The translations under genes were made by a program, and so were the position numbers. From Paenibacillus sp. DCT19 (GTDB taxonomy: Bacteria; Bacillota; Bacilli; Paenibacillales; Paenibacillaceae), in NCBI RefSeq assembly GCF_003268635.1, contig NZ_CP029639.1, positions 2,987,501 through 3,051,500 on the forward strand: a stretch of DNA of 64,000 nt. The letters run 5' to 3'. Shown here in pieces: positions 1 through 64,000 of this stretch (positions within the stretch are counted from its first letter, which is position 1; each line of letters opens with the position of its first letter). The notes beneath the pieces were generated by a model. That model saw nothing but the letters and a program-made list of their open reading frames with translations. It ran no database searches and had not been told where the DNA came from.

Positions 1-329
1 GAGCATGTTTTGTCGGATTTAACTTATTTGTGCGGCCTACACTTCGTATGATGCAGAATGATCCTCATCCTTATTTGCAAGAATGGACAGCGATCTTGGA
101 TGAAGGGTATACGAAGGTAAATAACTATACCCGTTTTGTGCGGGGACGAATAGAAGTTCGGAATGGTGAAGTTCACGCATTGCCGGCAGCAGCACGGGTT
201 GATGAATCTAGTGTGATGATCACAATCAAGGATAGTGAATGTTTAATTATTATTCCGCCAGATAAGAAGGGCGTTCCTGCGGGTGAGCTTGTGCGGATTC
301 TTAAGCTCCCTACAGGTCTTGTGAGATAG
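1..329 (+). CDS. moeA: Molybdopterin molybdenumtransferase MoeA, C-terminal part
   Basis: The reading frame is already open at base 3 and ends at TAG 327-329, so only the last ~109 residues are present. The first readable residues, ACFVGFNLFVRPTLR, match the conserved MoeA/GephE motif that follows the GNP loop of the central domain, and the remainder fits the C-terminal beta-barrel domain. MoeA inserts molybdate into adenylylated molybdopterin in the cytoplasm. mobB follows 3 bases later, so the two are almost certainly co-transcribed. The apparent internal GTG at 30 lies inside the conserved motif and is not a start. Confidence 0.9.
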   Translation, partial: ACFVGFNLFVRPTLRMMQNDPHPYLQEWTAILDEGYTKVNNYTRFVRGRIEVRNGEVHALPAAARVDESSVMITIKDSECLIIIPPDKKGVPAGELVRILKLPTGLVR

Positions 330-332
330 GAT

Positions 333-860
333 ATGTCAGATATCCGAACAAACAAGCCTCATATTGTACAGATCGTGGGATATAAAAACTCAGGTAAAAG
401 TACGCTAACGGCGGCGTTGACTAAACAACTGACTCTTCTTGGACGGCGTGTCGCTGTCATTAAACATGATGGACATGATCACTTTCAGATGGATCATGAG
501 GGAACGGATTCATTTAACTTCACTTCGAACGGAGCTTCGGCTATCGTTGTCATGTCTGCCACGCGGACGGCGATCATTGAACAACGAGCTACAGAGCTTC
601 GTGAAATGATTGAATATCTATCCGAATATGACTGGATTCTGATTGAAGGCCACAAACAAGCTGCATATCCCAAGCTTCTGATGATTCGAGAACCCGAAGA
701 TCTCTCATTGTACGAACAATTACAGGGAATCTTAGCTGTGGTGACAAGAGTACCCCTAATGGGACGTGAAGATGTTACCTGTGAGCAGTTAGTTTGGCAC
801 GATATACAGGAGACAGAGCATATCGGGAACTGGCTTGTGCAACGTATAGAGGGGATCTAA
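333..860 (+). CDS. mobB: Molybdopterin-guanine dinucleotide biosynthesis protein MobB
   Basis: A 175-residue P-loop NTPase with Walker A GYKNSGKS at residues 16-23, followed by the MobB-type stretch VAVIKHDGHDHF and, near residue 105, LIEGHKQ. Length and motif order match the family. MobB is a GTP-binding adaptor that assists MobA in attaching GMP to molybdopterin to make the bis-MGD cofactor. It starts 3 bases after the moeA stop and belongs to a molybdenum-cofactor operon whose upstream part lies outside the window. Transcription probably ends at the large hairpin at 915-976. Confidence 0.93.
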   Translation: MSDIRTNKPHIVQIVGYKNSGKSTLTAALTKQLTLLGRRVAVIKHDGHDHFQMDHEGTDSFNFTSNGASAIVVMSATRTAIIEQRATELREMIEYLSEYDWILIEGHKQAAYPKLLMIREPEDLSLYEQLQGILAVVTRVPLMGREDVTCEQLVWHDIQETEHIGNWLVQRIEGI

Positions 861-914
861 GTTCGACCGTGTTGAGTTAGATTTGGAAGTGTTGTATAGG
901 CTCTAATATGCAAA

Positions 915-976
915 AATAATAGAGCAATCGATCCTAAGAATTGAGATCTTGGGATCAATCGCTCTATTATTATTTT
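915..976. terminator. Bidirectional terminator between convergent mobB and xerS
   Basis: AATAATAGAGC at 915-925 pairs with GCTCTATTATT at 961-971, and the stem continues inward through a GATCC/GGATC segment with two G-U type mismatches. It is followed by TATTTT on the + strand and preceded by an A-rich stretch serving as the U-tract on the - strand. Confidence 0.75.
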
Positions 977-994
977 GCCATAGATCATGCTAGT

Positions 995-2089
995 TTAAGA
1001 CCCGGTGCCTTCACTACGACGTTCAATCGCTTCGGACATCGTTTTGTCGGTGAGATGGGCATAAATTTCAGTGGTCTCAGTAGAAGCATGCCCAAGTTGT
1101 TCTTTTGTTTTGTATATGTCATTCTGCAAATAATAATCGGTGGCAAAGGAATGGCGTAGCTTATGTACGGTCAAATAAGGTTTGCCAAACCGCTTAGCGT
1201 ATTTCATAATCATCGCTTGTATCGCGCGCTTCGTCATTCGACTTCCCTCAGATTCCCCATTGCGTAGAGCAATAAACAAAGCCTTCTCCCGTTTCGGTGT
1301 ACGGTACCTTGTCCGTCTAAGGTTGGTATAAATGGCAAGCTCGTCTTTGGCCTGTTCTCTGAAGTAGACAGGTGTCTTGTACGTTTCGTCATTGTTACCT
1401 TTGCGGTAAACATATAACAGCTTGTTATTTAGATCAAGATCATCCAAATTCAGATTAACTATTTCGGATACCCGCAATCCGGAGTTCAAGATGAGGCTGG
1501 CAATACAGGCATCTCGTTCTTTGTTCAGCTCATGTGAGTATAGCGCTTGTTTATTCTTCTCCACATCCACCGCATAACCTTCCAAAATGTATCCGATGAA
1601 TTCCAGCAATTCTTCATCTTCGAGAATTTTACCTTTTAGCTTGGCGGCAGTATCCTTCGGTTTATGTGTGCGTTTAATTTCAATTTTGGCCATGATGTTG
1701 CGTTTGAGCAGGGGATAGAAATCTTCATCTTCGGCAATTTGGCTTAAGTAGTGAAAGAGTGAACGTAGGGATGATAATTTTCGGGATACCGTAATTCTGG
1801 AATTAGCTCCCTCACGCTTGGTTGTAAGGAACAACCGATAAGCAGTTACGGAATCCATACGGAGCACTTCTAGCTCTAACAAAGTAACCTCTGTGTTGGT
1901 GCTAGCTGCAGACAAGCCTTCCGCACGGAGCCAGCTAAAGAACGTATCATAGTCTCGCAGATACTCCAGCAAGGTGGAGGGAGAGAGATCAGGTAGTTTA
2001 TAGTCAATGAATTGCTGAACAAACCAGGGCATGGTAGGTAGCTTCTCATCCAGTTTGCGTCGGTCAATTTCTTTTTGAACATTAGTCAA
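995..2089 (-). CDS. xerS: Tyrosine recombinase XerS
   Basis: Site-specific tyrosine recombinase of about 364 residues. Visible catalytic residues in order: Arg in GLRVSEI (about residue 205), a Lys in the beta-hairpin YVYRKGNN, the H-x-x-R box HKLRHSFAT (about 305-313), His in QLGHAS, and the nucleophilic Tyr in EIYAHL (about 343). The N-terminal core-binding SAM-like domain (MPWFVQQF, LLEYLRDYDTFFSWL) is typical of XerS, the single-recombinase chromosome-dimer resolution type. I chose TTG at 2089-2087 as the start because a perfect GGAGGT lies 7 bases upstream. An in-frame ATG at 2146 would add 19 residues but has no ribosome site. There are no phage genes nearby, so a housekeeping role is more likely than an integrase one. 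Confidence 0.85.
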   Translation of the reverse strand: MTNVQKEIDRRKLDEKLPTMPWFVQQFIDYKLPDLSPSTLLEYLRDYDTFFSWLRAEGLSAASTNTEVTLLELEVLRMDSVTAYRLFLTTKREGANSRITVSRKLSSLRSLFHYLSQIAEDEDFYPLLKRNIMAKIEIKRTHKPKDTAAKLKGKILEDEELLEFIGYILEGYAVDVEKNKQALYSHELNKERDACIASLILNSGLRVSEIVNLNLDDLDLNNKLLYVYRKGNNDETYKTPVYFREQAKDELAIYTNLRRTRYRTPKREKALFIALRNGESEGSRMTKRAIQAMIMKYAKRFGKPYLTVHKLRHSFATDYYLQNDIYKTKEQLGHASTETTEIYAHLTDKTMSEAIERRSEGTGS

Positions 2090-2272
2090 TGTTGGCACCT
2101 CCAAGATCAAGCATTTCTCAAGATAGTCTATGCTTAAGTGTACCATAATTTACATGGTCACAGTCTGTTCACGAACGTAGTGTAGGCTGGTTCGTCATTC
2201 TTGCCCTTCGGCGATCAAACCTTTAAAGTAATAAGTAGAGCAATAGAACGTAGAGCAGGGGAGATGAACCGG

Positions 2273-2761
2273 ATGAATATGAAACTGGAGCTGGTTCCCT
2301 GGGAACGTCGTCAGGTGATTCGGCATTTAATGCAATTCTATCTATATGATTTCACCAAATATCTTAACATTGATGTAGATCATAATGGTGTATTTCCAGA
2401 ATACCCTGGACTGGATGCATTCTGGACAGAAGAAGGGCGCAAATTCCCATTCTTGATAACGAGTGATGGGGCGCCAGCTGGATTCGCTTTGGTAGAGCGC
2501 TTGGAACCTGGGAGTATTGACAATGATTATTACTTAACTGAATTTTTTGTGATGCAAAAATATCGGCGAAGCGGGGTGGGAACACAAGCGGCGCATGAGT
2601 TGTTCGAACGGTTTCCTGGTCGTTGGAAGGTTACTCAGGTACGGAATAACGTAGTCGCTCAGGCTTTCTGGCGTAAAGTTATTGGAGCCTATACCGGTGG
2701 ACGTTTTCGAGAAAAGTTCCATCCGGAGCTTGGTAACCCCAGTCAATATTTTGTGACTTAA
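2273..2761 (+). CDS. GNAT family N-acetyltransferase
   Basis: About 162 residues with GNAT features: beta4 FFVMQKYRRSGVG containing the acetyl-CoA pyrophosphate loop (R-x-x-G-V-G), and C-terminal V-R-N-N-V-V-A-Q-A-F-W, where the aromatic N-x-x-A-x-x-F-W motif is typical. The substrate cannot be told. The start at ATG 2273 is favoured by AGGGGAG about 9 bases upstream. ATG 2264 and ATG 2279 are alternatives, and the open frame extends back to 2201 without a ribosome site. It is transcribed away from xerS. Confidence 0.8.
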   Translation: MNMKLELVPWERRQVIRHLMQFYLYDFTKYLNIDVDHNGVFPEYPGLDAFWTEEGRKFPFLITSDGAPAGFALVERLEPGSIDNDYYLTEFFVMQKYRRSGVGTQAAHELFERFPGRWKVTQVRNNVVAQAFWRKVIGAYTGGRFREKFHPELGNPSQYFVT

Positions 2762-2973
2762 TGGATAATTGAAGTAGATACTACATATTGCGAGGTAGAT
2801 AAGGAGTGTATAAAATAAACAAGCCGGAATTTCATCTGGACACTGACCGAAAAGCTCTTAATTGACGGTGGAATGTCTATTTATGGGTTTTAGGATCAGT
2901 TGGAATGGGTAATAGTTCTGGTTAGGCTTGTCTTCATTAACGATATTACGAAGTTTGGAAGGAGAATTCATCC

Positions 2974-3869
2974 ATGGAACGACGTGAATATGGGAATACA
3001 GGTATGCAAGTAAGTACACTTGGATTTGGTGGAGCTGAGATTGGACAGAACGTTTCCAAGGAAGATGTAGCGACATTGTTGAACAGTGCGTTAGATGCAG
3101 GACTTAACATCATTGATACGGCTGAATGTTATGGGATAGTGAGGCATTAATTGGTGAGGTGCTGTCGCACCGGCGCGATGACTATTATCTGTTTACCAAA
3201 TGTGGACATGCTGCTGGTATAGAAGGACCGAATTGGGATGCCAAAGTGCTGGAGCAAACCATTGATCGGAGTCTGAAACGCCTGAAAACTGACTATGTGG
3301 ATGTCATTCATCTACATAGCTGTTCGGAAGAAGTACTTCGGCAAGGGGCAGTTATAGAAGTTCTTCAACGTGCGAAAGAAGCAGGGAAAACCAGATTTAT
3401 TGGATATAGCGGGGATACGAAGGATGCGCGGTACGCCATAGAAACTGGGGCATTTGACAGCTTGGAGACATCTCTAAATATTGCTGATCAAGAAGCGATT
3501 GAGTTGACATTACCCGAGGCACGTAAAAGAAACATGGGGATCATCGCCAAAAGACCGATCGCGAACGCAGCATGGACACATGAGACGCTTCCGGAAAAGG
3601 ATTACTCTTATGTATATTGGAAGCGCTTGAAGGAACTAGACTATGCATTTCTCAGAGATACTGACGTGCAGAAAGCTGTTGAAACGGCTTTACGCTTCAC
3701 ATTGAGCACAGAAGGTGTGGATACAGCAATTGTTGGCACCTCTAAGCCAAATCGTTGGCAGCAAAATGCGGATCTGGTATCCAAAGGCGTATTGCCACAA
3801 GACATATATGAAGAGATTAGAGCGCATTGGAAGAAGATTGCAAGACCTGATTGGACAGGGCAAATATAA
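2974..3869 (+). pseudogene. Aldo/keto reductase, frameshifted
   Basis: ATG 2974 has GGAAGGAG upstream and opens MERREYGNTGMQVSTLGFGGAEIG, running to IIDTAECYG, where the frame breaks into a stop at 3148. The -1 frame continues DSEALIGEV to TAA 3867-3869. Restoring one G in the GGG at 3133-3135 would give the expected YGDSEALIG and a protein of about 298 residues. Catalytic Asp and Tyr (D-T-A-E-C-Y), Lys (LFTKCG) and His (VIHLHS) of the aldo/keto reductase fold are all present across the two frames. Known family role: NAD(P)H-dependent reduction of carbonyls; the substrate is unknown. A sequencing indel is more likely than true decay, because the rest is undamaged. Confidence 0.85.
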
Positions 3870-3965
3870 GAGGCAATAATTTTTTTGAAAAATAAAGAAT
3901 CTTCCAATGTGTAATATATTGTGTGAAAATGATGTTGAGCCAGCATGCTCTTAATATAAGTTGAA

Positions 3966-3991
3966 AAGGCCGCCGATGGCGGCCTTTTTTT
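3966..3991 (+). terminator. Rho-independent terminator of the aldo/keto reductase gene
   Basis: AAGGCCGCC at 3966-3974, loop GAT, GGCGGCCTT at 3978-3986, then a T-run to 3991. Confidence 0.9.
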
Positions 3992-4060
3992 GCGTTTCTT
4001 GATCTCTATCCGATGATAGAGAAATTTGATGGAATTCAGCTGGTGGACGACATTTCATAG

Positions 4061-4273
4061 TTTCAACATATGAAAAATTCACAACAAAGTGCATCCATTA
4101 GAAGTTCAGGAAGCATAGAGAAGCGAATTAACAGCAACCATCAGTTAGCACACTGAACAGCAACTCAGTTACAACAACAACAACAACAACAACAGTAACT
4201 CAACAACAACAACACTAGAATCTTTAGCTAACGAAAAATTATTATAGTAATGTTTCAATATATGAAAAATTCA
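4061..4273. repeat. Pair of 21-base direct repeats flanking the CAA tract
   Basis: TTTCAACATATGAAAAATTC at 4061-4080 recurs as TTTCAATATATGAAAAATTC at 4253-4272, with the following two bases also shared. The copies differ at one position. Weaker similarity continues about 12 bases downstream. The function is unknown. Confidence 0.7.
4171..4214. repeat. CAA trinucleotide microsatellite
   Basis: Seven CAA units plus CAG from 4171 to 4192, a 7-base interruption, then CAA x4 with CAC from 4200 to 4214. It is not inside a convincing reading frame. Confidence 0.85.
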
Positions 4274-4449
4274 TAATAGTAAACGCAATTGTACTTAGTT
4301 TCTACCCACCGTCACTGTTAATATTTCCCCTCCTGCACTAGAGAAAAAGAAACCAATCCTCAACCCTATAGTCAACCTTACATTTTAAGAATAAGATCCG
4401 TTTGATAATCGGCTTGAATTTTTAGAATGGATTACTGAATAAGTCTTGA

Positions 4450-4477
4450 TTGCAATTAAGTAAATAATGTGTATAAT
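4450..4477 (+). promoter_or_regulatory. Promoter of the guanidine riboswitch transcript
   Basis: TTGCAA at 4450-4455, 16-base spacer, perfect TATAAT at 4472-4477, giving a transcript start near 4484, about 25 bases before the riboswitch core. Confidence 0.65.
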
Positions 4478-4506
4478 TGGTTGGACAATAGAATTACATG
4501 AATGTT

Positions 4507-4637
4507 TTCTAGGGTTCCGCGACAGAGATGTCGGTCTGGTCCGAGAGAAAACTCACAGCCATTCGGTTGTGTCACGGAAGGATAAAAGCCTGGGAGATAA
4601 ACTGCGTAATTGCAGTTTGTTTCCTGGGCTTTTTTTG
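4507..4637 (+). promoter_or_regulatory. Guanidine-I riboswitch (ykkC class) with expression platform
   Basis: The conserved ykkC aptamer words are present in order: CTAGGGTTCCG at 4509-4519, GGTCTGGTCCGAGAGA at 4533-4548, CACGGAAGGATAAAAGCC at 4573-4590, followed by TGGGAGA. Known: this class binds guanidinium and switches on guanidine exporters or carboxylases. The two SMR exporter genes directly downstream are the classic partners. The aptamer 3' end overlaps the left arm of a terminator hairpin at 4587-4636, so ligand binding would disrupt termination. Confidence 0.95.
4587..4636 (+). terminator. Riboswitch-controlled terminator hairpin
   Basis: A 19-pair stem including G-U wobbles: 4587-4605 (AGCCTGGGAGATAAACTGC) pairs with 4612-4630, loop GTAATT, followed by six T (4631-4636). 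Its left arm is shared with the end of the aptamer. Confidence 0.85.
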
Positions 4638-4697
4638 TTTTGATTGCATGTAATTCTATGGTAATAAGCAACTTATTCAAGAAGGAGTGTGGAAAGA

Positions 4698-5039
4698 ATG
4701 AACAAAACCTGGTTATCGGTGATCGTAGCGGCAATTTTTGAGGTGGGCTGGGTCATTGGCTTGAAGCATGCCAGTGGAGTGTTGGAATGGGGGATAACCC
4801 TGTTTGCAATTATTGTGAGTTTTACGTTGATGATTGCAGCTTCGCGTTCACTAGACGTCGGCACGGTATACGCCGTATTTGTTGGTCTTGGTACAGCAGG
4901 TACTGTGCTTGCAGAGATTATTCTATTTGGTGCGACCGTGCAGACGGGAAAAATGTTGCTCATTGGACTGCTCTTGCTTGGTGTGGTTGGTCTTAAAATG
5001 TTAAGCAAAGAGAAAACAAAGGAGGTGCATCATGAATGA
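4698..5039 (+). CDS. ykkC: Guanidinium exporter subunit, SMR family (YkkC/Gdx type)
   Basis: A 113-residue four-helix small multidrug resistance protein. The invariant membrane glutamate lies in helix 1 (AAIFEVGWVIGLKHA), and the G-x-G signature appears in VFVGLGTAGTV. Members downstream of guanidine-I riboswitches export guanidinium in exchange for protons. ATG 4698 is chosen because AAGGAG sits 10 bases upstream; the in-frame GTG at 4689 is too close to that site. The stop overlaps the start of the next gene (ATGA), implying translational coupling and a heterodimeric YkkCD-like pump. Confidence 0.9.
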   Translation: MNKTWLSVIVAAIFEVGWVIGLKHASGVLEWGITLFAIIVSFTLMIAASRSLDVGTVYAVFVGLGTAGTVLAEIILFGATVQTGKMLLIGLLLLGVVGLKMLSKEKTKEVHHE

Positions 5040-5350
5040 GCTGGATTTTTCTAATTATGGCCGGGATATTTGAGATGGTCGGCGTGCTTATGATCAATAA
5101 GCTGCACCAAGACCGGAATTTGGTTTCATTGATTTTGTTAATCGCAGGGTTTGGCTTGAGCTTTTGGTTCTTATCTCTGGCGATGGAGACTCTTCCTATG
5201 GGAACGGCTTATGCTGTGTGGACGGGAATCGGCGCCTCTGGCGGAGCAATTTTAGGCATGATTTTTTATGGAGAACCCCGAAATGTACTAAGAATTGTAT
5301 TTATTACAATGGTGCTCGGCTCCGCAGTAGGATTGAAGTTAGTGAGCTAG
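5036..5350 (+). CDS. ykkD: Guanidinium exporter subunit, SMR family (YkkD type)
   Basis: A 104-residue SMR protein with the helix-1 glutamate in AGIFEMVGVLMINKL and a conserved AVWTGIGASGGAILG segment in helix 3. It overlaps the upstream subunit by 4 bases and has GGAGGT upstream within the end of that gene. Paired, dissimilar SMR subunits commonly form an obligate antiparallel heterodimer, so the two proteins probably work together in the membrane. Both are under the riboswitch at 4507-4637. Confidence 0.9.
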   Translation: MSWIFLIMAGIFEMVGVLMINKLHQDRNLVSLILLIAGFGLSFWFLSLAMETLPMGTAYAVWTGIGASGGAILGMIFYGEPRNVLRIVFITMVLGSAVGLKLVS

Positions 5351-5466
5351 ACGAACTAAAGCTTGACTTGTAACCCGTTTCAGCCGATACACTCAACTCA
5401 TGAAATAGATTTAACGTAGGAGTGCGCTCCAACACATATAGCTTTTCATGAGGGGGAAGTAAGAAC

Positions 5467-6324
5467 ATGAGTCAGGATCAACGTAGAATTATTTTTATCG
5501 ATATCGATGGAACACTTGTGAGGGATGATGGCAGTGTACCGGAGTCTGCTCAAACTGCTTGTCGTTTGGCGCGAGAGAATGGTCATTTATTGTTTCTGTG
5601 TACAGGCCGTTCGAAGGCGGAAATATATGATGAGATCTGGAATCTGGGATTTGATGGGCTAATCGGTGCAGGTGGCGGTTATGTAGAAGTGAATGGAGAG
5701 ACTCTCTATCATAAAAAAGTGCTTCCTGAAGATGTACTCGACATGGTTCAATTCTTCAATGAGCATGACATTAACTTCTATCTTGAATCTAACTCGGCGC
5801 TGTATGCAAGTCCTAATCTGAAGCTTCATCTGGAGAAATTGATGTATGGAGACATAGAGAATGATCCTGCAGCACGGCAACAAATGGAAGCATCACCACA
5901 TCCGTTTATTACTCAACTCACTTATGGGGAAACGGAATGGAACAAAGAGGATGTCAACAAAGTATGCTTCCTAGAGAGCAAGCTTCCATTTGCAACGGTT
6001 AAGCAACGGTTTGAAGGGAAATTTCAAGCTATTCAGTGTACGGTGCCAATCTTCGGGGAAGATAGTGGAGAATTAATGCTCCCTGGCATTCACAAGGCAG
6101 TTGCGATTGCAGACGTACTGAAGCATCTTGAGTTGCCCGTGGAGCATACAATTGGAATCGGAGACGGGATGAACGATGTGGAGATGCTGGAATTTTGTAA
6201 ATTGGGAATCGCGATGGGCAATGCCAAGCCTGGCTTGAAAGAGATCGCTGACGATATTACAGATGATCTAGAGAATGATGGGCTTTACAAAAGTTTTGTG
6301 AAGCATGGTCTCATTTCCGTTTAA
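5467..6324 (+). CDS. HAD-superfamily phosphatase, Cof type
   Basis: A 285-residue protein with all HAD motifs: motif I IDIDGTL (residues 11-17, nucleophile Asp), motif II LCTGRS, and motif III/IV GIGDGMNDVEML near residue 235. The C2-type cap between residues ~85 and 195 is typical of Cof-like sugar-phosphate or nucleotide phosphatases. Substrates in this subfamily are broad and cannot be read from sequence. AGGGGGAAG lies 8 bases before the ATG. It is a separate gene 116 bases after the SMR pair and ends at the hairpin at 6395. Confidence 0.9.
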   Translation: MSQDQRRIIFIDIDGTLVRDDGSVPESAQTACRLARENGHLLFLCTGRSKAEIYDEIWNLGFDGLIGAGGGYVEVNGETLYHKKVLPEDVLDMVQFFNEHDINFYLESNSALYASPNLKLHLEKLMYGDIENDPAARQQMEASPHPFITQLTYGETEWNKEDVNKVCFLESKLPFATVKQRFEGKFQAIQCTVPIFGEDSGELMLPGIHKAVAIADVLKHLELPVEHTIGIGDGMNDVEMLEFCKLGIAMGNAKPGLKEIADDITDDLENDGLYKSFVKHGLISV

Positions 6325-6394
6325 ACAGATCTATTGATATACGCATATCCCATCTGGTGTAACATGTAACATCATACCAAGTGAACAGTTCGAA

Positions 6395-6418
6395 AAGTCG
6401 CCGATTGGCGGCTTTTTT
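6395..6418 (+). terminator. Rho-independent terminator after the HAD gene
   Basis: AAGTCGCC at 6395-6402, loop GATT, GGCGGCTT at 6407-6414, then a T-run. Confidence 0.88.
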
Positions 6419-6494
6419 AGCTTCTTTGATAGGAATTGAAACGTCGCTCATGCCTACGAAAGCCTGTCTATAACAGATAGCCAGCTCAGAATGG

Positions 6495-7381
6495 CTACCT
6501 GTTTTTTATTTTTACGTTACGTGGATCAAGTCTCGACGAACATATCCTTTTGATTTTGTTTTCGGAAGCTACGGGAGACTCACCAACTGTTTTGGTGAAA
6601 AGAATCGTGAAGTAGTTCGGATTTTCGTAGCCAACGAGCTTTGCAATTTCCCATACTTTTTTCTTGGTAGAGACTAATAACCGGGTAGCTTCTCCCATCC
6701 TACGCTGGATCAAGTAATGATAAGGAGACGTACCATAGTGTTTGGAATACATATGAATCAGATAATAGAAGTCAATGTGAAAATGATCTGCAAGCTCTTT
6801 TAGCTTAATGGGTTGCCTGTAGTTGGTATCCAAATAGTCTTTGATTCTCTCCGCAAGATTATTGCTTAGCACAATTTCGCTCGCTGTGCGTTGATGGTGG
6901 GACATCCGATGAATAATGACGAGTATGGCTTTTAGAACATGATTAGAGATATATTCGTATCCGTCTTCACGGATTGAAAACTCATTAAACAGCGTCTGCA
7001 TTAACGAACAGAGTTCCTCTGAATAGCGGTTCGAGCGAATGACAGGCTCGCTGCCTGGTGGTACAACCCAATCTCTGTCAGGATGCATCCCTTCGTGGAA
7101 ACGAAAGCCGCAATAATAGGTGGATAACGGGAACTCAGGATCAGATTTCTCCTCGTGTAACGTTCCTTTGTTATAGACAAGCAGATCGCCTTGTTGAGCC
7201 GAATGCTTCGTGCCGTTGATTGTGAACGAACCTTTGCCATCAATGACATAAATAATTTCATGCAGATCGTCATGCTTATGGGTTGGAAAGCTCCAATGGG
7301 GATTACCGCAAGCTTACCTACGTAAATAATAGTACATTCTTGATCATCATATCGTTGGGCGGATTCGAAGTGTGTATTCAT
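6495..7381 (-). pseudogene. AraC-family regulator with cupin domain, frameshifted
   Basis: From ATG 7381 the frame reads MNTHFESAQRYDDQECTIIYVGKLA, then breaks near 7306-7311. The -1 frame reads GNPHWSFPTHKHDDLHEIIYVIDGKGSF, a classic AraC-type cupin, and continues to the stop at 6495. The joined protein is about 295 residues. The C-terminal double helix-turn-helix is clear: IKLKELADHFHIDFYYLI and the signature KVWEIAKLVGYENPNYFTILF near residue 255. It is divergent from the MFS exporter at 7628, whose expression it may control. One missing base explains the break. Confidence 0.85.
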
Positions 7382-7627
7382 TCAGCAATGTCTTCCCTTC
7401 AGTGCATCTGTGAATCAAATGACAACATATATCATGTTTATGAATAAGACCACAACAACCTTGATTGTCGCTTAACCTCATCTGACAGTACAATTTGACT
7501 ATTCATATGTACTATATATCGAACTGAGGGGAAGGGAAAGCATATTGCATGACATCAAATAAATATTAGAGACATAGAAAGGTTCGCAACAATCGCAACA
7601 ATAGAGAGGAATAGTGAGGGCTTATTC

Positions 7628-8827
7628 ATGACTAGAAATAGAGAAACTTTACTTATATTAACGCTTACGCTAGTGAGCTTTGTATTAGGCACGACGGAAT
7701 ATGTCATCGTAGGGGTATTAAAAGAAATAGAGCATGCGATGAAGGTATCGTTGGCCGCAGCGGGTGCGCTTGTGTCTGGCTTCGCGATTGCCTACGCTAT
7801 CGGAACACCATTTGCGGTTGCATCCTTGTCCAAACTGTCACGCAGAAGCTCCATTCTGATTGGTTTTGGCATTGTGCTTGTGTTGAACCTGTTGACGGTG
7901 TTCGCTACAACATTCTATTCATTGATGGCTATTCGTATTGTATCAGCGGTCGCTTGTGGGCTCACCGTTTCGCTGTCGATCTCCATTGCTAGCGATGCAG
8001 TTCAGCAGGAAAGAAGGGGCGAGGCGATTGCTTGGATCCTGGGTGGATTTTCTATTGCTAACGTGCTTGGCGTGCCACTGGGGACATTCATCGGACAGCA
8101 TCTGAACTGGTGGATGACCTTTGTAGTAACCGCTGGGATTGGTGTTATACCGTTCATACTGATGTTCCGTATTCTTCCGCGGCAAACGACAACGATTACC
8201 AGTTCATTCAGTGATCAAATGGTATTATTTATGAAACCTCGTATCCTGCTGGCCTGCTTGATTCCAGTACTAGGTAATAGCTGTATCTTCGTGACATTTA
8301 CGTACATTACTCCATTATTGGGTCAGTCTATGGGCGTACCTGCACGTTGGATCAGCGGTGTGCTCCTGATCTATGGAGCTTGTAGTATTTTGAGTAACTG
8401 GATCGGAGCGAAAATTGCCAAAGGCGATTTCTTATCCAAGCTCAAGTGGCTTTTTGTTATTCAAGCCGTCATCTTCGTGGGGTTGAGTTTAGCGGTATCG
8501 AATCTATGGCTTGGGCTGACCTTTTTATTCCTGATCGGATGTCTGTCATCCTCCTTAAGTGCGGCTTCCCAATTGTACCTGTTTGATGTATCTGGCGTAG
8601 TTGCGCCAAAATCCAAAGCCTTTGCATCCACCTTACTGCCTGTATCGGCAAACCTAGGTATTGCGCTCGGCTCCGGATTCGGCGGGCTTGCGGTTAATTT
8701 GGGTGGCGTAAACTGGGTTCCCCCGGTTGCCGTGGTGTTGGCATTATCGGCTTTTGTAATTACGAAGGTATGCCAGCGTTCGATTCAATTGAAGCCAGAT
8801 GGAGAAATGGCGACGAATGCAGCCTAA
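7628..8827 (+). CDS. MFS drug/purine-type efflux transporter (DHA1 family)
   Basis: A 399-residue membrane protein with about twelve predicted segments. The helix-1 motif LGTTEYVIVGVL matches the D/E-x-x-x-x-G-x-L region of AraJ/PbuE-like DHA1 exporters, and SKLSRRSSILIGF is the loop 2-3 motif A variant. Such proteins export drugs, sugars or nucleobases by proton antiport; the substrate is not determinable here. GAGGAATAGTGAGGG precedes the start. The divergent AraC regulator suggests inducible control from the 246-base intergenic region. Confidence 0.85.
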   Translation: MTRNRETLLILTLTLVSFVLGTTEYVIVGVLKEIEHAMKVSLAAAGALVSGFAIAYAIGTPFAVASLSKLSRRSSILIGFGIVLVLNLLTVFATTFYSLMAIRIVSAVACGLTVSLSISIASDAVQQERRGEAIAWILGGFSIANVLGVPLGTFIGQHLNWWMTFVVTAGIGVIPFILMFRILPRQTTTITSSFSDQMVLFMKPRILLACLIPVLGNSCIFVTFTYITPLLGQSMGVPARWISGVLLIYGACSILSNWIGAKIAKGDFLSKLKWLFVIQAVIFVGLSLAVSNLWLGLTFLFLIGCLSSSLSAASQLYLFDVSGVVAPKSKAFASTLLPVSANLGIALGSGFGGLAVNLGGVNWVPPVAVVLALSAFVITKVCQRSIQLKPDGEMATNAA

Positions 8828-8889
8828 TGGACTGCCTAATTAGATTGAATGATTTTACTAAATGAATAACGGAATAGGATTTAAGAGAT

Positions 8890-8932
8890 ACCATACAATT
8901 TTGCTGCTGTTTAGCGAAGGTGTATGGTTTTC
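8890..8932 (+). terminator. Probable terminator after the MFS gene
   Basis: ACCATACA at 8890-8897 pairs with TGTATGGT at 8921-8928, with an inner GCT/AGC pair, followed by TTTTCTG. Confidence 0.55.
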
Positions 8933-9087
8933 TGTTGTTCTATATTAACTAGTGCATTCCCATGTAGCTGAGATATAGTAAAAAAATACAATCTTTTGGT
9001 GAGCTTGTATGTAAGCAGATTTGATAGAATGATAAAAAGATTTCCTGATTCCAATCGGAAGTTCTATGACATGAGGAGGTAAAGTCA

Positions 9088-9836
9088 ATGAAAAAGCCAA
9101 TCATCGGTGTTCTGCCGTTATATGATTCAAATAAAAAAGTTATTGGATGTTACCAGATTATATGTATGCCATAGAGAGTGCGGGCGGAATTCCAATTATG
9201 TTACCTCTGACGACTAACCCCGAAATTATGATACGGTTGGCTCATGAGTTTGACGGATTTTTGTTTACCGGCGGACATGATCTCAATCCAGAGCTCTATC
9301 ATGAAAAGGTGGAGGATACGTGCGGGGAGCTATGTTATGAACGGGATCGAATGGAGGCACTTCTTTTTCAAAAGGTCGTTGAACTGGATAAACCAGCCTT
9401 CGGGATTTGCCGTGGATTGCAGCTATTTAACGTCATGTTGGGTGGGTCTTTGATTCAGGACATTCCTACCGGATTTCAGGTAGCCACACCAGTTCAGCAC
9501 AAGCAAAGTCCGCCGTATACGAATCTTGTCCATGATGTACATATCGTTAATAACAATTTACTTCACGATATTGTTCAGACCAACACGATTAAAGTGAATA
9601 GTTATCATCATCAAGGAATCAAAGTTTTAGCTGATCAATTAACGGCAGTCGCTGTTGCCGAGGATGGTCTAGTGGAAGCCGTAGTGATGCCAGATCGTAC
9701 ATTTGTTATGGCTGTTCAGTGGCATCCAGAATACAGTTTCAGTGTAGATGAGTATAGTCAAAAATTGTTTTCAAGCTTTGTGTCTTCGTGCCAATCTCTT
9801 GGCTATGATCAGAATATCCAAGACATCATTGCTTAG
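9088..9836 (+). pseudogene. Peptidase C26 / gamma-glutamyl-GABA hydrolase-like protein, frameshifted
   Basis: ATG 9088 with GAGGAGGT upstream starts MKKPIIGVLPLYDSNKK, then the frame fails. One extra A in the six-A run at 9133-9138 would restore ...NKKSYWMLPDYMYAIESAGGIPI, continuing to the stop at 9836. The joined protein is about 249 residues. The catalytic Cys lies in FGICRGLQLFN and the His-Glu in VQWHPEYS, as in class-I glutamine amidotransferase-like PuuD enzymes that hydrolyse gamma-glutamyl amides. The homopolymer position points to a sequencing indel. Confidence 0.87.
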
Positions 9837-9863
9837 ATCAATGGATTGGCGAGTATGTAAAAT

Positions 9864-9901
9864 AAAAAAAGACCTCCAATGAATTCATCAGAGGAGGTCT
9901 T
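9864..9901 (-). terminator. Terminator of the MMPL gene (also usable from the + strand)
   Basis: AAGACCTCC at 9869-9877 pairs with GGAGGTCTT at 9893-9901. On the - strand the stem is followed by a run of T (A-run 9864-9870 on +). It lies between convergent genes. Confidence 0.8.
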
Positions 9902-9941
9902 CGTATTAGGCATATGATGATTAGCTAAGTCTACTAATCAT

Positions 9942-12266
9942 TTATTTATTTTTTGATCCAGAATTAGAAGGTGCTTGATCGCTCGCATTCAGTGATGCAA
10001 TCAGCTTCTCACCCTCAACATCCAGATTCGGCAGGATGCGATCCAGCCATTTAGGAAGTGTCCAGGCTTTGTCGCCGAAGATCGCCATAGTGGCAGGAAC
10101 AAGTCCCATACGAATGATGAAGGCATCAATAAGGATACCTACGGCCAACGTAAAACCAATCTGCTTGATCATGACATCATCAGTGAAGATGAACCCTGCG
10201 AATACTGAAACCATGATCACCGCTGCCGCTACAACAACGCGACTGACCTGATTGTATCCATGAACCACCGATTCGCGTCCTCTGTGACCATGTACATACG
10301 ATTCGCGCATCGAGCTGACAAGGAACACTTGATAGTCCATCGCTAGACCATACAAAATACCGGTTACGATAATCGGCATGAAGCTTAGCAGTGGACCGCC
10401 CGTATCGAAGCCAAAGAGCGAATGCAGCCAGCCCCATTGGAACACCGCGGTTGTAATCCCGAATGTAGCCAGGATACTAAGCAGGAAGCCAATCGTTGCT
10501 TTGATCGGAACGATAATGGAACGGAATACAAGCAATAGAATGATAAGTGAGAGTAGAATAATAATACCTACATAAATAGGGAATACCTGTGCCAGTTTGG
10601 CCGACATATCAATGTTGACCGCTGTCAGACCTGTAACTCCAATTTTAACGTCATTCTGCTGTGCAAAACTGGCATCGGCAGAGCGTAGATCATTGACTAG
10701 ATCTTTGGTGGTCACATCGTTCGGACCTGTCTTCGGAATGAGACTAAATATCGCCAGATCTTCTGTCATGCCAAGCGGCGTGACCTGTGCAACATTATCC
10801 TGACTTTGCAGACCCATCATCAGGCCGCCTACTAGTTCAGGGGTGACCTGAGCTGAAGAGTTGTTAGGTTCTGCGACCAAAATAAGCGGGCCGTTGAATC
10901 CTTCTCCGAACCCTTCAGAGATGGCATCATAACTCTGTCTTGCTGTTGTGTCCAGATTTGCCGAGGATGCTCCAGGGATGCCCATTTCCATTTTGGTGAT
11001 TGGTGTAGCGGCAAAGCCCAGAATAACAACGATGGCAATAATAGCAGCCCAACGGTTTTTGATAACAAATTTAACCCATCTGTCAGCAATTCCGTGATTA
11101 GACGTTTTGGATGATTGCGTACCCTTCTCACGAGCTTTAGTTGAACAGATGCGTTCTCCGACAAGCCCCAGTAGAGCTGGCAATAGGGTCAACGCAACAA
11201 ATACGTTAATAAGCACGGTCGCAGCTGCAACAAGAGCCATCGTGGATAAGAAGGCAAGCCCGATAACAAGCATACCGCAGAGTGCAATGATAACCGTTAA
11301 GCCAGCAAAGAATACGGCGCTGCCTGATGTACCAATTGCTCTTGCCGTTGCTTCTTGTGCGCTCAAGCGCTGATCAATAATCATTCGGCGCTGGCGATTG
11401 ACAATGAACAGAGCGTAATCGATGCCGACCGCCAGACCAACCATAAGCGCCAGAACGGAAGTGACACTAGGCATTTCGATAAATTTGGAGATTGAGAATG
11501 CTCCGCCGACCCCGATCGCAACCCCAAGAAGAGCTGTAACCAGAGGTAACCCCGCGGCAACAACGGAACCCAGCGTGATTAACAGAACAATGACAGCGAT
11601 AACCAATCCGACAATCTCAGCAGAGCCGACGCCGATTGATACCGTTTTGAGTGTTTCACCCGGCAGTACAGTGATATTGGTTCCTTGCTCTACCTTCATA
11701 ACGGATTGAATTACTGAGTCGAATACATCCTGTGTAATAGCAGACTGCTCAATCGTGAATTGGAACTGGAATAGAGCGATGCTGCCGTCCGAAGAGATTA
11801 ATACACCGGGAACAGGAACACCTTCTACCATCAATGGCCCGTATGGAGGTGGTGTTGTATTTCCGGATTGTGCTGCTGCACCGGCAGCCTGAGACATGTC
11901 TGCAGACGCACCGGCACTGCTTGCTTCTGCTGCATAATCGGCGGGATTAATGACTTGCTCTAACCCGTATACCTCGCTGACACCTTTCATAATCGCACCA
12001 AGACGTTCAGGTGTATCCAAACGTTCGTTATCAGGTGCCTTGAAAACGACACTACCTTGACCGCCAGATGCGGCTGGCAGTTCTTCCGCTAATTGATCCA
12101 ACACTTTCTGTGACTCTGTACCTTCGATCTTCATTTCAGAGCTGATATGTACACCATTGATGCTGATCATCGAAATGACAATGCCCAGAATCAGTACCCA
12201 GCCAATAATGAAGTATCCCGGTTTGCGAAAAGCAGTTTTTCCCAATTTGTATAATAACGTAGACAT
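9942..12266 (-). CDS. MMPL-family RND exporter
   Basis: A 774-residue membrane protein with two MMPL halves: a helix at residues 15-35, a large extracellular loop (about 36-205), a five- to six-helix bundle containing GLAVGIDYALFIVNR (about 277), then a second loop and bundle containing LAMDYQVFLVSSMRE (about 650). G-I-D-Y and A-M-D-Y are the proton-relay motifs of this family. MMPL proteins export lipids, drugs or siderophores. It starts 48 bases after the TetR gene, so the two form an operon presumably autoregulated by the repressor. Confidence 0.92.
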   Translation of the reverse strand: MSTLLYKLGKTAFRKPGYFIIGWVLILGIVISMISINGVHISSEMKIEGTESQKVLDQLAEELPAASGGQGSVVFKAPDNERLDTPERLGAIMKGVSEVYGLEQVINPADYAAEASSAGASADMSQAAGAAAQSGNTTPPPYGPLMVEGVPVPGVLISSDGSIALFQFQFTIEQSAITQDVFDSVIQSVMKVEQGTNITVLPGETLKTVSIGVGSAEIVGLVIAVIVLLITLGSVVAAGLPLVTALLGVAIGVGGAFSISKFIEMPSVTSVLALMVGLAVGIDYALFIVNRQRRMIIDQRLSAQEATARAIGTSGSAVFFAGLTVIIALCGMLVIGLAFLSTMALVAAATVLINVFVALTLLPALLGLVGERICSTKAREKGTQSSKTSNHGIADRWVKFVIKNRWAAIIAIVVILGFAATPITKMEMGIPGASSANLDTTARQSYDAISEGFGEGFNGPLILVAEPNNSSAQVTPELVGGLMMGLQSQDNVAQVTPLGMTEDLAIFSLIPKTGPNDVTTKDLVNDLRSADASFAQQNDVKIGVTGLTAVNIDMSAKLAQVFPIYVGIIILLSLIILLLVFRSIIVPIKATIGFLLSILATFGITTAVFQWGWLHSLFGFDTGGPLLSFMPIIVTGILYGLAMDYQVFLVSSMRESYVHGHRGRESVVHGYNQVSRVVVAAAVIMVSVFAGFIFTDDVMIKQIGFTLAVGILIDAFIIRMGLVPATMAIFGDKAWTLPKWLDRILPNLDVEGEKLIASLNASDQAPSNSGSKNK

Positions 12267-12314
12267 TTCTCTCTTTTACACTCCTTTGAATAGATGCATA
12301 TGAATGATGGGAGG

Positions 12315-12935
12315 CTAGAATCCTTTTCGCAAATGATTAAAAACAGTTTCTAAAAACTGGTCGAACGTGATTGCACCTTCTCTGGTATCATGTGTAGCAA
12401 CTTGACCTGGCAATAACACGTTGAGCCTTCCATCAATTAATGGAAGTATTGTCCCATAGATCGAGTTAAGTAGAAGATAAGTATAGATTTCATCGTACTT
12501 TCCATCAGACAGATCCAGCAGCGTTTCTTGAGCTTGTGTCTGCATCTGGTGCATTGCCCCGAGGTAATGTGGCTCCAGCACGGGATAGGTCTTCGACAAT
12601 ACTAAGAGTTGATGCAATCTTCCTATTAGCTCTGTAGTGAGCTGCATTTTAATTAATTGGTAGAGGACATCGAGCAGAGAAGCGTGCTCGGGCAGTTCGG
12701 TGAGCAAATGCTCTAGTTCAGCCGTATTCTGAACCGATGTAGCTCCTCTGGCAACAGCTTCTTCCTTACAAGTGAAATAATTGGCAAATGTTCTGCGAGA
12801 ATACCCCGCTTTTTGCACAATATCTTCGACAGTAAAACCATCAAGCCCATGCTCCAGTGTAAGTTCAAATGCAATGCTGGCAAGCGCCTTTTCGGTCGCT
12901 TCTTTTTTTAGATGTCTTAAATTTCGTTTAATCAT
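12315..12935 (-). CDS. TetR/AcrR-family repressor
   Basis: A 206-residue protein with an N-terminal helix-turn-helix at residues ~30-55 (FTVEDIVQKAGYSRRTFANYF) and an unrelated helical ligand domain after it. As first gene of the pair with the MMPL exporter it very likely represses that operon and responds to an exported compound. No strong ribosome site precedes the ATG, which is unusual for this window. A direct repeat at 13100-13129 is a possible operator but is 165 bases upstream. Confidence 0.87.
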   Translation of the reverse strand: MIKRNLRHLKKEATEKALASIAFELTLEHGLDGFTVEDIVQKAGYSRRTFANYFTCKEEAVARGATSVQNTAELEHLLTELPEHASLLDVLYQLIKMQLTTELIGRLHQLLVLSKTYPVLEPHYLGAMHQMQTQAQETLLDLSDGKYDEIYTYLLLNSIYGTILPLIDGRLNVLLPGQVATHDTREGAITFDQFLETVFNHLRKGF

Positions 12936-13580
12936 GAGCAGTCGCTATGCGTTCATCTCCATCTCCAGCGATGCTGGTGGAATTAGTTATTTTGTTTAAC
13001 GTGTAAATAGAATTCCCCCTTATGTCTAATAAAATTTAGTCTCACGAGAATATAGGGCAGAGAAGTAATGATGTGAAATTATCATAACAACAACTTACAC
13101 AATGTGCAAATTTACTCAATGAGCAAACTTTAAGGTGATTCAAATGGCGGATTTAAAATCCATTTTCTATGATGTTTGTAATTTATATGGGGATTTCAGT
13201 CATGTCAGTGAACGATTAAATTAAAGGGGAAGTTTTATAAAGAAATGAATGAATATCCAACCTTACCTCATTAATATTCGTACCATATATGACTTGTTCG
13301 GGTTCACATGATTAAGATGCGGAAGGTAGATTTGGCTTAACAGGAGTGGATACAGGGCAGATATCATTCTGTGGATTGGAATCATCGAATAGAGTCGAAA
13401 CAGAGACGGTTTACAAGTGAATCCTTTGTATGAACGGCTCTCACTTGAATTTTAAAGGATGTCGGTCATGCTTATATCGGTTTTCATGTTAGAATAGGAG
13501 TATTCGGCAGATGTTGTAGAAATGGATGCAGTATAAGCTTACTTAAATGTTGGATTAATAATGTTCTGGAGGTTAGTTAG
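12936..13580. other. 645-base intergenic region with a direct repeat and weak coding traces
   Basis: CAATG-T-GCAAA at 13100-13110 recurs as CAATG-A-GCAAA at 13117-13127, exactly 17 bases apart, a helical-phase spacing that could suit a regulator. A 26-codon frame at 13144-13224 with AAGGTG upstream, and a further in-register fragment after its stop (13225-13270), might be a remnant of a decayed gene. I recognise no family. Confidence 0.4.
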
Positions 13581-14038
13581 ATGAGAAAAGATGAATATTT
13601 TATGCATAAAGCTATTGAGATTGCACAACAAGCCCGTCAAAGGGAAACGAACCTTTTGGCGCAATTCTGGTTAAGGATGAAGAAATCGTCATGATTGGTG
13701 AAAATAAAATTAATACGTTTTGTGATCCGACCCATCACGCCGAAATTGGACTTATACGAAAATTTTGTTCAGAGCATCACGTATTTGACTTAAGCGAATA
13801 CACTTTGTATACGAGTTGTGAACCATGCGTAATGTGTTCCGGAGCGATGGTATGGTCTAATCTGGGTAGACTTGTGTATAGTGTATCCCATGATCAATTG
13901 GCAGAAATTGCTGGCAGTAACATTATGATCTCTTGTGAAGAAGTGTTTGAGAAAAGTCCGCAACAACCTGAGGTTGTAAAGGAATTGCTCAATCGTGAAG
14001 GGCTGAAAGTATTCGAGGGTTACCAATTCCATGTATAG
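13581..14038 (+). pseudogene. Nucleoside/cytidine-type deaminase, frameshifted
   Basis: ATG 13581 (GGAGG 12 bases upstream) starts MRKDEYFMHKAIEIAQQAR, then breaks near 13639-13641. Adding one A to the AAA there would give QKGNEPFGAILVKDEEIVMIGE and run to the stop at 14038, about 152 residues. Zinc ligands are visible: H-A-E in HHAEIGL and the P-C-x-x-C box in CEPCVMCSGAM. This matches CMP/dCMP deaminase-fold proteins such as guanine or tRNA-adenosine deaminases; the exact substrate is unclear. A sequencing indel is the likeliest cause of the break. Confidence 0.85.
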
Positions 14039-14164
14039 TTTAATGGCCTCTCCAAATTAATTTTAAATTATACCTTGATTTTTTCGGAAACGTCTGATAG
14101 TGTAATACCTGTGATTTTGGAAAGTTGATTTATCAATATGAATTAGAGCTTTCCAGCAGATAAA

Positions 14165-14340
14165 TTTGACCACTTCCACCAGGAAGTTAAGGCCATACGG
14201 ACAGCCGGGTCAAACGCCGATTGGCAACTTATGTTGCCTTATTGATTGAGTTCAAAGCTCAAATTTTATAAGTTGGTTACTTTACAACCAGTGCAATTGC
14301 ACATCAACTTGTGAAACGGTCAATAAGAGTGGTAAAGGCG
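14165..14340 (+). ncRNA. Candidate structured RNA upstream of the polyamine operon
   Basis: Nested helices can be drawn over nearly the whole segment. Module 1: TTTGACC 14165-14171 with GGTCAAA 14208-14214, enclosing ACTTCC-ACCA-GGAAGT (14172-14187) and GGC/GCC (14191-14193, 14204-14206), a three-way junction. Module 2: CGCC 14215-14218 with GGCG 14337-14340, enclosing GGCAAC-TTAT-GTTGCC (14223-14238) and TTATTGA 14239-14245 with TCAATAA 14320-14326. The latter contains TTGAG/CTCAA (14246-14262) and AAGTTG/CAACTT (14270-14310) with two inner hairpins, including GTGCAATTGCAC. I do not recognise a known family. Strand and extent are inferred from the downstream operon. Confidence 0.45.
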
Positions 14341-14371
14341 AATTATTTGCTATATAGACTCTGATCCAATA

Positions 14372-14515
14372 TTGATATACATGAAGGAGCTTTCCGCCAA
14401 AGGAGTTCTTGTGAATTTTTTTGGTCAAGGAGACTTCACGTCTTATTTATGATGTATATCAACAAGCAAGTGTGATGATGCGCAAACATGCGGCATTTTT
14501 CACCTTGCTTTTTTT
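14372..14515 (+). promoter_or_regulatory. Candidate attenuator leader with terminator
   Basis: A perfect 11-base stem, TTGATATACAT (14372-14382) with ATGTATATCAA (14452-14462), encloses three AAGGAG words (14384, 14400, 14427) and a possible 13-codon leader peptide. It is followed at once by an intrinsic terminator: AAGCAAG 14464-14470 with CTTGCTT 14504-14510, GTGA/TCAC and ATGC/GCAT inside, then T-run 14509-14515. The arrangement resembles leader-peptide attenuation. The next gene starts 108 bases later. Confidence 0.5.
14411..14452 (+). CDS. Possible 13-residue leader peptide
   Basis: AAAGGAG at 14399-14405, spacer of 5, GTG start at 14411, peptide MNFFGQGDFTSYL, stop TGA 14450-14452. The stop lies exactly at the first base of the right arm of the 11-base stem, so a ribosome at the end of the frame would block that stem. 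This is inferred only from geometry; a GTG-started frame of this length could occur by chance. Confidence 0.3.
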   Translation: MNFFGQGDFTSYL

Positions 14516-14622
14516 ATTGTATCAGTAGCGGGTGAACGTTGCATAATGAAACAATACAATCTGTGATGGCATGGAATCGTACAAAAAAAACAAACCTACA
14601 TATGGGGATAGGAGAATGAAAA

Positions 14623-15861
14623 ATGGGAAAAGCACTAATCATCGGCGCCGGCGGCGTTGCTTCTGTGGCAGTACACAAATGCGTTCAAAATAGCGAAGTT
14701 TTTGAGGAGATCTGTATCGCGAGTCGTACAAAATCCAAATGTGACGAACTTAAAGCGAAGCTGGACGGCGGCAAAACAAAAATTACAACAGCACAAGTTG
14801 ATGCGGACAATGTTGACGAGTTGATCGCGCTGATCAATGAAGTTAAACCGGATATCGTCATGAATCTGGCTTTGCCATATCAGGATCTGACGATCATGGA
14901 TGCTTGTCTTGCAACGAAAACAAACTACATGGATACAGCGAACTATGAGCCAGAAGATACAGCAAAATTCGAATATAGCTGGCAATGGGATTACAAAGAG
15001 CGCTTTGAAAAAGCAGGCATCACTGCACTGCTCGGAAGCGGATTTGACCCTGGCGTAACTGGCGTATTCTCTGCATATGCCCTGAAACACTATTTCGACG
15101 AGATCGAATACATCGACATTCTTGACTGCAATGGCGGTGACCATGGTTATCCGTTCGCAACAAACTTCAACCCTGAGATCAACATCCGTGAAGTTTCAGC
15201 TAACGGAAGATACTGGGAAAATGGTGAATGGATCGAAACGAAGCCAATGGAAATCAAGCGTGTCTATGACTTCAAAGAAGTTGGCGAAAAAGACATGTAC
15301 CTGTTGTACCATGAAGAGTTGGAGTCCTTGGCGAAAAACATTCCTGGTCTGAAACGTATCCGTTTCTTCATGACATTTGGTCAAAGCTACCTGACTCACT
15401 TGAAAGCATTGGAAAACGTAGGCATGACTTCAATCGAACCGATTGAATATGAAGGTAAACAAATCATTCCTTTGCAATTCTTGAAAGCAGTATTGCCAGA
15501 TCCAGCATCTCTTGGACCACGTACAGTGGGTAAAACGAACATCGGTTGTATTTTCAAAGGTAAAAAAGATGGTCAAGACAAAACGTACTATGTGTACAAC
15601 ATCTGTGACCACCAAGAGTGCTTCAAAGAAGTTGGTTCCCAAGCGATTTCTTACACAACAGGCGTTCCAGCAATGATCGGTGCAGCAATGGTTATGACAG
15701 GTAAATGGAATAAACCAGGCGTATTCAACGTAGAAGAGTTCAACCCAGATCCGTTCATGGAAGAACTGAACAAATGGGGTCTCCCATGGGTAGAAGACTT
15801 CAACCCGGTATTGGTTGATGAGCTGCCAGAAGAAGCAAAAGAATCGGAGCTTGTTCGTTAA
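14623..15861 (+). CDS. Carboxynorspermidine/carboxyspermidine synthase (saccharopine dehydrogenase family)
   Basis: A 412-residue protein with an N-terminal Rossmann motif, ALIIGAGGVASVAVHK (G-x-G-G-V), followed by the saccharopine dehydrogenase catalytic domain (TALLGSGFDPGVTGVFSAYA, GQSYLTHLKALENVGM). It is directly followed by nspC, the defining partner. Known: the enzyme reductively condenses putrescine or diaminopropane with aspartate semialdehyde to carboxyspermidine or carboxynorspermidine. The ribosome site GGATAGGAG lies close to the ATG. The upstream 450 bases hold the structured leader. Codon use is strongly biased, suggesting good expression. Confidence 0.93.
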   Translation: MGKALIIGAGGVASVAVHKCVQNSEVFEEICIASRTKSKCDELKAKLDGGKTKITTAQVDADNVDELIALINEVKPDIVMNLALPYQDLTIMDACLATKTNYMDTANYEPEDTAKFEYSWQWDYKERFEKAGITALLGSGFDPGVTGVFSAYALKHYFDEIEYIDILDCNGGDHGYPFATNFNPEINIREVSANGRYWENGEWIETKPMEIKRVYDFKEVGEKDMYLLYHEELESLAKNIPGLKRIRFFMTFGQSYLTHLKALENVGMTSIEPIEYEGKQIIPLQFLKAVLPDPASLGPRTVGKTNIGCIFKGKKDGQDKTYYVYNICDHQECFKEVGSQAISYTTGVPAMIGAAMVMTGKWNKPGVFNVEEFNPDPFMEELNKWGLPWVEDFNPVLVDELPEEAKESELVR

Positions 15862-15862
15862 A

Positions 15863-16990
15863 ATGCGGTTTGAGCAATTACCGACGCCGTGCTTTGTTGT
15901 TGACGAGAGCCTGATTGAGAAAAACCTGAAAATCCTGAACGGGGTTATGCAGCGTACAGGTGCCAAAATTGTGCTTGCACAAAAGGCGTTTTCCATGACT
16001 GCGATGTATCCTCTCATTGGAGAATACCTGAGTGGTGCGACAGCAAGTGGACTGTATGAAGCACGTTTGGGTCACGAAGAAATGGGCAAGGAAAACCATG
16101 TCTTTGCGCCAGCTTACCGTGCAGAAGAGATCGACGAGATTATTTCGATCTGTGACCACATCATTTTCAACTCATTTTCGCAGCTTGCGAAATTTAAGGA
16201 TAAGGCGCTTCAGGCTGGCCGCAAGGTTGGTTTGCGCATTAACCCGGAATGTTCAACCCAAGAAGGACACGAGATCTATGATCCGTGTTCTCCGGGTTCA
16301 CGTTTTGGAGCTAAACAAGAGGATTTCCGAGCAGAACTGCTCGAAGGAGTATCGGGACTGCATTTCCACACATTGTGTCAGCAAAACTCCGATGATCTGG
16401 AGACAACACTGAACGCAGTGGTAGAAAAGTTCGGTCAATGGCTGCCACAGATGGAATGGATTAACTTCGGCGGTGGACACCATATCACGCGTGAAGACTA
16501 CGACATTCCAAGATTGGAAGCTTGCATTAAGCGTATGCAGAACGATTATGATCTAGAAGTATACCTGGAGCCGGGGGAAGCCGTTGCTCTAAATGCAGGT
16601 TATCTGGTTACTTCTGTCCTGGATTTCCACAAAAACGGCATGGATATCGCCATTCTGGATACTTCAGCTACATGTCATATGCCAGATGTACTTGAAATGC
16701 CATATCGCCCGCCGTTGATCGGTTCGGGAGAAGTGGGAGAGAAAGCGCATCTGTATCGTCTGGGTGGACAAACCTGCCTATCTGGTGACGTTATTGGAGA
16801 CTATTCATTCGATCAACCTTTGCAAGAAGGTGACCGCCTCGTATTTGAGGACATGGCGATCTACTCCATGGTGAAAACCAATACGTTCAACGGCATGCCG
16901 CTGCCAGCTATTGCAGTCAAACGAAAAGATGGCGATTGCGAAATCGTACGTGAGTTCGGATACCAGGATTTCAAAACAAGATTGGCTTAA
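15863..16990 (+). CDS. nspC: Carboxynorspermidine decarboxylase
   Basis: A 375-residue fold-type III PLP enzyme of the alanine racemase/ornithine-decarboxylase-like group. The PLP lysine is in IVLAQKAFSM near residue 38. Other hallmarks are LHFHTLCQQ, NFGGGHHI, the EPGEAVALNAGYLV phosphate-binding strand, and DTSATCHMPDVLEMPYRPP. It decarboxylates carboxy(nor)spermidine to (nor)spermidine in the cytoplasm. The start at ATG 15863 falls one base after the synthase stop, so the genes are coupled; an in-frame ATG at 15815 would overlap and lacks support. The operon ends at the terminator at 17061. Confidence 0.94.
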   Translation: MRFEQLPTPCFVVDESLIEKNLKILNGVMQRTGAKIVLAQKAFSMTAMYPLIGEYLSGATASGLYEARLGHEEMGKENHVFAPAYRAEEIDEIISICDHIIFNSFSQLAKFKDKALQAGRKVGLRINPECSTQEGHEIYDPCSPGSRFGAKQEDFRAELLEGVSGLHFHTLCQQNSDDLETTLNAVVEKFGQWLPQMEWINFGGGHHITREDYDIPRLEACIKRMQNDYDLEVYLEPGEAVALNAGYLVTSVLDFHKNGMDIAILDTSATCHMPDVLEMPYRPPLIGSGEVGEKAHLYRLGGQTCLSGDVIGDYSFDQPLQEGDRLVFEDMAIYSMVKTNTFNGMPLPAIAVKRKDGDCEIVREFGYQDFKTRLA

Positions 16991-17060
16991 TACGTTATTA
17001 TATATCCTAAGTTTATCAGCGATAGCACTCTAGCGATGTATATTGTAATTATATAAGTAA

Positions 17061-17110
17061 AAAGAGCAGTTCCCAAATCACACTCGTGTGACCTGGAACT
17101 GCTCTTTTTT
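17061..17110. terminator. Bidirectional terminator between nspC and the SDR gene
   Basis: AAAGAGCAGTTCC at 17061-17073 pairs perfectly with GGAACTGCTCTTT at 17095-17107, with an inner TCACAC/GTGTGA hairpin and T-tracts on both strands. Confidence 0.92.
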
Positions 17111-17113
17111 GCT

Positions 17114-17896
17114 TTACTCGTTTGAATCAACGGGTTTACTTGCTGCTCTGGCGGCATAAGGAAAGATGGGATCTTTCAGTTCAAATTCATACGTTAATCC
17201 ATTAACGATCCCTACGACATATTCGCTGTCATACAGATCTAGTAAGAATCCGGCCATCTGCTGGGCTGTATGGAACTTAGGCACACGCCCCTCATATTGG
17301 AACTGATCTAGATCAAAGGCACGTTCGGCAAACTCGGTTTCTGTAGCAGCAGGTGCGAGTACTTTGGCTTGCATGGGAACATGTTTACTTTTAAGCTCTT
17401 GGGCCAGACCTTCGGTAAAGGCGCTGACATAAAACTTGGTTGCGCAATACGTTACCGCATCCGGTACAATCGTATAACCGCCTCCTGAAGAGATGTTGAT
17501 AATCTGTGTGCCTGGAGTTTCGGCATAATCCCGAACATAGAGAGTGGAGAGAATCGTAAGTGCTTCGATATTGAGATGAAGCATTTGTTCAATTTTAGGT
17601 AAATGTTGTTCACCAACTGAGGCAAAATTGCCAAAGCCAGCATTGTTGATCCATGTTTCAATGGAATAACCGTTCAAGCTTTCATAGAAAGCATGTACAT
17701 CCGCGGCAATGGATAGGTCTACGGTACGAATGACAACGTCTAACGTGTTATCGATCTCGGCAACTTTGGATTTTAACTGTTCCAACTCAGCGGTTCTGCG
17801 TGCAGCTAAGATTAGACGTTTGCCACGTGCGGCAAATGCCAAAGCTGCTTCATATCCAATGCCTGAACTTGCTCCAGTAATTACGGTGTATTTCAT
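17114..17896 (-). CDS. Short-chain dehydrogenase/reductase (SDR)
   Basis: A 260-residue classical SDR. The NAD(P) motif T-G-x-x-x-G-x-G is seen in TGASSGIGYEAAL (residues 6-18), NNAG appears in WINNAGFG, the catalytic Ser in INISSGGG, and Tyr-x-x-x-Lys in YCATKFYVSA. It reduces or oxidises small alcohols and ketones; the substrate is unknown. Its promoter at 17953-17983 has the 19-base spacer and dyad of MerR-controlled genes, and a MerR regulator is divergent next to it, so this gene is the regulator's likely target. Confidence 0.92.
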   Translation of the reverse strand: MKYTVITGASSGIGYEAALAFAARGKRLILAARRTAELEQLKSKVAEIDNTLDVVIRTVDLSIAADVHAFYESLNGYSIETWINNAGFGNFASVGEQHLPKIEQMLHLNIEALTILSTLYVRDYAETPGTQIINISSGGGYTIVPDAVTYCATKFYVSAFTEGLAQELKSKHVPMQAKVLAPAATETEFAERAFDLDQFQYEGRVPKFHTAQQMAGFLLDLYDSEYVVGIVNGLTYEFELKDPIFPYAARAASKPVDSNE

Positions 17897-17952
17897 GAGA
17901 ATTCCTCCGAATCTAATTTCAGTATTTATTATTGTGATGTGGCTACGAGTTG

Positions 17953-17983
17953 ATTATACTGATTAGAGCTTACTCTAAGTCAA
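17953..17983 (-). promoter_or_regulatory. MerR-type promoter/operator of the SDR gene
   Basis: Reading the - strand: -35 TTGACT (17983-17978), a 19-base spacer, then -10 TATAAT (17958-17953). The spacer side carries the inverted repeat TTAGAG-CTTA-CTCTAA (17963-17978). An over-long spacer with a central dyad is the hallmark of promoters activated by MerR proteins through DNA distortion. Confidence 0.85.
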
Positions 17984-18009
17984 GCAAGAAAATGGAAAGG
18001 AGTACAACC

Positions 18010-18366
18010 ATGCATACCATTGGTGAAGTCGCTGAATTGCTCGGGATCAGTGCCCACACGTTGAGATATTACGAGAAAGAGCAGATTATCATTCCACTTC
18101 GTGATGCCGGTGGAGACAGGCGATACAATGAGTCTCATCTCAAATGGCTGCAGTTTGTCATCAAGTTAAAAGAAACACAAATGCCGATCGCTGTCATTAA
18201 AAAGTATGCTTCGTTATTTCAAGAAGGCGAGCATACGGCTCCAGAACGTTTGAAGCTACTGGAGAATCATAAGAGAGCCGTTGAAGATCAGATGAACAAC
18301 CTTCATGCCGCGAACGAAATGCTTGAACTCAAAATTATGGCATATCGATCATTTATCGGGAAATAA
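18010..18366 (+). CDS. MerR-family transcriptional regulator
   Basis: A 118-residue protein with the MerR N-terminal winged helix TIGEVAELLGISAHTLRYYEKEQII (residues 3-27) and wing residues RRYNESHLKWL, followed by a coiled-coil (about 80-112). It lacks obvious C-terminal cysteines, so it is not a metal sensor; it resembles YyaN/AdhR-like short MerR proteins that respond to aldehydes or oxidants. ATG 18010 is chosen for the AAAGGAG 7 bases upstream, over the in-frame ATGs at 17950 and 17992. It probably controls the divergent SDR gene and itself through the dyad at 17963-17978. Confidence 0.9.
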   Translation: MHTIGEVAELLGISAHTLRYYEKEQIIIPLRDAGGDRRYNESHLKWLQFVIKLKETQMPIAVIKKYASLFQEGEHTAPERLKLLENHKRAVEDQMNNLHAANEMLELKIMAYRSFIGK

Positions 18367-18508
18367 TGTAATGAGGTTGGATTCAATAGGAGCATAACCT
18401 GCTTTGATTAAATGACCTTCTATTGCCAAAAGTGTGATTTTTGTTATAGACTATTTTTTATGTTTGCTAAAATTCATGTTGTTCATCGTTCATCAAGGGG
18501 GAAATGGA

Positions 18509-19381
18509 ATGAATCAAAACAGAATACAAAAATCGAACAAGCTGAAGATCCTCTCCAAAGTATTGTTAATCATTATCGGGGGATTTATCACGGCATATGG
18601 TCTGGAAGCCATATTGATTCCTAACAATGTCTCGGACGGTGGCGTAACCGGCCTTAGCATCGTAGGATCACAATTGTTCGGACTACCACTCGGCATGTTA
18701 ATCGGGCTTATTAACATTCCTTTTGTATGGCTCGGTTATAAGCAGATCGGTAAGAGCTTTGCCTTATATTCGGTCATCGGTATTGCTTCACTTGCAGTTA
18801 GCACCAGTCTGATGCACCATGTACCAACGATTATTCAAGGTGATACCTTGCTGGTTACCGTTGTTGGAGGTATTATTATCGGTTTTGGTATGGGTCTAGC
18901 ACTACGTAATGGCGGAGCATTAGATGGAATAGACATGTTGGCTGTGTTGTTATCCCGTAAAGTCCCATTTGGAACGAGTGACCTGATCCTGTTCCTCAAC
19001 ATGTTTGTGTTTATCGTCGTGTCTACCGTATTCGGTTTGCAAGGCGCGATTCTGTCAGGGCTTGCGTATTTTATTGCTTCTAAAGTTATACATATCGTTG
19101 AAGAAGGCTTGAGCGGTTCCAAGACATTCAAAATTATTACGAATCAACCAGAGATTATGGTCGAAACCATTCGTGATCGTCTAGGACGTGGGGCAACATA
19201 TACCGATGCGTATGGTGGATACTCTAACGAGCAATTCAAAGAAATTACGTGTGTCATCAACCGGATGGAAGAAAGTAAAATTAAAGATATCATTCATGAA
19301 ATTGATCCTACGGCTTTTGTAGTCGTATACGATGTAGCTGAAGTTAAAGGCGGGAATTTCAAGAAGAAGGATATTCACTAG
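18509..19381 (+). CDS. YitT-family membrane protein (DUF2179)
   Basis: About 290 residues: five to six membrane segments in the first ~190 residues, including the family motif IPNNVSDGGVTGLSI and GGALDGIDMLA. These are followed by a cytoplasmic DUF2179 domain (TFKIITNQPEIMVETIRDRLGRGATYTDAYGGYS...). Family members are widespread in Bacillales; transport activity is suspected but unproven. ATG 18509 has AAGGGGGA upstream; the longer frame from 18434 has no ribosome site. It is monocistronic and ends at the hairpin at 19391. Confidence 0.9.
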   Translation: MNQNRIQKSNKLKILSKVLLIIIGGFITAYGLEAILIPNNVSDGGVTGLSIVGSQLFGLPLGMLIGLINIPFVWLGYKQIGKSFALYSVIGIASLAVSTSLMHHVPTIIQGDTLLVTVVGGIIIGFGMGLALRNGGALDGIDMLAVLLSRKVPFGTSDLILFLNMFVFIVVSTVFGLQGAILSGLAYFIASKVIHIVEEGLSGSKTFKIITNQPEIMVETIRDRLGRGATYTDAYGGYSNEQFKEITCVINRMEESKIKDIIHEIDPTAFVVVYDVAEVKGGNFKKKDIH

Positions 19382-19390
19382 AATGAATCA

Positions 19391-19431
19391 AAAACGCGCT
19401 AGAGAGAAAAATTCTCTCGGCGCGTTTTTTT
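19391..19431. terminator. Terminator between YitT and cyclase genes
   Basis: AAAACGCGC at 19391-19399 pairs with GCGCGTTTT at 19420-19428, with inner AGAGAG/CTCTCT pairing and a T-run to 19431. The A-run on the left makes it usable in both directions. Confidence 0.88.
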
Positions 19432-19438
19432 AATACAA

Positions 19439-20110
19439 TTAAGTTTCGGTAAACACCGTTGCAAAACTGCTGTCTACCCCTTCAATATATAATGGGATAG
19501 CATATACCTTACTAATATTAGACAGATCATGATTCAGATTCATGTCTTCAATCACGAGAATATACTTGCCGTCTACCCGGTCTTTCCCTAAAATCGTTTG
19601 GTGAAAGGCAACGGCCTCATCTGGATGATTAGCCGCACCAGCTGAGATCGCATCCAATCCAACCGCACGCAACGAGTCAAAGACCATCAGGTAACGGGCG
19701 GCAGATGCTGCAAGACCCGGGTTATGATTGCTGTATCGGGCAGGTTCTGTTGACCGAATATTGCCAAAACCAGTGCGAATCAACACTAGATCCGAGCCGG
19801 CAATTTGATGTTCATACGGTTCAAGATCTGCTTTGGTAATCAGCTCATCATCTTGTTTAGGGATATCAATAACGACTGGATGGTTAAAGATGAAGTTATC
19901 TAACGGAATCTCTGTTAACTTTTTGCCCTGAGGATTAAAATGCCATGGTCCGTCAATGTGTGTACCGTTGTGGTTAAGGGAAGTGATAATGAACTGATTA
20001 TACAGCTTACCTTGATCTATACTCGACTGCTGCTGGATCTCCACCGGAGGATTTCCGTTATATATGGGAGTATGTGTGCTAAGAGGATAGGACAAGAGCA
20101 TTCGTGTCAT
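19439..20110 (-). CDS. Cyclase-family metal-dependent hydrolase (kynurenine formamidase-like)
   Basis: A 223-residue protein with the cyclase-family signature NHNGTHIDGPWHFNP (H-x-G-T-H-x-D-x-P-x-H, residues ~46-60), whose His and Asp bind the metal. A further His-Glu pair appears in AFHQTILG. Homologues hydrolyse N-formylkynurenine, isatin or lactone-like substrates; no tryptophan-degradation genes are nearby, so the substrate stays open. It is a single gene converging on YitT. Confidence 0.88.
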   Translation of the reverse strand: MTRMLLSYPLSTHTPIYNGNPPVEIQQQSSIDQGKLYNQFIITSLNHNGTHIDGPWHFNPQGKKLTEIPLDNFIFNHPVVIDIPKQDDELITKADLEPYEHQIAGSDLVLIRTGFGNIRSTEPARYSNHNPGLAASAARYLMVFDSLRAVGLDAISAGAANHPDEAVAFHQTILGKDRVDGKYILVIEDMNLNHDLSNISKVYAIPLYIEGVDSSFATVFTET

Positions 20111-20375
20111 CTTCCAATCGCTCCTTTATGTACTAGCTATTATTATCTAGATTGTAATAGCTGAAGAGGGTCATGCAACCGAACCGTGTCTGAAATACAA
20201 TACCATTTATCGTTTTATGCAGTGTGTGCTTCTTTCATGAATGATATTACATGATATTAGACAATAAAGTTGCTTCATTACATGTTTCATCGTTATCATT
20301 TATGCTTATTCTCTTATTTAAACTACTGTAAAATAGTAAGATCTGACTATGTTGAGGTGGAGTTGATTCTATTTT

Positions 20376-20989
20376 ATGAATGCATATAAAATAACTCATT
20401 TTGTTTCAGTGTCCGAATATGAATCGTTTCAGACGAGATTTGGGGTCAGCCAGATTGGCTAACTTCTCCAGAGTGGCCGGTCAGTGCTGCATGGAATGAT
20501 CGGCCTATGAAATTTATAGGGCAGGTTCGGTTAGACGAATGGTATGATGATGTGTCTTCCATCAGAATGGCATACATTTTTGTGACACAGCCTGAAGACC
20601 AACAAGATTCTTTTTTTTGATCCGGATATTATATATCCATACGAAGGTGAGAATGCGGTTATTATTCAGGCCGAGGGTAATATACCAAGCTGCATATCGA
20701 TTCGAGAGCATGTTACCGGTCCAACCACAGATGAAGATTGTGTTTGGATACCCAGGTTAAGCAGGTAACCGAGGAGCATGCATCAAACTTTGAAGAAATA
20801 GACATCGACAAAATTGGAGGTATCCCCGCATGTATTCAAGGATCTCCAATACAAGATAATGATTGTTTATTACTGCAACTGCATACGAATTGGTTACCTT
20901 TCTATATCAATGCTGGCGGAGCGCCAACCATGTTTGTTTTCCTGAAAGAAGCTAAAAATGAAGGCTATATTATGGTGGAGGATACCTAA
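20376..20989 (+). pseudogene. DUF1963-family protein with several frameshifts
   Basis: Joined over three breaks the segment reads MNAYKITHFVSVSEYESF, then the DUF1963 hallmark FGGQPDWLTSPEWPVSAAW and PMKFIGQVRL, continuing to FEEIDIDKIGGIP, INAGGAPTMFVF and EGYIMVEDT. Breaks: GGGG at 20452-20455 (one G short), T-run 20611-20618 (one T extra), and near 20739-20742 (one base short). The total would be about 205 residues. DUF1963 (YwqG-like) proteins have no settled function. Three breaks in one gene make true decay more plausible here than elsewhere, although the local error pattern could still explain it. Confidence 0.7.
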
Positions 20990-20990
20990 G

Positions 20991-21479
20991 ATGATGAAAC
21001 GAATTCATAAACCGTATCTGTTTTTCCTGCTCTGGAATGTGCTGATGGTCGGAGGTGTACATATTTCAACTATTCAGCATGAACCGGGTAGAGGAGTTTC
21101 TGGTAACGGGAATCTGGGTCTTCTCGTTCTATTTCCATCCATACTGACATTTATTATCCTGTGTATATGGACGATGACGTTAACCAGAAGGTGGCTTAAT
21201 GATCATCGTGATCGCTCGGGTCCGATGTATGCTCTGATACCTATTGTAGCTATTTTGTTGTGTGGTCTCTTTATCTTCATGGAAGTTCAATTCATTCATA
21301 ATTTAGGCGAACAGCTGAACGGTTACACGAATGATCCCGATTCGGCAGTCTACCGCTTTGGCTGGCTGAACCAGTATACCAATACACTGTATTATAACTT
21401 TCCAATCCTGCTTTTCGGATTGTCGTTCTCTATATTCATAGGCTGGATAATGGAGCGGATACTGCGAAACAGATCATGA
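20991..21479 (+). CDS. Hypothetical four-helix membrane protein
   Basis: A 162-residue protein I do not recognise. Hydrophobic segments lie at about residues 8-24, 42-62, 79-98 and 132-155, with a polar R-R-W-L-N-D-H-R-D loop after the second and a long, probably extracellular loop (about 99-131). ATG 20991 is chosen for GGTGGAGG about 9 bases upstream; an in-frame ATG at 20958 lies inside the DUF1963 remnant. It starts 1 base after that remnant's stop and 33 bases before a lipoprotein gene, so the three look like an operon. Confidence 0.65.
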   Translation: MMKRIHKPYLFFLLWNVLMVGGVHISTIQHEPGRGVSGNGNLGLLVLFPSILTFIILCIWTMTLTRRWLNDHRDRSGPMYALIPIVAILLCGLFIFMEVQFIHNLGEQLNGYTNDPDSAVYRFGWLNQYTNTLYYNFPILLFGLSFSIFIGWIMERILRNRS

Positions 21480-21512
21480 ACATTTTCTAAACTGAAATGG
21501 AGAAAAAGGATA

Positions 21513-22181
21513 ATGAGAACGAACACATTAATGGCGGCATTGTTGTGCAGCTTAACAATTGTTGTATTGGGCTGCTCAACGGATCAACAACTCGTTGCAA
21601 GTCTTACCGATGACAGAATAGAAGAACTACGTGAAGAATATCCACTTTCAGCAGGTAGTCCTGCGTATGTACAGACGATAGATGTCTCCTTTGATCAAAT
21701 TCTAGAGATATCCGATGCAGTAATTATAGCTGAAGTGTTGAAACAAAATGAGAATTTCCAAGCTACTTTATCTACAGAACCAGGAACACCAGAGGGGGAT
21801 TTTGCCGAGAAGGATAAGGCTCAAGGCATGGAGCCATATAAACCAACGTTTGTTTCCTATAAGGTTAAGGTACACCGGGTAATCGTGGGAGAAGAGGTTA
21901 ACGAGAACATTAATTTATTTTATAATGCTGACTTCGTTGGAGTTGAACCCAATCTGAAACCCGGTATGAAAATAGTGACTTCCATCAAAGAAGGAACTGC
22001 CCCTGAACAAAAGGGGAGTTACTCTTTTACTAGGTATGCTACGTATTACGTTGTAGATGATAACTATGTACTATCTGCGTTCCAAGGGAACACGGAAGAG
22101 ATGATAAATTTTACGAAGCAAACAGATGGGAAGACACTAAATAACTTGGTAGAGCGCATCGAAGAACTCTGGGCAAATTAG
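21513..22181 (+). CDS. Hypothetical lipoprotein
   Basis: A 222-residue secreted lipoprotein with an N-terminal hydrophobic signal (residues 6-20) and lipobox V-L-G-C at 18-21. The mature part begins STDQQL and is rich in charged residues. It contains a region DVSFDQILEISDAVIIAEVLKQ and later VKVHRVIVGEEVNENI and GSYSFTRYATYYV, a pattern seen in proteins secreted by Bacillales with beta-rich folds, but I cannot name a family. It lies downstream of the membrane protein at 20991 in a probable operon. Confidence 0.7.
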   Translation: MRTNTLMAALLCSLTIVVLGCSTDQQLVASLTDDRIEELREEYPLSAGSPAYVQTIDVSFDQILEISDAVIIAEVLKQNENFQATLSTEPGTPEGDFAEKDKAQGMEPYKPTFVSYKVKVHRVIVGEEVNENINLFYNADFVGVEPNLKPGMKIVTSIKEGTAPEQKGSYSFTRYATYYVVDDNYVLSAFQGNTEEMINFTKQTDGKTLNNLVERIEELWAN

Positions 22182-22216
22182 GTAGAACAAAGTCTTGCTT
22201 GAGCAAAATTTATGAC

Positions 22217-22948
22217 TCATTCATGTTTGGAAACCTCTCGAGCCATCCATTCCAATAGAAAGAGAACAGGGAATTGGGTGGTTATATTTGCTGATTCATA
22301 GTACTCCTCATTTACATAATAGGGAATATTAATATCGGAGATTTTGGCTATCGTGGATTGGCGATTATTCGTAATACTCACAATTTTATTTTTCTCCTGC
22401 TTAATTTGCGTTAGATGGGGTAGTATGAATGGATTTTCACCCGAGGTCGATAATGCAATCGTAACACTGTTCTCTCGTATTTTGGCATGGACAGGGAACT
22501 GAGGATCATTAATATACATCGAGAACGTGCCAAGGCTTGAGAAATATCTAGCGCCATATTCCGCCATAATTCCTGAACTCCCCGTACCGATAAAAATGAC
22601 ACTGCTGGCTGTAGAGACCAATTGTGCTGCTGTTCTAATCTTCTCTTCCAATTCAGGCTTCTGGGAACGCTCGAAAAATTCATACACAGCATGATGAGGA
22701 CTTTTCAAGGCTTTTGTTGATTTTCTTTTGTGCTGAGCCAGTAGCATTTTCAGCTTCACTTTAAACTCCGAAAACCCCTCACATTGGTTCTTTCGACAAA
22801 ATCGAAGAATCGTTGCAGTAGAGACATGCGTCTCATCTGCCAACTCTCTTATACGCATGTAAGCAACCTTCTCCATGTTCTGTGAAATGTAGTTATAGAT
22901 CGATAGTTCCAAGTCGTTATATGAAGAAATCTGCTCGTTAGAAAACAT
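22217..22948 (-). CDS. MurR/RpiR-family transcriptional regulator
   Basis: A 243-residue protein with the N-terminal RpiR helix-turn-helix (MRIRELADETHVSTATILRFCRK, residues 30-52) and a C-terminal SIS sugar-phosphate isomerase-like domain starting near residue 100, with FIGTGSSGIMAEYGARYF and ALSTSGENPFILPHL. SIS-domain regulators of this type sense phosphorylated sugars. It is divergent from the phospho-beta-glucosidase gene at 23173, its likely target, with a palindrome at 23035-23052 between them. Confidence 0.9.
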   Translation of the reverse strand: MFSNEQISSYNDLELSIYNYISQNMEKVAYMRIRELADETHVSTATILRFCRKNQCEGFSEFKVKLKMLLAQHKRKSTKALKSPHHAVYEFFERSQKPELEEKIRTAAQLVSTASSVIFIGTGSSGIMAEYGARYFSSLGTFSMYINDPQFPVHAKIRENSVTIALSTSGENPFILPHLTQIKQEKNKIVSITNNRQSTIAKISDINIPYYVNEEYYESANITTQFPVLFLLEWMAREVSKHE

Positions 22949-23034
22949 GTAATATACCCTCCTTTAATTCTTTAGAACGTACAAAATGCAAGTAACCTTT
23001 CTAATGTAATATAACTAATCGTGAAAAACAACCT

Positions 23035-23052
23035 GTTACATGGATGTAACAA
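23035..23052. promoter_or_regulatory. Perfect inverted repeat, candidate RpiR operator
   Basis: TGTTACAT-GG-ATGTAACA, an 8-base perfect dyad with a 2-base centre, in the region between the divergent RpiR regulator and GH1 gene. Related GTAAC words occur at 22992 and 23114. Confidence 0.6.
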
Positions 23053-23124
23053 ATGTGAATCTTTGTTAACTCGGACTAAACGCCACAAAGTATATATTTT
23101 GATCCGTAATACAAGTAACATTAG

Positions 23125-24596
<1,472 letters not shown>

Positions 24597-24733
24597 GCGT
24601 TAAACGATGTGCTGAATAGAGTTGTTAAATGCAATCGTTAATTGCAATTCTTCATGCATAAGCTTTGCGTCCTTATGGAAAACTTATGTAGTGCGTTGAA
24701 ATAAACATGATTTTATTTAGGGGAGGTAACCTC

Positions 24734-24922
24734 ATGACTAATCAGGATCCACAACAGCTTCTGAAGCAAAAGCATGAACAGGATGAACATAAACGACAGT
24801 TCACCCGATTCTCCCGTAACATTTCAGGACATGGCGAGATGGAAGCAGGTCAAGAATTCAGTCAAGACCATGTGTCTGACGACCAGAACCGCATGAAATC
24901 TGTTGAGAACAGACGCACATAA
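24734..24922 (+). CDS. Small hydrophilic protein, unknown function
   Basis: A 62-residue protein starting MTNQDPQQLLKQKHEQDEHKRQF with a strong AGGGGAGGT 7 bases before ATG 24734. It is rich in Gln, Glu, Asp, His, Lys and Arg, with no hydrophobic stretch and a likely disordered or helical character. It is followed by a good terminator, so it is probably a real single gene. I recognise no domain; small proteins of this composition occur in sporulating Bacillales, but that link is a guess. Confidence 0.65.
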   Translation: MTNQDPQQLLKQKHEQDEHKRQFTRFSRNISGHGEMEAGQEFSQDHVSDDQNRMKSVENRRT

Positions 24923-24935
24923 GCAGTAGAAAGTT

Positions 24936-24973
24936 AACAAATAAGCTGATCCTTCGGGATTGGCTTATTTGTT
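24936..24973 (+). terminator. Terminator after the small hydrophilic protein
   Basis: AACAAATAAGC at 24936-24946 pairs with GCTTATTTGTT at 24963-24973, with inner GATCC-TTCG-GGAT(T) pairing. The right arm supplies the T-rich tail. Confidence 0.8.
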
Positions 24974-25010
24974 GTGTTATTGAGTTAAGTCCAAAGATAT
25001 CTATTGTCGT

Positions 25011-25025
25011 TGAGAATTATTCTCG
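25011..25025 (+). promoter_or_regulatory. Fur box
   Basis: TGAGAAT-T-ATTCTCG, a 7-1-7 dyad very close to the Bacillus Fur consensus TGATAAT-N-ATTATCA, with a perfect GAGAAT/ATTCTC core. It lies just upstream of the siderophore-type regulator gene, implying iron repression. Confidence 0.75.
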
Positions 25026-25103
25026 ATAGAATGGAGGAAAGTGAAAGTATGGTTTATTACGCCGATGATAAGCTCAAGTGAACTGTTGTGGAAGGTGGAA
25101 GAC

Positions 25104-27073
25104 ATGCACGTAGAAGAACATGTTAAACTTTGGAATTTGGCCTCTATTAAAATATGGGATGTGCGTCACGTTATTATGCGTGCTGGCGAGTCGATTAGTG
25201 CCTATCGATTTCCAATCAGTGGTTTTATCTACACAGTACGAGGCAATGCGATGGTGGCACTAGATGACACAATATACACAATTGATCGAATGCAAATATT
25301 ACATGGAGGTAAGGGAGTATGCTTGAATATTGACTCCATTGAAAAACAGTTTGAATACTACCTCATATTCTATCGTGCTCAGTTGACGTTACCCATGAGC
25401 CGCGAGAATCAAGCGTTATTGAAGCAGCATATTCCTTTTCATGTTCAATATGCGTTTGTCCCCGAGTATCCTATTGACTTATACAATAAGGTTAAAAACA
25501 TAAATAACGATTGGAATCGGAACAATGCGTTCGCAAAATTTCAGGTGAAGACGTTGTTCTATCAATTTATAAATGAATTGTTGCGACAGTTAAGTGCGCA
25601 GAGCATTGAAGCAGTGAAGCCTAATCTCGTAGCTCAAGCTGTTCGTTATCTACATGAAAACTATACATTACCAATTATGGTGGAGCCGCTCGCAGAACTT
25701 CTGGATTGCAGTGCAGGTCATTTGTCGCGAATCTTCAAGAAAGAGACCGGCAGCAGCCTGATTACGTATTTAACCCGGATTCGAATGGATAAAGCGACGG
25801 AGCTGCTGCTGCATACCGATGCGTCTCTGCAGCAGATTGCTGACAGTATAGGCATTCCAGATGTTGTATATTTTAATCGCTTGTTCAAAAAGCATGTAGG
25901 GCTTTCTCCAGGTCGGTTCAAACAGAAATGTATCCCACTGCGATCCGATCAGAATTATGCTATGCGAGAATCAGAATTGTCCATTGTCAGCCCTAAGTAT
26001 CGAGGTTATGATCCTATTGATGATGATAATTATTATCAATACAAACCCGAAGGAGAGTCATATACATCTATGAGATCGAGAAAACCCATTGCATTGCTTT
26101 TAATGCTCAGCCTTACCTTATTAATCTCTGCTTGTTCACCCACTTCAGGGAATTCAACAGTGAATAGTAATGGGACAAGCAGTACGAATCCACCAGCCAC
26201 CGAAGTTGCTCAGACAGCCGAAGCAACACAACAAGAGCGAGTTGTAACGCATCCATGGGGGAAACCGTTATTAAAGGTGAGCCTCAGCACATTATTTCTC
26301 TGTTTCCAGCGGCAACGGACTATTTGTTAGCACTCGGTATCGTACCTGAAGCAGCATCAAGTAATGAGGAGGGTAGTGATCAGTTTCCTACTTATCTGTC
26401 TGACCAGTTGCAAGGAAGTAAAAATATAGGTTGGCAGGTTGACCCGAACTTTGAAAGTATATTGGCAGCAGAGCCGGATCTCATTATTGGTCAGGATTTC
26501 ATGAGTGATGCCTATAGTAGCCTCAGCAAAATTGCACCCACTTTACTAGCTGAGAAGTTAAAAGACGACCAGGGCATTATTCGTATGAAAACGAGTCTTC
26601 TTCATATGGGAGATATGTTAGGGAAGACAGAGCAAGCTAAGCAAGTTATTGAAGATTACGAGGCGAAGGCTAAAGACGCTCAGGCGAAGATCAAGCAAGC
26701 CATTGGGGATGAGACCGTTATGTTCCTACGCTTATCGGACAAAGAAGTCAGGTATTACAGTAAGAGAAACTATGAGGTTCTGTACGACGATCTTGGACTT
26801 ACGCCTCCGCCATCCATACCTGATCCGTCTGAATCAATGAAAGTGATCTCGATGGAAATGTTGCCAACGATCAATCCAGATCATATTTTCCTGTTGTCTT
26901 CCGATCCGAATGAAACGAGCGAGCTTGAGAAAACGGCCGTCTGGAAAGGACTGAACGCTGTGAAGAACAACCATGTATACAATGTGGATTACGGCTTGTG
27001 GTTCCAAGGGCCAGGAGGGCCGATCGGACAGACCAAAATTATAGAGGAAACGGTGCAGTTTCTAACTCAATAA
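25104..27073 (+). pseudogene. AraC regulator fused to siderophore-binding protein (Btr-like), frameshifted
   Basis: An N-terminal sensor region and AraC DNA-binding domain (PIMVEPLAELLDCSAGHLSRIFKKETG; SLQQIADSIGIPDVVYFNRLFKKHVGLSPGRFK, to about residue 280) run in frame into a hydrophobic segment with lipobox-like L-I-S-A-C (about 26092-26135). A class-III siderophore-binding domain follows (QHIISLFPAATDYLLALGI, EPDLIIGQD, GLWFQGPGGPIGQ). The frame breaks in the G5 run at 26257-26261; one more G restores it. Bacillus Btr (YbbB) joins the same two domains without a membrane segment. The start at ATG 25104 is chosen for AAGGTGG 6 bases upstream; GTG 25041 is an alternative. An internal ATG at 26071 could make a separate lipoprotein. 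Confidence 0.82.
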
Positions 27074-27098
27074 GGAGTGGAAGGGAGGACAATATACG

Positions 27099-27686
27099 AT
27101 GGGAACATCTGCGATGGAGACGTTAATTCGTAAACGAAGAACCATTCGTCAATTCAATGGAAAACGACTAACAAAAGAAACGATCCTTCAGTTGCTGGAC
27201 GCAGCTGTATGGGCACCGGTGCACTCACGTAAAGAACCATGGCGCTTCATATTGTTTATGGAAGAGGGTAGGAAGCAATTTTCTGATGCAGTGCTATATA
27301 CATTCTCGAAGGAAGAGCGGGAGCGTTGGGCAGAGAAATTAGAGAAAGACTATTGTGATTCGATGCAGGCGCATTTGCTCGTTGTGATTGATGCTGATCC
27401 AAGACAACGGGTGTGGGAAGATGCCGTAGGTGCAGCTTCAGCATTGATTCAGAACATACAGCTCCTGGCTTGGGAGCAGGAAATTGGTGTTGTGTGGAAG
27501 ACGAATGAGTATAACTTCGATCCAGACTTTTACGCTCGTACGGGTGTAAGAACGGGTGAACGGATCATCGGCACATTGCATCTCGGTTACTTTGATTCGA
27601 ACAAGGTTCCCAAACCACGTCCACGTACACCTGTGCATCAACTGCTCACTTATATCTCCAGCGCAGAACAGAGCCAACAACAGTGA
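27099..27686 (+). CDS. Nitroreductase-family protein
   Basis: A 195-residue FMN-dependent nitroreductase-fold protein. The hallmark is METLIRKRRTIRQF at its N-terminus (FMN-phosphate Arg residues), then LDAAVWAPVHSRKEPWRFI, and near residue 155 GERIIGTLHLGY. It follows the siderophore-binding fusion by 25 bases, so it is probably in the same iron-regulated transcript. A role in reducing or recycling an iron chelate is possible but unproven; flavin reductases of this fold also reduce quinones and nitro compounds. GGGAGG lies about 10 bases before the ATG. Confidence 0.85.
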   Translation: MGTSAMETLIRKRRTIRQFNGKRLTKETILQLLDAAVWAPVHSRKEPWRFILFMEEGRKQFSDAVLYTFSKEERERWAEKLEKDYCDSMQAHLLVVIDADPRQRVWEDAVGAASALIQNIQLLAWEQEIGVVWKTNEYNFDPDFYARTGVRTGERIIGTLHLGYFDSNKVPKPRPRTPVHQLLTYISSAEQSQQQ

Positions 27687-27721
27687 ACATAGCTGGTTAA
27701 AAGTTCATATGAATCCACTTC

Positions 27722-27747
27722 AAGTCGCTATAATAGCGGCTTTTTTT
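27722..27747 (+). terminator. Terminator of the iron-regulated transcript
   Basis: AAGTCGCTA at 27722-27730, loop TAA, TAGCGGCTT at 27734-27742, then a T-run. Confidence 0.88.
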
Positions 27748-27770
27748 GTTTGATGATCTAAGTTTTACCT

Positions 27771-27802
27771 CTTAGAAGAGGAAGGGGAAATCCTCTTCTA
27801 AG
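27771..27802. repeat. Perfect 12-base inverted repeat at the 3' end of the AraC gene
   Basis: CTTAGAAGAGGA at 27771-27782 and TCCTCTTCTAAG at 27791-27802, directly abutting the AraC stop codon. Neither strand has a clear T-run after the stem, so it may stabilise the mRNA 3' end rather than terminate efficiently. Confidence 0.7.
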
Positions 27803-28693
27803 TTAAAAATTCGTTTTGTTGCGAAACTCCGTTGGGGTAATTCCAGTCCACCGTTTAAACTGTCTGCTGAAGTGAGAAAGGTTTTTGTAGCCTAGACGAT
27901 GTGCAATCTCAAATAAGGATATTTCCGGTTGTTGTAACAGGATTTTGGCTTCCTGCAATTTCAGATCGGACAAATATTTGCGAGGTGACATCTGATATAT
28001 TTTCTGGAACACTTCCAGTCCATAATTCGGGCTTATGCCAAGAGATGCAATGATCGGCTGAATATGGATGGTTCGATCTTCCGTATCGTTTGAGGTAATG
28101 CATTGTTTCTTAAAGCTGCGCTTAATCGCTTCAGCAATTTCTTTGGCATGCTTGGCTGTAGTCATGGATTGGTTGGTGCGGTTGTCCTTATGTAAAGGCT
28201 GTATATCAACCAGAACGTCTAACAATTCAAAAAGGTAAATTTGTGCTCTTATTTTGGCTTTGGCGAACAACAAATCAGGTTCGGCGAATATATCAAGCCA
28301 TTGCTGCAGGCAGGCTTTGAGCTGGCCGTGGTACGGATTAGAAGGCTCATAGATCCAATCACAATTTTTCATAATTTCCATTCGTAAGGACGGTTCATCA
28401 ATGTCAAAGTGAGCACAGAAATATGTCATGGGCTCCGTGGAGATACATTTATTCGTGTGCTCAAAGCCAGGAGGAATAAGAAGAATATCATCCTTCTTAA
28501 TGATCAATGGTTCACCTTCAACGACCGTTTCCTGTGCACCTTCTAATACAATTAATATTTCAAAAGCATGGTGAGACTCCTTATGCATTGACCAATTCGA
28601 ATGCACCGTTTGTTGGTGTGCACCGAAGAAACGGATGTTCCAATCAATACGTGGCAGGATGTTTGTTTTAGTTCCAATCAAGCTTTTATCCAT
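27803..28693 (-). CDS. AraC-family regulator of the GH43-MFS unit
   Basis: A 296-residue protein with an N-terminal cupin sensor (HHAFEILIVLEGAQETVVEGEPLIIKKDDILLIPPGFEH) and a C-terminal double helix-turn-helix, whose second half SLFEIAHRLGYKNLSHFSRQFKRWTGITPTEF is textbook AraC. It is divergent from the GH43 and transporter genes at 29009-31935, which it probably activates in response to a pentose or oligosaccharide. AGGGGC lies just upstream of the ATG. Confidence 0.92.
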   Translation of the reverse strand: MDKSLIGTKTNILPRIDWNIRFFGAHQQTVHSNWSMHKESHHAFEILIVLEGAQETVVEGEPLIIKKDDILLIPPGFEHTNKCISTEPMTYFCAHFDIDEPSLRMEIMKNCDWIYEPSNPYHGQLKACLQQWLDIFAEPDLLFAKAKIRAQIYLFELLDVLVDIQPLHKDNRTNQSMTTAKHAKEIAEAIKRSFKKQCITSNDTEDRTIHIQPIIASLGISPNYGLEVFQKIYQMSPRKYLSDLKLQEAKILLQQPEISLFEIAHRLGYKNLSHFSRQFKRWTGITPTEFRNKTNF

Positions 28694-28783
28694 GGTGAAT
28701 GCCCCTTTGATTTGGGTAAATTTAGCCGTAATTGTACAATCGCCTTCTCCAATTAAATATGATTATAATAAATCTATGCAATA

Positions 28784-28797
28784 GGAAATCGCTTTCG
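28784..28797. promoter_or_regulatory. cre-like site (CcpA)
   Basis: GGAAATCGCTTTCG matches the palindromic cre form TGAAAGCGCTTTCA at 11 of 14 positions, in the AraC/GH43 intergenic region. Confidence 0.5.
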
Positions 28798-28870
28798 TGG
28801 CTGGTGTGATTATCCCTATGTTATCGATAATGTGGCGAATCGTACGTTTATTATAGTCAATTGAGAAAAC

Positions 28871-28935
28871 GGTATCAAATGTTTGTTTTGCAGAAGAATT
28901 TTCATGTAAAAAAGGGCAAACAAATAGGTATCAAA
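28871..28935 (+). promoter_or_regulatory. Direct repeat GGTATCAAA, candidate AraC operator
   Basis: GGTATCAAA at 28871-28879 recurs exactly at 28927-28935 in the same orientation, 56 bases apart, upstream of the GH43 start. Paired direct half-sites are usual for AraC activators. Confidence 0.45.
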
Positions 28936-28936
28936 A

Positions 28937-28950
28937 AGAAAGCGCTTCTA
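28937..28950 (+). promoter_or_regulatory. cre-like site upstream of GH43
   Basis: AGAAAGCGCTTCTA: the central GAAAGCGCTT is a perfect cre core; 11 of 14 match the palindromic consensus. It sits 60 bases before the GH43 start. Confidence 0.5.
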
Positions 28951-29008
28951 TGAAGGCTTAATGGCACCATAATCTATTAGATTAAACGAATAGGATGGAG
29001 GAAGGAAC

Positions 29009-30676
29009 ATGAGAGAAACGGAAACGATCCAAAATCCTGTTATTCCAGGAATGGCACCAGATCCATCAATTATTCGGGTCGGTGAAGTATTTTACATTGC
29101 AACTTCTACGTTTCATTGGAATCCGGGCATACAAATTTTCAAATCAACAGATTTAGCCAACTGGGAGCCGATTGGGTTTGTACTAAATAACGGTGAGGTT
29201 AATCTTCGCGGAACGAATACACCGGCTGGGATCTGGGCTCCGCACTTATCCTATGATGCCTCGACCCACAAATACTGGTTAGCCTTTTCTCATATGGTCA
29301 ATATGGCAGGACGTGAATTCAACTCGGATTCTTATGCAATGTGGGCAGAAGATATCAACGGACCATGGTCAGATCCCATCTATATCACATCCATTGGCTT
29401 CGATCCGGCTATTTTCCATGATGATGATGGCAAACATTATGTTACCATTCTTGAGTGGGAAACACGTCAAGGGTACCAAGCCCCAGGACATATTGTCATT
29501 GCTGAATTGGATCTGGAGCAGGGCAAGGTCATTGGCCAATGGCACCGTGTAACCCAGGGATTCACGACTCGTGGCTGTGCAGAAGCACCTCAAATTTATA
29601 AATATCAAGATTATTATTATCTCATTTTGGCTTCGGGTGGAACCGGTTATGCACATGGCGTTGAGATTGGGCGAGCGAAAAATATTTTTGGTCCATATGA
29701 GCCACATCCATCAGGGGAACCGATTATTACCTCATCACCTCGACATCTATTCTCACTTGGTGATCCGGATGCAGGACATGTCGAGATGTACAATCCACAT
29801 TCCTTTATGCAAAAAGCAGGTCACGGATCATTAGTTCAGACTCAGAATGGCGAATGGTACATGGCCCATCTGATGTCACGTCCACTGGAAGGAACACTCC
29901 TGAATCCATTGGGGCGTGAAACCTCGATCCAAAAAATGAAATGGACGCAGGATGGATGGTTAGAAATGAGCGATGGCTCAAATCTCGCTAAGATGCAAGT
30001 CGAAGCTATGAAAGGTATTGGATTATCTGAGATGATATCTCATGACGTCGTGGATCATTTTAATAATAATTCATATAATAAGGTGTTTATGACTCCGTAT
30101 CGCAATCAATTAGCGAATTGGGTGAACACGACTGAGCGTCCTGGATATTTACGCATTCATGGTGAAAACTCATTTTTCTCGCAAATGAATCCGGCGATTA
30201 TGGCTACACGAGCAACCTCGTTTCATTATGAGTTCCAGACAAAAGTTGAATTCAATCCGGATCATTACTCGGAAACAGCGGGTATGGGACTTTATTATGA
30301 TTCCAACAATTGGATTTATGTACACATGACTCATTCGGAATCGACTGGGGGTACCATTTTAACTGTATTACAGGCTAAACTAGGCGAACGCATCGAGCAC
30401 GTGCATAACAGGTTTGCTATACCTGATGGTATGGTTGAGTTGAAGCTTGTCTACAATGCCGGTACAGCTCATTTCTTCTATCGTTTGAGTGAAGATAGGG
30501 AGTGGGAGGTTGCTCTGGATCAAGTCGATGTTGCATATTTGTCTGATGAAGGTGTGAATGGAGAACCTGGTGAAATTGGTGGATTTACAGGATTGTTTAA
30601 CTTTGTTGGCTCTGTGGATGCGCACCAGCACGACTCGTTTGCAGATTTTGAATACTATTCTGTTATGAATTTGTAG
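29009..30676 (+). CDS. Glycoside hydrolase family 43 beta-xylosidase/arabinofuranosidase
   Basis: A 555-residue cytoplasmic enzyme without a signal peptide. The five-bladed propeller domain (about 1-320) shows the three GH43 acids: Asp in MAPDPSII (about 19), Asp in GFDPAIF, and Glu in RGCAEAPQIYK. A C-terminal beta-sandwich (about 345-550) ends EIGGFTGLFNFVGS, typical of the GH43 beta-xylosidase subgroup. It removes xylose or arabinose from short xylo-oligosaccharides. It shares a transcript with the MFS transporter 20 bases downstream, so the substrate is probably an imported oligosaccharide. GGAGG lies 8 bases before the ATG. Confidence 0.92.
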   Translation: MRETETIQNPVIPGMAPDPSIIRVGEVFYIATSTFHWNPGIQIFKSTDLANWEPIGFVLNNGEVNLRGTNTPAGIWAPHLSYDASTHKYWLAFSHMVNMAGREFNSDSYAMWAEDINGPWSDPIYITSIGFDPAIFHDDDGKHYVTILEWETRQGYQAPGHIVIAELDLEQGKVIGQWHRVTQGFTTRGCAEAPQIYKYQDYYYLILASGGTGYAHGVEIGRAKNIFGPYEPHPSGEPIITSSPRHLFSLGDPDAGHVEMYNPHSFMQKAGHGSLVQTQNGEWYMAHLMSRPLEGTLLNPLGRETSIQKMKWTQDGWLEMSDGSNLAKMQVEAMKGIGLSEMISHDVVDHFNNNSYNKVFMTPYRNQLANWVNTTERPGYLRIHGENSFFSQMNPAIMATRATSFHYEFQTKVEFNPDHYSETAGMGLYYDSNNWIYVHMTHSESTGGTILTVLQAKLGERIEHVHNRFAIPDGMVELKLVYNAGTAHFFYRLSEDREWEVALDQVDVAYLSDEGVNGEPGEIGGFTGLFNFVGSVDAHQHDSFADFEYYSVMNL

Positions 30677-30696
30677 TCTTAGAGAGGAAGTTCAAT

Positions 30697-31935
30697 ATGA
30701 ATACGATACCACTTAAACGTCTAGTGCCAGGATTAATTATCGGACCTGCTTCCTGGCTGGGGCCATATATAGCAGCGGCAAGTTTGTTTTTGCCTGCCAT
30801 GATTCAGCATTTGGATGCAGATAATAAAATTGAAATTGTAGCTCTATTTTCAGCACTCGGCATGGTCGTTGCCGCACTATCCAATATGGTAGCTGGTTAT
30901 TTATCAGACCGGACGAAATCTCGTTTTGGTCAACGCACTCCTTGGTTAGTATCCGGCGCATTCGTATTTATGTTAGCGATGATCTTGGCATCCATGTCCA
31001 CTTCGATTCCATTTTTGTTAGTCAGTTGGATGTTGGGACAGGTTGCATTGAATTTTATTGTAGCTCCTATGGTCGCTTGGTTAGATTTGGCACCTGAACA
31101 AGGGAAAGGCACAGCTTCATCTGCTTATGGCGGGTTAGGGATGGCCCTTGGTAATAATGGTTTTACGATTATTGCAGCTATGTTTCTAGGGCAGTTTCGA
31201 TTAGGCTTTATCTTATTTGGGATTATTACGTTTGTAGGTACGTTGATCGCAGCTTATATTGTTCGTGAACCATCCAATCTACATGAAAAATTAGATCCAG
31301 CAGCAGCGGTAAGAAGGGAGAAAATAACGGCTAAAGAATTAATAGCTGTGATTCCGAAGTGGTCTGTTGGACGAGATTATTATTTGGCTTTATTCGGCAA
31401 ATTGGCTCAGGGGATTGGAAACTTTGCGATTACAGGTTATTTATTATTCATCATGACAGACTTTCTACACAAAGATACATCTGCTACACAGCAGTCTATT
31501 CAATTAGTAAATATCGTTATGTTAATCTTCGGTATTGTTATGGGATTCATTGCAGGCCCCATTTCAGACAAATTTAATCTACTTAAATTACCCGTAGGTT
31601 TGTCTACTATTTTTCTGGGCATTGGAGCGTTAAGCATTTTCTTTCTACAAAATGATACCGGTATCATTATTTATGCGTTTATGGCTGGTCTGGGAATGGG
31701 GATCTGGAACTCGTTAGATAACCTTCTTAATTTGCGAGTTATTCCTGATAAGAACCGAGTGGGGTTATTTCTCGGAATTTATAATCTCGGAAATACGGTA
31801 ACCCAAGCGATTGCACCTGTTATAGCTGCGATTTTGATCTCACAGATCGGGTTCTCGTCCATTTTCATCATGTCCTTTGTGTTATCTACAATCGGGGGCA
31901 TCTCCATTCTTGCTATTAAATCTGTATCTAGATAA
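30697..31935 (+). CDS. MFS transporter, probable sugar/oligosaccharide importer
   Basis: A 412-residue membrane protein with about twelve segments. The loop 2-3 motif GYLSDRTKSRFGQRTPWLVSGA resembles the R-x-x-x-G-R/K-R-R-P motif of the GPH cation:sugar symporters and related MFS proteins. It lies 20 bases after the GH43 gene and ends at a strong terminator, so it probably imports the substrate of that enzyme. Direction and specificity are inferred from context only. Confidence 0.85.
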   Translation: MNTIPLKRLVPGLIIGPASWLGPYIAAASLFLPAMIQHLDADNKIEIVALFSALGMVVAALSNMVAGYLSDRTKSRFGQRTPWLVSGAFVFMLAMILASMSTSIPFLLVSWMLGQVALNFIVAPMVAWLDLAPEQGKGTASSAYGGLGMALGNNGFTIIAAMFLGQFRLGFILFGIITFVGTLIAAYIVREPSNLHEKLDPAAAVRREKITAKELIAVIPKWSVGRDYYLALFGKLAQGIGNFAITGYLLFIMTDFLHKDTSATQQSIQLVNIVMLIFGIVMGFIAGPISDKFNLLKLPVGLSTIFLGIGALSIFFLQNDTGIIIYAFMAGLGMGIWNSLDNLLNLRVIPDKNRVGLFLGIYNLGNTVTQAIAPVIAAILISQIGFSSIFIMSFVLSTIGGISILAIKSVSR

Positions 31936-31979
31936 GTGATCTGAAACGGTAGTAGCGCCAGTTTTCATGATTCTATCCT

Positions 31980-32015
31980 AACCATTCTCGGTATTATACC
32001 GAGAATGGTTGTTTT
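31980..32015 (+). terminator. Terminator of the GH43-MFS operon
   Basis: AACCATTCTCGGTAT at 31980-31994 is perfectly complementary to ATACCGAGAATGGTT at 31996-32010, followed by GTTTT. Confidence 0.9.
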
Positions 32016-32130
32016 GCTTTTACTGGAGACGTATATTAATAGAGTGCGCGGAATGTGGGTGAGTGTAGACCACATCGGCAATTGATCATCTATAATGATC
32101 ATAGATTCTACATACAAGGACGGGGAAAAC

Positions 32131-33267
32131 ATGGACTTTAAACCGCTTGCTTCATTTATTGATCGCATCACATCCTGGCGAGTACCGTGGGCAGAGGTGC
32201 TTGTCATGCATCAAAATGAACCCGTTTTCCATTATCGGAACGGGTATGCCAATCTAGAGGAGCAAACGCCAATCGGGGATGGAGCGATCTTCAATCTGTA
32301 TTCCATGACCAAAATCATGACCTGTGTTGCGGGACTGCAGCTGGTGGAGAGAGGCGATATGCTGTTAAGTGATCCGTTATCCGAATATTTGCCAGAGTAT
32401 GCGGACATGAAAGTGAAGAAAACGATGGCGAATGGGGAAGTGCGGCTGGAACAAGCGACCAGAGCGATAACGGTACGTGACTTGTTTACAATGACGGCTG
32501 GATTCTCATATGATGTGGGTTGTCCAAGTATACAGGAGATCGTACAGAGTAGTAACGGAACCGCAAGTACACGGGATTTTGCGAAAGCGCTTGCCAAAGA
32601 ACCGTTGTTATTTGAGCCTGGCACACATTGGAATTACAGTATGTGTCACGATGTACTGGGAGCTCTGGTAGAGGTTGTTAGTGGTAAACGGTTTGGTACG
32701 TATTTACGTGATGCAATTATTGAACCACTAGGCATGAAGGATACGGCGTTCGATCTGAATGAAGAGCAGCAGCGTCGTTTGATTCCGCAATATGCTTACA
32801 ATGATGAGCTTGGGCAAGCGGTACGGATGGATGGCAATGGATTCCGTGTAAGTACAGAGCTGGAGAGTGGTGGAGCAGGGCTGATGTCCACGGTTAGCGA
32901 CTATGCTCGTTTTCTGAATGCATTGACAGGTCGAGGCACAAGTCCAGACGGTGTGCGAATTCTCTCCCAGGCTTCAGTAGAGCTTATGCGAACAGATCAC
33001 CTGAATGAAATGACCCGAGGGGACTACTCCTGGGATCATATGGATGGGTATGGTTATGGATTAGGTGTACGTACGCATATCTCCAAAGCAGGCAGTGGAT
33101 CACTTAGTCCATTAGGTGAATTCGGATGGAGTGGTGCTGCGGGCTGTATGGCGATCATTGATCCGGATTCCGAGCTGACCGTGATGTATGCACAGCATCT
33201 ATTGAACAGTCAGGAGCCTTACGTTCAGCGGCGGCTGCGTAATGTCGTGTATTCTTGTTTGTCATAA
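32131..33267 (+). CDS. Serine hydrolase, beta-lactamase/PBP4* family
   Basis: About 378 residues. The catalytic S-x-x-K is in LYSMTKIMT near residue 60. Downstream WNYSMCHDVLGALVEVVSG supplies the Tyr motif, and EFGWSGAAG replaces the usual H-x-G box. There is no signal peptide, so it is probably cytoplasmic, an esterase or amidase rather than an antibiotic beta-lactamase. ATG 32131 has AAGGACGGGG upstream; the longer frame from 32095 has no ribosome site. It stands alone between terminators. Confidence 0.87.
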   Translation: MDFKPLASFIDRITSWRVPWAEVLVMHQNEPVFHYRNGYANLEEQTPIGDGAIFNLYSMTKIMTCVAGLQLVERGDMLLSDPLSEYLPEYADMKVKKTMANGEVRLEQATRAITVRDLFTMTAGFSYDVGCPSIQEIVQSSNGTASTRDFAKALAKEPLLFEPGTHWNYSMCHDVLGALVEVVSGKRFGTYLRDAIIEPLGMKDTAFDLNEEQQRRLIPQYAYNDELGQAVRMDGNGFRVSTELESGGAGLMSTVSDYARFLNALTGRGTSPDGVRILSQASVELMRTDHLNEMTRGDYSWDHMDGYGYGLGVRTHISKAGSGSLSPLGEFGWSGAAGCMAIIDPDSELTVMYAQHLLNSQEPYVQRRLRNVVYSCLS

Positions 33268-33274
33268 AAAATGT

Positions 33275-33309
33275 AAGAGCCGCGAATATTTAATTTCGCG
33301 GCTCTTTGT
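33275..33309. terminator. Bidirectional terminator
   Basis: AAGAGCCGCGAA at 33275-33286 pairs with TTCGCGGCTCTT at 33295-33306, between the convergent serine hydrolase and DMT genes. Confidence 0.85.
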
Positions 33310-33330
33310 AGTAATTATTCCATTCACGTA

Positions 33331-34307
33331 TTAAGGTTTGTAGTTGGTGACCAACCCTTTATCGCCCTTGGCAGAGACTACCCGATTTACCATGTAGATA
33401 CCGAGTGATACAAACACCAATGCAACCAGATTTTTCAGTTCCAGAACCGTTTCCCCAAGAACATTGCGGATAGAAATGCACCGAATACAGGAATGAGGAA
33501 GTTGTACACAGATACTTTTCCGACTTTGTTGTATTTAAGAAGCAGATTCCACAGGCAGAATGCCACGGAAGATAATAAGGCCAGATAAATTAGGTTTGCT
33601 GTAGATGCTAGAGTAAAGTGGGTAACACTTCCGCCGAGTGATAGACCCAGCAAAGTCAGCACGACCCCGCCAACAAACAGGCTGATTCCTGTAATAATCA
33701 TGACATCAATAGTGGCTGTCAAACGTTTGGCGTAGATCGCAGTCACCGAGAAAACTAATGCAGCTATAATCACGAATCCTTCGCCTGTAAGTGAGAAGGA
33801 GAACGTGAGCAGATCTGCATGGAAATTTACAATGATAACGCCTACGAACCCGAGCACGCAGCCGACAATTTTATTTTGACTTAACTTATCATTCTTATAG
33901 ATAAAATGAGCCAAAACAACACTGAAGAACGTTGTTGTTGCATTCATGATGGAGCCTTTTACACCTGTTGTATTGGCTACCCCAACGTAGAAAAACATAT
34001 ATTGCAGACCGGTTTGCAGTACACCGAGTGCACTTAAGCTAGCCCACTCACGACCGGTCAGCTTCAATCTCTGTTTTCTCACTGTTCGAAACAGGACTAG
34101 AAGCAGTATACCGGCTAATGTAAATCGATATCCAGCAAATACGTATTTAGAAGCGATGTCCTCCGGCAGAATGTTAAAAGCGACATATCCAAGCTTAATG
34201 GATGGGTAAGCACTTCCCCACAACAAGCAGCATAGACTTGCTATGAGCATGACAAACAATGGGTCTTGAAATTTACTTCGTTTCTCTGTTTTCTCTCTCT
34301 CAATCAC
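33331..34307 (-). pseudogene. EamA/DMT-family transporter, frameshifted near the C-terminus
   Basis: Ten-helix drug/metabolite transporter with two EamA repeats (LLWGSAYPSIKLGY near the start; TGLQYMFFYVGVANT; second repeat from about residue 170). The frame stops early at 33435 after MFLGKRFWN. With one more G in the GGGG (CCCC on + at 33453-33456) it reads MFLGETVLELKNLVALVFVSLGIYMVN, the conserved last helix, and ends at 33331. The total is about 325 residues. GTG 34307 is chosen because AGGAG lies 10 bases upstream; the open frame extends to 34460. The substrate is unknown. Confidence 0.83.
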
Positions 34308-34533
34308 GTTCCATCTTCTCCTCGCAATTTCGTGCACATATGGTTGTATTAATCTCATCTCCATCACTGACCATATCATAATTCGTACAACTTGTATCGC
34401 TAAATGTAAGTAAAGGTCTATTTTCAATAAGATGTGATCAAGATTCGATGGAGCCTGCAATGATCAATACCAGATTAATATGTTAAGATAAGATGAAATC
34501 CAACGGAGTATATAGTTATAGGGGGAACGTATA

Positions 34534-35007
34534 GTGTCAGCAAGTATAATACAGGAATACTGGCATAAGTTTGCCAAACAAAACGAGTTAAATATGGACA
34601 CGCCAAGTGCTTGGATGTTTGGAGACGGATCAAAAGCAATGGGAGATGAGTTAGGCGGATTAGTTGTTAGTGGCATGAAAACCGGAACGTGTTCTGCTCA
34701 TTGTACATACGAGCTAGAGAACGAGGAACTTCCAAAGGTAGGTCGGTACGATATTGTATTAGACGGAGATAACAATCCGTTGGCGATTATCCAAATGACT
34801 CAGATTGAAGTCGTGAAAATGAATGAAGTTAGTCATGAGTTTGCTCGATCGGAAGGCGAGGGTGATCTGAGCTATGCGTATTGGTATCAGGAGCATGTTG
34901 AATTTTTCACATGGCAATTGAGCCAGTATGGACTTACGTTTACTCCAGAAATACTGCTGGTTTGCCAGACATTTAAAGTTGTGGACGTGTACAGAGCAGC
35001 GGTATAG
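34534..35007 (+). CDS. ASCH-domain protein
   Basis: A 157-residue protein with the ASCH fold: LVVSGMKTGTCSAHCTYE (residues 43-60) is the typical G-x-K-T-x-T loop before the first strands, followed by DIVLDGDNNPLAIIQMTQIEVVKMNEV. ASCH domains resemble PUA and are thought to bind RNA; some bacterial members hydrolyse N4-acetylcytidine. GTG 34534 has AGGGGGA 9 bases upstream. It is a single gene divergent from the DMT transporter. Confidence 0.85.
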   Translation: MSASIIQEYWHKFAKQNELNMDTPSAWMFGDGSKAMGDELGGLVVSGMKTGTCSAHCTYELENEELPKVGRYDIVLDGDNNPLAIIQMTQIEVVKMNEVSHEFARSEGEGDLSYAYWYQEHVEFFTWQLSQYGLTFTPEILLVCQTFKVVDVYRAAV

Positions 35008-35152
35008 GTACGAAGTGAGTTCTGCGAATGACAGCGTTGCTAGATGAATAGATTGGTACTTGTATACATATCAAGTGGCGAGGCGTGCAATAGTGTAATA
35101 ATAGAGTTCTAACATGTGTTTGCAATAATAGGGCTAGTCTATGATAAACGAT

Positions 35153-35188
35153 AAAAAGAACCTGATGAAAATTCATCAGGTTCTTTTT
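35153..35188. terminator. Strong terminator after the ASCH gene
   Basis: A 17-base perfect stem: 35153-35169 (A5 then GAACCTGATGAA) with 35172-35188 ending in TTCTTTTT. The rest of 35008-35347 holds only this and the inverted repeat at 35250-35295. Confidence 0.92.
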
Positions 35189-35249
35189 GGTTATTGTATG
35201 TAAATAAGTACGGTGATATAATCGGAATACAAATTCCTATAATAAGTTA

Positions 35250-35295
35250 ATCGGCATAATGAACCTATCTTCTATTATTAATTTATCATGCCGAT
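35250..35295 (+). promoter_or_regulatory. Inverted repeat upstream of rph
   Basis: ATCGGCAT at 35250-35257 and ATGCCGAT at 35288-35295, 30 bases apart, 53 bases before the rph start. It may be a looping operator or a leader hairpin. It does not match my memory of the actinomycete rifamycin-associated element. Confidence 0.4.
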
Positions 35296-35347
35296 AAATT
35301 CTTGTCAAATGTTTTTTTTCAAAATAGGCGGATTGGAGTGAGGCTGA

Positions 35348-37945
<2,598 letters not shown>

Positions 37946-38084
37946 CCACGAGCACGTTTAATTAACGGAGAGAGAGGCTTGCTACTACGCAAGCTTTAAA
38001 CAGTTGTATGGATTCTGAGCAGAGGGCGGATACGTATGCTTCAAGCGTTGTTCGCCCTTTTTATCTATCACTTTTCTATTATGA

Positions 38085-38716
38085 TTAGGCTAATTCATCT
38101 TTCTTGCATCGAATAAGCAAAAATGGGATCGAAGGTTTGTTTTTCATCATTTTGTTGGGCTCTTCAATTTCAGAAATTTCAATCTGTCCATATGCTCCGA
38201 ATTCTTCTTGAATGGACTCATCATCATAGAAAAACATCTTAAGTCCTTCCATGATCTCATAATAATGATGATCGAGTTGTTGTCCTTGTCCAAACATCGG
38301 TGCTTTTGGAGAAACGCTTGTAAAAACCATATATCCATTAGGCTTTAATTGCTTGTAACAATTCTGAATAAACTGTTCTCGTTCCTGTCTGTTCAATAGA
38401 TGAATCAGCGCATAACAAAATATACCGTCGTACAAATGCTCATCAAAAGGCATGTCGGTGACAGAGCCATGAGCAATTGGGAAATCAAGCCCATGCTGTC
38501 TCGCTAAAAGGATTGCGGTTTCGGAAATCTCAATTCCGGTGACATGGATTCCGGCATCAATGAAGGTTTTGGCATTTCGACCATAGCCCACACCTGGGAT
38601 GAGAATATCTTTAACGTTCTTTTCGAGGAAAAACGCCTTGGTTAGAATGCTCGATTCTGTCGGTTCGAATCCCACATCGTTTGTTTATCAATAAAACTGG
38701 ATTCCCAGAATTCCAT
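38085..38716 (-). pseudogene. Class-I SAM-dependent methyltransferase, frameshifted at the 5' end
   Basis: ATG 38716 (AAGGAG 11 bases upstream) starts MEFWESSFIDKQTMW, then breaks at the GGG complementary to 38671-38673. One more G gives GFEPTESSILTKAFFLEKNVKDILIPGVGYGRNA and runs to the stop at 38085, about 210 residues. Motif I is ILIPGVGYGRNAKTF, acidic motif II is VTGIEISETAI, and motif IV is YDGIFCYALIHLL. It resembles TehB/UbiE-like small-molecule methyltransferases; the substrate is not identifiable. Confidence 0.85.
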
Positions 38717-38881
38717 GGCACAGCCATCTCCTTTTTCATTATACATATATAAAAGACATTTGAAGTCTTTAATAACTCTAATATATCTTTAGTTCTTTGT
38801 AAATAGTAAATTCCTGAACTTATTATGTTGCATTTACAACAAAATTACATTAAATTTAGGATACAACTTGTATAGGCATAA

Positions 38882-40277
<1,396 letters not shown>

Positions 40278-40292
40278 ATCCTCATTCCTTTC

Positions 40293-40333
40293 TGAGTAAT
40301 CCTTATTCTAAAATAATATACGAGAGTTACTCA
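40293..40333. promoter_or_regulatory. Split dyad TGAGTAA...TTACTCA
   Basis: TGAGTAA at 40293-40299 and TTACTCA at 40327-40333, 27 bases apart, between the divergent AraC and GH2 genes. It is a candidate operator for that regulator. Confidence 0.4.
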
Positions 40334-40336
40334 AAA

Positions 40337-40350
40337 TTAAAGCGTTTACT
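40337..40350 (+). promoter_or_regulatory. cre site upstream of GH2
   Basis: TTAAAGCGTTTACT matches TGAAAGCGTTTACA at 12 of 14 positions, 27 bases before the GH2 start, in position to block transcription. Confidence 0.6.
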
Positions 40351-40376
40351 AAGATGTGGGATAAGGAGTGAACTGC

Positions 40377-43300
40377 ATGTCAGAGCAGCAGAAGGACAGG
40401 AGAATACTTCAACTTGCAGGGGCGTGGAAATATGCGCTCGACCCCGAGGATATCGGAGAATCAGAACAGTGGTATGACTCGTTTGTACCAGGTTCAGGCG
40501 AGACTGTATCGCTCCCAGGTACACTCACCGTTAACGGAATAGGTGAAGCAGAGAAGTGGGGAGATACAATGGATCGGGAGTCGATCCGATCTCTACGTCA
40601 GCGCTATCGTTATATCGGAGCAGCGTGGTACGAAACGGAAATCGACATTCCTGGGGATTGCATAGATCGACGTTTCTTTATATTTCTTGAACGCGTAATG
40701 TTTCAATCTACCCTATGGGTGAATGGAGAATTGGCTGGGCAGCAGGACAGTCTGTCAGCACCGCATGAATACGAGGTGAGTACACTCATTGAACCTGGAA
40801 AGGTAAACCGGTTTACGCTTCGGATCGATAATCGGGATGTTCAGAATCTGGGTACTCATTCGAGTGCATACACGGAAGAAACGCAAACGATATGGAATGG
40901 CGTCATTGGACGTATCGAGTTGCATGCGTTAGAGCCTTATTGGATCAACAATGTGCATATCTATCCTCGGCCTGACCTGCGTTCTGTTATCGTAAAGGGG
41001 ACATGTCATAACACAACAGATGCCGGGGCTCATTTTCAATTAAAGGTAAGAGCCTCAATGAAGCAGGGGACGGCTCCACATGTAGGCGATGAGATAACAG
41101 AAGAAGTGAACGTGCCTGCTTCATCAGCTCAGAACTTTGAATTGGAATATCCTATGGGGCAAGATCCTTTGTTATGGGATGAGTTCACGCCTAACCTGTA
41201 TGAGATGAAGGTAGAAGGAACCATAGTGTTAGATGAACATAACCCGGTTCGCGTCGTAACACATCAAACCTTTGGTTTACGCTACTTCAATCGTGAAGGC
41301 AGAATATTAAAAATGAATGGTCGGGCAGTCTTTTTGCGAGGAACCTTGGAATGCTGCATTTTCCCACATACCGGTCATCCTCCAATGGACATTGCATCAT
41401 GGCAGAAGATCTTTCAAACAGCTAAGGAGTATGGGTTAAATCATATTCGTTTTCATTCTTGGTGCCCGCCGGAGGTGGCGTTTGAAGCAGCGGATCAATT
41501 GGGGATATACTTGCAGGTTGAATCTCCGATGTGGATGGATACGTGGAACATGGCTGTTGGAACACATCCAGAGCATTACACCTACTTACCGCAAGAAGCT
41601 CGCAGAATTGTGGAAGTGTACGGCAATCACCCCTCGTTCTGCATATACAGTAACGGCAATGAACTGAATGGTGACTTTGAGCTGTTGCATCAGATGGTTG
41701 CAGAGCTGAAAGTGAACGATGATCGACGTTTGTACACACTCACCACCAACTGGGATCGACCGCTTGATCCGGCAGACGACCTTTTTATTGCCCAATCGGT
41801 TGATGGTATTGGTGTTCGAGGACAATATTTTCCTGAAAAGCTAGCCTTGTCAACAGAGCTCGATTTTCGAGAAGCCGTAGCAGCGCGGTCTGTTCCGGTC
41901 ATCTCCCATGAAGTGGGACAGTATGCGGTATATCCAGACGTGCAAGAGATAGAGAAATACACTGGTGCGCTTCGTCCGGTAAATCTAGAGGCCATCCGTG
42001 CAGATATGGAGACACGAGGATTAGCAGAGGATATTCGCTCCTTTGTCCATGGTACGGGGATGTTTGCCCTGCAATTGTATCGTGATGAGATTGAGGCTGC
42101 ATTGCGCACACCGAGTCTGGGAGGGTTCCAGTTGTTAGATCTGCATGATTTCCCAGGACAGAGTACAGCTACGGTCGGCATCCTCAATGCATTTTGGGAA
42201 TCGAAAGGCTTGACTGAGCCTCATCAATTTCGCGAATTCTGCGCACCAACAGTGCTGCTGCTCCGTATGCCAAAGCGCATCTATACCAATACGGAACAAT
42301 TCGCTGCGGAGATCAATATTTCTCATTTTGCTGCAACAGATATCACGCCATCCTCTATCCAATGGGTTATTAAAAATAGTGATGGGCAGATTCTTGACCA
42401 AGGCTCATTACCAACGAATATCATCCCAAATGGGTCAGGGCAATCACTGGGAAATATCGTATCGTTGGCACCACAGTACATCAAGAAGAGTGACAGATTA
42501 ACGATTTCCCTAGAAATTTTGGGTAGCGAAGTGCGGAATGAATGGCCATTTTGGGTGTACGAATCCCCAGAGAAGCATAGTGAATTCCCGCAGTCAATCA
42601 TGGTGAAGCGAAGTCTGGATGATGAGATGGAACAGCATCTTACAGCAGGAGGACATATCCTCTTTCTGACGCAAAAGGGTAAGCTGCAACATACGAGCCC
42701 GGGAAAATTTTATCCTGTGTTCTGGAGTCCGGCTCATTTTGCAACAGAAGCACCATGTGGTATTCTCGCTTATACTAACCACATGGCATTGAACGGATTA
42801 CCAACCAGAGAATATGCAGAGCATCCATGGCAAGACTTGCTGGATCAATCCGTATCATTTGTAGTGAACGAAGGCATTCCATTCAACCCAATTGTTCAGG
42901 TCATTCCTAACTTCTATCACAATCGCAAGCTGACGAACCTTGCCGAATATAGCGTCGGTCAGGGCAAGGTGTTGATTTGCGGAATCAACATTGAAGACGA
43001 TCTGCAGCATCGCCCTGTTGCAGATCAGCTTCGTACAAGTCTAATCGACTATGTTTCATCCGATTCGTTTGAACCCACAGTAGAGATTGAACTAGATCAG
43101 CTTCGTCAATTACTTGCCGAAAGTGAGCAACCTGCCGAGGCAGCATCCGATTATACAGTTGCAGCTAAAGACCTTGCACACATGAAGGCTACATCCAGCG
43201 ATAGTGTACGTGAAGGCCATGAAGCGATGTATGGAAACGACAGAAACAGTCACACCTACTGGCTGGCAGAAGATGATGCGCCAGGTCACTGGTGGCAGGT

Positions 43301-43556
43301 CGATCTGCTACATGAACACTCTATTACAGGAACGAAGGTGGAGTTTCATCAGGAAGGTAACTTCTTGTATGTGATTCAGGTTTCAGGTGATGGGCAACAA
43401 TGGAGCGTTGTTTCGAATCAGACGGGTCAGACATCGACTGAATTGACGCGTGTAGATCGGTTTGAAGCGAAGGGAAGGTATGTGAGAATCGTATATAACG
43501 GGTTGCCCAGTGGGGTTCGAGCGGGACACCGGGCATTTGAGGTATACGGAAGTTAA
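40377..43556 (+). CDS. GH2-family glycosidase with C-terminal discoidin-type domain
   Basis: About 1059 residues, no signal peptide. The N-terminal GH2 sugar-binding domain includes RRFFIFLERVMFQSTLWVNGELAG, followed by an Ig-like domain and a TIM barrel with MNGRAVFLRGT. The acid/base is Glu in YSNGNELNG and the probable nucleophile Glu in VISHEVGQY. After an accessory region (about 620-900), a final ~130-residue F5/8 type C-like domain holds HWWQVDLL and the closing Y-V-R-I-V-Y-N. Specificity (galactosidase, glucuronidase, arabinosidase) cannot be set from sequence. ATG 40377 with AAGGAG 8 bases upstream is preferred over GTG 40368. Confidence 0.88.
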   Translation: MSEQQKDRRILQLAGAWKYALDPEDIGESEQWYDSFVPGSGETVSLPGTLTVNGIGEAEKWGDTMDRESIRSLRQRYRYIGAAWYETEIDIPGDCIDRRFFIFLERVMFQSTLWVNGELAGQQDSLSAPHEYEVSTLIEPGKVNRFTLRIDNRDVQNLGTHSSAYTEETQTIWNGVIGRIELHALEPYWINNVHIYPRPDLRSVIVKGTCHNTTDAGAHFQLKVRASMKQGTAPHVGDEITEEVNVPASSAQNFELEYPMGQDPLLWDEFTPNLYEMKVEGTIVLDEHNPVRVVTHQTFGLRYFNREGRILKMNGRAVFLRGTLECCIFPHTGHPPMDIASWQKIFQTAKEYGLNHIRFHSWCPPEVAFEAADQLGIYLQVESPMWMDTWNMAVGTHPEHYTYLPQEARRIVEVYGNHPSFCIYSNGNELNGDFELLHQMVAELKVNDDRRLYTLTTNWDRPLDPADDLFIAQSVDGIGVRGQYFPEKLALSTELDFREAVAARSVPVISHEVGQYAVYPDVQEIEKYTGALRPVNLEAIRADMETRGLAEDIRSFVHGTGMFALQLYRDEIEAALRTPSLGGFQLLDLHDFPGQSTATVGILNAFWESKGLTEPHQFREFCAPTVLLLRMPKRIYTNTEQFAAEINISHFAATDITPSSIQWVIKNSDGQILDQGSLPTNIIPNGSGQSLGNIVSLAPQYIKKSDRLTISLEILGSEVRNEWPFWVYESPEKHSEFPQSIMVKRSLDDEMEQHLTAGGHILFLTQKGKLQHTSPGKFYPVFWSPAHFATEAPCGILAYTNHMALNGLPTREYAEHPWQDLLDQSVSFVVNEGIPFNPIVQVIPNFYHNRKLTNLAEYSVGQGKVLICGINIEDDLQHRPVADQLRTSLIDYVSSDSFEPTVEIELDQLRQLLAESEQPAEAASDYTVAAKDLAHMKATSSDSVREGHEAMYGNDRNSHTYWLAEDDAPGHWWQVDLLHEHSITGTKVEFHQEGNFLYVIQVSGDGQQWSVVSNQTGQTSTELTRVDRFEAKGRYVRIVYNGLPSGVRAGHRAFEVYGS

Positions 43557-43580
43557 TAAGCGACAATGTGAGTTCCAAGA

Positions 43581-43610
43581 AAGAACGTCACTCTAGGGTG
43601 CCGTTCTTTT
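43581..43610 (+). terminator. Terminator of the GH2 gene
   Basis: AAGAACG at 43581-43587 pairs with CGTTCTT at 43602-43608, with inner CAC/GTG pairs, then TTTTC. Confidence 0.7.
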
Positions 43611-43663
43611 CTCACTTCTTCCTATGTTGGAATGAATTTATTACTTATTCCGCTAAAGCCCTG

Positions 43664-44209
43664 TTACTTGAATAATTTATACCAGTACAAAGTGGTATCG
43701 ATATCAGAATTATAAGACTGCTTTAGTGTGTCAACTCCACCGAGTATGAATCCTTGTTTTACATAAAATCTGCATGCGCCCAGATTATCATCTTGGGCTT
43801 CCAAGGACATTCCGATAAGGTTCCTTTGTTTTGCCCACTCTTCCGCTTTGTTTAAGAGCAACTTTCCGACTCCACTGCCTCTATAATCTTGTTTAGTAGC
43901 AATATTTTCAATATAACAGAAGCGATTCCAATCCTTAATGATTCTGATCTGACCGATGCAAACATTATTTATATAAGCTAAAAATAAAGCTTTATCATCT
44001 TGGTTTATATATTGACTCCACTCAAGTTTATCATCTGGAAAACGTATTTCTCTCGTTTCATCAAACAGAACTTCGGTATACGACCATTTTCCTGATTGCA
44101 AACTGGGGACAACTTTACCATACAACGTAAAATAATCATTGGTCATATTGATATCCTCAATTAAGTCATTAGTTAATGGAGTAATCATAATATTATTTTC
44201 ACTGCTCAA
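43664..44209 (-). CDS. GNAT acetyltransferase, streptothricin acetyltransferase (SatA) type
   Basis: A 181-residue GNAT. The acetyl-CoA loop is in IENIATKQDYRGSGVGKLLLNKAEEWA (residues ~105-131). Features shared with SatA-type streptothricin acetyltransferases include IGQIRIIKDWNRFCYIENIA, MSLEAQDDNLGACRFYVKQGFILGGVDTL and IDTTLYWYKLF. Such enzymes acetylate the beta-lysine group of streptothricin, though chromosomal copies may serve other amines. TTG 44209 is taken as start with AAAGGAAG upstream; ATG 44188 is an alternative. Confidence 0.85.
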   Translation of the reverse strand: MSSENNIMITPLTNDLIEDINMTNDYFTLYGKVVPSLQSGKWSYTEVLFDETREIRFPDDKLEWSQYINQDDKALFLAYINNVCIGQIRIIKDWNRFCYIENIATKQDYRGSGVGKLLLNKAEEWAKQRNLIGMSLEAQDDNLGACRFYVKQGFILGGVDTLKQSYNSDIDTTLYWYKLFK

Positions 44210-44260
44210 TAGTATACACTTCCTTTTATGATATTTAACAAAATAACGAAGAGAATAGCT

Positions 44261-44830
44261 TTAGTTAATAACTTGGTTTCGCTTCAATACACCCCATAAT
44301 TGCTGTGCAACATCATCTGCTGATAGCGGCATATGGTTCAGAATCCACCACTCCACAATTCCGACAAAAGCGGAGGCCATGAATTGAGTAATCAACTCTT
44401 TATTATAGTTTAGATTAACCCCATCCATATTGATATGAATGTTAATGTGAGTTGTCGTAAGCTCTAACATACGGTCGCGGAATGCGGGAACGCCTTTATT
44501 GGAGAGCATGGAGAAGTAAAAATGGTGGTTCTCTTCAAAATAGCGCATTACAGGAAGAAATGAAGATTCGATGAGATCGATGGTTTCTCCATTGCGATCC
44601 GTTGCTGTTGTTACTGCAATCATCTGATTCAAGTTTTCTTCAATGCATTTGTTCAACAAGTCGTACTTATCACTGTAGTGAAAGTATACTGTTCCTCGAT
44701 TAATATTTGCTCGATCGGCAATTTCATTGATCGTAATGTGCTCGAAATTTTTTTCTGCAATTAAAGAAACGAAGGATTGAAAGATTGCTGCCTTTGTTTT
44801 TGCAATTCTTCTATCGATTCTGACCTCCAT
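44261..44830 (-). CDS. TetR/AcrR-family regulator
   Basis: A 189-residue protein with the N-terminal helix-turn-helix ITINEIADRANINRGTVYFHYSDKYDLL (residues 31-59) and a TetR_C-like ligand domain. It is divergent from the SnoaL-like gene at 45112. Two GATATC-centred palindromes lie just upstream of its start, so it probably represses itself and that neighbour. Confidence 0.9.
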   Translation of the reverse strand: MEVRIDRRIAKTKAAIFQSFVSLIAEKNFEHITINEIADRANINRGTVYFHYSDKYDLLNKCIEENLNQMIAVTTATDRNGETIDLIESSFLPVMRYFEENHHFYFSMLSNKGVPAFRDRMLELTTTHINIHINMDGVNLNYNKELITQFMASAFVGIVEWWILNHMPLSADDVAQQLWGVLKRNQVIN

Positions 44831-44845
44831 CGAACTAACCTCCAG

Positions 44846-44888
44846 ATAAGATATCTAACACCTCACTCCATTACGTTGGATATCCAAC
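44846..44888. promoter_or_regulatory. Twin palindromes, candidate TetR operators
   Basis: GTTGGATATCCAAC at 44875-44888 is a perfect 14-base palindrome. A relative, ATAAGATATCTAAC, is centred on GATATC 44850-44855, 29 bases upstream. They lie between the divergent TetR and SnoaL genes. Confidence 0.65.
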
Positions 44889-45111
44889 ACAATGGGCTAG
44901 ATTAACGATTGAATTGATTCGTATATCTCATATAATAGTCAATAAGCGTTATTTATTCAACAAATGTTGGATTAATTAATAAGCGAATAACGTCGAGCAT
45001 AGAAAGGATGATCCGTTGAAATATTCCTATAAAGGAATGAAATGATTCAGATGTCTGAGTCGGATAACAACGTATTATCAAACTAATATTTTACCCAAGG
45101 AGGATAACTTC

Positions 45112-45551
45112 ATGTCATTAGAAATTTTACAAGCAAAGTCCGAACTAAGAGACCTCATTGATTCGTACGCAACATTAACCGACGCCAAAAAGGTCTCGGA
45201 ACAGATGTTATTATTTACGCCAGATACACGATTTAAAGTGTATTTCGGAGATCAACTGGTGTCTGATGTTACGGGGACTAAACAGTTAGAGGAAGAGTTC
45301 AATGGTCATGTTGCACTGGTGAAACGTTACTTCACGGCCAATGCACAGCATGTTGTGCAAGTAGATGGGGACTCAGCAACGGGTGTTGTATTTTCGCAAA
45401 TGAAGATGGTGAGGGATGAAGAGGGCAAGACGTGTTAACGGATTATAGTGTGCAATACCACGATGTATATGTTCGCCAAGACGAGAAGTGGTTCATTCAG
45501 GAACGGACATCGCATTATATCATTGTGGAAGCAAGAGTATTACAAGGATAA
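45112..45551 (+). pseudogene. SnoaL/NTF2-like protein, frameshifted
   Basis: ATG 45112 (AAGGAGG upstream) starts MSLEILQAKSELRDLIDSYATLTDAKKVSEQMLLF, an NTF2-like SnoaL_4 fold. The frame stops at 45438, but with one more G near 45432 it continues VLTDYSVQYHDVYVRQDEKWFIQERTSHYIIVEARVL to the stop at 45551, about 146 residues. The family includes small cone-shaped isomerases, dehydratases and ligand binders of unknown role. It is probably controlled by the divergent TetR protein. A sequencing indel is the likely cause. Bases 45552-45730 hold nothing I recognise. Confidence 0.82.
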
Positions 45552-45734
45552 AGGATGTGCTGGAATTTCAGAATGGCAGGGTCGTGTTAACCACGAGCTT
45601 GTCATTTTGGCTTTCAGATTCACATCCGTATGTGGCTTAGTTCTGAGTCAACAGATACGATCTGAAGAGCTATTATGAGCATAGATTGAAGCACTCATCC
45701 GGCTTGCTAGGATAAATTTCCAGTAACGAAATGC

Positions 45735-45782
45735 TTGTCAAATGAAATAGAATGTGATAATTTATGTCTGTAACCGGTTACA
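45735..45782 (+). promoter_or_regulatory. rbs operon promoter and RbsR operator
   Basis: A -35-like TTGTCA at 45735-45740 is followed after 17 bases by TAATTT (or GATAAT with 15). The perfect palindrome TGTAACCGGTTACA at 45769-45782 is a LacI-family operator immediately before the rbsR ribosome site, implying autoregulation. Confidence 0.75.
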
Positions 45783-45796
45783 CATAAGGAGAAAAA

Positions 45797-46789
45797 ATGA
45801 CGAAAACGATAAAAGACGTAGCAAATCTGGCTGGCGTATCTGTAGCCACCGTATCAAGAGTCATTAATGACAGGGGTTACGTTCATGCGGATACTCGCAA
45901 GAAAGTAGAAGATGCCGTGAAGGCGCTCAACTTCTCCCCAAATGAAGTGGCTCGCTCATTATATAAACGCAAATCCAAACTGATTGGCTTGTTGCTGCCC
46001 GATATTGCAAACCCTTACTTTCCACAGCTTGCTCGCGGAGTTGAGGATCGGATGCAGGAGCAGGATTATAGACTGATATTCGGAAACAGTGATGAGGATG
46101 AGCGAAAGGAGCAGGATTACATCCAGACGTTCATTCAGAATAACGTGGTTGGTGTGATCTCTTCAACGAACTACCCTCATTCTTCAATATATGAGAACCT
46201 GAAGATTCCTGTAGTGTTTCTCGATAGAACCTCTTTAGATCGACCTTCTGTGTATGCGGATGGTAGAGAAGGGGGAAGGCTAGCAGCCAAGGAGATTATC
46301 AGACGGGGCAGCCGCCGGATCACGGTTATGCAGGGACCGACACATATTCGCCCAGCTCAGGATCGCTTTGAAGGAGCTATCGAAACTATTCGTGCAGCTG
46401 GACTTGATTACCGGGTTATTCAGACAACCTCATTCTCGTTTAACGAGGCAGGTGTGTGGGCTGAAGAGTTATTCAAGAATTATGCCGACACGGATGGAGT
46501 TATTGCCAGCAATGACATCGCCGCGATGGCCGTTCTGCATGAGGCAGCACGAATTGGAAGGAAAGTCCCTGAGGATGTTCAAGTCATTGGGTTCGACGAC
46601 ATTCCGATGAGTGGTCTCTTATCGCCAGCATTGTCCACGATTCGCCAACCGGCATATGAGATGGGAAGAGAAGCGGCGGGATTACTTATCAAGCTTGTGG
46701 AACAAACTGCAATTGAGGATAAAAACATACAGTTGCCTGTTGGATTCATTGAGCGGGGAACAACGAGAAAGGTGAGTACAGATGGCTAA
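45797..46789 (+). CDS. rbsR: Ribose operon repressor RbsR (LacI family)
   Basis: A 330-residue LacI-family protein. The N-terminal helix-turn-helix is TIKDVANLAGVSVATVSRVINDRGYV (residues 3-28), with the hinge SPNEVARSLYKRKSKLIGLLLPDI. The periplasmic-binding-like effector domain contains GVISSTNYPHSS and DVQVIGFDDIPMSGLLSPALST. It is the first gene of the ribose operon and overlaps rbsK by 8 bases. It should bind the TGTAACCGGTTACA site just upstream and release it with ribose. Confidence 0.93.
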   Translation: MTKTIKDVANLAGVSVATVSRVINDRGYVHADTRKKVEDAVKALNFSPNEVARSLYKRKSKLIGLLLPDIANPYFPQLARGVEDRMQEQDYRLIFGNSDEDERKEQDYIQTFIQNNVVGVISSTNYPHSSIYENLKIPVVFLDRTSLDRPSVYADGREGGRLAAKEIIRRGSRRITVMQGPTHIRPAQDRFEGAIETIRAAGLDYRVIQTTSFSFNEAGVWAEELFKNYADTDGVIASNDIAAMAVLHEAARIGRKVPEDVQVIGFDDIPMSGLLSPALSTIRQPAYEMGREAAGLLIKLVEQTAIEDKNIQLPVGFIERGTTRKVSTDG

Positions 46790-47660
46790 AATTTGCGTGA
46801 TTGGTAGCAGTTCTATGGATTTAGTCGTTACTTCTTCAAGAAGACCAGGAGCGGGTGAAACCGTTCTTGGCGAGAGCTTCAAAACAGTCCCTGGCGGCAA
46901 AGGAGCGAATCAAGCTGTTGCTGCTGCCAGACTGGGAGCTGAGGTTCATATGATCGGACGGGTAGGGGAAGACACCTTCGGTACGGACATTTTGAACAAC
47001 TTTGAAGCAAATGGTGTAAATACGCAAAATGTGAAACCGGTTACACATTTAGAAAGTGGAACGGCTCATATCATTCTCGCGGAAGGTGATAATAGTATTG
47101 TTGTTGTTGAGGCGGCGAACCGTGAAGTGACTCCCGCTTATGTCGATGAGGCGGTTGATGTGATACGTAATGCAGATATCGTATTGATCCAACAGGAGAT
47201 CCCAGAGGAAACGGTGGTTCACGTTAGTAGACTGTGCGCGAAGTTTGGAACACCGCTGTTATTGAATCCAGCACCCGCAAGAGCGATATCACAAGAGGTC
47301 ATTGAACATGCTTCCTACATTACGCCGAATGAGCATGAGGCAGAAATATTGTTCCAAGGTGTAAGTCCAGCAGAGGCGCTGAGACAGTATCCGAACAAAT
47401 TGTTTATTACAGAAGGCAGCAAGGGCGTACGTTATTATGACGGAGAAAAGGAAGTTCTTGTGCCAACGTACCAAGTGAAGGCCGTTGATACAACTGGCGC
47501 GGGAGACACATTCAATGCCGCATTTGCAGTCGCTCTGGCTGAAGGCAAGCCGCTACAAGATAGCATTCGCTTCGCTAATCGAGCTGCATCATTGTCTGTG
47601 ACCAAGTTCGGAGCGCAAGGTGGAATGCCAACGCGAGCTGAAGTGGAGGAGAGTCTGTAA
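46782..47660 (+). CDS. rbsK: Ribokinase
   Basis: A 292-residue PfkB-family kinase. The sugar-binding motif is [18 protein letters not shown] (residues ~38-55), and the ATP/anion-hole signature [17 protein letters not shown] near residue 233 contains the catalytic Asp. It phosphorylates ribose to ribose 5-phosphate. It overlaps rbsR by 8 bases and rbsD by 1 base, indicating translational coupling. Confidence 0.96.
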
Positions 47661-48061
47661 TGAAAAGACATGGCATACTCAATAGTCACATTTCCAAAAT
47701 ACTCTCGGATCTCGGTCACACGGATCTGATTGCGATTGCGGATGCCGGACTTCCTGTACCGGAAGGAGTACGCAAGATTGATCTGGCTCTGAAGCTGGGA
47801 ACACCGAGTTTTCGTGAAGTCGTAGAAACGATTGCGGATGATATGGTCATTGAAAAGGTTATTGTGGCAGAAGAAATCCGAGAGGCAAACCCCGAAGCGC
47901 TGCAATTTATGATAGACAGATTCGGAGAGGACAACGTATCTTTTTCTGTCAGTCATGAGCAATTCAAGGTGTTAACAAGGCAGGTAAAGGCGGTTATCCG
48001 CACAGGTGAGGCTACGCCTTATGCCAATTGCATTTTACAAGCAGGAGTCCATTTTGGTTAA
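47660..48061 (+). CDS. rbsD: D-ribose pyranase
   Basis: A 133-residue protein with the family signature [25 protein letters not shown] (residues ~8-33), containing the catalytic His, and the C-terminal [17 protein letters not shown]. It interconverts beta-pyran and beta-furan forms of ribose, feeding the kinase. Its ATG overlaps the rbsK stop codon. Confidence 0.96.
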
Positions 48062-48076
48062 CAAGGAGGTTGCGTT

Positions 48077-49558
48077 ATGCATATTCAGATGCACAACATT
48101 CACAAAGCGTTTGGCACCAATCAGGTGCTAAGCGGAGTGGATTTTGAACTGCAAGAAGGTGAGGTTCACGCCCTAATGGGGGAGAACGGAGCAGGCAAAT
48201 CCACACTGATGAATATTCTGATTGGTCTTCATCAGCGGGATCAAGGCACAATTAAGATCGACGGAAAGGAAACGTATTTCACCAGTCCGAAGGAAGCAGA
48301 GAAATTAGGCATCACATTTATTCATCAGGAGCTGAACGTCTGGCCTGAAATGACGGTGCTGGATAACCTTTTTATCGGGAAAGAGGTCACTTCCTCGTTT
48401 GGGTTGCTCAATACAAGACAAATGAAAGCGCTTGCCAAAGAACAGTTCAGCAAATTATCTGTGGACATTCCACTTGATCGACCTGCGGGAGAATGCTCCG
48501 TTGGTCAACAACAGATGATCGAAATTGCAAAGGCACTAATGACAGATGCAAAGGTAATTATAATGGATGAACCAACAGCAGCACTTACAGAGCGAGAGAT
48601 TCAAAAGCTGTTCGGAGTAATCACGTCACTGAAGAAAAATGGTGTATCCATCGTCTATATCTCTCACCGCATGGAGGAAATATTTACAATCTGCGAACGG
48701 ATTACGATTATGCGTGATGGCATAACCGTAGATACCAAATCAATTCCGCAGACGAGTTTTGACGAAGTCGTTCGAAAAATGGTTGGTCGAGAATTAACGG
48801 AACGTTATCCCGCTCGAAATCCTTCTTATGGCGAGGTTGTTCTGGAGGTCAGAAACGCGAGCAGCAAAGATTCATTTCACGATGTGAGCTTTCATGTTAG
48901 GGCGGGTGAAATTCTAGGCTTCTCAGGACTTATGGGCTCTGGACGAACAGAAATGATGAGAACGATCTTTGGTCTGGACAAGCTGGATCAAGGGGAAGTA
49001 GTGATTCGCGGTAAAAAGGTGAACATTCGTAAACCCGTTGATGCGGTCAGACATGGTATTGGCTTCATTACCGAAGATCGCAAGGACGAGGGTCTTGTGC
49101 TCGACTTCTCCATTCGTGAGAATATGGCACTGCCAAATCTGTTCAGTTTCTCCAGCAAAGGTTTCATCTCGACTGCAAAAGAACAGGAATTCGTGGATAC
49201 ACTGATCAAACGATTACAGATCAAAACACAATCTTCCGAAACGGCTGCTCGCAATCTATCGGGTGGTAATCAGCAGAAGGTGGTTATCGCAAAATGGGTC
49301 GGCATCGGTCCAAGTGTGCTCATCCTGGATGAACCTACACGAGGCGTTGATGTTGGAGCGAAGCGTGAAATCTATCAGCTCATGAATGAACTGACAGACC
49401 GGGGCGTCGCCATCATTATGGTGTCGTCAGAGCTACCCGAAGTGCTCGGGATGAGTGATCGAATCGCGGTTGTGCATGAAGGGCACATTAGTGGCGTGCT
49501 GTCTAAAGAAGAAGCCACTCAGGAAAATATTATGACATTGGCCACAGGGGGACAGTGA
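48077..49558 (+). CDS. rbsA: Ribose ABC transporter ATP-binding protein
   Basis: A 493-residue double-ATPase. The first domain has Walker [10 protein letters not shown] (residues ~36-44), signature CSVGQQQM and Walker [10 protein letters not shown]. The second has the degenerate P-loop [11 protein letters not shown], signature NLSGGNQQK and [13 protein letters not shown]. This asymmetry is typical of the RbsA/MglA monosaccharide group. It energises RbsC from the cytoplasmic side. AAGGAGG lies 8 bases before the ATG. Confidence 0.96.
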
Positions 49559-49559
49559 T

Positions 49560-50528
49560 ATGACAACAATGGACAACAAAACTGCCAAAAGCGGCTTCCG
49601 TTTCTCAACCGTAACACAAAAATTAGGACCGTTACTGGGCTTAATCATTCTCATTCTCATCGTTTCAATCTTGAATCCTAGCTTCTTGGAACCGCTTAAT
49701 ATCTTGAATCTACTGCGTCAGGTATCGATTAATGCGCTCATTGCGTTTGGGATGACATTTGTTATTCTCACCGGCGGAATTGATCTATCGGTTGGCTCGA
49801 TCCTCGCGTTATCCAGTGCTTTTGTTGCCAATATGATGTTATCTGGTTTAGATCCGATCTTGTCGATCATTATCGGGGTAGCACTAGGTGGTGTTATGGG
49901 GATGGTCAACGGTCTTATGATAACCAAAGGTAAGATGGCACCTTTTATCGCAACATTGGCAACGATGACGATATTCAGAGGATTAACGTTGGTTTACACG
50001 AACGGTAATCCAATTACAGGTCTTGGTGATAGCCTACTGTTCCAATTGTTTGGACGTGGTTACTTGTTAGGAATTCCCGTACCAGCCATTACCATGCTGA
50101 TTACGTTTATGATTCTGTGGATTATTCTGCACAAAACAGCCTTTGGTCGCAAAACATATGCTATTGGTGGTAATGAGAAAGCTTCCATTATCTCAGGCAT
50201 CAAGGTTACACGTGTTAAAGTGATGATCTATTCTTTGGCGGGTATGCTTGCAGCGCTGGCAGGAGCGATTCTTACATCACGCTTGAACTCTGCACAACCG
50301 ACAGCGGGTACTTCCTACGAGTTGGATGCGATTGCTGCAGTTGTACTCGGTGGTACGAGCCTTTCTGGAGGAAGAGGACGCATTGTTGGTACGTTAATCG
50401 GTGTTCTGATTATTGGTGTATTGAATAATGGATTGAACTTACTCGGGGTGAACTCCTTCTACCAAATGGTCGTGAAGGGCGTTGTTATTGCCATTGCAGT
50501 CCTGCTGGACCGCAAGAAAACAGCATAA
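49560..50528 (+). CDS. rbsC: Ribose ABC transporter permease
   Basis: A 322-residue membrane protein with eight to ten hydrophobic segments and the family motifs FGMTFVILTGGIDLSVGSILALS (residues ~63-85) and AIAAVVLGGTSLSGGRGRIVGTLIG (~253-277). It forms the membrane channel with RbsA and RbsB. It starts one base after the rbsA stop. Confidence 0.96.
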   Translation: MTTMDNKTAKSGFRFSTVTQKLGPLLGLIILILIVSILNPSFLEPLNILNLLRQVSINALIAFGMTFVILTGGIDLSVGSILALSSAFVANMMLSGLDPILSIIIGVALGGVMGMVNGLMITKGKMAPFIATLATMTIFRGLTLVYTNGNPITGLGDSLLFQLFGRGYLLGIPVPAITMLITFMILWIILHKTAFGRKTYAIGGNEKASIISGIKVTRVKVMIYSLAGMLAALAGAILTSRLNSAQPTAGTSYELDAIAAVVLGGTSLSGGRGRIVGTLIGVLIIGVLNNGLNLLGVNSFYQMVVKGVVIAIAVLLDRKKTA

Positions 50529-50542
50529 GGAGAGATGCAACT

Positions 50543-51475
50543 ATGAAAAAAATAACTTTGACACTCATAAGCATGCTAATGATTATTGTACTGGCAGGTT
50601 GCTCCTTGGAACCTCCGGGTTGGGCTAAGCCAGACGCTGCCGGAAGTAAAGGACAGAAGAAAATCGGGCTATCGATTTCAACGTTAAATAATCCATTCTT
50701 TGTTTCACTGAAGGATGGGGTCGTGGCTGAAGCGCAAAAACAAGGCATCCAGGTCATTGTCGTTGATGCACAGAATGATTCGGCGAAACAAACGAACGAT
50801 GTGGACGATCTGCTTCAACAAGGTGTAGATGCATTGCTCATTAACCCTGCGGATTCTGCGGCAATCTCTACAGCGGTTCAGTCTGCGAACAGTGTGGGAA
50901 TTCCAGTGATTACACTCGACCGTTCCGCAGATAAAGGTGAAGTGGCCGCCTTGGTGGCTTCGGATAATGTCAAAGGTGGACGCATGGCAGCTGAATACTT
51001 TGTGGAACAGCTTGGTGAGGGCGCAAAAGTTATCGAGCTTGAGGGTGTACCAGGAGCTTCCGCAACACGGGAGCGGGGCAAAGGTTTCCATGAAGTTGCT
51101 GACGAGAAACTCGACGTGGTGGCTAAACAATCAGCTGACTTTGACCGTTCCAAAGGGTTGAATGTCATGGAGAATCTGTTGCAAGGTAATCCAGATGTGC
51201 AAGCGGTATTTGCCCATAACGATGAGATGGCACTTGGTGCAATTGAAGCAATCCAAAGTTCCGGTAAAGACATCCCGGTTATTGGATTCGACGGTAATGA
51301 TGATGCAATCAAATCGATCCAAGATGGTAAGTTGACAGCAACGGTCGCGCAGCAGCCTGTGTTAATTGGTAGCTTGGCGGTACAAGCAGCGCTGGATGTA
51401 CTGGACGGCAAACAGGTAGAGCAATCCATTCCGGCTGAACTGAAGCTGGTCACGAAGGAAAACGTAAATGAATAA
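50543..51475 (+). CDS. rbsB: Ribose ABC transporter substrate-binding lipoprotein
   Basis: A 310-residue type-I periplasmic-binding protein. Signal peptide residues 1-18 end in the lipobox L-A-G-C, and the mature part starts with Cys19. KIGLSISTLNNPFFVSLKDG is the typical first strand; later come INPADSAAISTAV and VIGFDGNDDAI. It captures extracellular ribose. It is the last gene of the operon, followed by the terminator at 51549. Confidence 0.95.
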   Translation: MKKITLTLISMLMIIVLAGCSLEPPGWAKPDAAGSKGQKKIGLSISTLNNPFFVSLKDGVVAEAQKQGIQVIVVDAQNDSAKQTNDVDDLLQQGVDALLINPADSAAISTAVQSANSVGIPVITLDRSADKGEVAALVASDNVKGGRMAAEYFVEQLGEGAKVIELEGVPGASATRERGKGFHEVADEKLDVVAKQSADFDRSKGLNVMENLLQGNPDVQAVFAHNDEMALGAIEAIQSSGKDIPVIGFDGNDDAIKSIQDGKLTATVAQQPVLIGSLAVQAALDVLDGKQVEQSIPAELKLVTKENVNE

Positions 51476-51548
51476 ATCGTTCTATTCTCCATATTGAAAT
51501 TGAAATAATAATTAGTATGGAGATATAGATAGACTCGCCCATCGATTA

Positions 51549-51574
51549 AAAGTCGCATCATTGCGACTTTTTTT
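51549..51574 (+). terminator. Terminator of the ribose operon
   Basis: AAAGTCGCA at 51549-51557, loop, TGCGACTTT at 51562-51570, T-run to 51574. Bases 51575-51790 contain nothing further that I recognise. Confidence 0.9.
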
Positions 51575-51811
51575 CTTTATTTAGATTACTTCCTCGTACT
51601 TCAAGTTGAACCGACCCAACATACTCTCCAACAAGCAATATTTTACAATCCCCTTAGTGAGCACCATAAAATCGTTGCAACAGGGGCGTGTGTGCAGATT
51701 TATTCATGTTCAGTTCATATCGTCGTCACGACCAGTACATCTTCTCCCATTACACTTTATTCAGTACCAACATAATGATTCTCAGACACAGAAAAACAGG
51801 AGATGATGAGA

Positions 51812-53903
51812 TTGTCACGAAAGAAACGAACTTCGATAACGGCAATTACCTTAGTACTTGCCATGTTGTCTCCCACGTATGCCTTGGCTAGTTCGGATAC
51901 GGGGAATAGCGCTAATCTTACTTACAGATCGACGGAGAGAGCTGTCATTGAGAAAGCTAACCTTTTAACCCAGTCATATGGCACAACAAGTGTGCAGTAT
52001 GCACTTATGGATGAGGGAAAGATCGTACTCTCTGGACAAGTAGGGTAAACGACCTCAAGGGAGAGATTCCTCTTACGGCAGATACGATGTATGGTATTGG
52101 GTCAACGAGTAAAATGATGCTTACGACTGCTGTAATGAAGCTCGTCGATGAAGGCAAGGTAAATCTAGATACACCTATCGTGAACTATATCCCGGATTTC
52201 AAAATGAAGGACAAGCGTTATCAGCAAATTACACCACGTATGTTATTGAATCATTCTTCCGGGCTTCTTGGGACGTCGAGCAATAGTGCCATCTTATTTG
52301 GAGACAACGATACGTATGCACATGACACTTTACTGGAACAACTAGCTAACCAAAACCTGAAGGCAGATCCTGGCGCCTATTCCGTGTATAGTAACGATGG
52401 TTTTACATTAGCTGAAATTCTGGTGGAGAGGGTTAGCGGTATGAGTTTTACTACTTTCATGCATCGTTACATCACCGAGCCACTGGATATGAATAATACT
52501 CAAACGCCTCAAGACCGGGTGGATCTAAGTCAAATGGCAGCAACCTATTCTGCCACGAATGCGAAACAACAACTTCCATTAGAGACCACGAATATGATCG
52601 CTTCAGGAGGTATCTACTCGACTGCGGAGGATCTAGTGAAATTTTCGAGAATTTTCACAGGACAAGTCGAAGGTATTCTCTCACGTGAATCTGTAGATGC
52701 GATGGAACAAGAAGAATACAAGAGCGGTATATGGCCAGAAGAAAGCGATTCGTCCATTGCCTATGGACTAGGTTGGGACAGTGTTAATCTGTTTCCGTTC
52801 AACGATTATGGGATCAAGGCAGTTACCAAAGGCGGTAATACCATAACGTACCATTCATCGTTAATTGTGCTTCCCGAATTCAATATGGCAGCAGCTGTAA
52901 CGTCCTCGGGGGCACGAGCACAACAGATCAACTCCTTGCAACTGAACTGTTACTGGGCGCGCTGGAAGAGAAAAATATCATTCCAGAGCGAAAGCCCGAA
53001 AAATCGTTCTCTACACCTGTAACAGCAGCGATGCCAAAGGAGTTGTTGAGTCATACAGGTATATATGGCGGCGGAGCCAATTTGGTAATGAAGTTGGATG
53101 TGAAGGATAACGGACAATTAACAGTGTCCACTCCATCTGCTCCAACCAATTCAGATCAGAGATATACGTACACTGCTGATGGTTCTTTTGTTAATGACGA
53201 GGGAACGGAGAAATTGCAGTTCGTTAATGAGGACAATGGAAAAGTTTATCTATGGTCACGCTCATATAAGTCCGTACCTGGTCTTGGTCAGATTGCTTCT
53301 TCCGAATACAAGGCTGAAAAGTTAGAGACAAATGAATTGCCTAACGATGTGGCAGCTGCTTGGCAGAAGCGAGAAGGCAACACATATTACTTGGTAAATG
53401 AGAAGCATACATCAACACTGTATAACATTGCTCTTCCGGTTATCCCCATTCACACCTTTAACGAATGGCCAGGATATATCTATACGAACAAAATTATCGG
53501 AGCAAACGAAGCAATGAACCAACTCCAAATTCCTGGCTTAGCCGGTCGTGACACGATGAATTTTGAATTCTATCAGGAAGATGGGGTTGAATACGTTACG
53601 GCAGGAGGAAACGTCTATGCCAGTCAAGAGGTTGTGAGACCGATCTATTCGGGACATCAATCAAAGACAACCATTCAAGCCAATGGAAACGCCACTTGGT
53701 TTACGGTACCAGCCTCAGCTGCAGGTAAAACGATGACGGTTCAAATGCCTTCAAATGGTGCATTTGCTTTATACAACGAGGCAGGTATAGGGTTGAATCA
53801 CACGGTGGTTAGCGGTCAGAATGAAGTTGTGTTGCCAGAAAACGGTAGCATTGTGTTTGCCGGTGAGCCGGGTTCGACGTTTGAAATCTCACTGAGAAAG
53901 TAA
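51812..53903 (+). pseudogene. Secreted serine hydrolase (beta-lactamase-like), two frameshifts
   Basis: TTG 51812 (AGGAG 9 bases upstream) gives [19 protein letters not shown] with a signal peptide. The first part stops at 52048. Adding one G at GGG 52043-52045 joins it to [30 protein letters not shown], with catalytic S-T-S-K and later [13 protein letters not shown] (Y-S-N). A second missing G near 52938 joins [12 protein letters not shown] and [13 protein letters not shown]..., ending at 53903. The total is about 697 residues: a beta-lactamase/PBP domain followed by a ~290-residue beta-rich tail. It is likely a cell-surface peptidase or esterase. Confidence 0.83.
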
Positions 53904-53946
53904 CATTGGTACCAGTTTTGATGATCAACCAATATAAGCCTACAGA

Positions 53947-53970
53947 AAGTCGCGTAAACGCGGCTTTTTT
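53947..53970 (+). terminator. Terminator after the serine hydrolase (repeat copy 1)
   Basis: AAGTCGCG, loop TAAA, CGCGGCTT, T-run. It is part of a ~50-base unit repeated at 55056-55106. Confidence 0.88.
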
Positions 53971-54131
53971 GTGTTCTTGTTTTGCTAAAGCATCCCAGGT
54001 TAGAAGATGTTGATCGAAAGATTATGAAATATTTAAGAATGTTTAAAATTTGAATTGTATTTGCTCCATTCAGTGCACTACAATGTGTAGTATGGAACTA
54101 TTCAAAATGTTATATATCAGGAGGTTCATAT

Positions 54132-54986
54132 ATGTTAATTTCCATACTAAGCATTCTCATCATTGTTTTTCTATCCGGATATATCATATTGAACACGTAT
54201 AAACGCAAAGAGAACCTCAATGGTATGCCTGGCATGATGATTGCCATGAGTATAGGCATGATGGCTAGTCTTGCTCTAGGGTTTCAGTTAGGCGTAGTGT
54301 TCAATCACGATCTGGCGGTGCCTTCCATGATCGCTATTTTATTTGGATTGGGGACGGGGTATTTTGCAGGAAAGCCCATCAGTGTGCTCGCTTCGTTGGA
54401 TGGCATGTTAGCCGGGATTATGGGTGGAATGATGGGAGCCATGCTCGGCTCTATGCTTGGTTTCAGTTATATCATGGTACTGTTCGTTGATATTTTGTTT
54501 ATCCTTATCTTCTGCGTTGTTCTTCAAATTATAGGTTCAGATGCAGCTGAGACGAAAGCACCCAAAAGGGACGGAATAAGTGTAGCGTTTATTGCAGGTA
54601 TAGTCACTGTTGCGTTCGGCATCGTCTCGGTTGGCGTACTCCTGTTAAATCAATATCAAGATAGCCGAAACCCTACCGTTCATGCACCGACAAAAGAACA
54701 AACTTCTGTTCAACAAAATGTGAGCTATGACGTTATTCCAATTGATATACAATCCAACGGTTTTAGTCAAAATAACATCGTTGTACAAGCAGGTGTGCCA
54801 ACCCAGATTAACTTTATTAAACACTCCGGCTACACTTGTATTAAGAGTATTGAATCCGCGGATCTAGGGTTTGATGTGTATCTTGAGAAGGGTGACAATT
54901 ATATTACGTTAAAGGATTTGAAACCTGGCACGTATCATTTTAATTGTGGCATGTATATGTACTATGGAACCATCACCGTTGTATAA
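54132..54986 (+). CDS. Membrane protein with C-terminal cupredoxin-like domain
   Basis: 284 residues. The first ~180 carry about six hydrophobic segments with a Gly/Met-rich core (GMPGMMIAMSIGMMASLALG; LDGMLAGIMGGMMGAMLGSMLG). A hydrophilic linker (about 180-200) leads to an extracellular beta-rich domain (205-284). In that domain, INFIKHSGYTCIKSI and HFNCGMYMYYGTITV contain His, Cys and Met placed as in cupredoxin type-1 copper sites. I infer a role in copper handling or sensing at the membrane, unproven. AGGAGG precedes the ATG by about 8 bases. Confidence 0.8.
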   Translation: MLISILSILIIVFLSGYIILNTYKRKENLNGMPGMMIAMSIGMMASLALGFQLGVVFNHDLAVPSMIAILFGLGTGYFAGKPISVLASLDGMLAGIMGGMMGAMLGSMLGFSYIMVLFVDILFILIFCVVLQIIGSDAAETKAPKRDGISVAFIAGIVTVAFGIVSVGVLLLNQYQDSRNPTVHAPTKEQTSVQQNVSYDVIPIDIQSNGFSQNNIVVQAGVPTQINFIKHSGYTCIKSIESADLGFDVYLEKGDNYITLKDLKPGTYHFNCGMYMYYGTITVV

Positions 54987-55081
54987 AGCGACCAATCATT
55001 GCATCTGCAAAACTCAGCCTCAAAAGTAAACTGAAACACCTGATCTCAGGTATGGTGATCAACCAATATGATTCCTACAGA

Positions 55082-55107
55082 AAGTCGCGGAAACGCGGCT
55101 TTTTTTG
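55082..55107 (+). terminator. Terminator after the cupredoxin gene (repeat copy 2)
   Basis: AAGTCGCG at 55082-55089, loop GAAA, CGCGGCTT at 55094-55101, T-run. It is a second copy of the element at 53947. Confidence 0.88.
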
Positions 55108-55121
55108 CTGCATGGCTGCCA

Positions 55122-55991
55122 TCATCTCAGATATTGCTTACGGAATTGCAGTGGGGAGATTCCCATCTTACGTTTGAAACACGCGGAGAAGTAAGGGGAG
55201 TAGCGAAAACCAACTTCTTCGGCAACACGTTCAATAGACCAATCGGTGGTCACCAGCAAACGTCTAGCACGATCGAGCCGTATCTCCTGCAAATAGTCCG
55301 AGGGGGTGCAACCGTACCTGGCTTTCATGCATCGTACAATATAATTGGGGTGAAAATGTAAGGCTTCTGCAAGCAGCTCATTGGTAACTTTGTTCTGATA
55401 ATGAGCCTGAATGTAGGTAGCCGCGCGTTCTGCTAAACGGGTTGCAACCGATTCGGTTTCTCTTGAGCCACTCTCTTCAAGTATGCTTAGTAGGTTGCCT
55501 AGCAGTTGCTGCTCTCTCCAAAATGTAGCGTTCGTTGGTAAAGTCAGCAGTTGCTCAACTATGTCGTACACAGCCTGAGGATCTGGGAGACGTAGGTACT
55601 TAGGCAGTCGAAGCATGTAGGAATTATCGAAAGGGCGTGACGAATACAGCGCAGGACTAAGACTTGTGTCATCTGTTGCCAGGGTGCACTGCCTTGCTTC
55701 GTGCTCAAAATGAATCCAGTAAAATAACGTATCTTCGGTGCAGGGTTGAAACGAATAATGTTCGCCATCTGGCAAGAGCAGCAGCATATCCCCACTCAAC
55801 AAGCGCCACTCTGAACCGTTCTCACCCATGAATAAACCACCTTCAGCAACGATGAGTAGATCGTAGATGCCAAGCTTGCTTCGATGAGGATGATGATCTC
55901 CAGTGCTGTATTCTGTACGACCTGCGCCTAGGAAATAAGGGATTGGTGGCAGTTCAAGTTCAATCATGGTGTTATCGCTCAGATGAAACAC
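55122..55991 (-). CDS. AraC-family regulator of the GH127 gene
   Basis: A 289-residue protein with a cupin sensor (about 25-100; GIYDLLIVAEGGLFMGENGSEWRLLSGDMLLLLPDGEHYSF) and the C-terminal AraC domain (VTNELLAEALHFHPNYIVRCMKARYG; SIERVAEEVGFRYSPYFSACFKRKMGISPLQFRK). It is divergent from the beta-L-arabinofuranosidase gene at 56108 and probably its activator. Confidence 0.92.
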   Translation of the reverse strand: MFHLSDNTMIELELPPIPYFLGAGRTEYSTGDHHPHRSKLGIYDLLIVAEGGLFMGENGSEWRLLSGDMLLLLPDGEHYSFQPCTEDTLFYWIHFEHEARQCTLATDDTSLSPALYSSRPFDNSYMLRLPKYLRLPDPQAVYDIVEQLLTLPTNATFWREQQLLGNLLSILEESGSRETESVATRLAERAATYIQAHYQNKVTNELLAEALHFHPNYIVRCMKARYGCTPSDYLQEIRLDRARRLLVTTDWSIERVAEEVGFRYSPYFSACFKRKMGISPLQFRKQYLR

Positions 55992-56107
55992 TCCTTATGT
56001 TGTGTTATTTTTTATAGAAAAAGGTTCATTCCGTTCCTATTAAGCTCATTCTATCAAGAATATAATGGAGGACATGGAGAGTCAATTACTATAGGAGGCA
56101 TGACGAA

Positions 56108-58051
56108 GTGAATACAACAAATGTACGCATCGAGGACAAATTCTGGGAAGACTATTCTGCATTAGTAAGAGATACGGTCATCCCGTATCAATGGCAAGCA
56201 TTAAACGACCGTGTAGAAGGAGCGGAGCCTAGTTATGCTATTCGGAATTTCCGCATCGCCGCTGGACTTGAAGAGGGAGAATTCGGAGGATGGGTGTTCC
56301 AGGATAGTGATCTATATAAATGGTTGGAAGCGGTTGCTTACACACTTCGCTCTCAGCCTGACCCGGAATTAGAGAACATCGCAGATGAAGCGATTGAACT
56401 AATCGGCCAAGCTCAACGAGAAGACGGATATGTGAATACGTATTTCACGATTAAGGAACCAGGTAGAGAATGGACGAATTTATATGAAGCTCACGAACTC
56501 TATTGCGCAGGACACCTGATTGAAGCCGCTGTAGCCTATGCCGAAGCAACGGGCAAACGTCGATTGTTAGATATTGCATGCCGCTTCGCTGATCTGATCG
56601 ATCATTTGTTTGGGGTGGATGCTGGTCAGAAGCAGGGGTATTGCGGGCACCAGGAAATTGAGCTTGCGTTGGTCAAGTTGTACTATGCAACGGGAGAGCA
56701 ACGTTATCTGAAGCTCAGTCGTTATTTCATTGATCAACGTGGCAGTCTTCCAAGTTATTTTGAGGAAGAATGGGAGCGACGCGGTAGAAAAGGTCACTGG
56801 TCAGATAGTAAACCTAATCTGGAGATGTACCAGTCCCATCTGCCTGTACGTGAGCAGACAGCCGCAGTTGGGCACTCCGTGCGTGCAGTTTATATGTACA
56901 CTGCGATGGCTGATCTCGCTCGATTGACTCAAGATACTACCTTGAAAGAAGCATGTGAGCGGCTATGGGAGAATACAACGCGGAAGCAGATGTACATCAC
57001 GGGTGGGGTTGGTTCAACCCATCGAGGAGAAGCTTTCACCTTCGACTATGACTTGCCGAACGATACGGTGTATGCAGAGACCTGTGCTTCCATCGGACTT
57101 ATATTCTGGGCACGGCGGATGCTTCAGCTTGAAGCAAAGAGTGAGTATGCGGACATTATGGAGCGGGCGTTGTACAACAACGTACTAGGTAGTATGTCTC
57201 GGGATGGCAAGCACTTTTTCTATGTTAATCCACTTGAAGTATGGCCTGAGGCAAATAAACGAAATCCGGATAAACAGCATGTTAAGCCTGTTCGGCAGGC
57301 ATGGTTTGGCTGCTCTTGCTGTCCACCAAATGTAGCACGCTTGCTCAGCTCGCTGAACGATTATATTTACGATGTATCTTCAGAAAAGAATGAGATTCAT
57401 GTGCATTTATACATTGGTAGTCATCTGCAATTCACATCAGCAGACGGTTGTGATGTATCCCTTCGCCAGACATCGGAGCTGCCTTGGCAAGGCGAGGTGG
57501 AATTTAACGTGTCACTGGATGATAAGCATGTAGGTGGAACTACTTTTGCACTAGCTTTACGAATTCCTAATTGGCATCAGAGCGGGCAGTCTGTTCTCAG
57601 TGTCAACGGAGAGGTTCAAGTATATGATGTGAAGGACGGCTATGCGCAAATCAACCGAATCTGGAACGATGGTGATGTGGTGCAGTGGTCAATACCATTA
57701 GAAACAAAGCTAATTGCCGCTAACCCACAGATTAGAGCCAACGCAGGCAAGGTAGCTATTCAGCGTGGACCACTTGTCTATTGTGTGGAGGAGGCAGACA
57801 ACGATGCATTGTTATCCTCACTTTCACTTGCAAATGGAACTCCATTAATCGAACGTGAAGCTTCTGATCTATTAGGTGGCTGTATCGTCGTTGAAGGTGA
57901 CGCAAGGAGAGAGAACACCTCTGGATGGTCGGCGAATGAATTGTACAAGCCCCTGGCAGCTGAGCCAACGCAGGTTCGCTTTACAGCGATTCCTTATTAT
58001 TTGTGGGGTAACCGCGAGGCTGGGGAAATGAGTGTTTGGTTGCGTATTTGA
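56108..58051 (+). CDS. Beta-L-arabinofuranosidase, GH127
   Basis: A 647-residue cytoplasmic protein with an (alpha/alpha)6 barrel core (about 1-430) and C-terminal beta-sandwiches. The zinc and catalytic residues of the HypBA1 type are visible: Glu-x-Cys in YAETCASIGLIFW and the Cys pair in FGCSCCPPNVARL, of which the first Cys is the nucleophile. The family releases L-arabinose from beta-arabinofuranosides such as those on plant hydroxyproline-rich glycoproteins. GTG 56108 is the start, with AGGAGG 9 bases upstream. It is divergent from its AraC regulator. Confidence 0.93.
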   Translation: MNTTNVRIEDKFWEDYSALVRDTVIPYQWQALNDRVEGAEPSYAIRNFRIAAGLEEGEFGGWVFQDSDLYKWLEAVAYTLRSQPDPELENIADEAIELIGQAQREDGYVNTYFTIKEPGREWTNLYEAHELYCAGHLIEAAVAYAEATGKRRLLDIACRFADLIDHLFGVDAGQKQGYCGHQEIELALVKLYYATGEQRYLKLSRYFIDQRGSLPSYFEEEWERRGRKGHWSDSKPNLEMYQSHLPVREQTAAVGHSVRAVYMYTAMADLARLTQDTTLKEACERLWENTTRKQMYITGGVGSTHRGEAFTFDYDLPNDTVYAETCASIGLIFWARRMLQLEAKSEYADIMERALYNNVLGSMSRDGKHFFYVNPLEVWPEANKRNPDKQHVKPVRQAWFGCSCCPPNVARLLSSLNDYIYDVSSEKNEIHVHLYIGSHLQFTSADGCDVSLRQTSELPWQGEVEFNVSLDDKHVGGTTFALALRIPNWHQSGQSVLSVNGEVQVYDVKDGYAQINRIWNDGDVVQWSIPLETKLIAANPQIRANAGKVAIQRGPLVYCVEEADNDALLSSLSLANGTPLIEREASDLLGGCIVVEGDARRENTSGWSANELYKPLAAEPTQVRFTAIPYYLWGNREAGEMSVWLRI

Positions 58052-58117
58052 TAGATGGATGATATAGGAGTTAATGATTATGCATAGAATAAATGACCCC
58101 ATGAATAAATAACACAT

Positions 58118-58150
58118 AGAGATCCTTAGTTTTGGTGACTAAGGGTCTCT
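58118..58150 (+). terminator. Terminator of the GH127 gene
   Basis: AGAGATCCTTAG at 58118-58129 pairs with CTAAGGGTCTCT at 58139-58150 (one G-U), followed by GTTTGTTG. Confidence 0.8.
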
Positions 58151-58213
58151 GTTTGTTGTTGTTCATATGATAAGATCATTAACATACTAGTAGACAAGGG
58201 AGGTGTGTGCAGG

Positions 58214-58594
58214 ATGCGTATAGAGAACATATCTAGTGAAGAGCGAATGGAAGCGATTAGAGCCTTTGAATCCACCATTCACAAATTAGAAAATGCCTTA
58301 GTGAATATGACTCAGAAGGGCACGACGAATACAACCTTGGTACAGAAACGGCTGACAGCGGTACACATCGGATTAGCTATGCTGGATCATACATGGCATG
58401 GTACACCACTTTTATACACCGAAGAGGAAATCAGAGAAGCTCACCATACAATAACGGGTTTATTCCCAACCCTTGAGATTCAGTACGCCAAAGCCAAAGC
58501 AGGCAGTGCTCAAAAAACATTATTAGAGAGAAGAATAAGAGCCTTCGAGCTAGCTGTTCAAATGATGTCAAATAAAAAGGCAGCAGACGTCTAA
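58214..58594 (+). CDS. Hypothetical helical protein with internal repeat
   Basis: A 126-residue protein from ATG 58214, GGGAGG about 9 bases upstream; an alternative GTG start is at 58205. It is predicted all-helical with no signal or membrane segment. Two halves resemble each other: TLVQKRLTAVHIGLAML (about residues 38-54) and TLLERRIRAFELAVQMM (about 103-119), suggesting a duplicated helical hairpin. I do not recognise the family. It sits alone between GH127 and the convergent GH43 gene. Confidence 0.7.
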   Translation: MRIENISSEERMEAIRAFESTIHKLENALVNMTQKGTTNTTLVQKRLTAVHIGLAMLDHTWHGTPLLYTEEEIREAHHTITGLFPTLEIQYAKAKAGSAQKTLLERRIRAFELAVQMMSNKKAADV

Positions 58595-58687
58595 CATCTG
58601 CCACCCTTGAATCTTCAAGCGATAAGCGTTGTAATCAACGCTTACTATGTTTTTCTTTTCCCAGTAGACTACTTCATTCCTACCTAG

Positions 58688-60181
58688 TTATTCGTTATAC
58701 TTGCATGTAAAGTTAGTGAATTCAGCGACAGAACCTGTCTTAAAAGCGTAGAGACCGATAAGCACGCCTGTGAATCCTCCAGCCACCTCGGACGATAGAT
58801 ATCTGGTCTGTGCCGTTCCGAGCGAAATATCCTTACCATCATAGTTCAAAATGAAAGTATAACGATCAGGAGTGGATTGAATAGTGAGCGTAGCTTGATT
58901 GCTTACCCCCACATACTCTTCCTGTTCAATCGACTTGATATCCCCAATATTCAGACGTTTAACAACGCTATATCCGTTATCAACTTGGCGAATAGCCAGG
59001 TCATAATGATGATTCTCATCCATATAAAGCGTAATACCCGCTTCTCCTCCAGTTAATGTGACATCACAAGAAATAACTGCATTGAAATCTCTCTGACGTA
59101 TGCCGATAAAAGTAGGGGATAACGGAGTATCCAGTGTGACATCTGTTCCTCGAAGAATCACCTTGTCTGGAGCTAGTTCATACTGCTGCCTAGCAGGATG
59201 ACGTAAATAACACCAGTCCAGATTCCAATCGGTATTCTCAAACGTATAGACGTTGCGCTCCTTTTGAATGGTTTCTTCTGAGATTCGATCCGTTTCAAAG
59301 CTCGTAAGCACTGTACCTTTATACCCCGCGGTAAACCAACCATCTTCGTCAAACGTAACCGGTGTAAGAAAGACTTCGCGTCCCAGGTGGTGATACGTCT
59401 GCCATCTTCCAATTTGGCGGAAACCAAGATGAAGCATCCACCAATTGCCATTCTCGTCCTGAACAAGGTCTCCATGTCCAGCGCCCTGAAGCTCATAACC
59501 GCCCAAGTTGCGGTTGGTCAGAACAGGGTTATGTGGGTAAGCCTCAAACGGACCTGATGGTGAATCGCCTCTTGCATAGGTAACCATATGACCATACTCG
59601 GTTCCACCTTCTGAAGCCATGAGATAATACGTTCCATTTATTTTATACAGATGTGGACTCTCCAAATAGCGACCGCCCGTACCGTTCCAGATCATGCGTC
59701 CTGGAGTTAGTTTACGTCCAGTTTCGATATCAATCTCACTTTGAATGATGCCTCCAACGCCATGATCGTCGGTGCCATTACTCATAAACAATGCTTTGCC
59801 ATCCTCAAAGTATAGATCTGGATCTATGCCGCCTTGATCGACATAGATTGGATCAGACCATTCACCGTAAATATCGTCCGTCCAAACGTAGAAATTCTGA
59901 CGGGTGGTGTCATTGGTTGTTGTCATATAAAATCGGCCATTGTTATGACGGATGGTTGGCGCGAATACGCCACCGGAACTGTTAACCGTCTCTAATTGAA
60001 TTTGGCTTGGCCGAGTTAAGCAATGTCCGATCTGCGTCCAATTGATCAAGTCTTTACTCTCGAAAAGGGGAACGCCAGGGAAATACTGAAAAGAGCTACA
60101 TACGAGATAATACGTGTCTGCAACTTTGCAAACGCTAGGATCAGGATAGAATCCTTTAATTACTGGATTAGTATATTTCAT
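58688..60181 (-). CDS. Glycoside hydrolase family 43
   Basis: A 497-residue cytoplasmic enzyme. The GH43 propeller (1-~300) shows the three acids: Asp in FYPDPSVCKVADTYYL (about 13), Asp in GGIDPDLYFEDG (about 124), and Glu in YLESPHLYK (about 174). The C-terminal beta-sandwich (~320-497) is the GH43 beta-xylosidase-type accessory domain. It is probably a beta-xylosidase or alpha-L-arabinofuranosidase acting on imported oligosaccharides. It is divergent from the ArsR-type regulator at 60409, with a palindrome 20-43 bases before its start. Confidence 0.92.
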   Translation of the reverse strand: MKYTNPVIKGFYPDPSVCKVADTYYLVCSSFQYFPGVPLFESKDLINWTQIGHCLTRPSQIQLETVNSSGGVFAPTIRHNNGRFYMTTTNDTTRQNFYVWTDDIYGEWSDPIYVDQGGIDPDLYFEDGKALFMSNGTDDHGVGGIIQSEIDIETGRKLTPGRMIWNGTGGRYLESPHLYKINGTYYLMASEGGTEYGHMVTYARGDSPSGPFEAYPHNPVLTNRNLGGYELQGAGHGDLVQDENGNWWMLHLGFRQIGRWQTYHHLGREVFLTPVTFDEDGWFTAGYKGTVLTSFETDRISEETIQKERNVYTFENTDWNLDWCYLRHPARQQYELAPDKVILRGTDVTLDTPLSPTFIGIRQRDFNAVISCDVTLTGGEAGITLYMDENHHYDLAIRQVDNGYSVVKRLNIGDIKSIEQEEYVGVSNQATLTIQSTPDRYTFILNYDGKDISLGTAQTRYLSSEVAGGFTGVLIGLYAFKTGSVAEFTNFTCKYNE

Positions 60182-60200
60182 TTTTCAGTGCACCTCATTC

Positions 60201-60224
60201 TAAATTCATATTTATAAGAATTTA
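60201..60224. promoter_or_regulatory. Inverted repeat upstream of GH43, candidate ArsR-type operator
   Basis: TAAATTC at 60201-60207 and GAATTTA at 60218-60224, a perfect 7-base dyad with a 10-base centre. On the - strand the centre contains TATAAA, which could be the -10, so binding here would block GH43 transcription. Confidence 0.5.
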
Positions 60225-60408
60225 ACTCTAGTGGGTAATGGTATTAAGGTATGTTTTGCAATCAGCACTAGATTTCTAACAAACTCCACTTCAAAATTAA
60301 ACAATATAGCGGCCATGTTTACAATGATTTTAGTCTTGATGGAACCATGAAAATCCGTTAAATTAACATATATAGCATTTCAATAACTGGAGCTAGGAGA
60401 AATGTTGA

Positions 60409-61329
60409 ATGATTAGAGCTAATGGAGATTCCAAATACATGCCACTGTATGAAGCGCTGGCTAGTGAAGTACGCTGGAGAATAATGAGTCTGCTCTCTGA
60501 TGGGGAGATGAATGTGAAGGATCTGGCTGATGTGTTGGAACTTAGTCCCTCCATCGTTACGATGCATGTTCGTAAATTGGAGCATGCGGAATTGATCGGC
60601 AGTCGCAGAGTAAGACTGAATGGAGGAACACACAAAATGTGTTTTCTCAAACAAAATGCAATTGAAATTGAATTGCCTTCGGTGGGTTCATTAGCAAACA
60701 TCAAAGAACAAAGCATCTCTGTGGGTCACTATACAGCGTTCGAAGTACATCCGACCTGTGGGCTGGGTACTCCTGAGAAAGAAATTGGCGTATGGGATGA
60801 TCCCCGCTATTTCCTTGATCCTGAACGTGTTCACGCAGCAATCCTATGGTTTGGTCGTGGGTATGTCGAATATAAAATACCTAATTACCTTCTGCCTGAG
60901 GATACACCCAGTGCGATTGAGATCTCAATGGAAATTGCTTCGGAGGCGCCTGGTTTAAGGGATGATTGGCCCTCTGATATCACATTTTCATTTAACAGTG
61001 TGCGGCTTGGCACATGGACCAGTCCTGCTGACTTTGGGAGAGCTGCTCGTGGAAAATACACCCCGTCATGGTGGCATAGGAATGTTAACCAATATGGCCT
61101 ACTGAAGACGATCCGAGTGGATGCTCAAGGTACCTCAATAGATGGAGAGCGGTTGTCAGTTGTATGTATTAAGGATATCAAGCTGGAGGAGTTATTCTGG
61201 ACGCTGCGATTTTCCGTGGAGGAGCATGCTACACATGTTGGTGGTTTGACGCTGTATGGAGCAGGCTTTGGTAATCACAATCAGGACATCATCATTCGTA
61301 CCATACAGTCAAAAGCGGATATGGGTTGA
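60409..61329 (+). CDS. ArsR-type winged-helix regulator with C-terminal sensor domain
   Basis: A 306-residue protein. Residues ~10-75 form an ArsR winged helix (LYEALASEVRWRIMSLLSDGEMNVKDLADVLELSPSIVTMHVRKLEHAELI) without the metal-binding Cys box. Residues ~100-305 form a large beta-rich domain (TSPADFGRAARGKYTPSWWHRNVNQYGLLKTIRV) that I cannot assign; it resembles carbohydrate-binding jelly-rolls in composition. Being three times ArsR size and divergent from GH43, it probably senses a sugar. The mannanase gene lies downstream on the same strand. Confidence 0.8.
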   Translation: MIRANGDSKYMPLYEALASEVRWRIMSLLSDGEMNVKDLADVLELSPSIVTMHVRKLEHAELIGSRRVRLNGGTHKMCFLKQNAIEIELPSVGSLANIKEQSISVGHYTAFEVHPTCGLGTPEKEIGVWDDPRYFLDPERVHAAILWFGRGYVEYKIPNYLLPEDTPSAIEISMEIASEAPGLRDDWPSDITFSFNSVRLGTWTSPADFGRAARGKYTPSWWHRNVNQYGLLKTIRVDAQGTSIDGERLSVVCIKDIKLEELFWTLRFSVEEHATHVGGLTLYGAGFGNHNQDIIIRTIQSKADMG

Positions 61330-61381
61330 TATACCCTTCTGAAACCCCGCTATTCTTATTAATGGCGTTGGGGGGGGACGG

Positions 61382-61427
61382 TAACATAGAAAATAATACT
61401 CGTATTCGCTATGTTAGCGGCTTTTTT
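61382..61427 (+). terminator. Probable terminator after the ArsR-type gene
   Basis: TAACATAG at 61382-61389 pairs with CTATGTTA at 61409-61416, then GCGGC and a T-run (61422-61427). The five bases between stem and T-run make it imperfect. A run of eight G (61370-61377) lies just upstream. Confidence 0.5.
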
Positions 61428-61503
61428 GCTTCTCAAAAAAACGTAAGAAAAAAATAAAATGACCATATATTTACAAAATTTGATGCGCATGCTATGTTTA
61501 CTT

Positions 61504-61517
61504 TGAAAGCGCCATCA
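61504..61517 (+). promoter_or_regulatory. cre site upstream of the mannanase
   Basis: TGAAAGCGCCATCA fits the degenerate cre consensus TG-N-AA-N-CG-N4-CA exactly, 58 bases before the mannanase start, implying CcpA repression. Confidence 0.65.
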
Positions 61518-61574
61518 TGAATGGGTTCATTGACAAATTTCATTATCATATCTCAAATGGAAGGGAAGATGAAA

Positions 61575-64000
61575 ATGGAAAATTGGCTTAGAAAGGCAAC
61601 CGCAATGATGCTGGCATTTGCTCTACTACTAGGATTGATGACAGCGCCCGTTCATGCAAACAATGCACTTTTCACTATCGAGGCCGAAGATGCTCAGCTC
61701 ACTTCGGATCTTCAAGTAGTCACCGAGATTTACGGACAACCCAAGCCTGGATACTCAGGTAGCGGATTCGTCTGGATGCAGAATTCAGGTACATTGACTT
61801 TTACAGTGAATGCTCCTGAAACGGGCATGTACGCGATCTCTACTCGATACATGCAGGAGCTTAGTGCAGATGGTAGAGTTCAATATTTAACCGTGAACGG
61901 TGTGACCAAGGGTTCGTATATGCTGCCGTACACGACAACATGGTCGGATTTTGATTTTGGTTTTCACAAACTGAATAAAGGAAGCAACACGATCCAGATT
62001 AAGGCTGGCTGGGGCTTTGCTTATTTTGACAGCTTCACAGTGGATCATGCGGATCTTGATCCCCTGAATGTACAACCGATTCTTACCGATCCTCAGGCAA
62101 CACCAGAGACACAAATTTTAATGAATTATTTAACGGAGGTATACGGAAACCAGATTATTTCAGGCCAACAGGAGATTTATGGAGGAGGGAATGACGGAGA
62201 TACAGAGCTTGAGTTTGAATGGATTTATGATCTTACTGGCAAATATCCAGCGATTCGTGGCTTCGATCTGATGAATTATAATCCGCTCTATGGTTGGGAG
62301 GATGGCACAACGGATCGGATGATCGACTGGGTCAATAACCGGGGCGGCATTGCAACAGCTTCCTGGCATATCAACGTCCCGCGTAATTTCAACACGTATC
62401 AGCTTGGGGATTTTGTGGATTGGAAGGAAGCGACCTACAAGCCGACAGAAACTAATTTTAATACAGCCAATGCCGTTATTCCTGGTACGAAAGAATATCA
62501 ATATGTGATGATGACGATCGAAGATCTGGCAGAACAATTGCTAATCCTCCAGGATAACAATGTGCCTGTTATATTCCGACCTTATCATGAGGCCGAAGGT
62601 AATGGTGGTCTGAATGGCGAAGGTGCATGGTTCTGGTGGGCTTCAGCAGGAGCAGAGGTTTACAAAGACCTGTGGGATCTAATTTATACAGAGCTTACGG
62701 AGACGTACGACCTGCACAACCTGATTTGGACGTATAACAGCTATGTGTATAGCACATCTCCAGCTTGGTATCCTGGTGATCATCAAGTAGATCTGGTTGG
62801 ATACGATAAATACAATACCATCTATAATCGGTATGACGGCTTGTCTGGAGTCCCGAATGAGGACGCCATTACGTCGATTTTCTATCAGCTTGTGGATCTG
62901 ACGAATGGTAGCAAAATGGTTGCTATGACAGAGAACGACACGATTCCAAGTGTGCAAAATCTGAAAGAGGAGAGAGCCGGCTGGCTGTACTTCTGCCCTT
63001 GGTATGGCGAGCACCTCATGAGCACGGCATTTAATTACCCAGCGACCTTAACCACACTTTATCAGAGCGATTATGTTATCACATTGGATGAACTGCCGGA
63101 TCTAAAGGTCAATAATCCTAATCCGAGCGCATCGATCTCTCCGGGAACCGTCGAGTTTGACAAATACACGCCTAACCAAAACGACAAATCGGTAACAGTG
63201 ACTGCTAATGGGAATACGCTTACTGCTCTTCGGGCAGGCAATACTGCGCTTAGCGCAACAACGGATTATTCATTTAACGGAAATACCCTGCTACTAAAAA
63301 AGGCTTACCTTGCGACACTACCCGTAGGTGAGCACTCCATTGTATTGGATTTTAATCAAGGGCAAGACCCAGTGTTAAAGGTTAAAATTGTGGATTCAAC
63401 GCCGAGTTCCAATGCGACCATCATACCTGTGAATGCTACATTTGACAAAGCAACGAGCGCAGCGCAAGATGTTTCCGTTACGCTTAACCTGAATGGCCGT
63501 CAGCTTACAAGCATAACAAAAGGGAATGCTACACTCGTATCGGGTCAGCATTATACAGCTTCTGGTTCGACGGTGGTGTTGAAGCAATCCTATCTCACAA
63601 CGCTTCCGCTCGGTCAAAATTCCTTGACCTTCCACTTCAATGGTGGAAATAACGCAGTGTTAACCGTGAACGTTGTAGACAGTACGGTTACTGTACCGCC
63701 TACTGGAGACTTGACTATCCAAGCATTTAACGGCAATACCAGTTCGTCGACCAACGGAATTTCGCCCAAATTCAAATTAATCAACTCGGGTAATTCAGCG
63801 ATACAGTTAAGTGATGTGAAACTTCGGTATTACTATACAATTGATGGGGAAGAGGCGCAGACCTTCTGGTCCGATTGGGCAAGTGTTGGCAGCGCCAATG
63901 TAACAAGCCAATTTGTCAAACTGGCAACTCCGGTTGCCGGAGCTGATCATTATCTGGAAGTTGGCTTCACAAGTGCAGCCGGAACGTTGAACGCAGGTCA
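61575..64000 (+). CDS. Secreted GH26 beta-mannanase with CBM35, CBM_X2 repeats and CBM3 (3' end cut by window)
   Basis: The reading frame is open from ATG 61575 (AAGGGAAG upstream; ATG 61569 possible) past the window end, more than 808 residues. Order: signal peptide 1-~28 (cut near VHA-NN), CBM35-like domain ~33-150 (FTIEAEDAQ...), GH26 catalytic domain ~175-505 with acid/base Glu in FRPYHEAEG and nucleophile Glu in AMTENDTIP, two X2-like Ig modules (~517 and ~611; each with VEFDK or ATFDK and a YLATLP/YLTTLP end), then CBM3 from ~712 (LTIQAFNGNTSSSTNGISPKFKL). It hydrolyses beta-1,4-mannan outside the cell while anchored to cellulose or mannan. Confidence 0.93.
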   Translation, partial: MENWLRKATAMMLAFALLLGLMTAPVHANNALFTIEAEDAQLTSDLQVVTEIYGQPKPGYSGSGFVWMQNSGTLTFTVNAPETGMYAISTRYMQELSADGRVQYLTVNGVTKGSYMLPYTTTWSDFDFGFHKLNKGSNTIQIKAGWGFAYFDSFTVDHADLDPLNVQPILTDPQATPETQILMNYLTEVYGNQIISGQQEIYGGGNDGDTELEFEWIYDLTGKYPAIRGFDLMNYNPLYGWEDGTTDRMIDWVNNRGGIATASWHINVPRNFNTYQLGDFVDWKEATYKPTETNFNTANAVIPGTKEYQYVMMTIEDLAEQLLILQDNNVPVIFRPYHEAEGNGGLNGEGAWFWWASAGAEVYKDLWDLIYTELTETYDLHNLIWTYNSYVYSTSPAWYPGDHQVDLVGYDKYNTIYNRYDGLSGVPNEDAITSIFYQLVDLTNGSKMVAMTENDTIPSVQNLKEERAGWLYFCPWYGEHLMSTAFNYPATLTTLYQSDYVITLDELPDLKVNNPNPSASISPGTVEFDKYTPNQNDKSVTVTANGNTLTALRAGNTALSATTDYSFNGNTLLLKKAYLATLPVGEHSIVLDFNQGQDPVLKVKIVDSTPSSNATIIPVNATFDKATSAAQDVSVTLNLNGRQLTSITKGNATLVSGQHYTASGSTVVLKQSYLTTLPLGQNSLTFHFNGGNNAVLTVNVVDSTVTVPPTGDLTIQAFNGNTSSSTNGISPKFKLINSGNSAIQLSDVKLRYYYTIDGEEAQTFWSDWASVGSANVTSQFVKLATPVAGADHYLEVGFTSAAGTLNAG

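Follow-up and report, generated by a model that had tools for sequence, protein, structure and literature searches.

The window, the whole 64,000-nucleotide stretch of Paenibacillus sp. DCT19 DNA that was analyzed, contains two polyamine biosynthesis genes preceded by a long structured leader, all on the forward strand. The first gene (14623–15861, +) encodes a carboxynorspermidine synthase-like protein (CANSDH) whose match to NCBIfam NF043000, at 418 bits, was below the model cut-off of 800. The second (15863–16990, +) is nspC, for carboxynorspermidine decarboxylase, which matched TIGR01047 above the cut-off (487.8 bits) and whose start at 15863 was chosen within an ORF of 15815–16990. These genes, an 11-bp perfect stem (14372–14382/14452–14462) and an intrinsic terminator (14464–14510 plus a U-tract) had all been proposed in the first-pass annotation and were confirmed here. 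Its possible leader peptide did not hold up: the frame was broken within the genus (L019, L020, L024, and L026) and absent outside near relatives (63 loci, up to L063). A weak promoter candidate, TTGATT and TAGTGT separated by 17 nt, is located at 14075–14103 (+) and has 7/12 matches in the window. Most relatives had a promoter 5' of the element, with at least 9/12 matches within 100 nt 5' of P1 in 49 of 64 relatives (24% of shuffles) and at least 10/12 in 40 of 64 (4% of shuffles).

Analyses of fold energy against shuffled sequences (200, 200, and 100 shuffles for the three segments) indicated that the leader folds beyond chance. The z-scores were −3.4 for 14155–14345, −4.5 for 14345–14520 and −6.6 for 14155–14520, and no shuffle folded as well in any segment (0/200, 0/200, and 0/100, respectively). 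Elsewhere in the window there is a guanidine-I riboswitch (RF00442, 4498–4598, +, 88.2 bits). There is also a match to ncr1015 (RF02449, 35150–35275, −) that, at 64.1 bits, is just above the gathering score and lies antisense to the intergenic stretch preceding an ORF of 865 aa (35348–37945, +), which looks like a PEP-utilising/rifampicin phosphotransferase-type protein.

A cmscan search of the window identified RF02440 (SpF59_sRNA, ldcC RNA) at 14167–14220, with 73.5 bits against a gathering score of 37.2, and no other Rfam match in 14000–14640 at E ≤ 5. The earlier statement that the leader matched no known riboswitch class thus needs qualifying as to 54 nt that belong to a catalogued family, and it stands insofar as RF02440 is filed as an sRNA and represents a fragment only. 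Side-by-side reading of relatives showed that conservation runs from the P0 hairpin to ACUCUGAUC, well beyond Rfam's 54 nt, which constitute one accessory domain (P1a) of a ~250-nt element (~14117–14365) followed by a ~150-nt expression platform. The extent of 14160–14516 given at first pass was therefore too short, as P0/S1 and the 5' strand of P1 place the start of the conserved element ~40–50 nt further upstream.

RF02440 was present in one copy in the strain's own genome (6,667,063 bases), in which no second copy of the element was found. It was identified in 57 of 75 genomes of the genus, 93 of 295 genomes in the family sample, 31 of 398 in the class sample and 18 of 398 in the phylum sample; among 14 control genomes only Lactococcus lactis had a match. 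A pattern derived from the 3' core strand matched at least 118 stretches in genome contigs, and among the matches listed were Paenibacillus, Bacillus, Neobacillus, Heyndrickxia, Streptococcus, Acetobacterium, Blautia, Faecalibacterium, and the Negativicutes Acidaminococcus and Phascolarctobacterium. A core model, R1, identified 24 of the 398 phylum-sample genomes, which comprised all 18 RF02440-positive genomes and six more; the 11 loci read from this search all adjoin SpeD, Lys/Arg decarboxylase or CANSDH genes.

The P1a domain was recognized in 160 of 193 loci by a simple motif test. Among the 33 loci without it were minimal clostridial forms, in which P2 directly follows P1, loci whose P1a loop is of a variant type, truncated contigs, and one chance match (L101). 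At its gathering score RF02440 misses the minimal forms tested, including L083, L097, L098, L100, L107, and L190, and when 25 distinct relatives were scanned only RF02440 and one tRNA reached Rfam gathering scores. The family is named after a pneumococcal sRNA and at the gathering score misses the loci of S. pseudopneumoniae (L130) and S. oralis (L086). In seven loci of Bacillaceae type (L091, L118, L147, L155, L159, L166, and L194) the conserved P1a loop CAUACGGACA gives way to a shorter loop containing CGGU, with the rest of the element kept, which may represent a variant contact or specificity.

For the comparative analyses, 192 loci remained of the 193 with the core pattern after L101, which lies inside a coding frame, was dropped. 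The ACTCT motif was in place in 163 of these, 158 also had the P3 anchor and 146 also had the P1 partner; as this last filter dropped 12 of 158 loci, the alignments described below (A1 and A2) are biased in favor of loci that have P1. The 146 loci were reduced to 70 non-redundant ones based on shared 7-mers, and to 66 after removal of L085, L113, L117, and L135. Alignment A1 comprised 45 of the 66 loci, those with the full architecture and no long inserts, and A2 comprised 54. Streptococci fell mostly outside this selection and were examined apart (10 loci).

In the window the element begins with the P0 hairpin (14118–14155; GGAAAG at 14119–14124 with CUUUCC at 14149–14154), which was kept in relatives by eye and was weakly more stable than shuffles (−7.3 versus −5.3; 11 of 64 in the lowest 5%). 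Strand S1 (14131–14142) is made up of the hairpin's 5' part and loop. The 5' strand of P1 (14155–14163) is the pseudoknot partner of 14343–14351, and is followed by the P1a domain (14166–14213), supported by Rfam and covariation, with pairs 14166–14171/14208–14213, 14172–14177/14182–14187 (a hairpin) and 14191–14193/14204–14206. The P2 hairpin (14223–14238) had two-sided changes at five of six pairs. P3 (14239–14245/14320–14326), assigned from alignment A1, encloses P4 (14246–14251/14257–14262), P5 (14264–14273/14307–14316), P6 (14275–14279/14285–14289), and P7 (14291–14294/14299–14302). P8 (14327–14330/14358–14361), nearly invariant, encloses the 3' strand of P1 (14343–14351). All of these features, and those of the expression platform, are on the forward strand.

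Three other pairings were considered for this region and set aside. Most relatives have no GGCG for the pairing of ~14214–14217 with 14338–14341 (GCCG/GGCG) seen in the single-sequence fold. An AGU/GCU hairpin placed by RNAalifold inside P8 competes with P1, which was preferred for its two-sided changes, and a GCCGA:ACGGU pairing was considered by eye.

The first-pass annotation had called for a covariation analysis among relatives, and this supported the fold and added the P1 pseudoknot, which had been missed. In A1, 94.4% of cells were paired in the proposed structure. Two-sided changes were found at 27 of 65 pairs, compared with 13.3 in shuffled (0/500 as high) and 13–21 in slid controls, and in 132 cells, compared with 34.2 (0/500) and 26–56, respectively. 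P1 itself, in an alignment made without reference to it, had 19 two-sided cells versus 4.5 in shuffles (0/500), and its count of pairs with two-sided change (three) was not above shuffles (75/500). Because A1 came from loci with a P1 partner, P1 was retested in 88 loci not selected for it. The best complementarity there was 18.9 versus 13.7 when shuffled (p = 1e-14, uncorrected for phylogeny like all p-values here), and 0 of 15 shuffles were as high in 45 of the 88 loci. The earlier description of 14165–14340 as nested helices accordingly stands for the folding beyond chance and fails for the topology, since P1 forms a pseudoknot with P8. P3, P5, and P8 are nearly invariant in relatives, so their pairing is outside the reach of covariation; this near-invariance suits what would be a ligand-binding core, and the conserved letters are concentrated in the multi-helix core. 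On these comparative grounds the 5' leader is predicted to hold a structured, conserved aptamer backed by covariation.

The predicted expression platform comprises S2 (14365–14382), which can pair with S1 (through 14365–14377) or with S3 (14452–14462, through the 14372–14382 stem), and the intrinsic terminator (14464–14515, −21.2 kcal/mol), whose 5' arm carries CAAGUGUGAUGAUGC. The two long-range pairings are mutually exclusive. The energy of native S1:S2 duplexes was −15.7 kcal/mol compared with −11.7 when partners were swapped between loci and −11.2 when shuffled (p = 7.7e-9 versus swapped; 64 of 66 loci), and in a first test the native pairing outdid every one of the 20 swapped partners in only 6 of 64 loci. 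For S2:S3 the values were −11.4, −7.7, and −8.1 kcal/mol, respectively (p = 8.4e-10 versus swapped; 57 of 60 loci, the gap being too short in three).

Of the 146 loci, 144 had a called terminator. Its 5' arm in the non-redundant set (n = 65) contained CAAGT in 38 loci and CAAG in 48, and ACTTG in none. The CAAGU motif complements the core strand ACUUG, which is the 3' strand of P5 and whose CUUG is invariant in A1, and the complementarity often extends into P7. The background consisted of 194 hairpins with T5+ and at most −14 kcal/mol, taken from the anchored loci numbered L083 and higher, and was set against 66 element hairpins from 58 loci, of which a few are possibly not the terminator (one lies upstream). 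In these contigs CAAGT was in 39 of 66 element arms and 0 of 194 other nearby terminators, CAAG in 52 of 66 and 4 of 194, and the looser CA[AG]G in 55 of 66 and 26 of 194.

In the window, 14298–14312, in the 3' strands of P7 and P5, can pair with 14466–14482 of the terminator arm (15 pairs, 2 bulges). Sixty loci were used to assess this antiterminator after terminator calls that were inside a gene, weak or unclear (L083, L084, L097, L118, and L152) were dropped. The energy of native duplexes was −12.9 kcal/mol versus −11.0 for swapped ones (p = 1.8e-5; 42 of 60 below swapped) and −6.5 for shuffled ones (p = 8.6e-12; 59 of 60 below). The difference from swapped partners was significant in the loci of non-Bacilli type (p = 3.1e-6, n = 41), whereas loci of the Bacilli type, the window's own, were no better than swapped (p = 0.26, n = 19) because their terminators resemble each other. 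Among the ten loci of streptococcal/lactococcal type the match of CAGGAUGA to UCAUCUUG was good in three; in the other seven, 18–40% of shuffles matched as well, and the match in the pneumococcal group was weak.

Folding of the window transcript to 14488 gave −114.3 kcal/mol with P3 and P5 forced, a state carrying P1 and S1:S2, and −108.4 kcal/mol with the antiterminator forced, a state carrying P0 and S2:S3, so that the two differ by 5.9 kcal/mol before the terminator is completed. With the complete terminator the values were −132.8 for the aptamer state and −114.5 kcal/mol for the antiterminator state; all of these energies exclude the P1/P8 pseudoknot, ligand and kinetics. The two helix sets are thus mutually incompatible, and a ligand that stabilizes the aptamer should favor termination. 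Together, these pairings point to an expression platform with mutually exclusive states, as expected of a riboswitch.

The relatives were gathered solely on the basis of RNA sequence, and their gene context was examined separately, as the nearest match among ten reference proteins, a procedure that would overlook any small unrelated gene lying before that match. The nearest reference gene downstream was a polyamine gene in 197 of 205 loci (CANSDH in 92, the Lys/Arg decarboxylase family in 69, SpeD in 34, and PotA in two). One further locus has a P-II gene followed by PotA/PotB, and seven are contig ends with at most 216 nt. Wherever enough sequence was present (198 loci), genes for polyamine synthesis or import thus came next on the same strand, their matches starting 73–514 nt past the core strand (median 270), while upstream neighbor genes varied between loci. 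The 205 loci are redundant, with many from Paenibacillus and at least two genomes present twice (L047/L191 and L048/L189); the association also holds in named contigs (tally L083 and up). Pfam and NCBIfam searches were consistent with the gene types, with the CANSDH of the window and PotA and PotB examples falling under some equivalog cut-offs. The P-II family gene (PF00543) is in one clostridial contig (L164, 1557–1952, −), between the RNA and the PotA/PotB importer genes, an arrangement in which a P-II/polyamine-transport link is possible. In L010 and L011 (G023 and G017) the CANSDH match ends at residue 400 of 412, with one TAA counted, which suggests a shorter C-terminus. Within the genus, the 57 RF02440-positive genomes had CANSDH of 89–100% identity. 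Of the 18 negative genomes, judged by RF02440 and not by R1, 16 had a diverged CANSDH (76–77%) and two had none at E ≤ 1e-60; the lineage with the diverged protein may regulate the operon another way.

The fold, the exclusive pairings and the gene association are each supported by comparison among relatives, and we consider it very likely that the element is genuine and conserved and attenuates polyamine genes in cis. The first-pass suggestion of a new riboswitch or attenuator for polyamines is well supported to this extent; direct ligand binding, the identity of the ligand and the OFF direction are what we infer beyond it, the direction because it fits feedback on synthesis and import. Our reading is that ~14117–14515 is probably a cis-acting, transcription-terminating OFF riboswitch, likely for spermidine or a close polyamine. 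The aptamer would fold on binding this ligand, with S1:S2 closing, P1 forming its pseudoknot inside P8, and P3, P5, and P7 forming. As the 3' strands of P5 and P7 would then be occupied, the terminator at 14464–14515 could form and transcription would stop. Without ligand, P0 and S2:S3 would form and 14298–14312 would pair with the terminator 5' arm (14466–14482), allowing RNA polymerase to read into the CANSDH–nspC genes. More broadly, we lean towards a new, widespread Bacillota class of spermidine (polyamine) riboswitches, with a pseudoknotted aptamer of ~120–250 nt and a terminator that mimics P5. The proposal that the choice between aptamer and antiterminator falls to a single conserved strand is part of that class-level reading and is put forward with the same modest preference.

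The gene that comes first varies from lineage to lineage (CANSDH 92, Lys/Arg decarboxylase family 69, and SpeD 34 of 205), so several intermediates could serve as ligand, and the same attenuator might sense agmatine, putrescine, cadaverine, lysine/arginine, decarboxylated SAM or MTA. We regard this as rather unlikely, since both routes have spermidine as their common product, spermidine is also a substrate of the importer, and three loci precede PotA/PotB, a position that suits a polyamine more than an amino acid or decarboxylated SAM. That a protein or ribosome, rather than a small molecule, chooses between terminator and antiterminator appears less probable again: long conserved leaders can bind proteins and a leader peptide had seemed possible, but its frame is not conserved, the conserved letters are in the multi-helix core, and the spread across distant Bacillota would demand one conserved regulator.

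RF02440 is of Rfam type 'Gene; sRNA', and its pneumococcal representative (F59, srn235) appears among sRNAs in table rows seen in PMC3395615, PMC12323649, and PMC4387999. Its 54 nt equal the P1a domain of our element (14167–14220), but it is without the P2–P8 core, P1 and the expression platform. A trans-acting RNA would be expected to have no constant downstream gene; polyamine genes followed in 198 of 205 loci, the other seven being contig ends, with the same strand in all 198 informative loci, varying upstream genes and a terminator arm matched to the core. A trans-acting sRNA, as filed, is therefore very improbable, although the terminated ~400-nt transcript could additionally act in trans, and the free-standing structured RNA considered in the first-pass annotation is disfavored by the constant downstream genes. 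PMC10853860 describes SAM-I-variant spermidine riboswitches as OFF switches terminating transcription before ldcC, speE, and speB, neighborhoods that overlap those found here. These variants have a SAM-I fold and are called rare there, whereas no SAM-family match was found in 14000–14640 at E ≤ 5 or above the gathering score in 25 relatives, leaving membership of that group a vanishingly small chance. The potE (WRC-18-1) motif is likewise a structured RNA before a polyamine-transport gene and a weak riboswitch candidate. By the account in PMC8632094 (section 18) it differs in being confined to Veillonella and environmental sequences, in covarying poorly and in having no evident expression platform.

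Among PMC articles (a scope that leaves out subscription journals, preprints and supplements) we found no paper on the element as a riboswitch, and a term search in the accessible text of PMC11109978, PMC6429828, and PMC7266159 gave no match. The introduction of PMC10853860 refers to many, mostly unpublished, attempts to find natural spermidine riboswitches, with only the rare SAM-I variants reported. If the preferred reading of a spermidine-responsive OFF switch is correct, Bacillota, gut and oral species among them, would have in this element a major RNA sensor of polyamines, and a listed pneumococcal sRNA would gain a clear role as a leader. It would also make testable how RNA recognizes a flexible polycation that binds RNA non-specifically.
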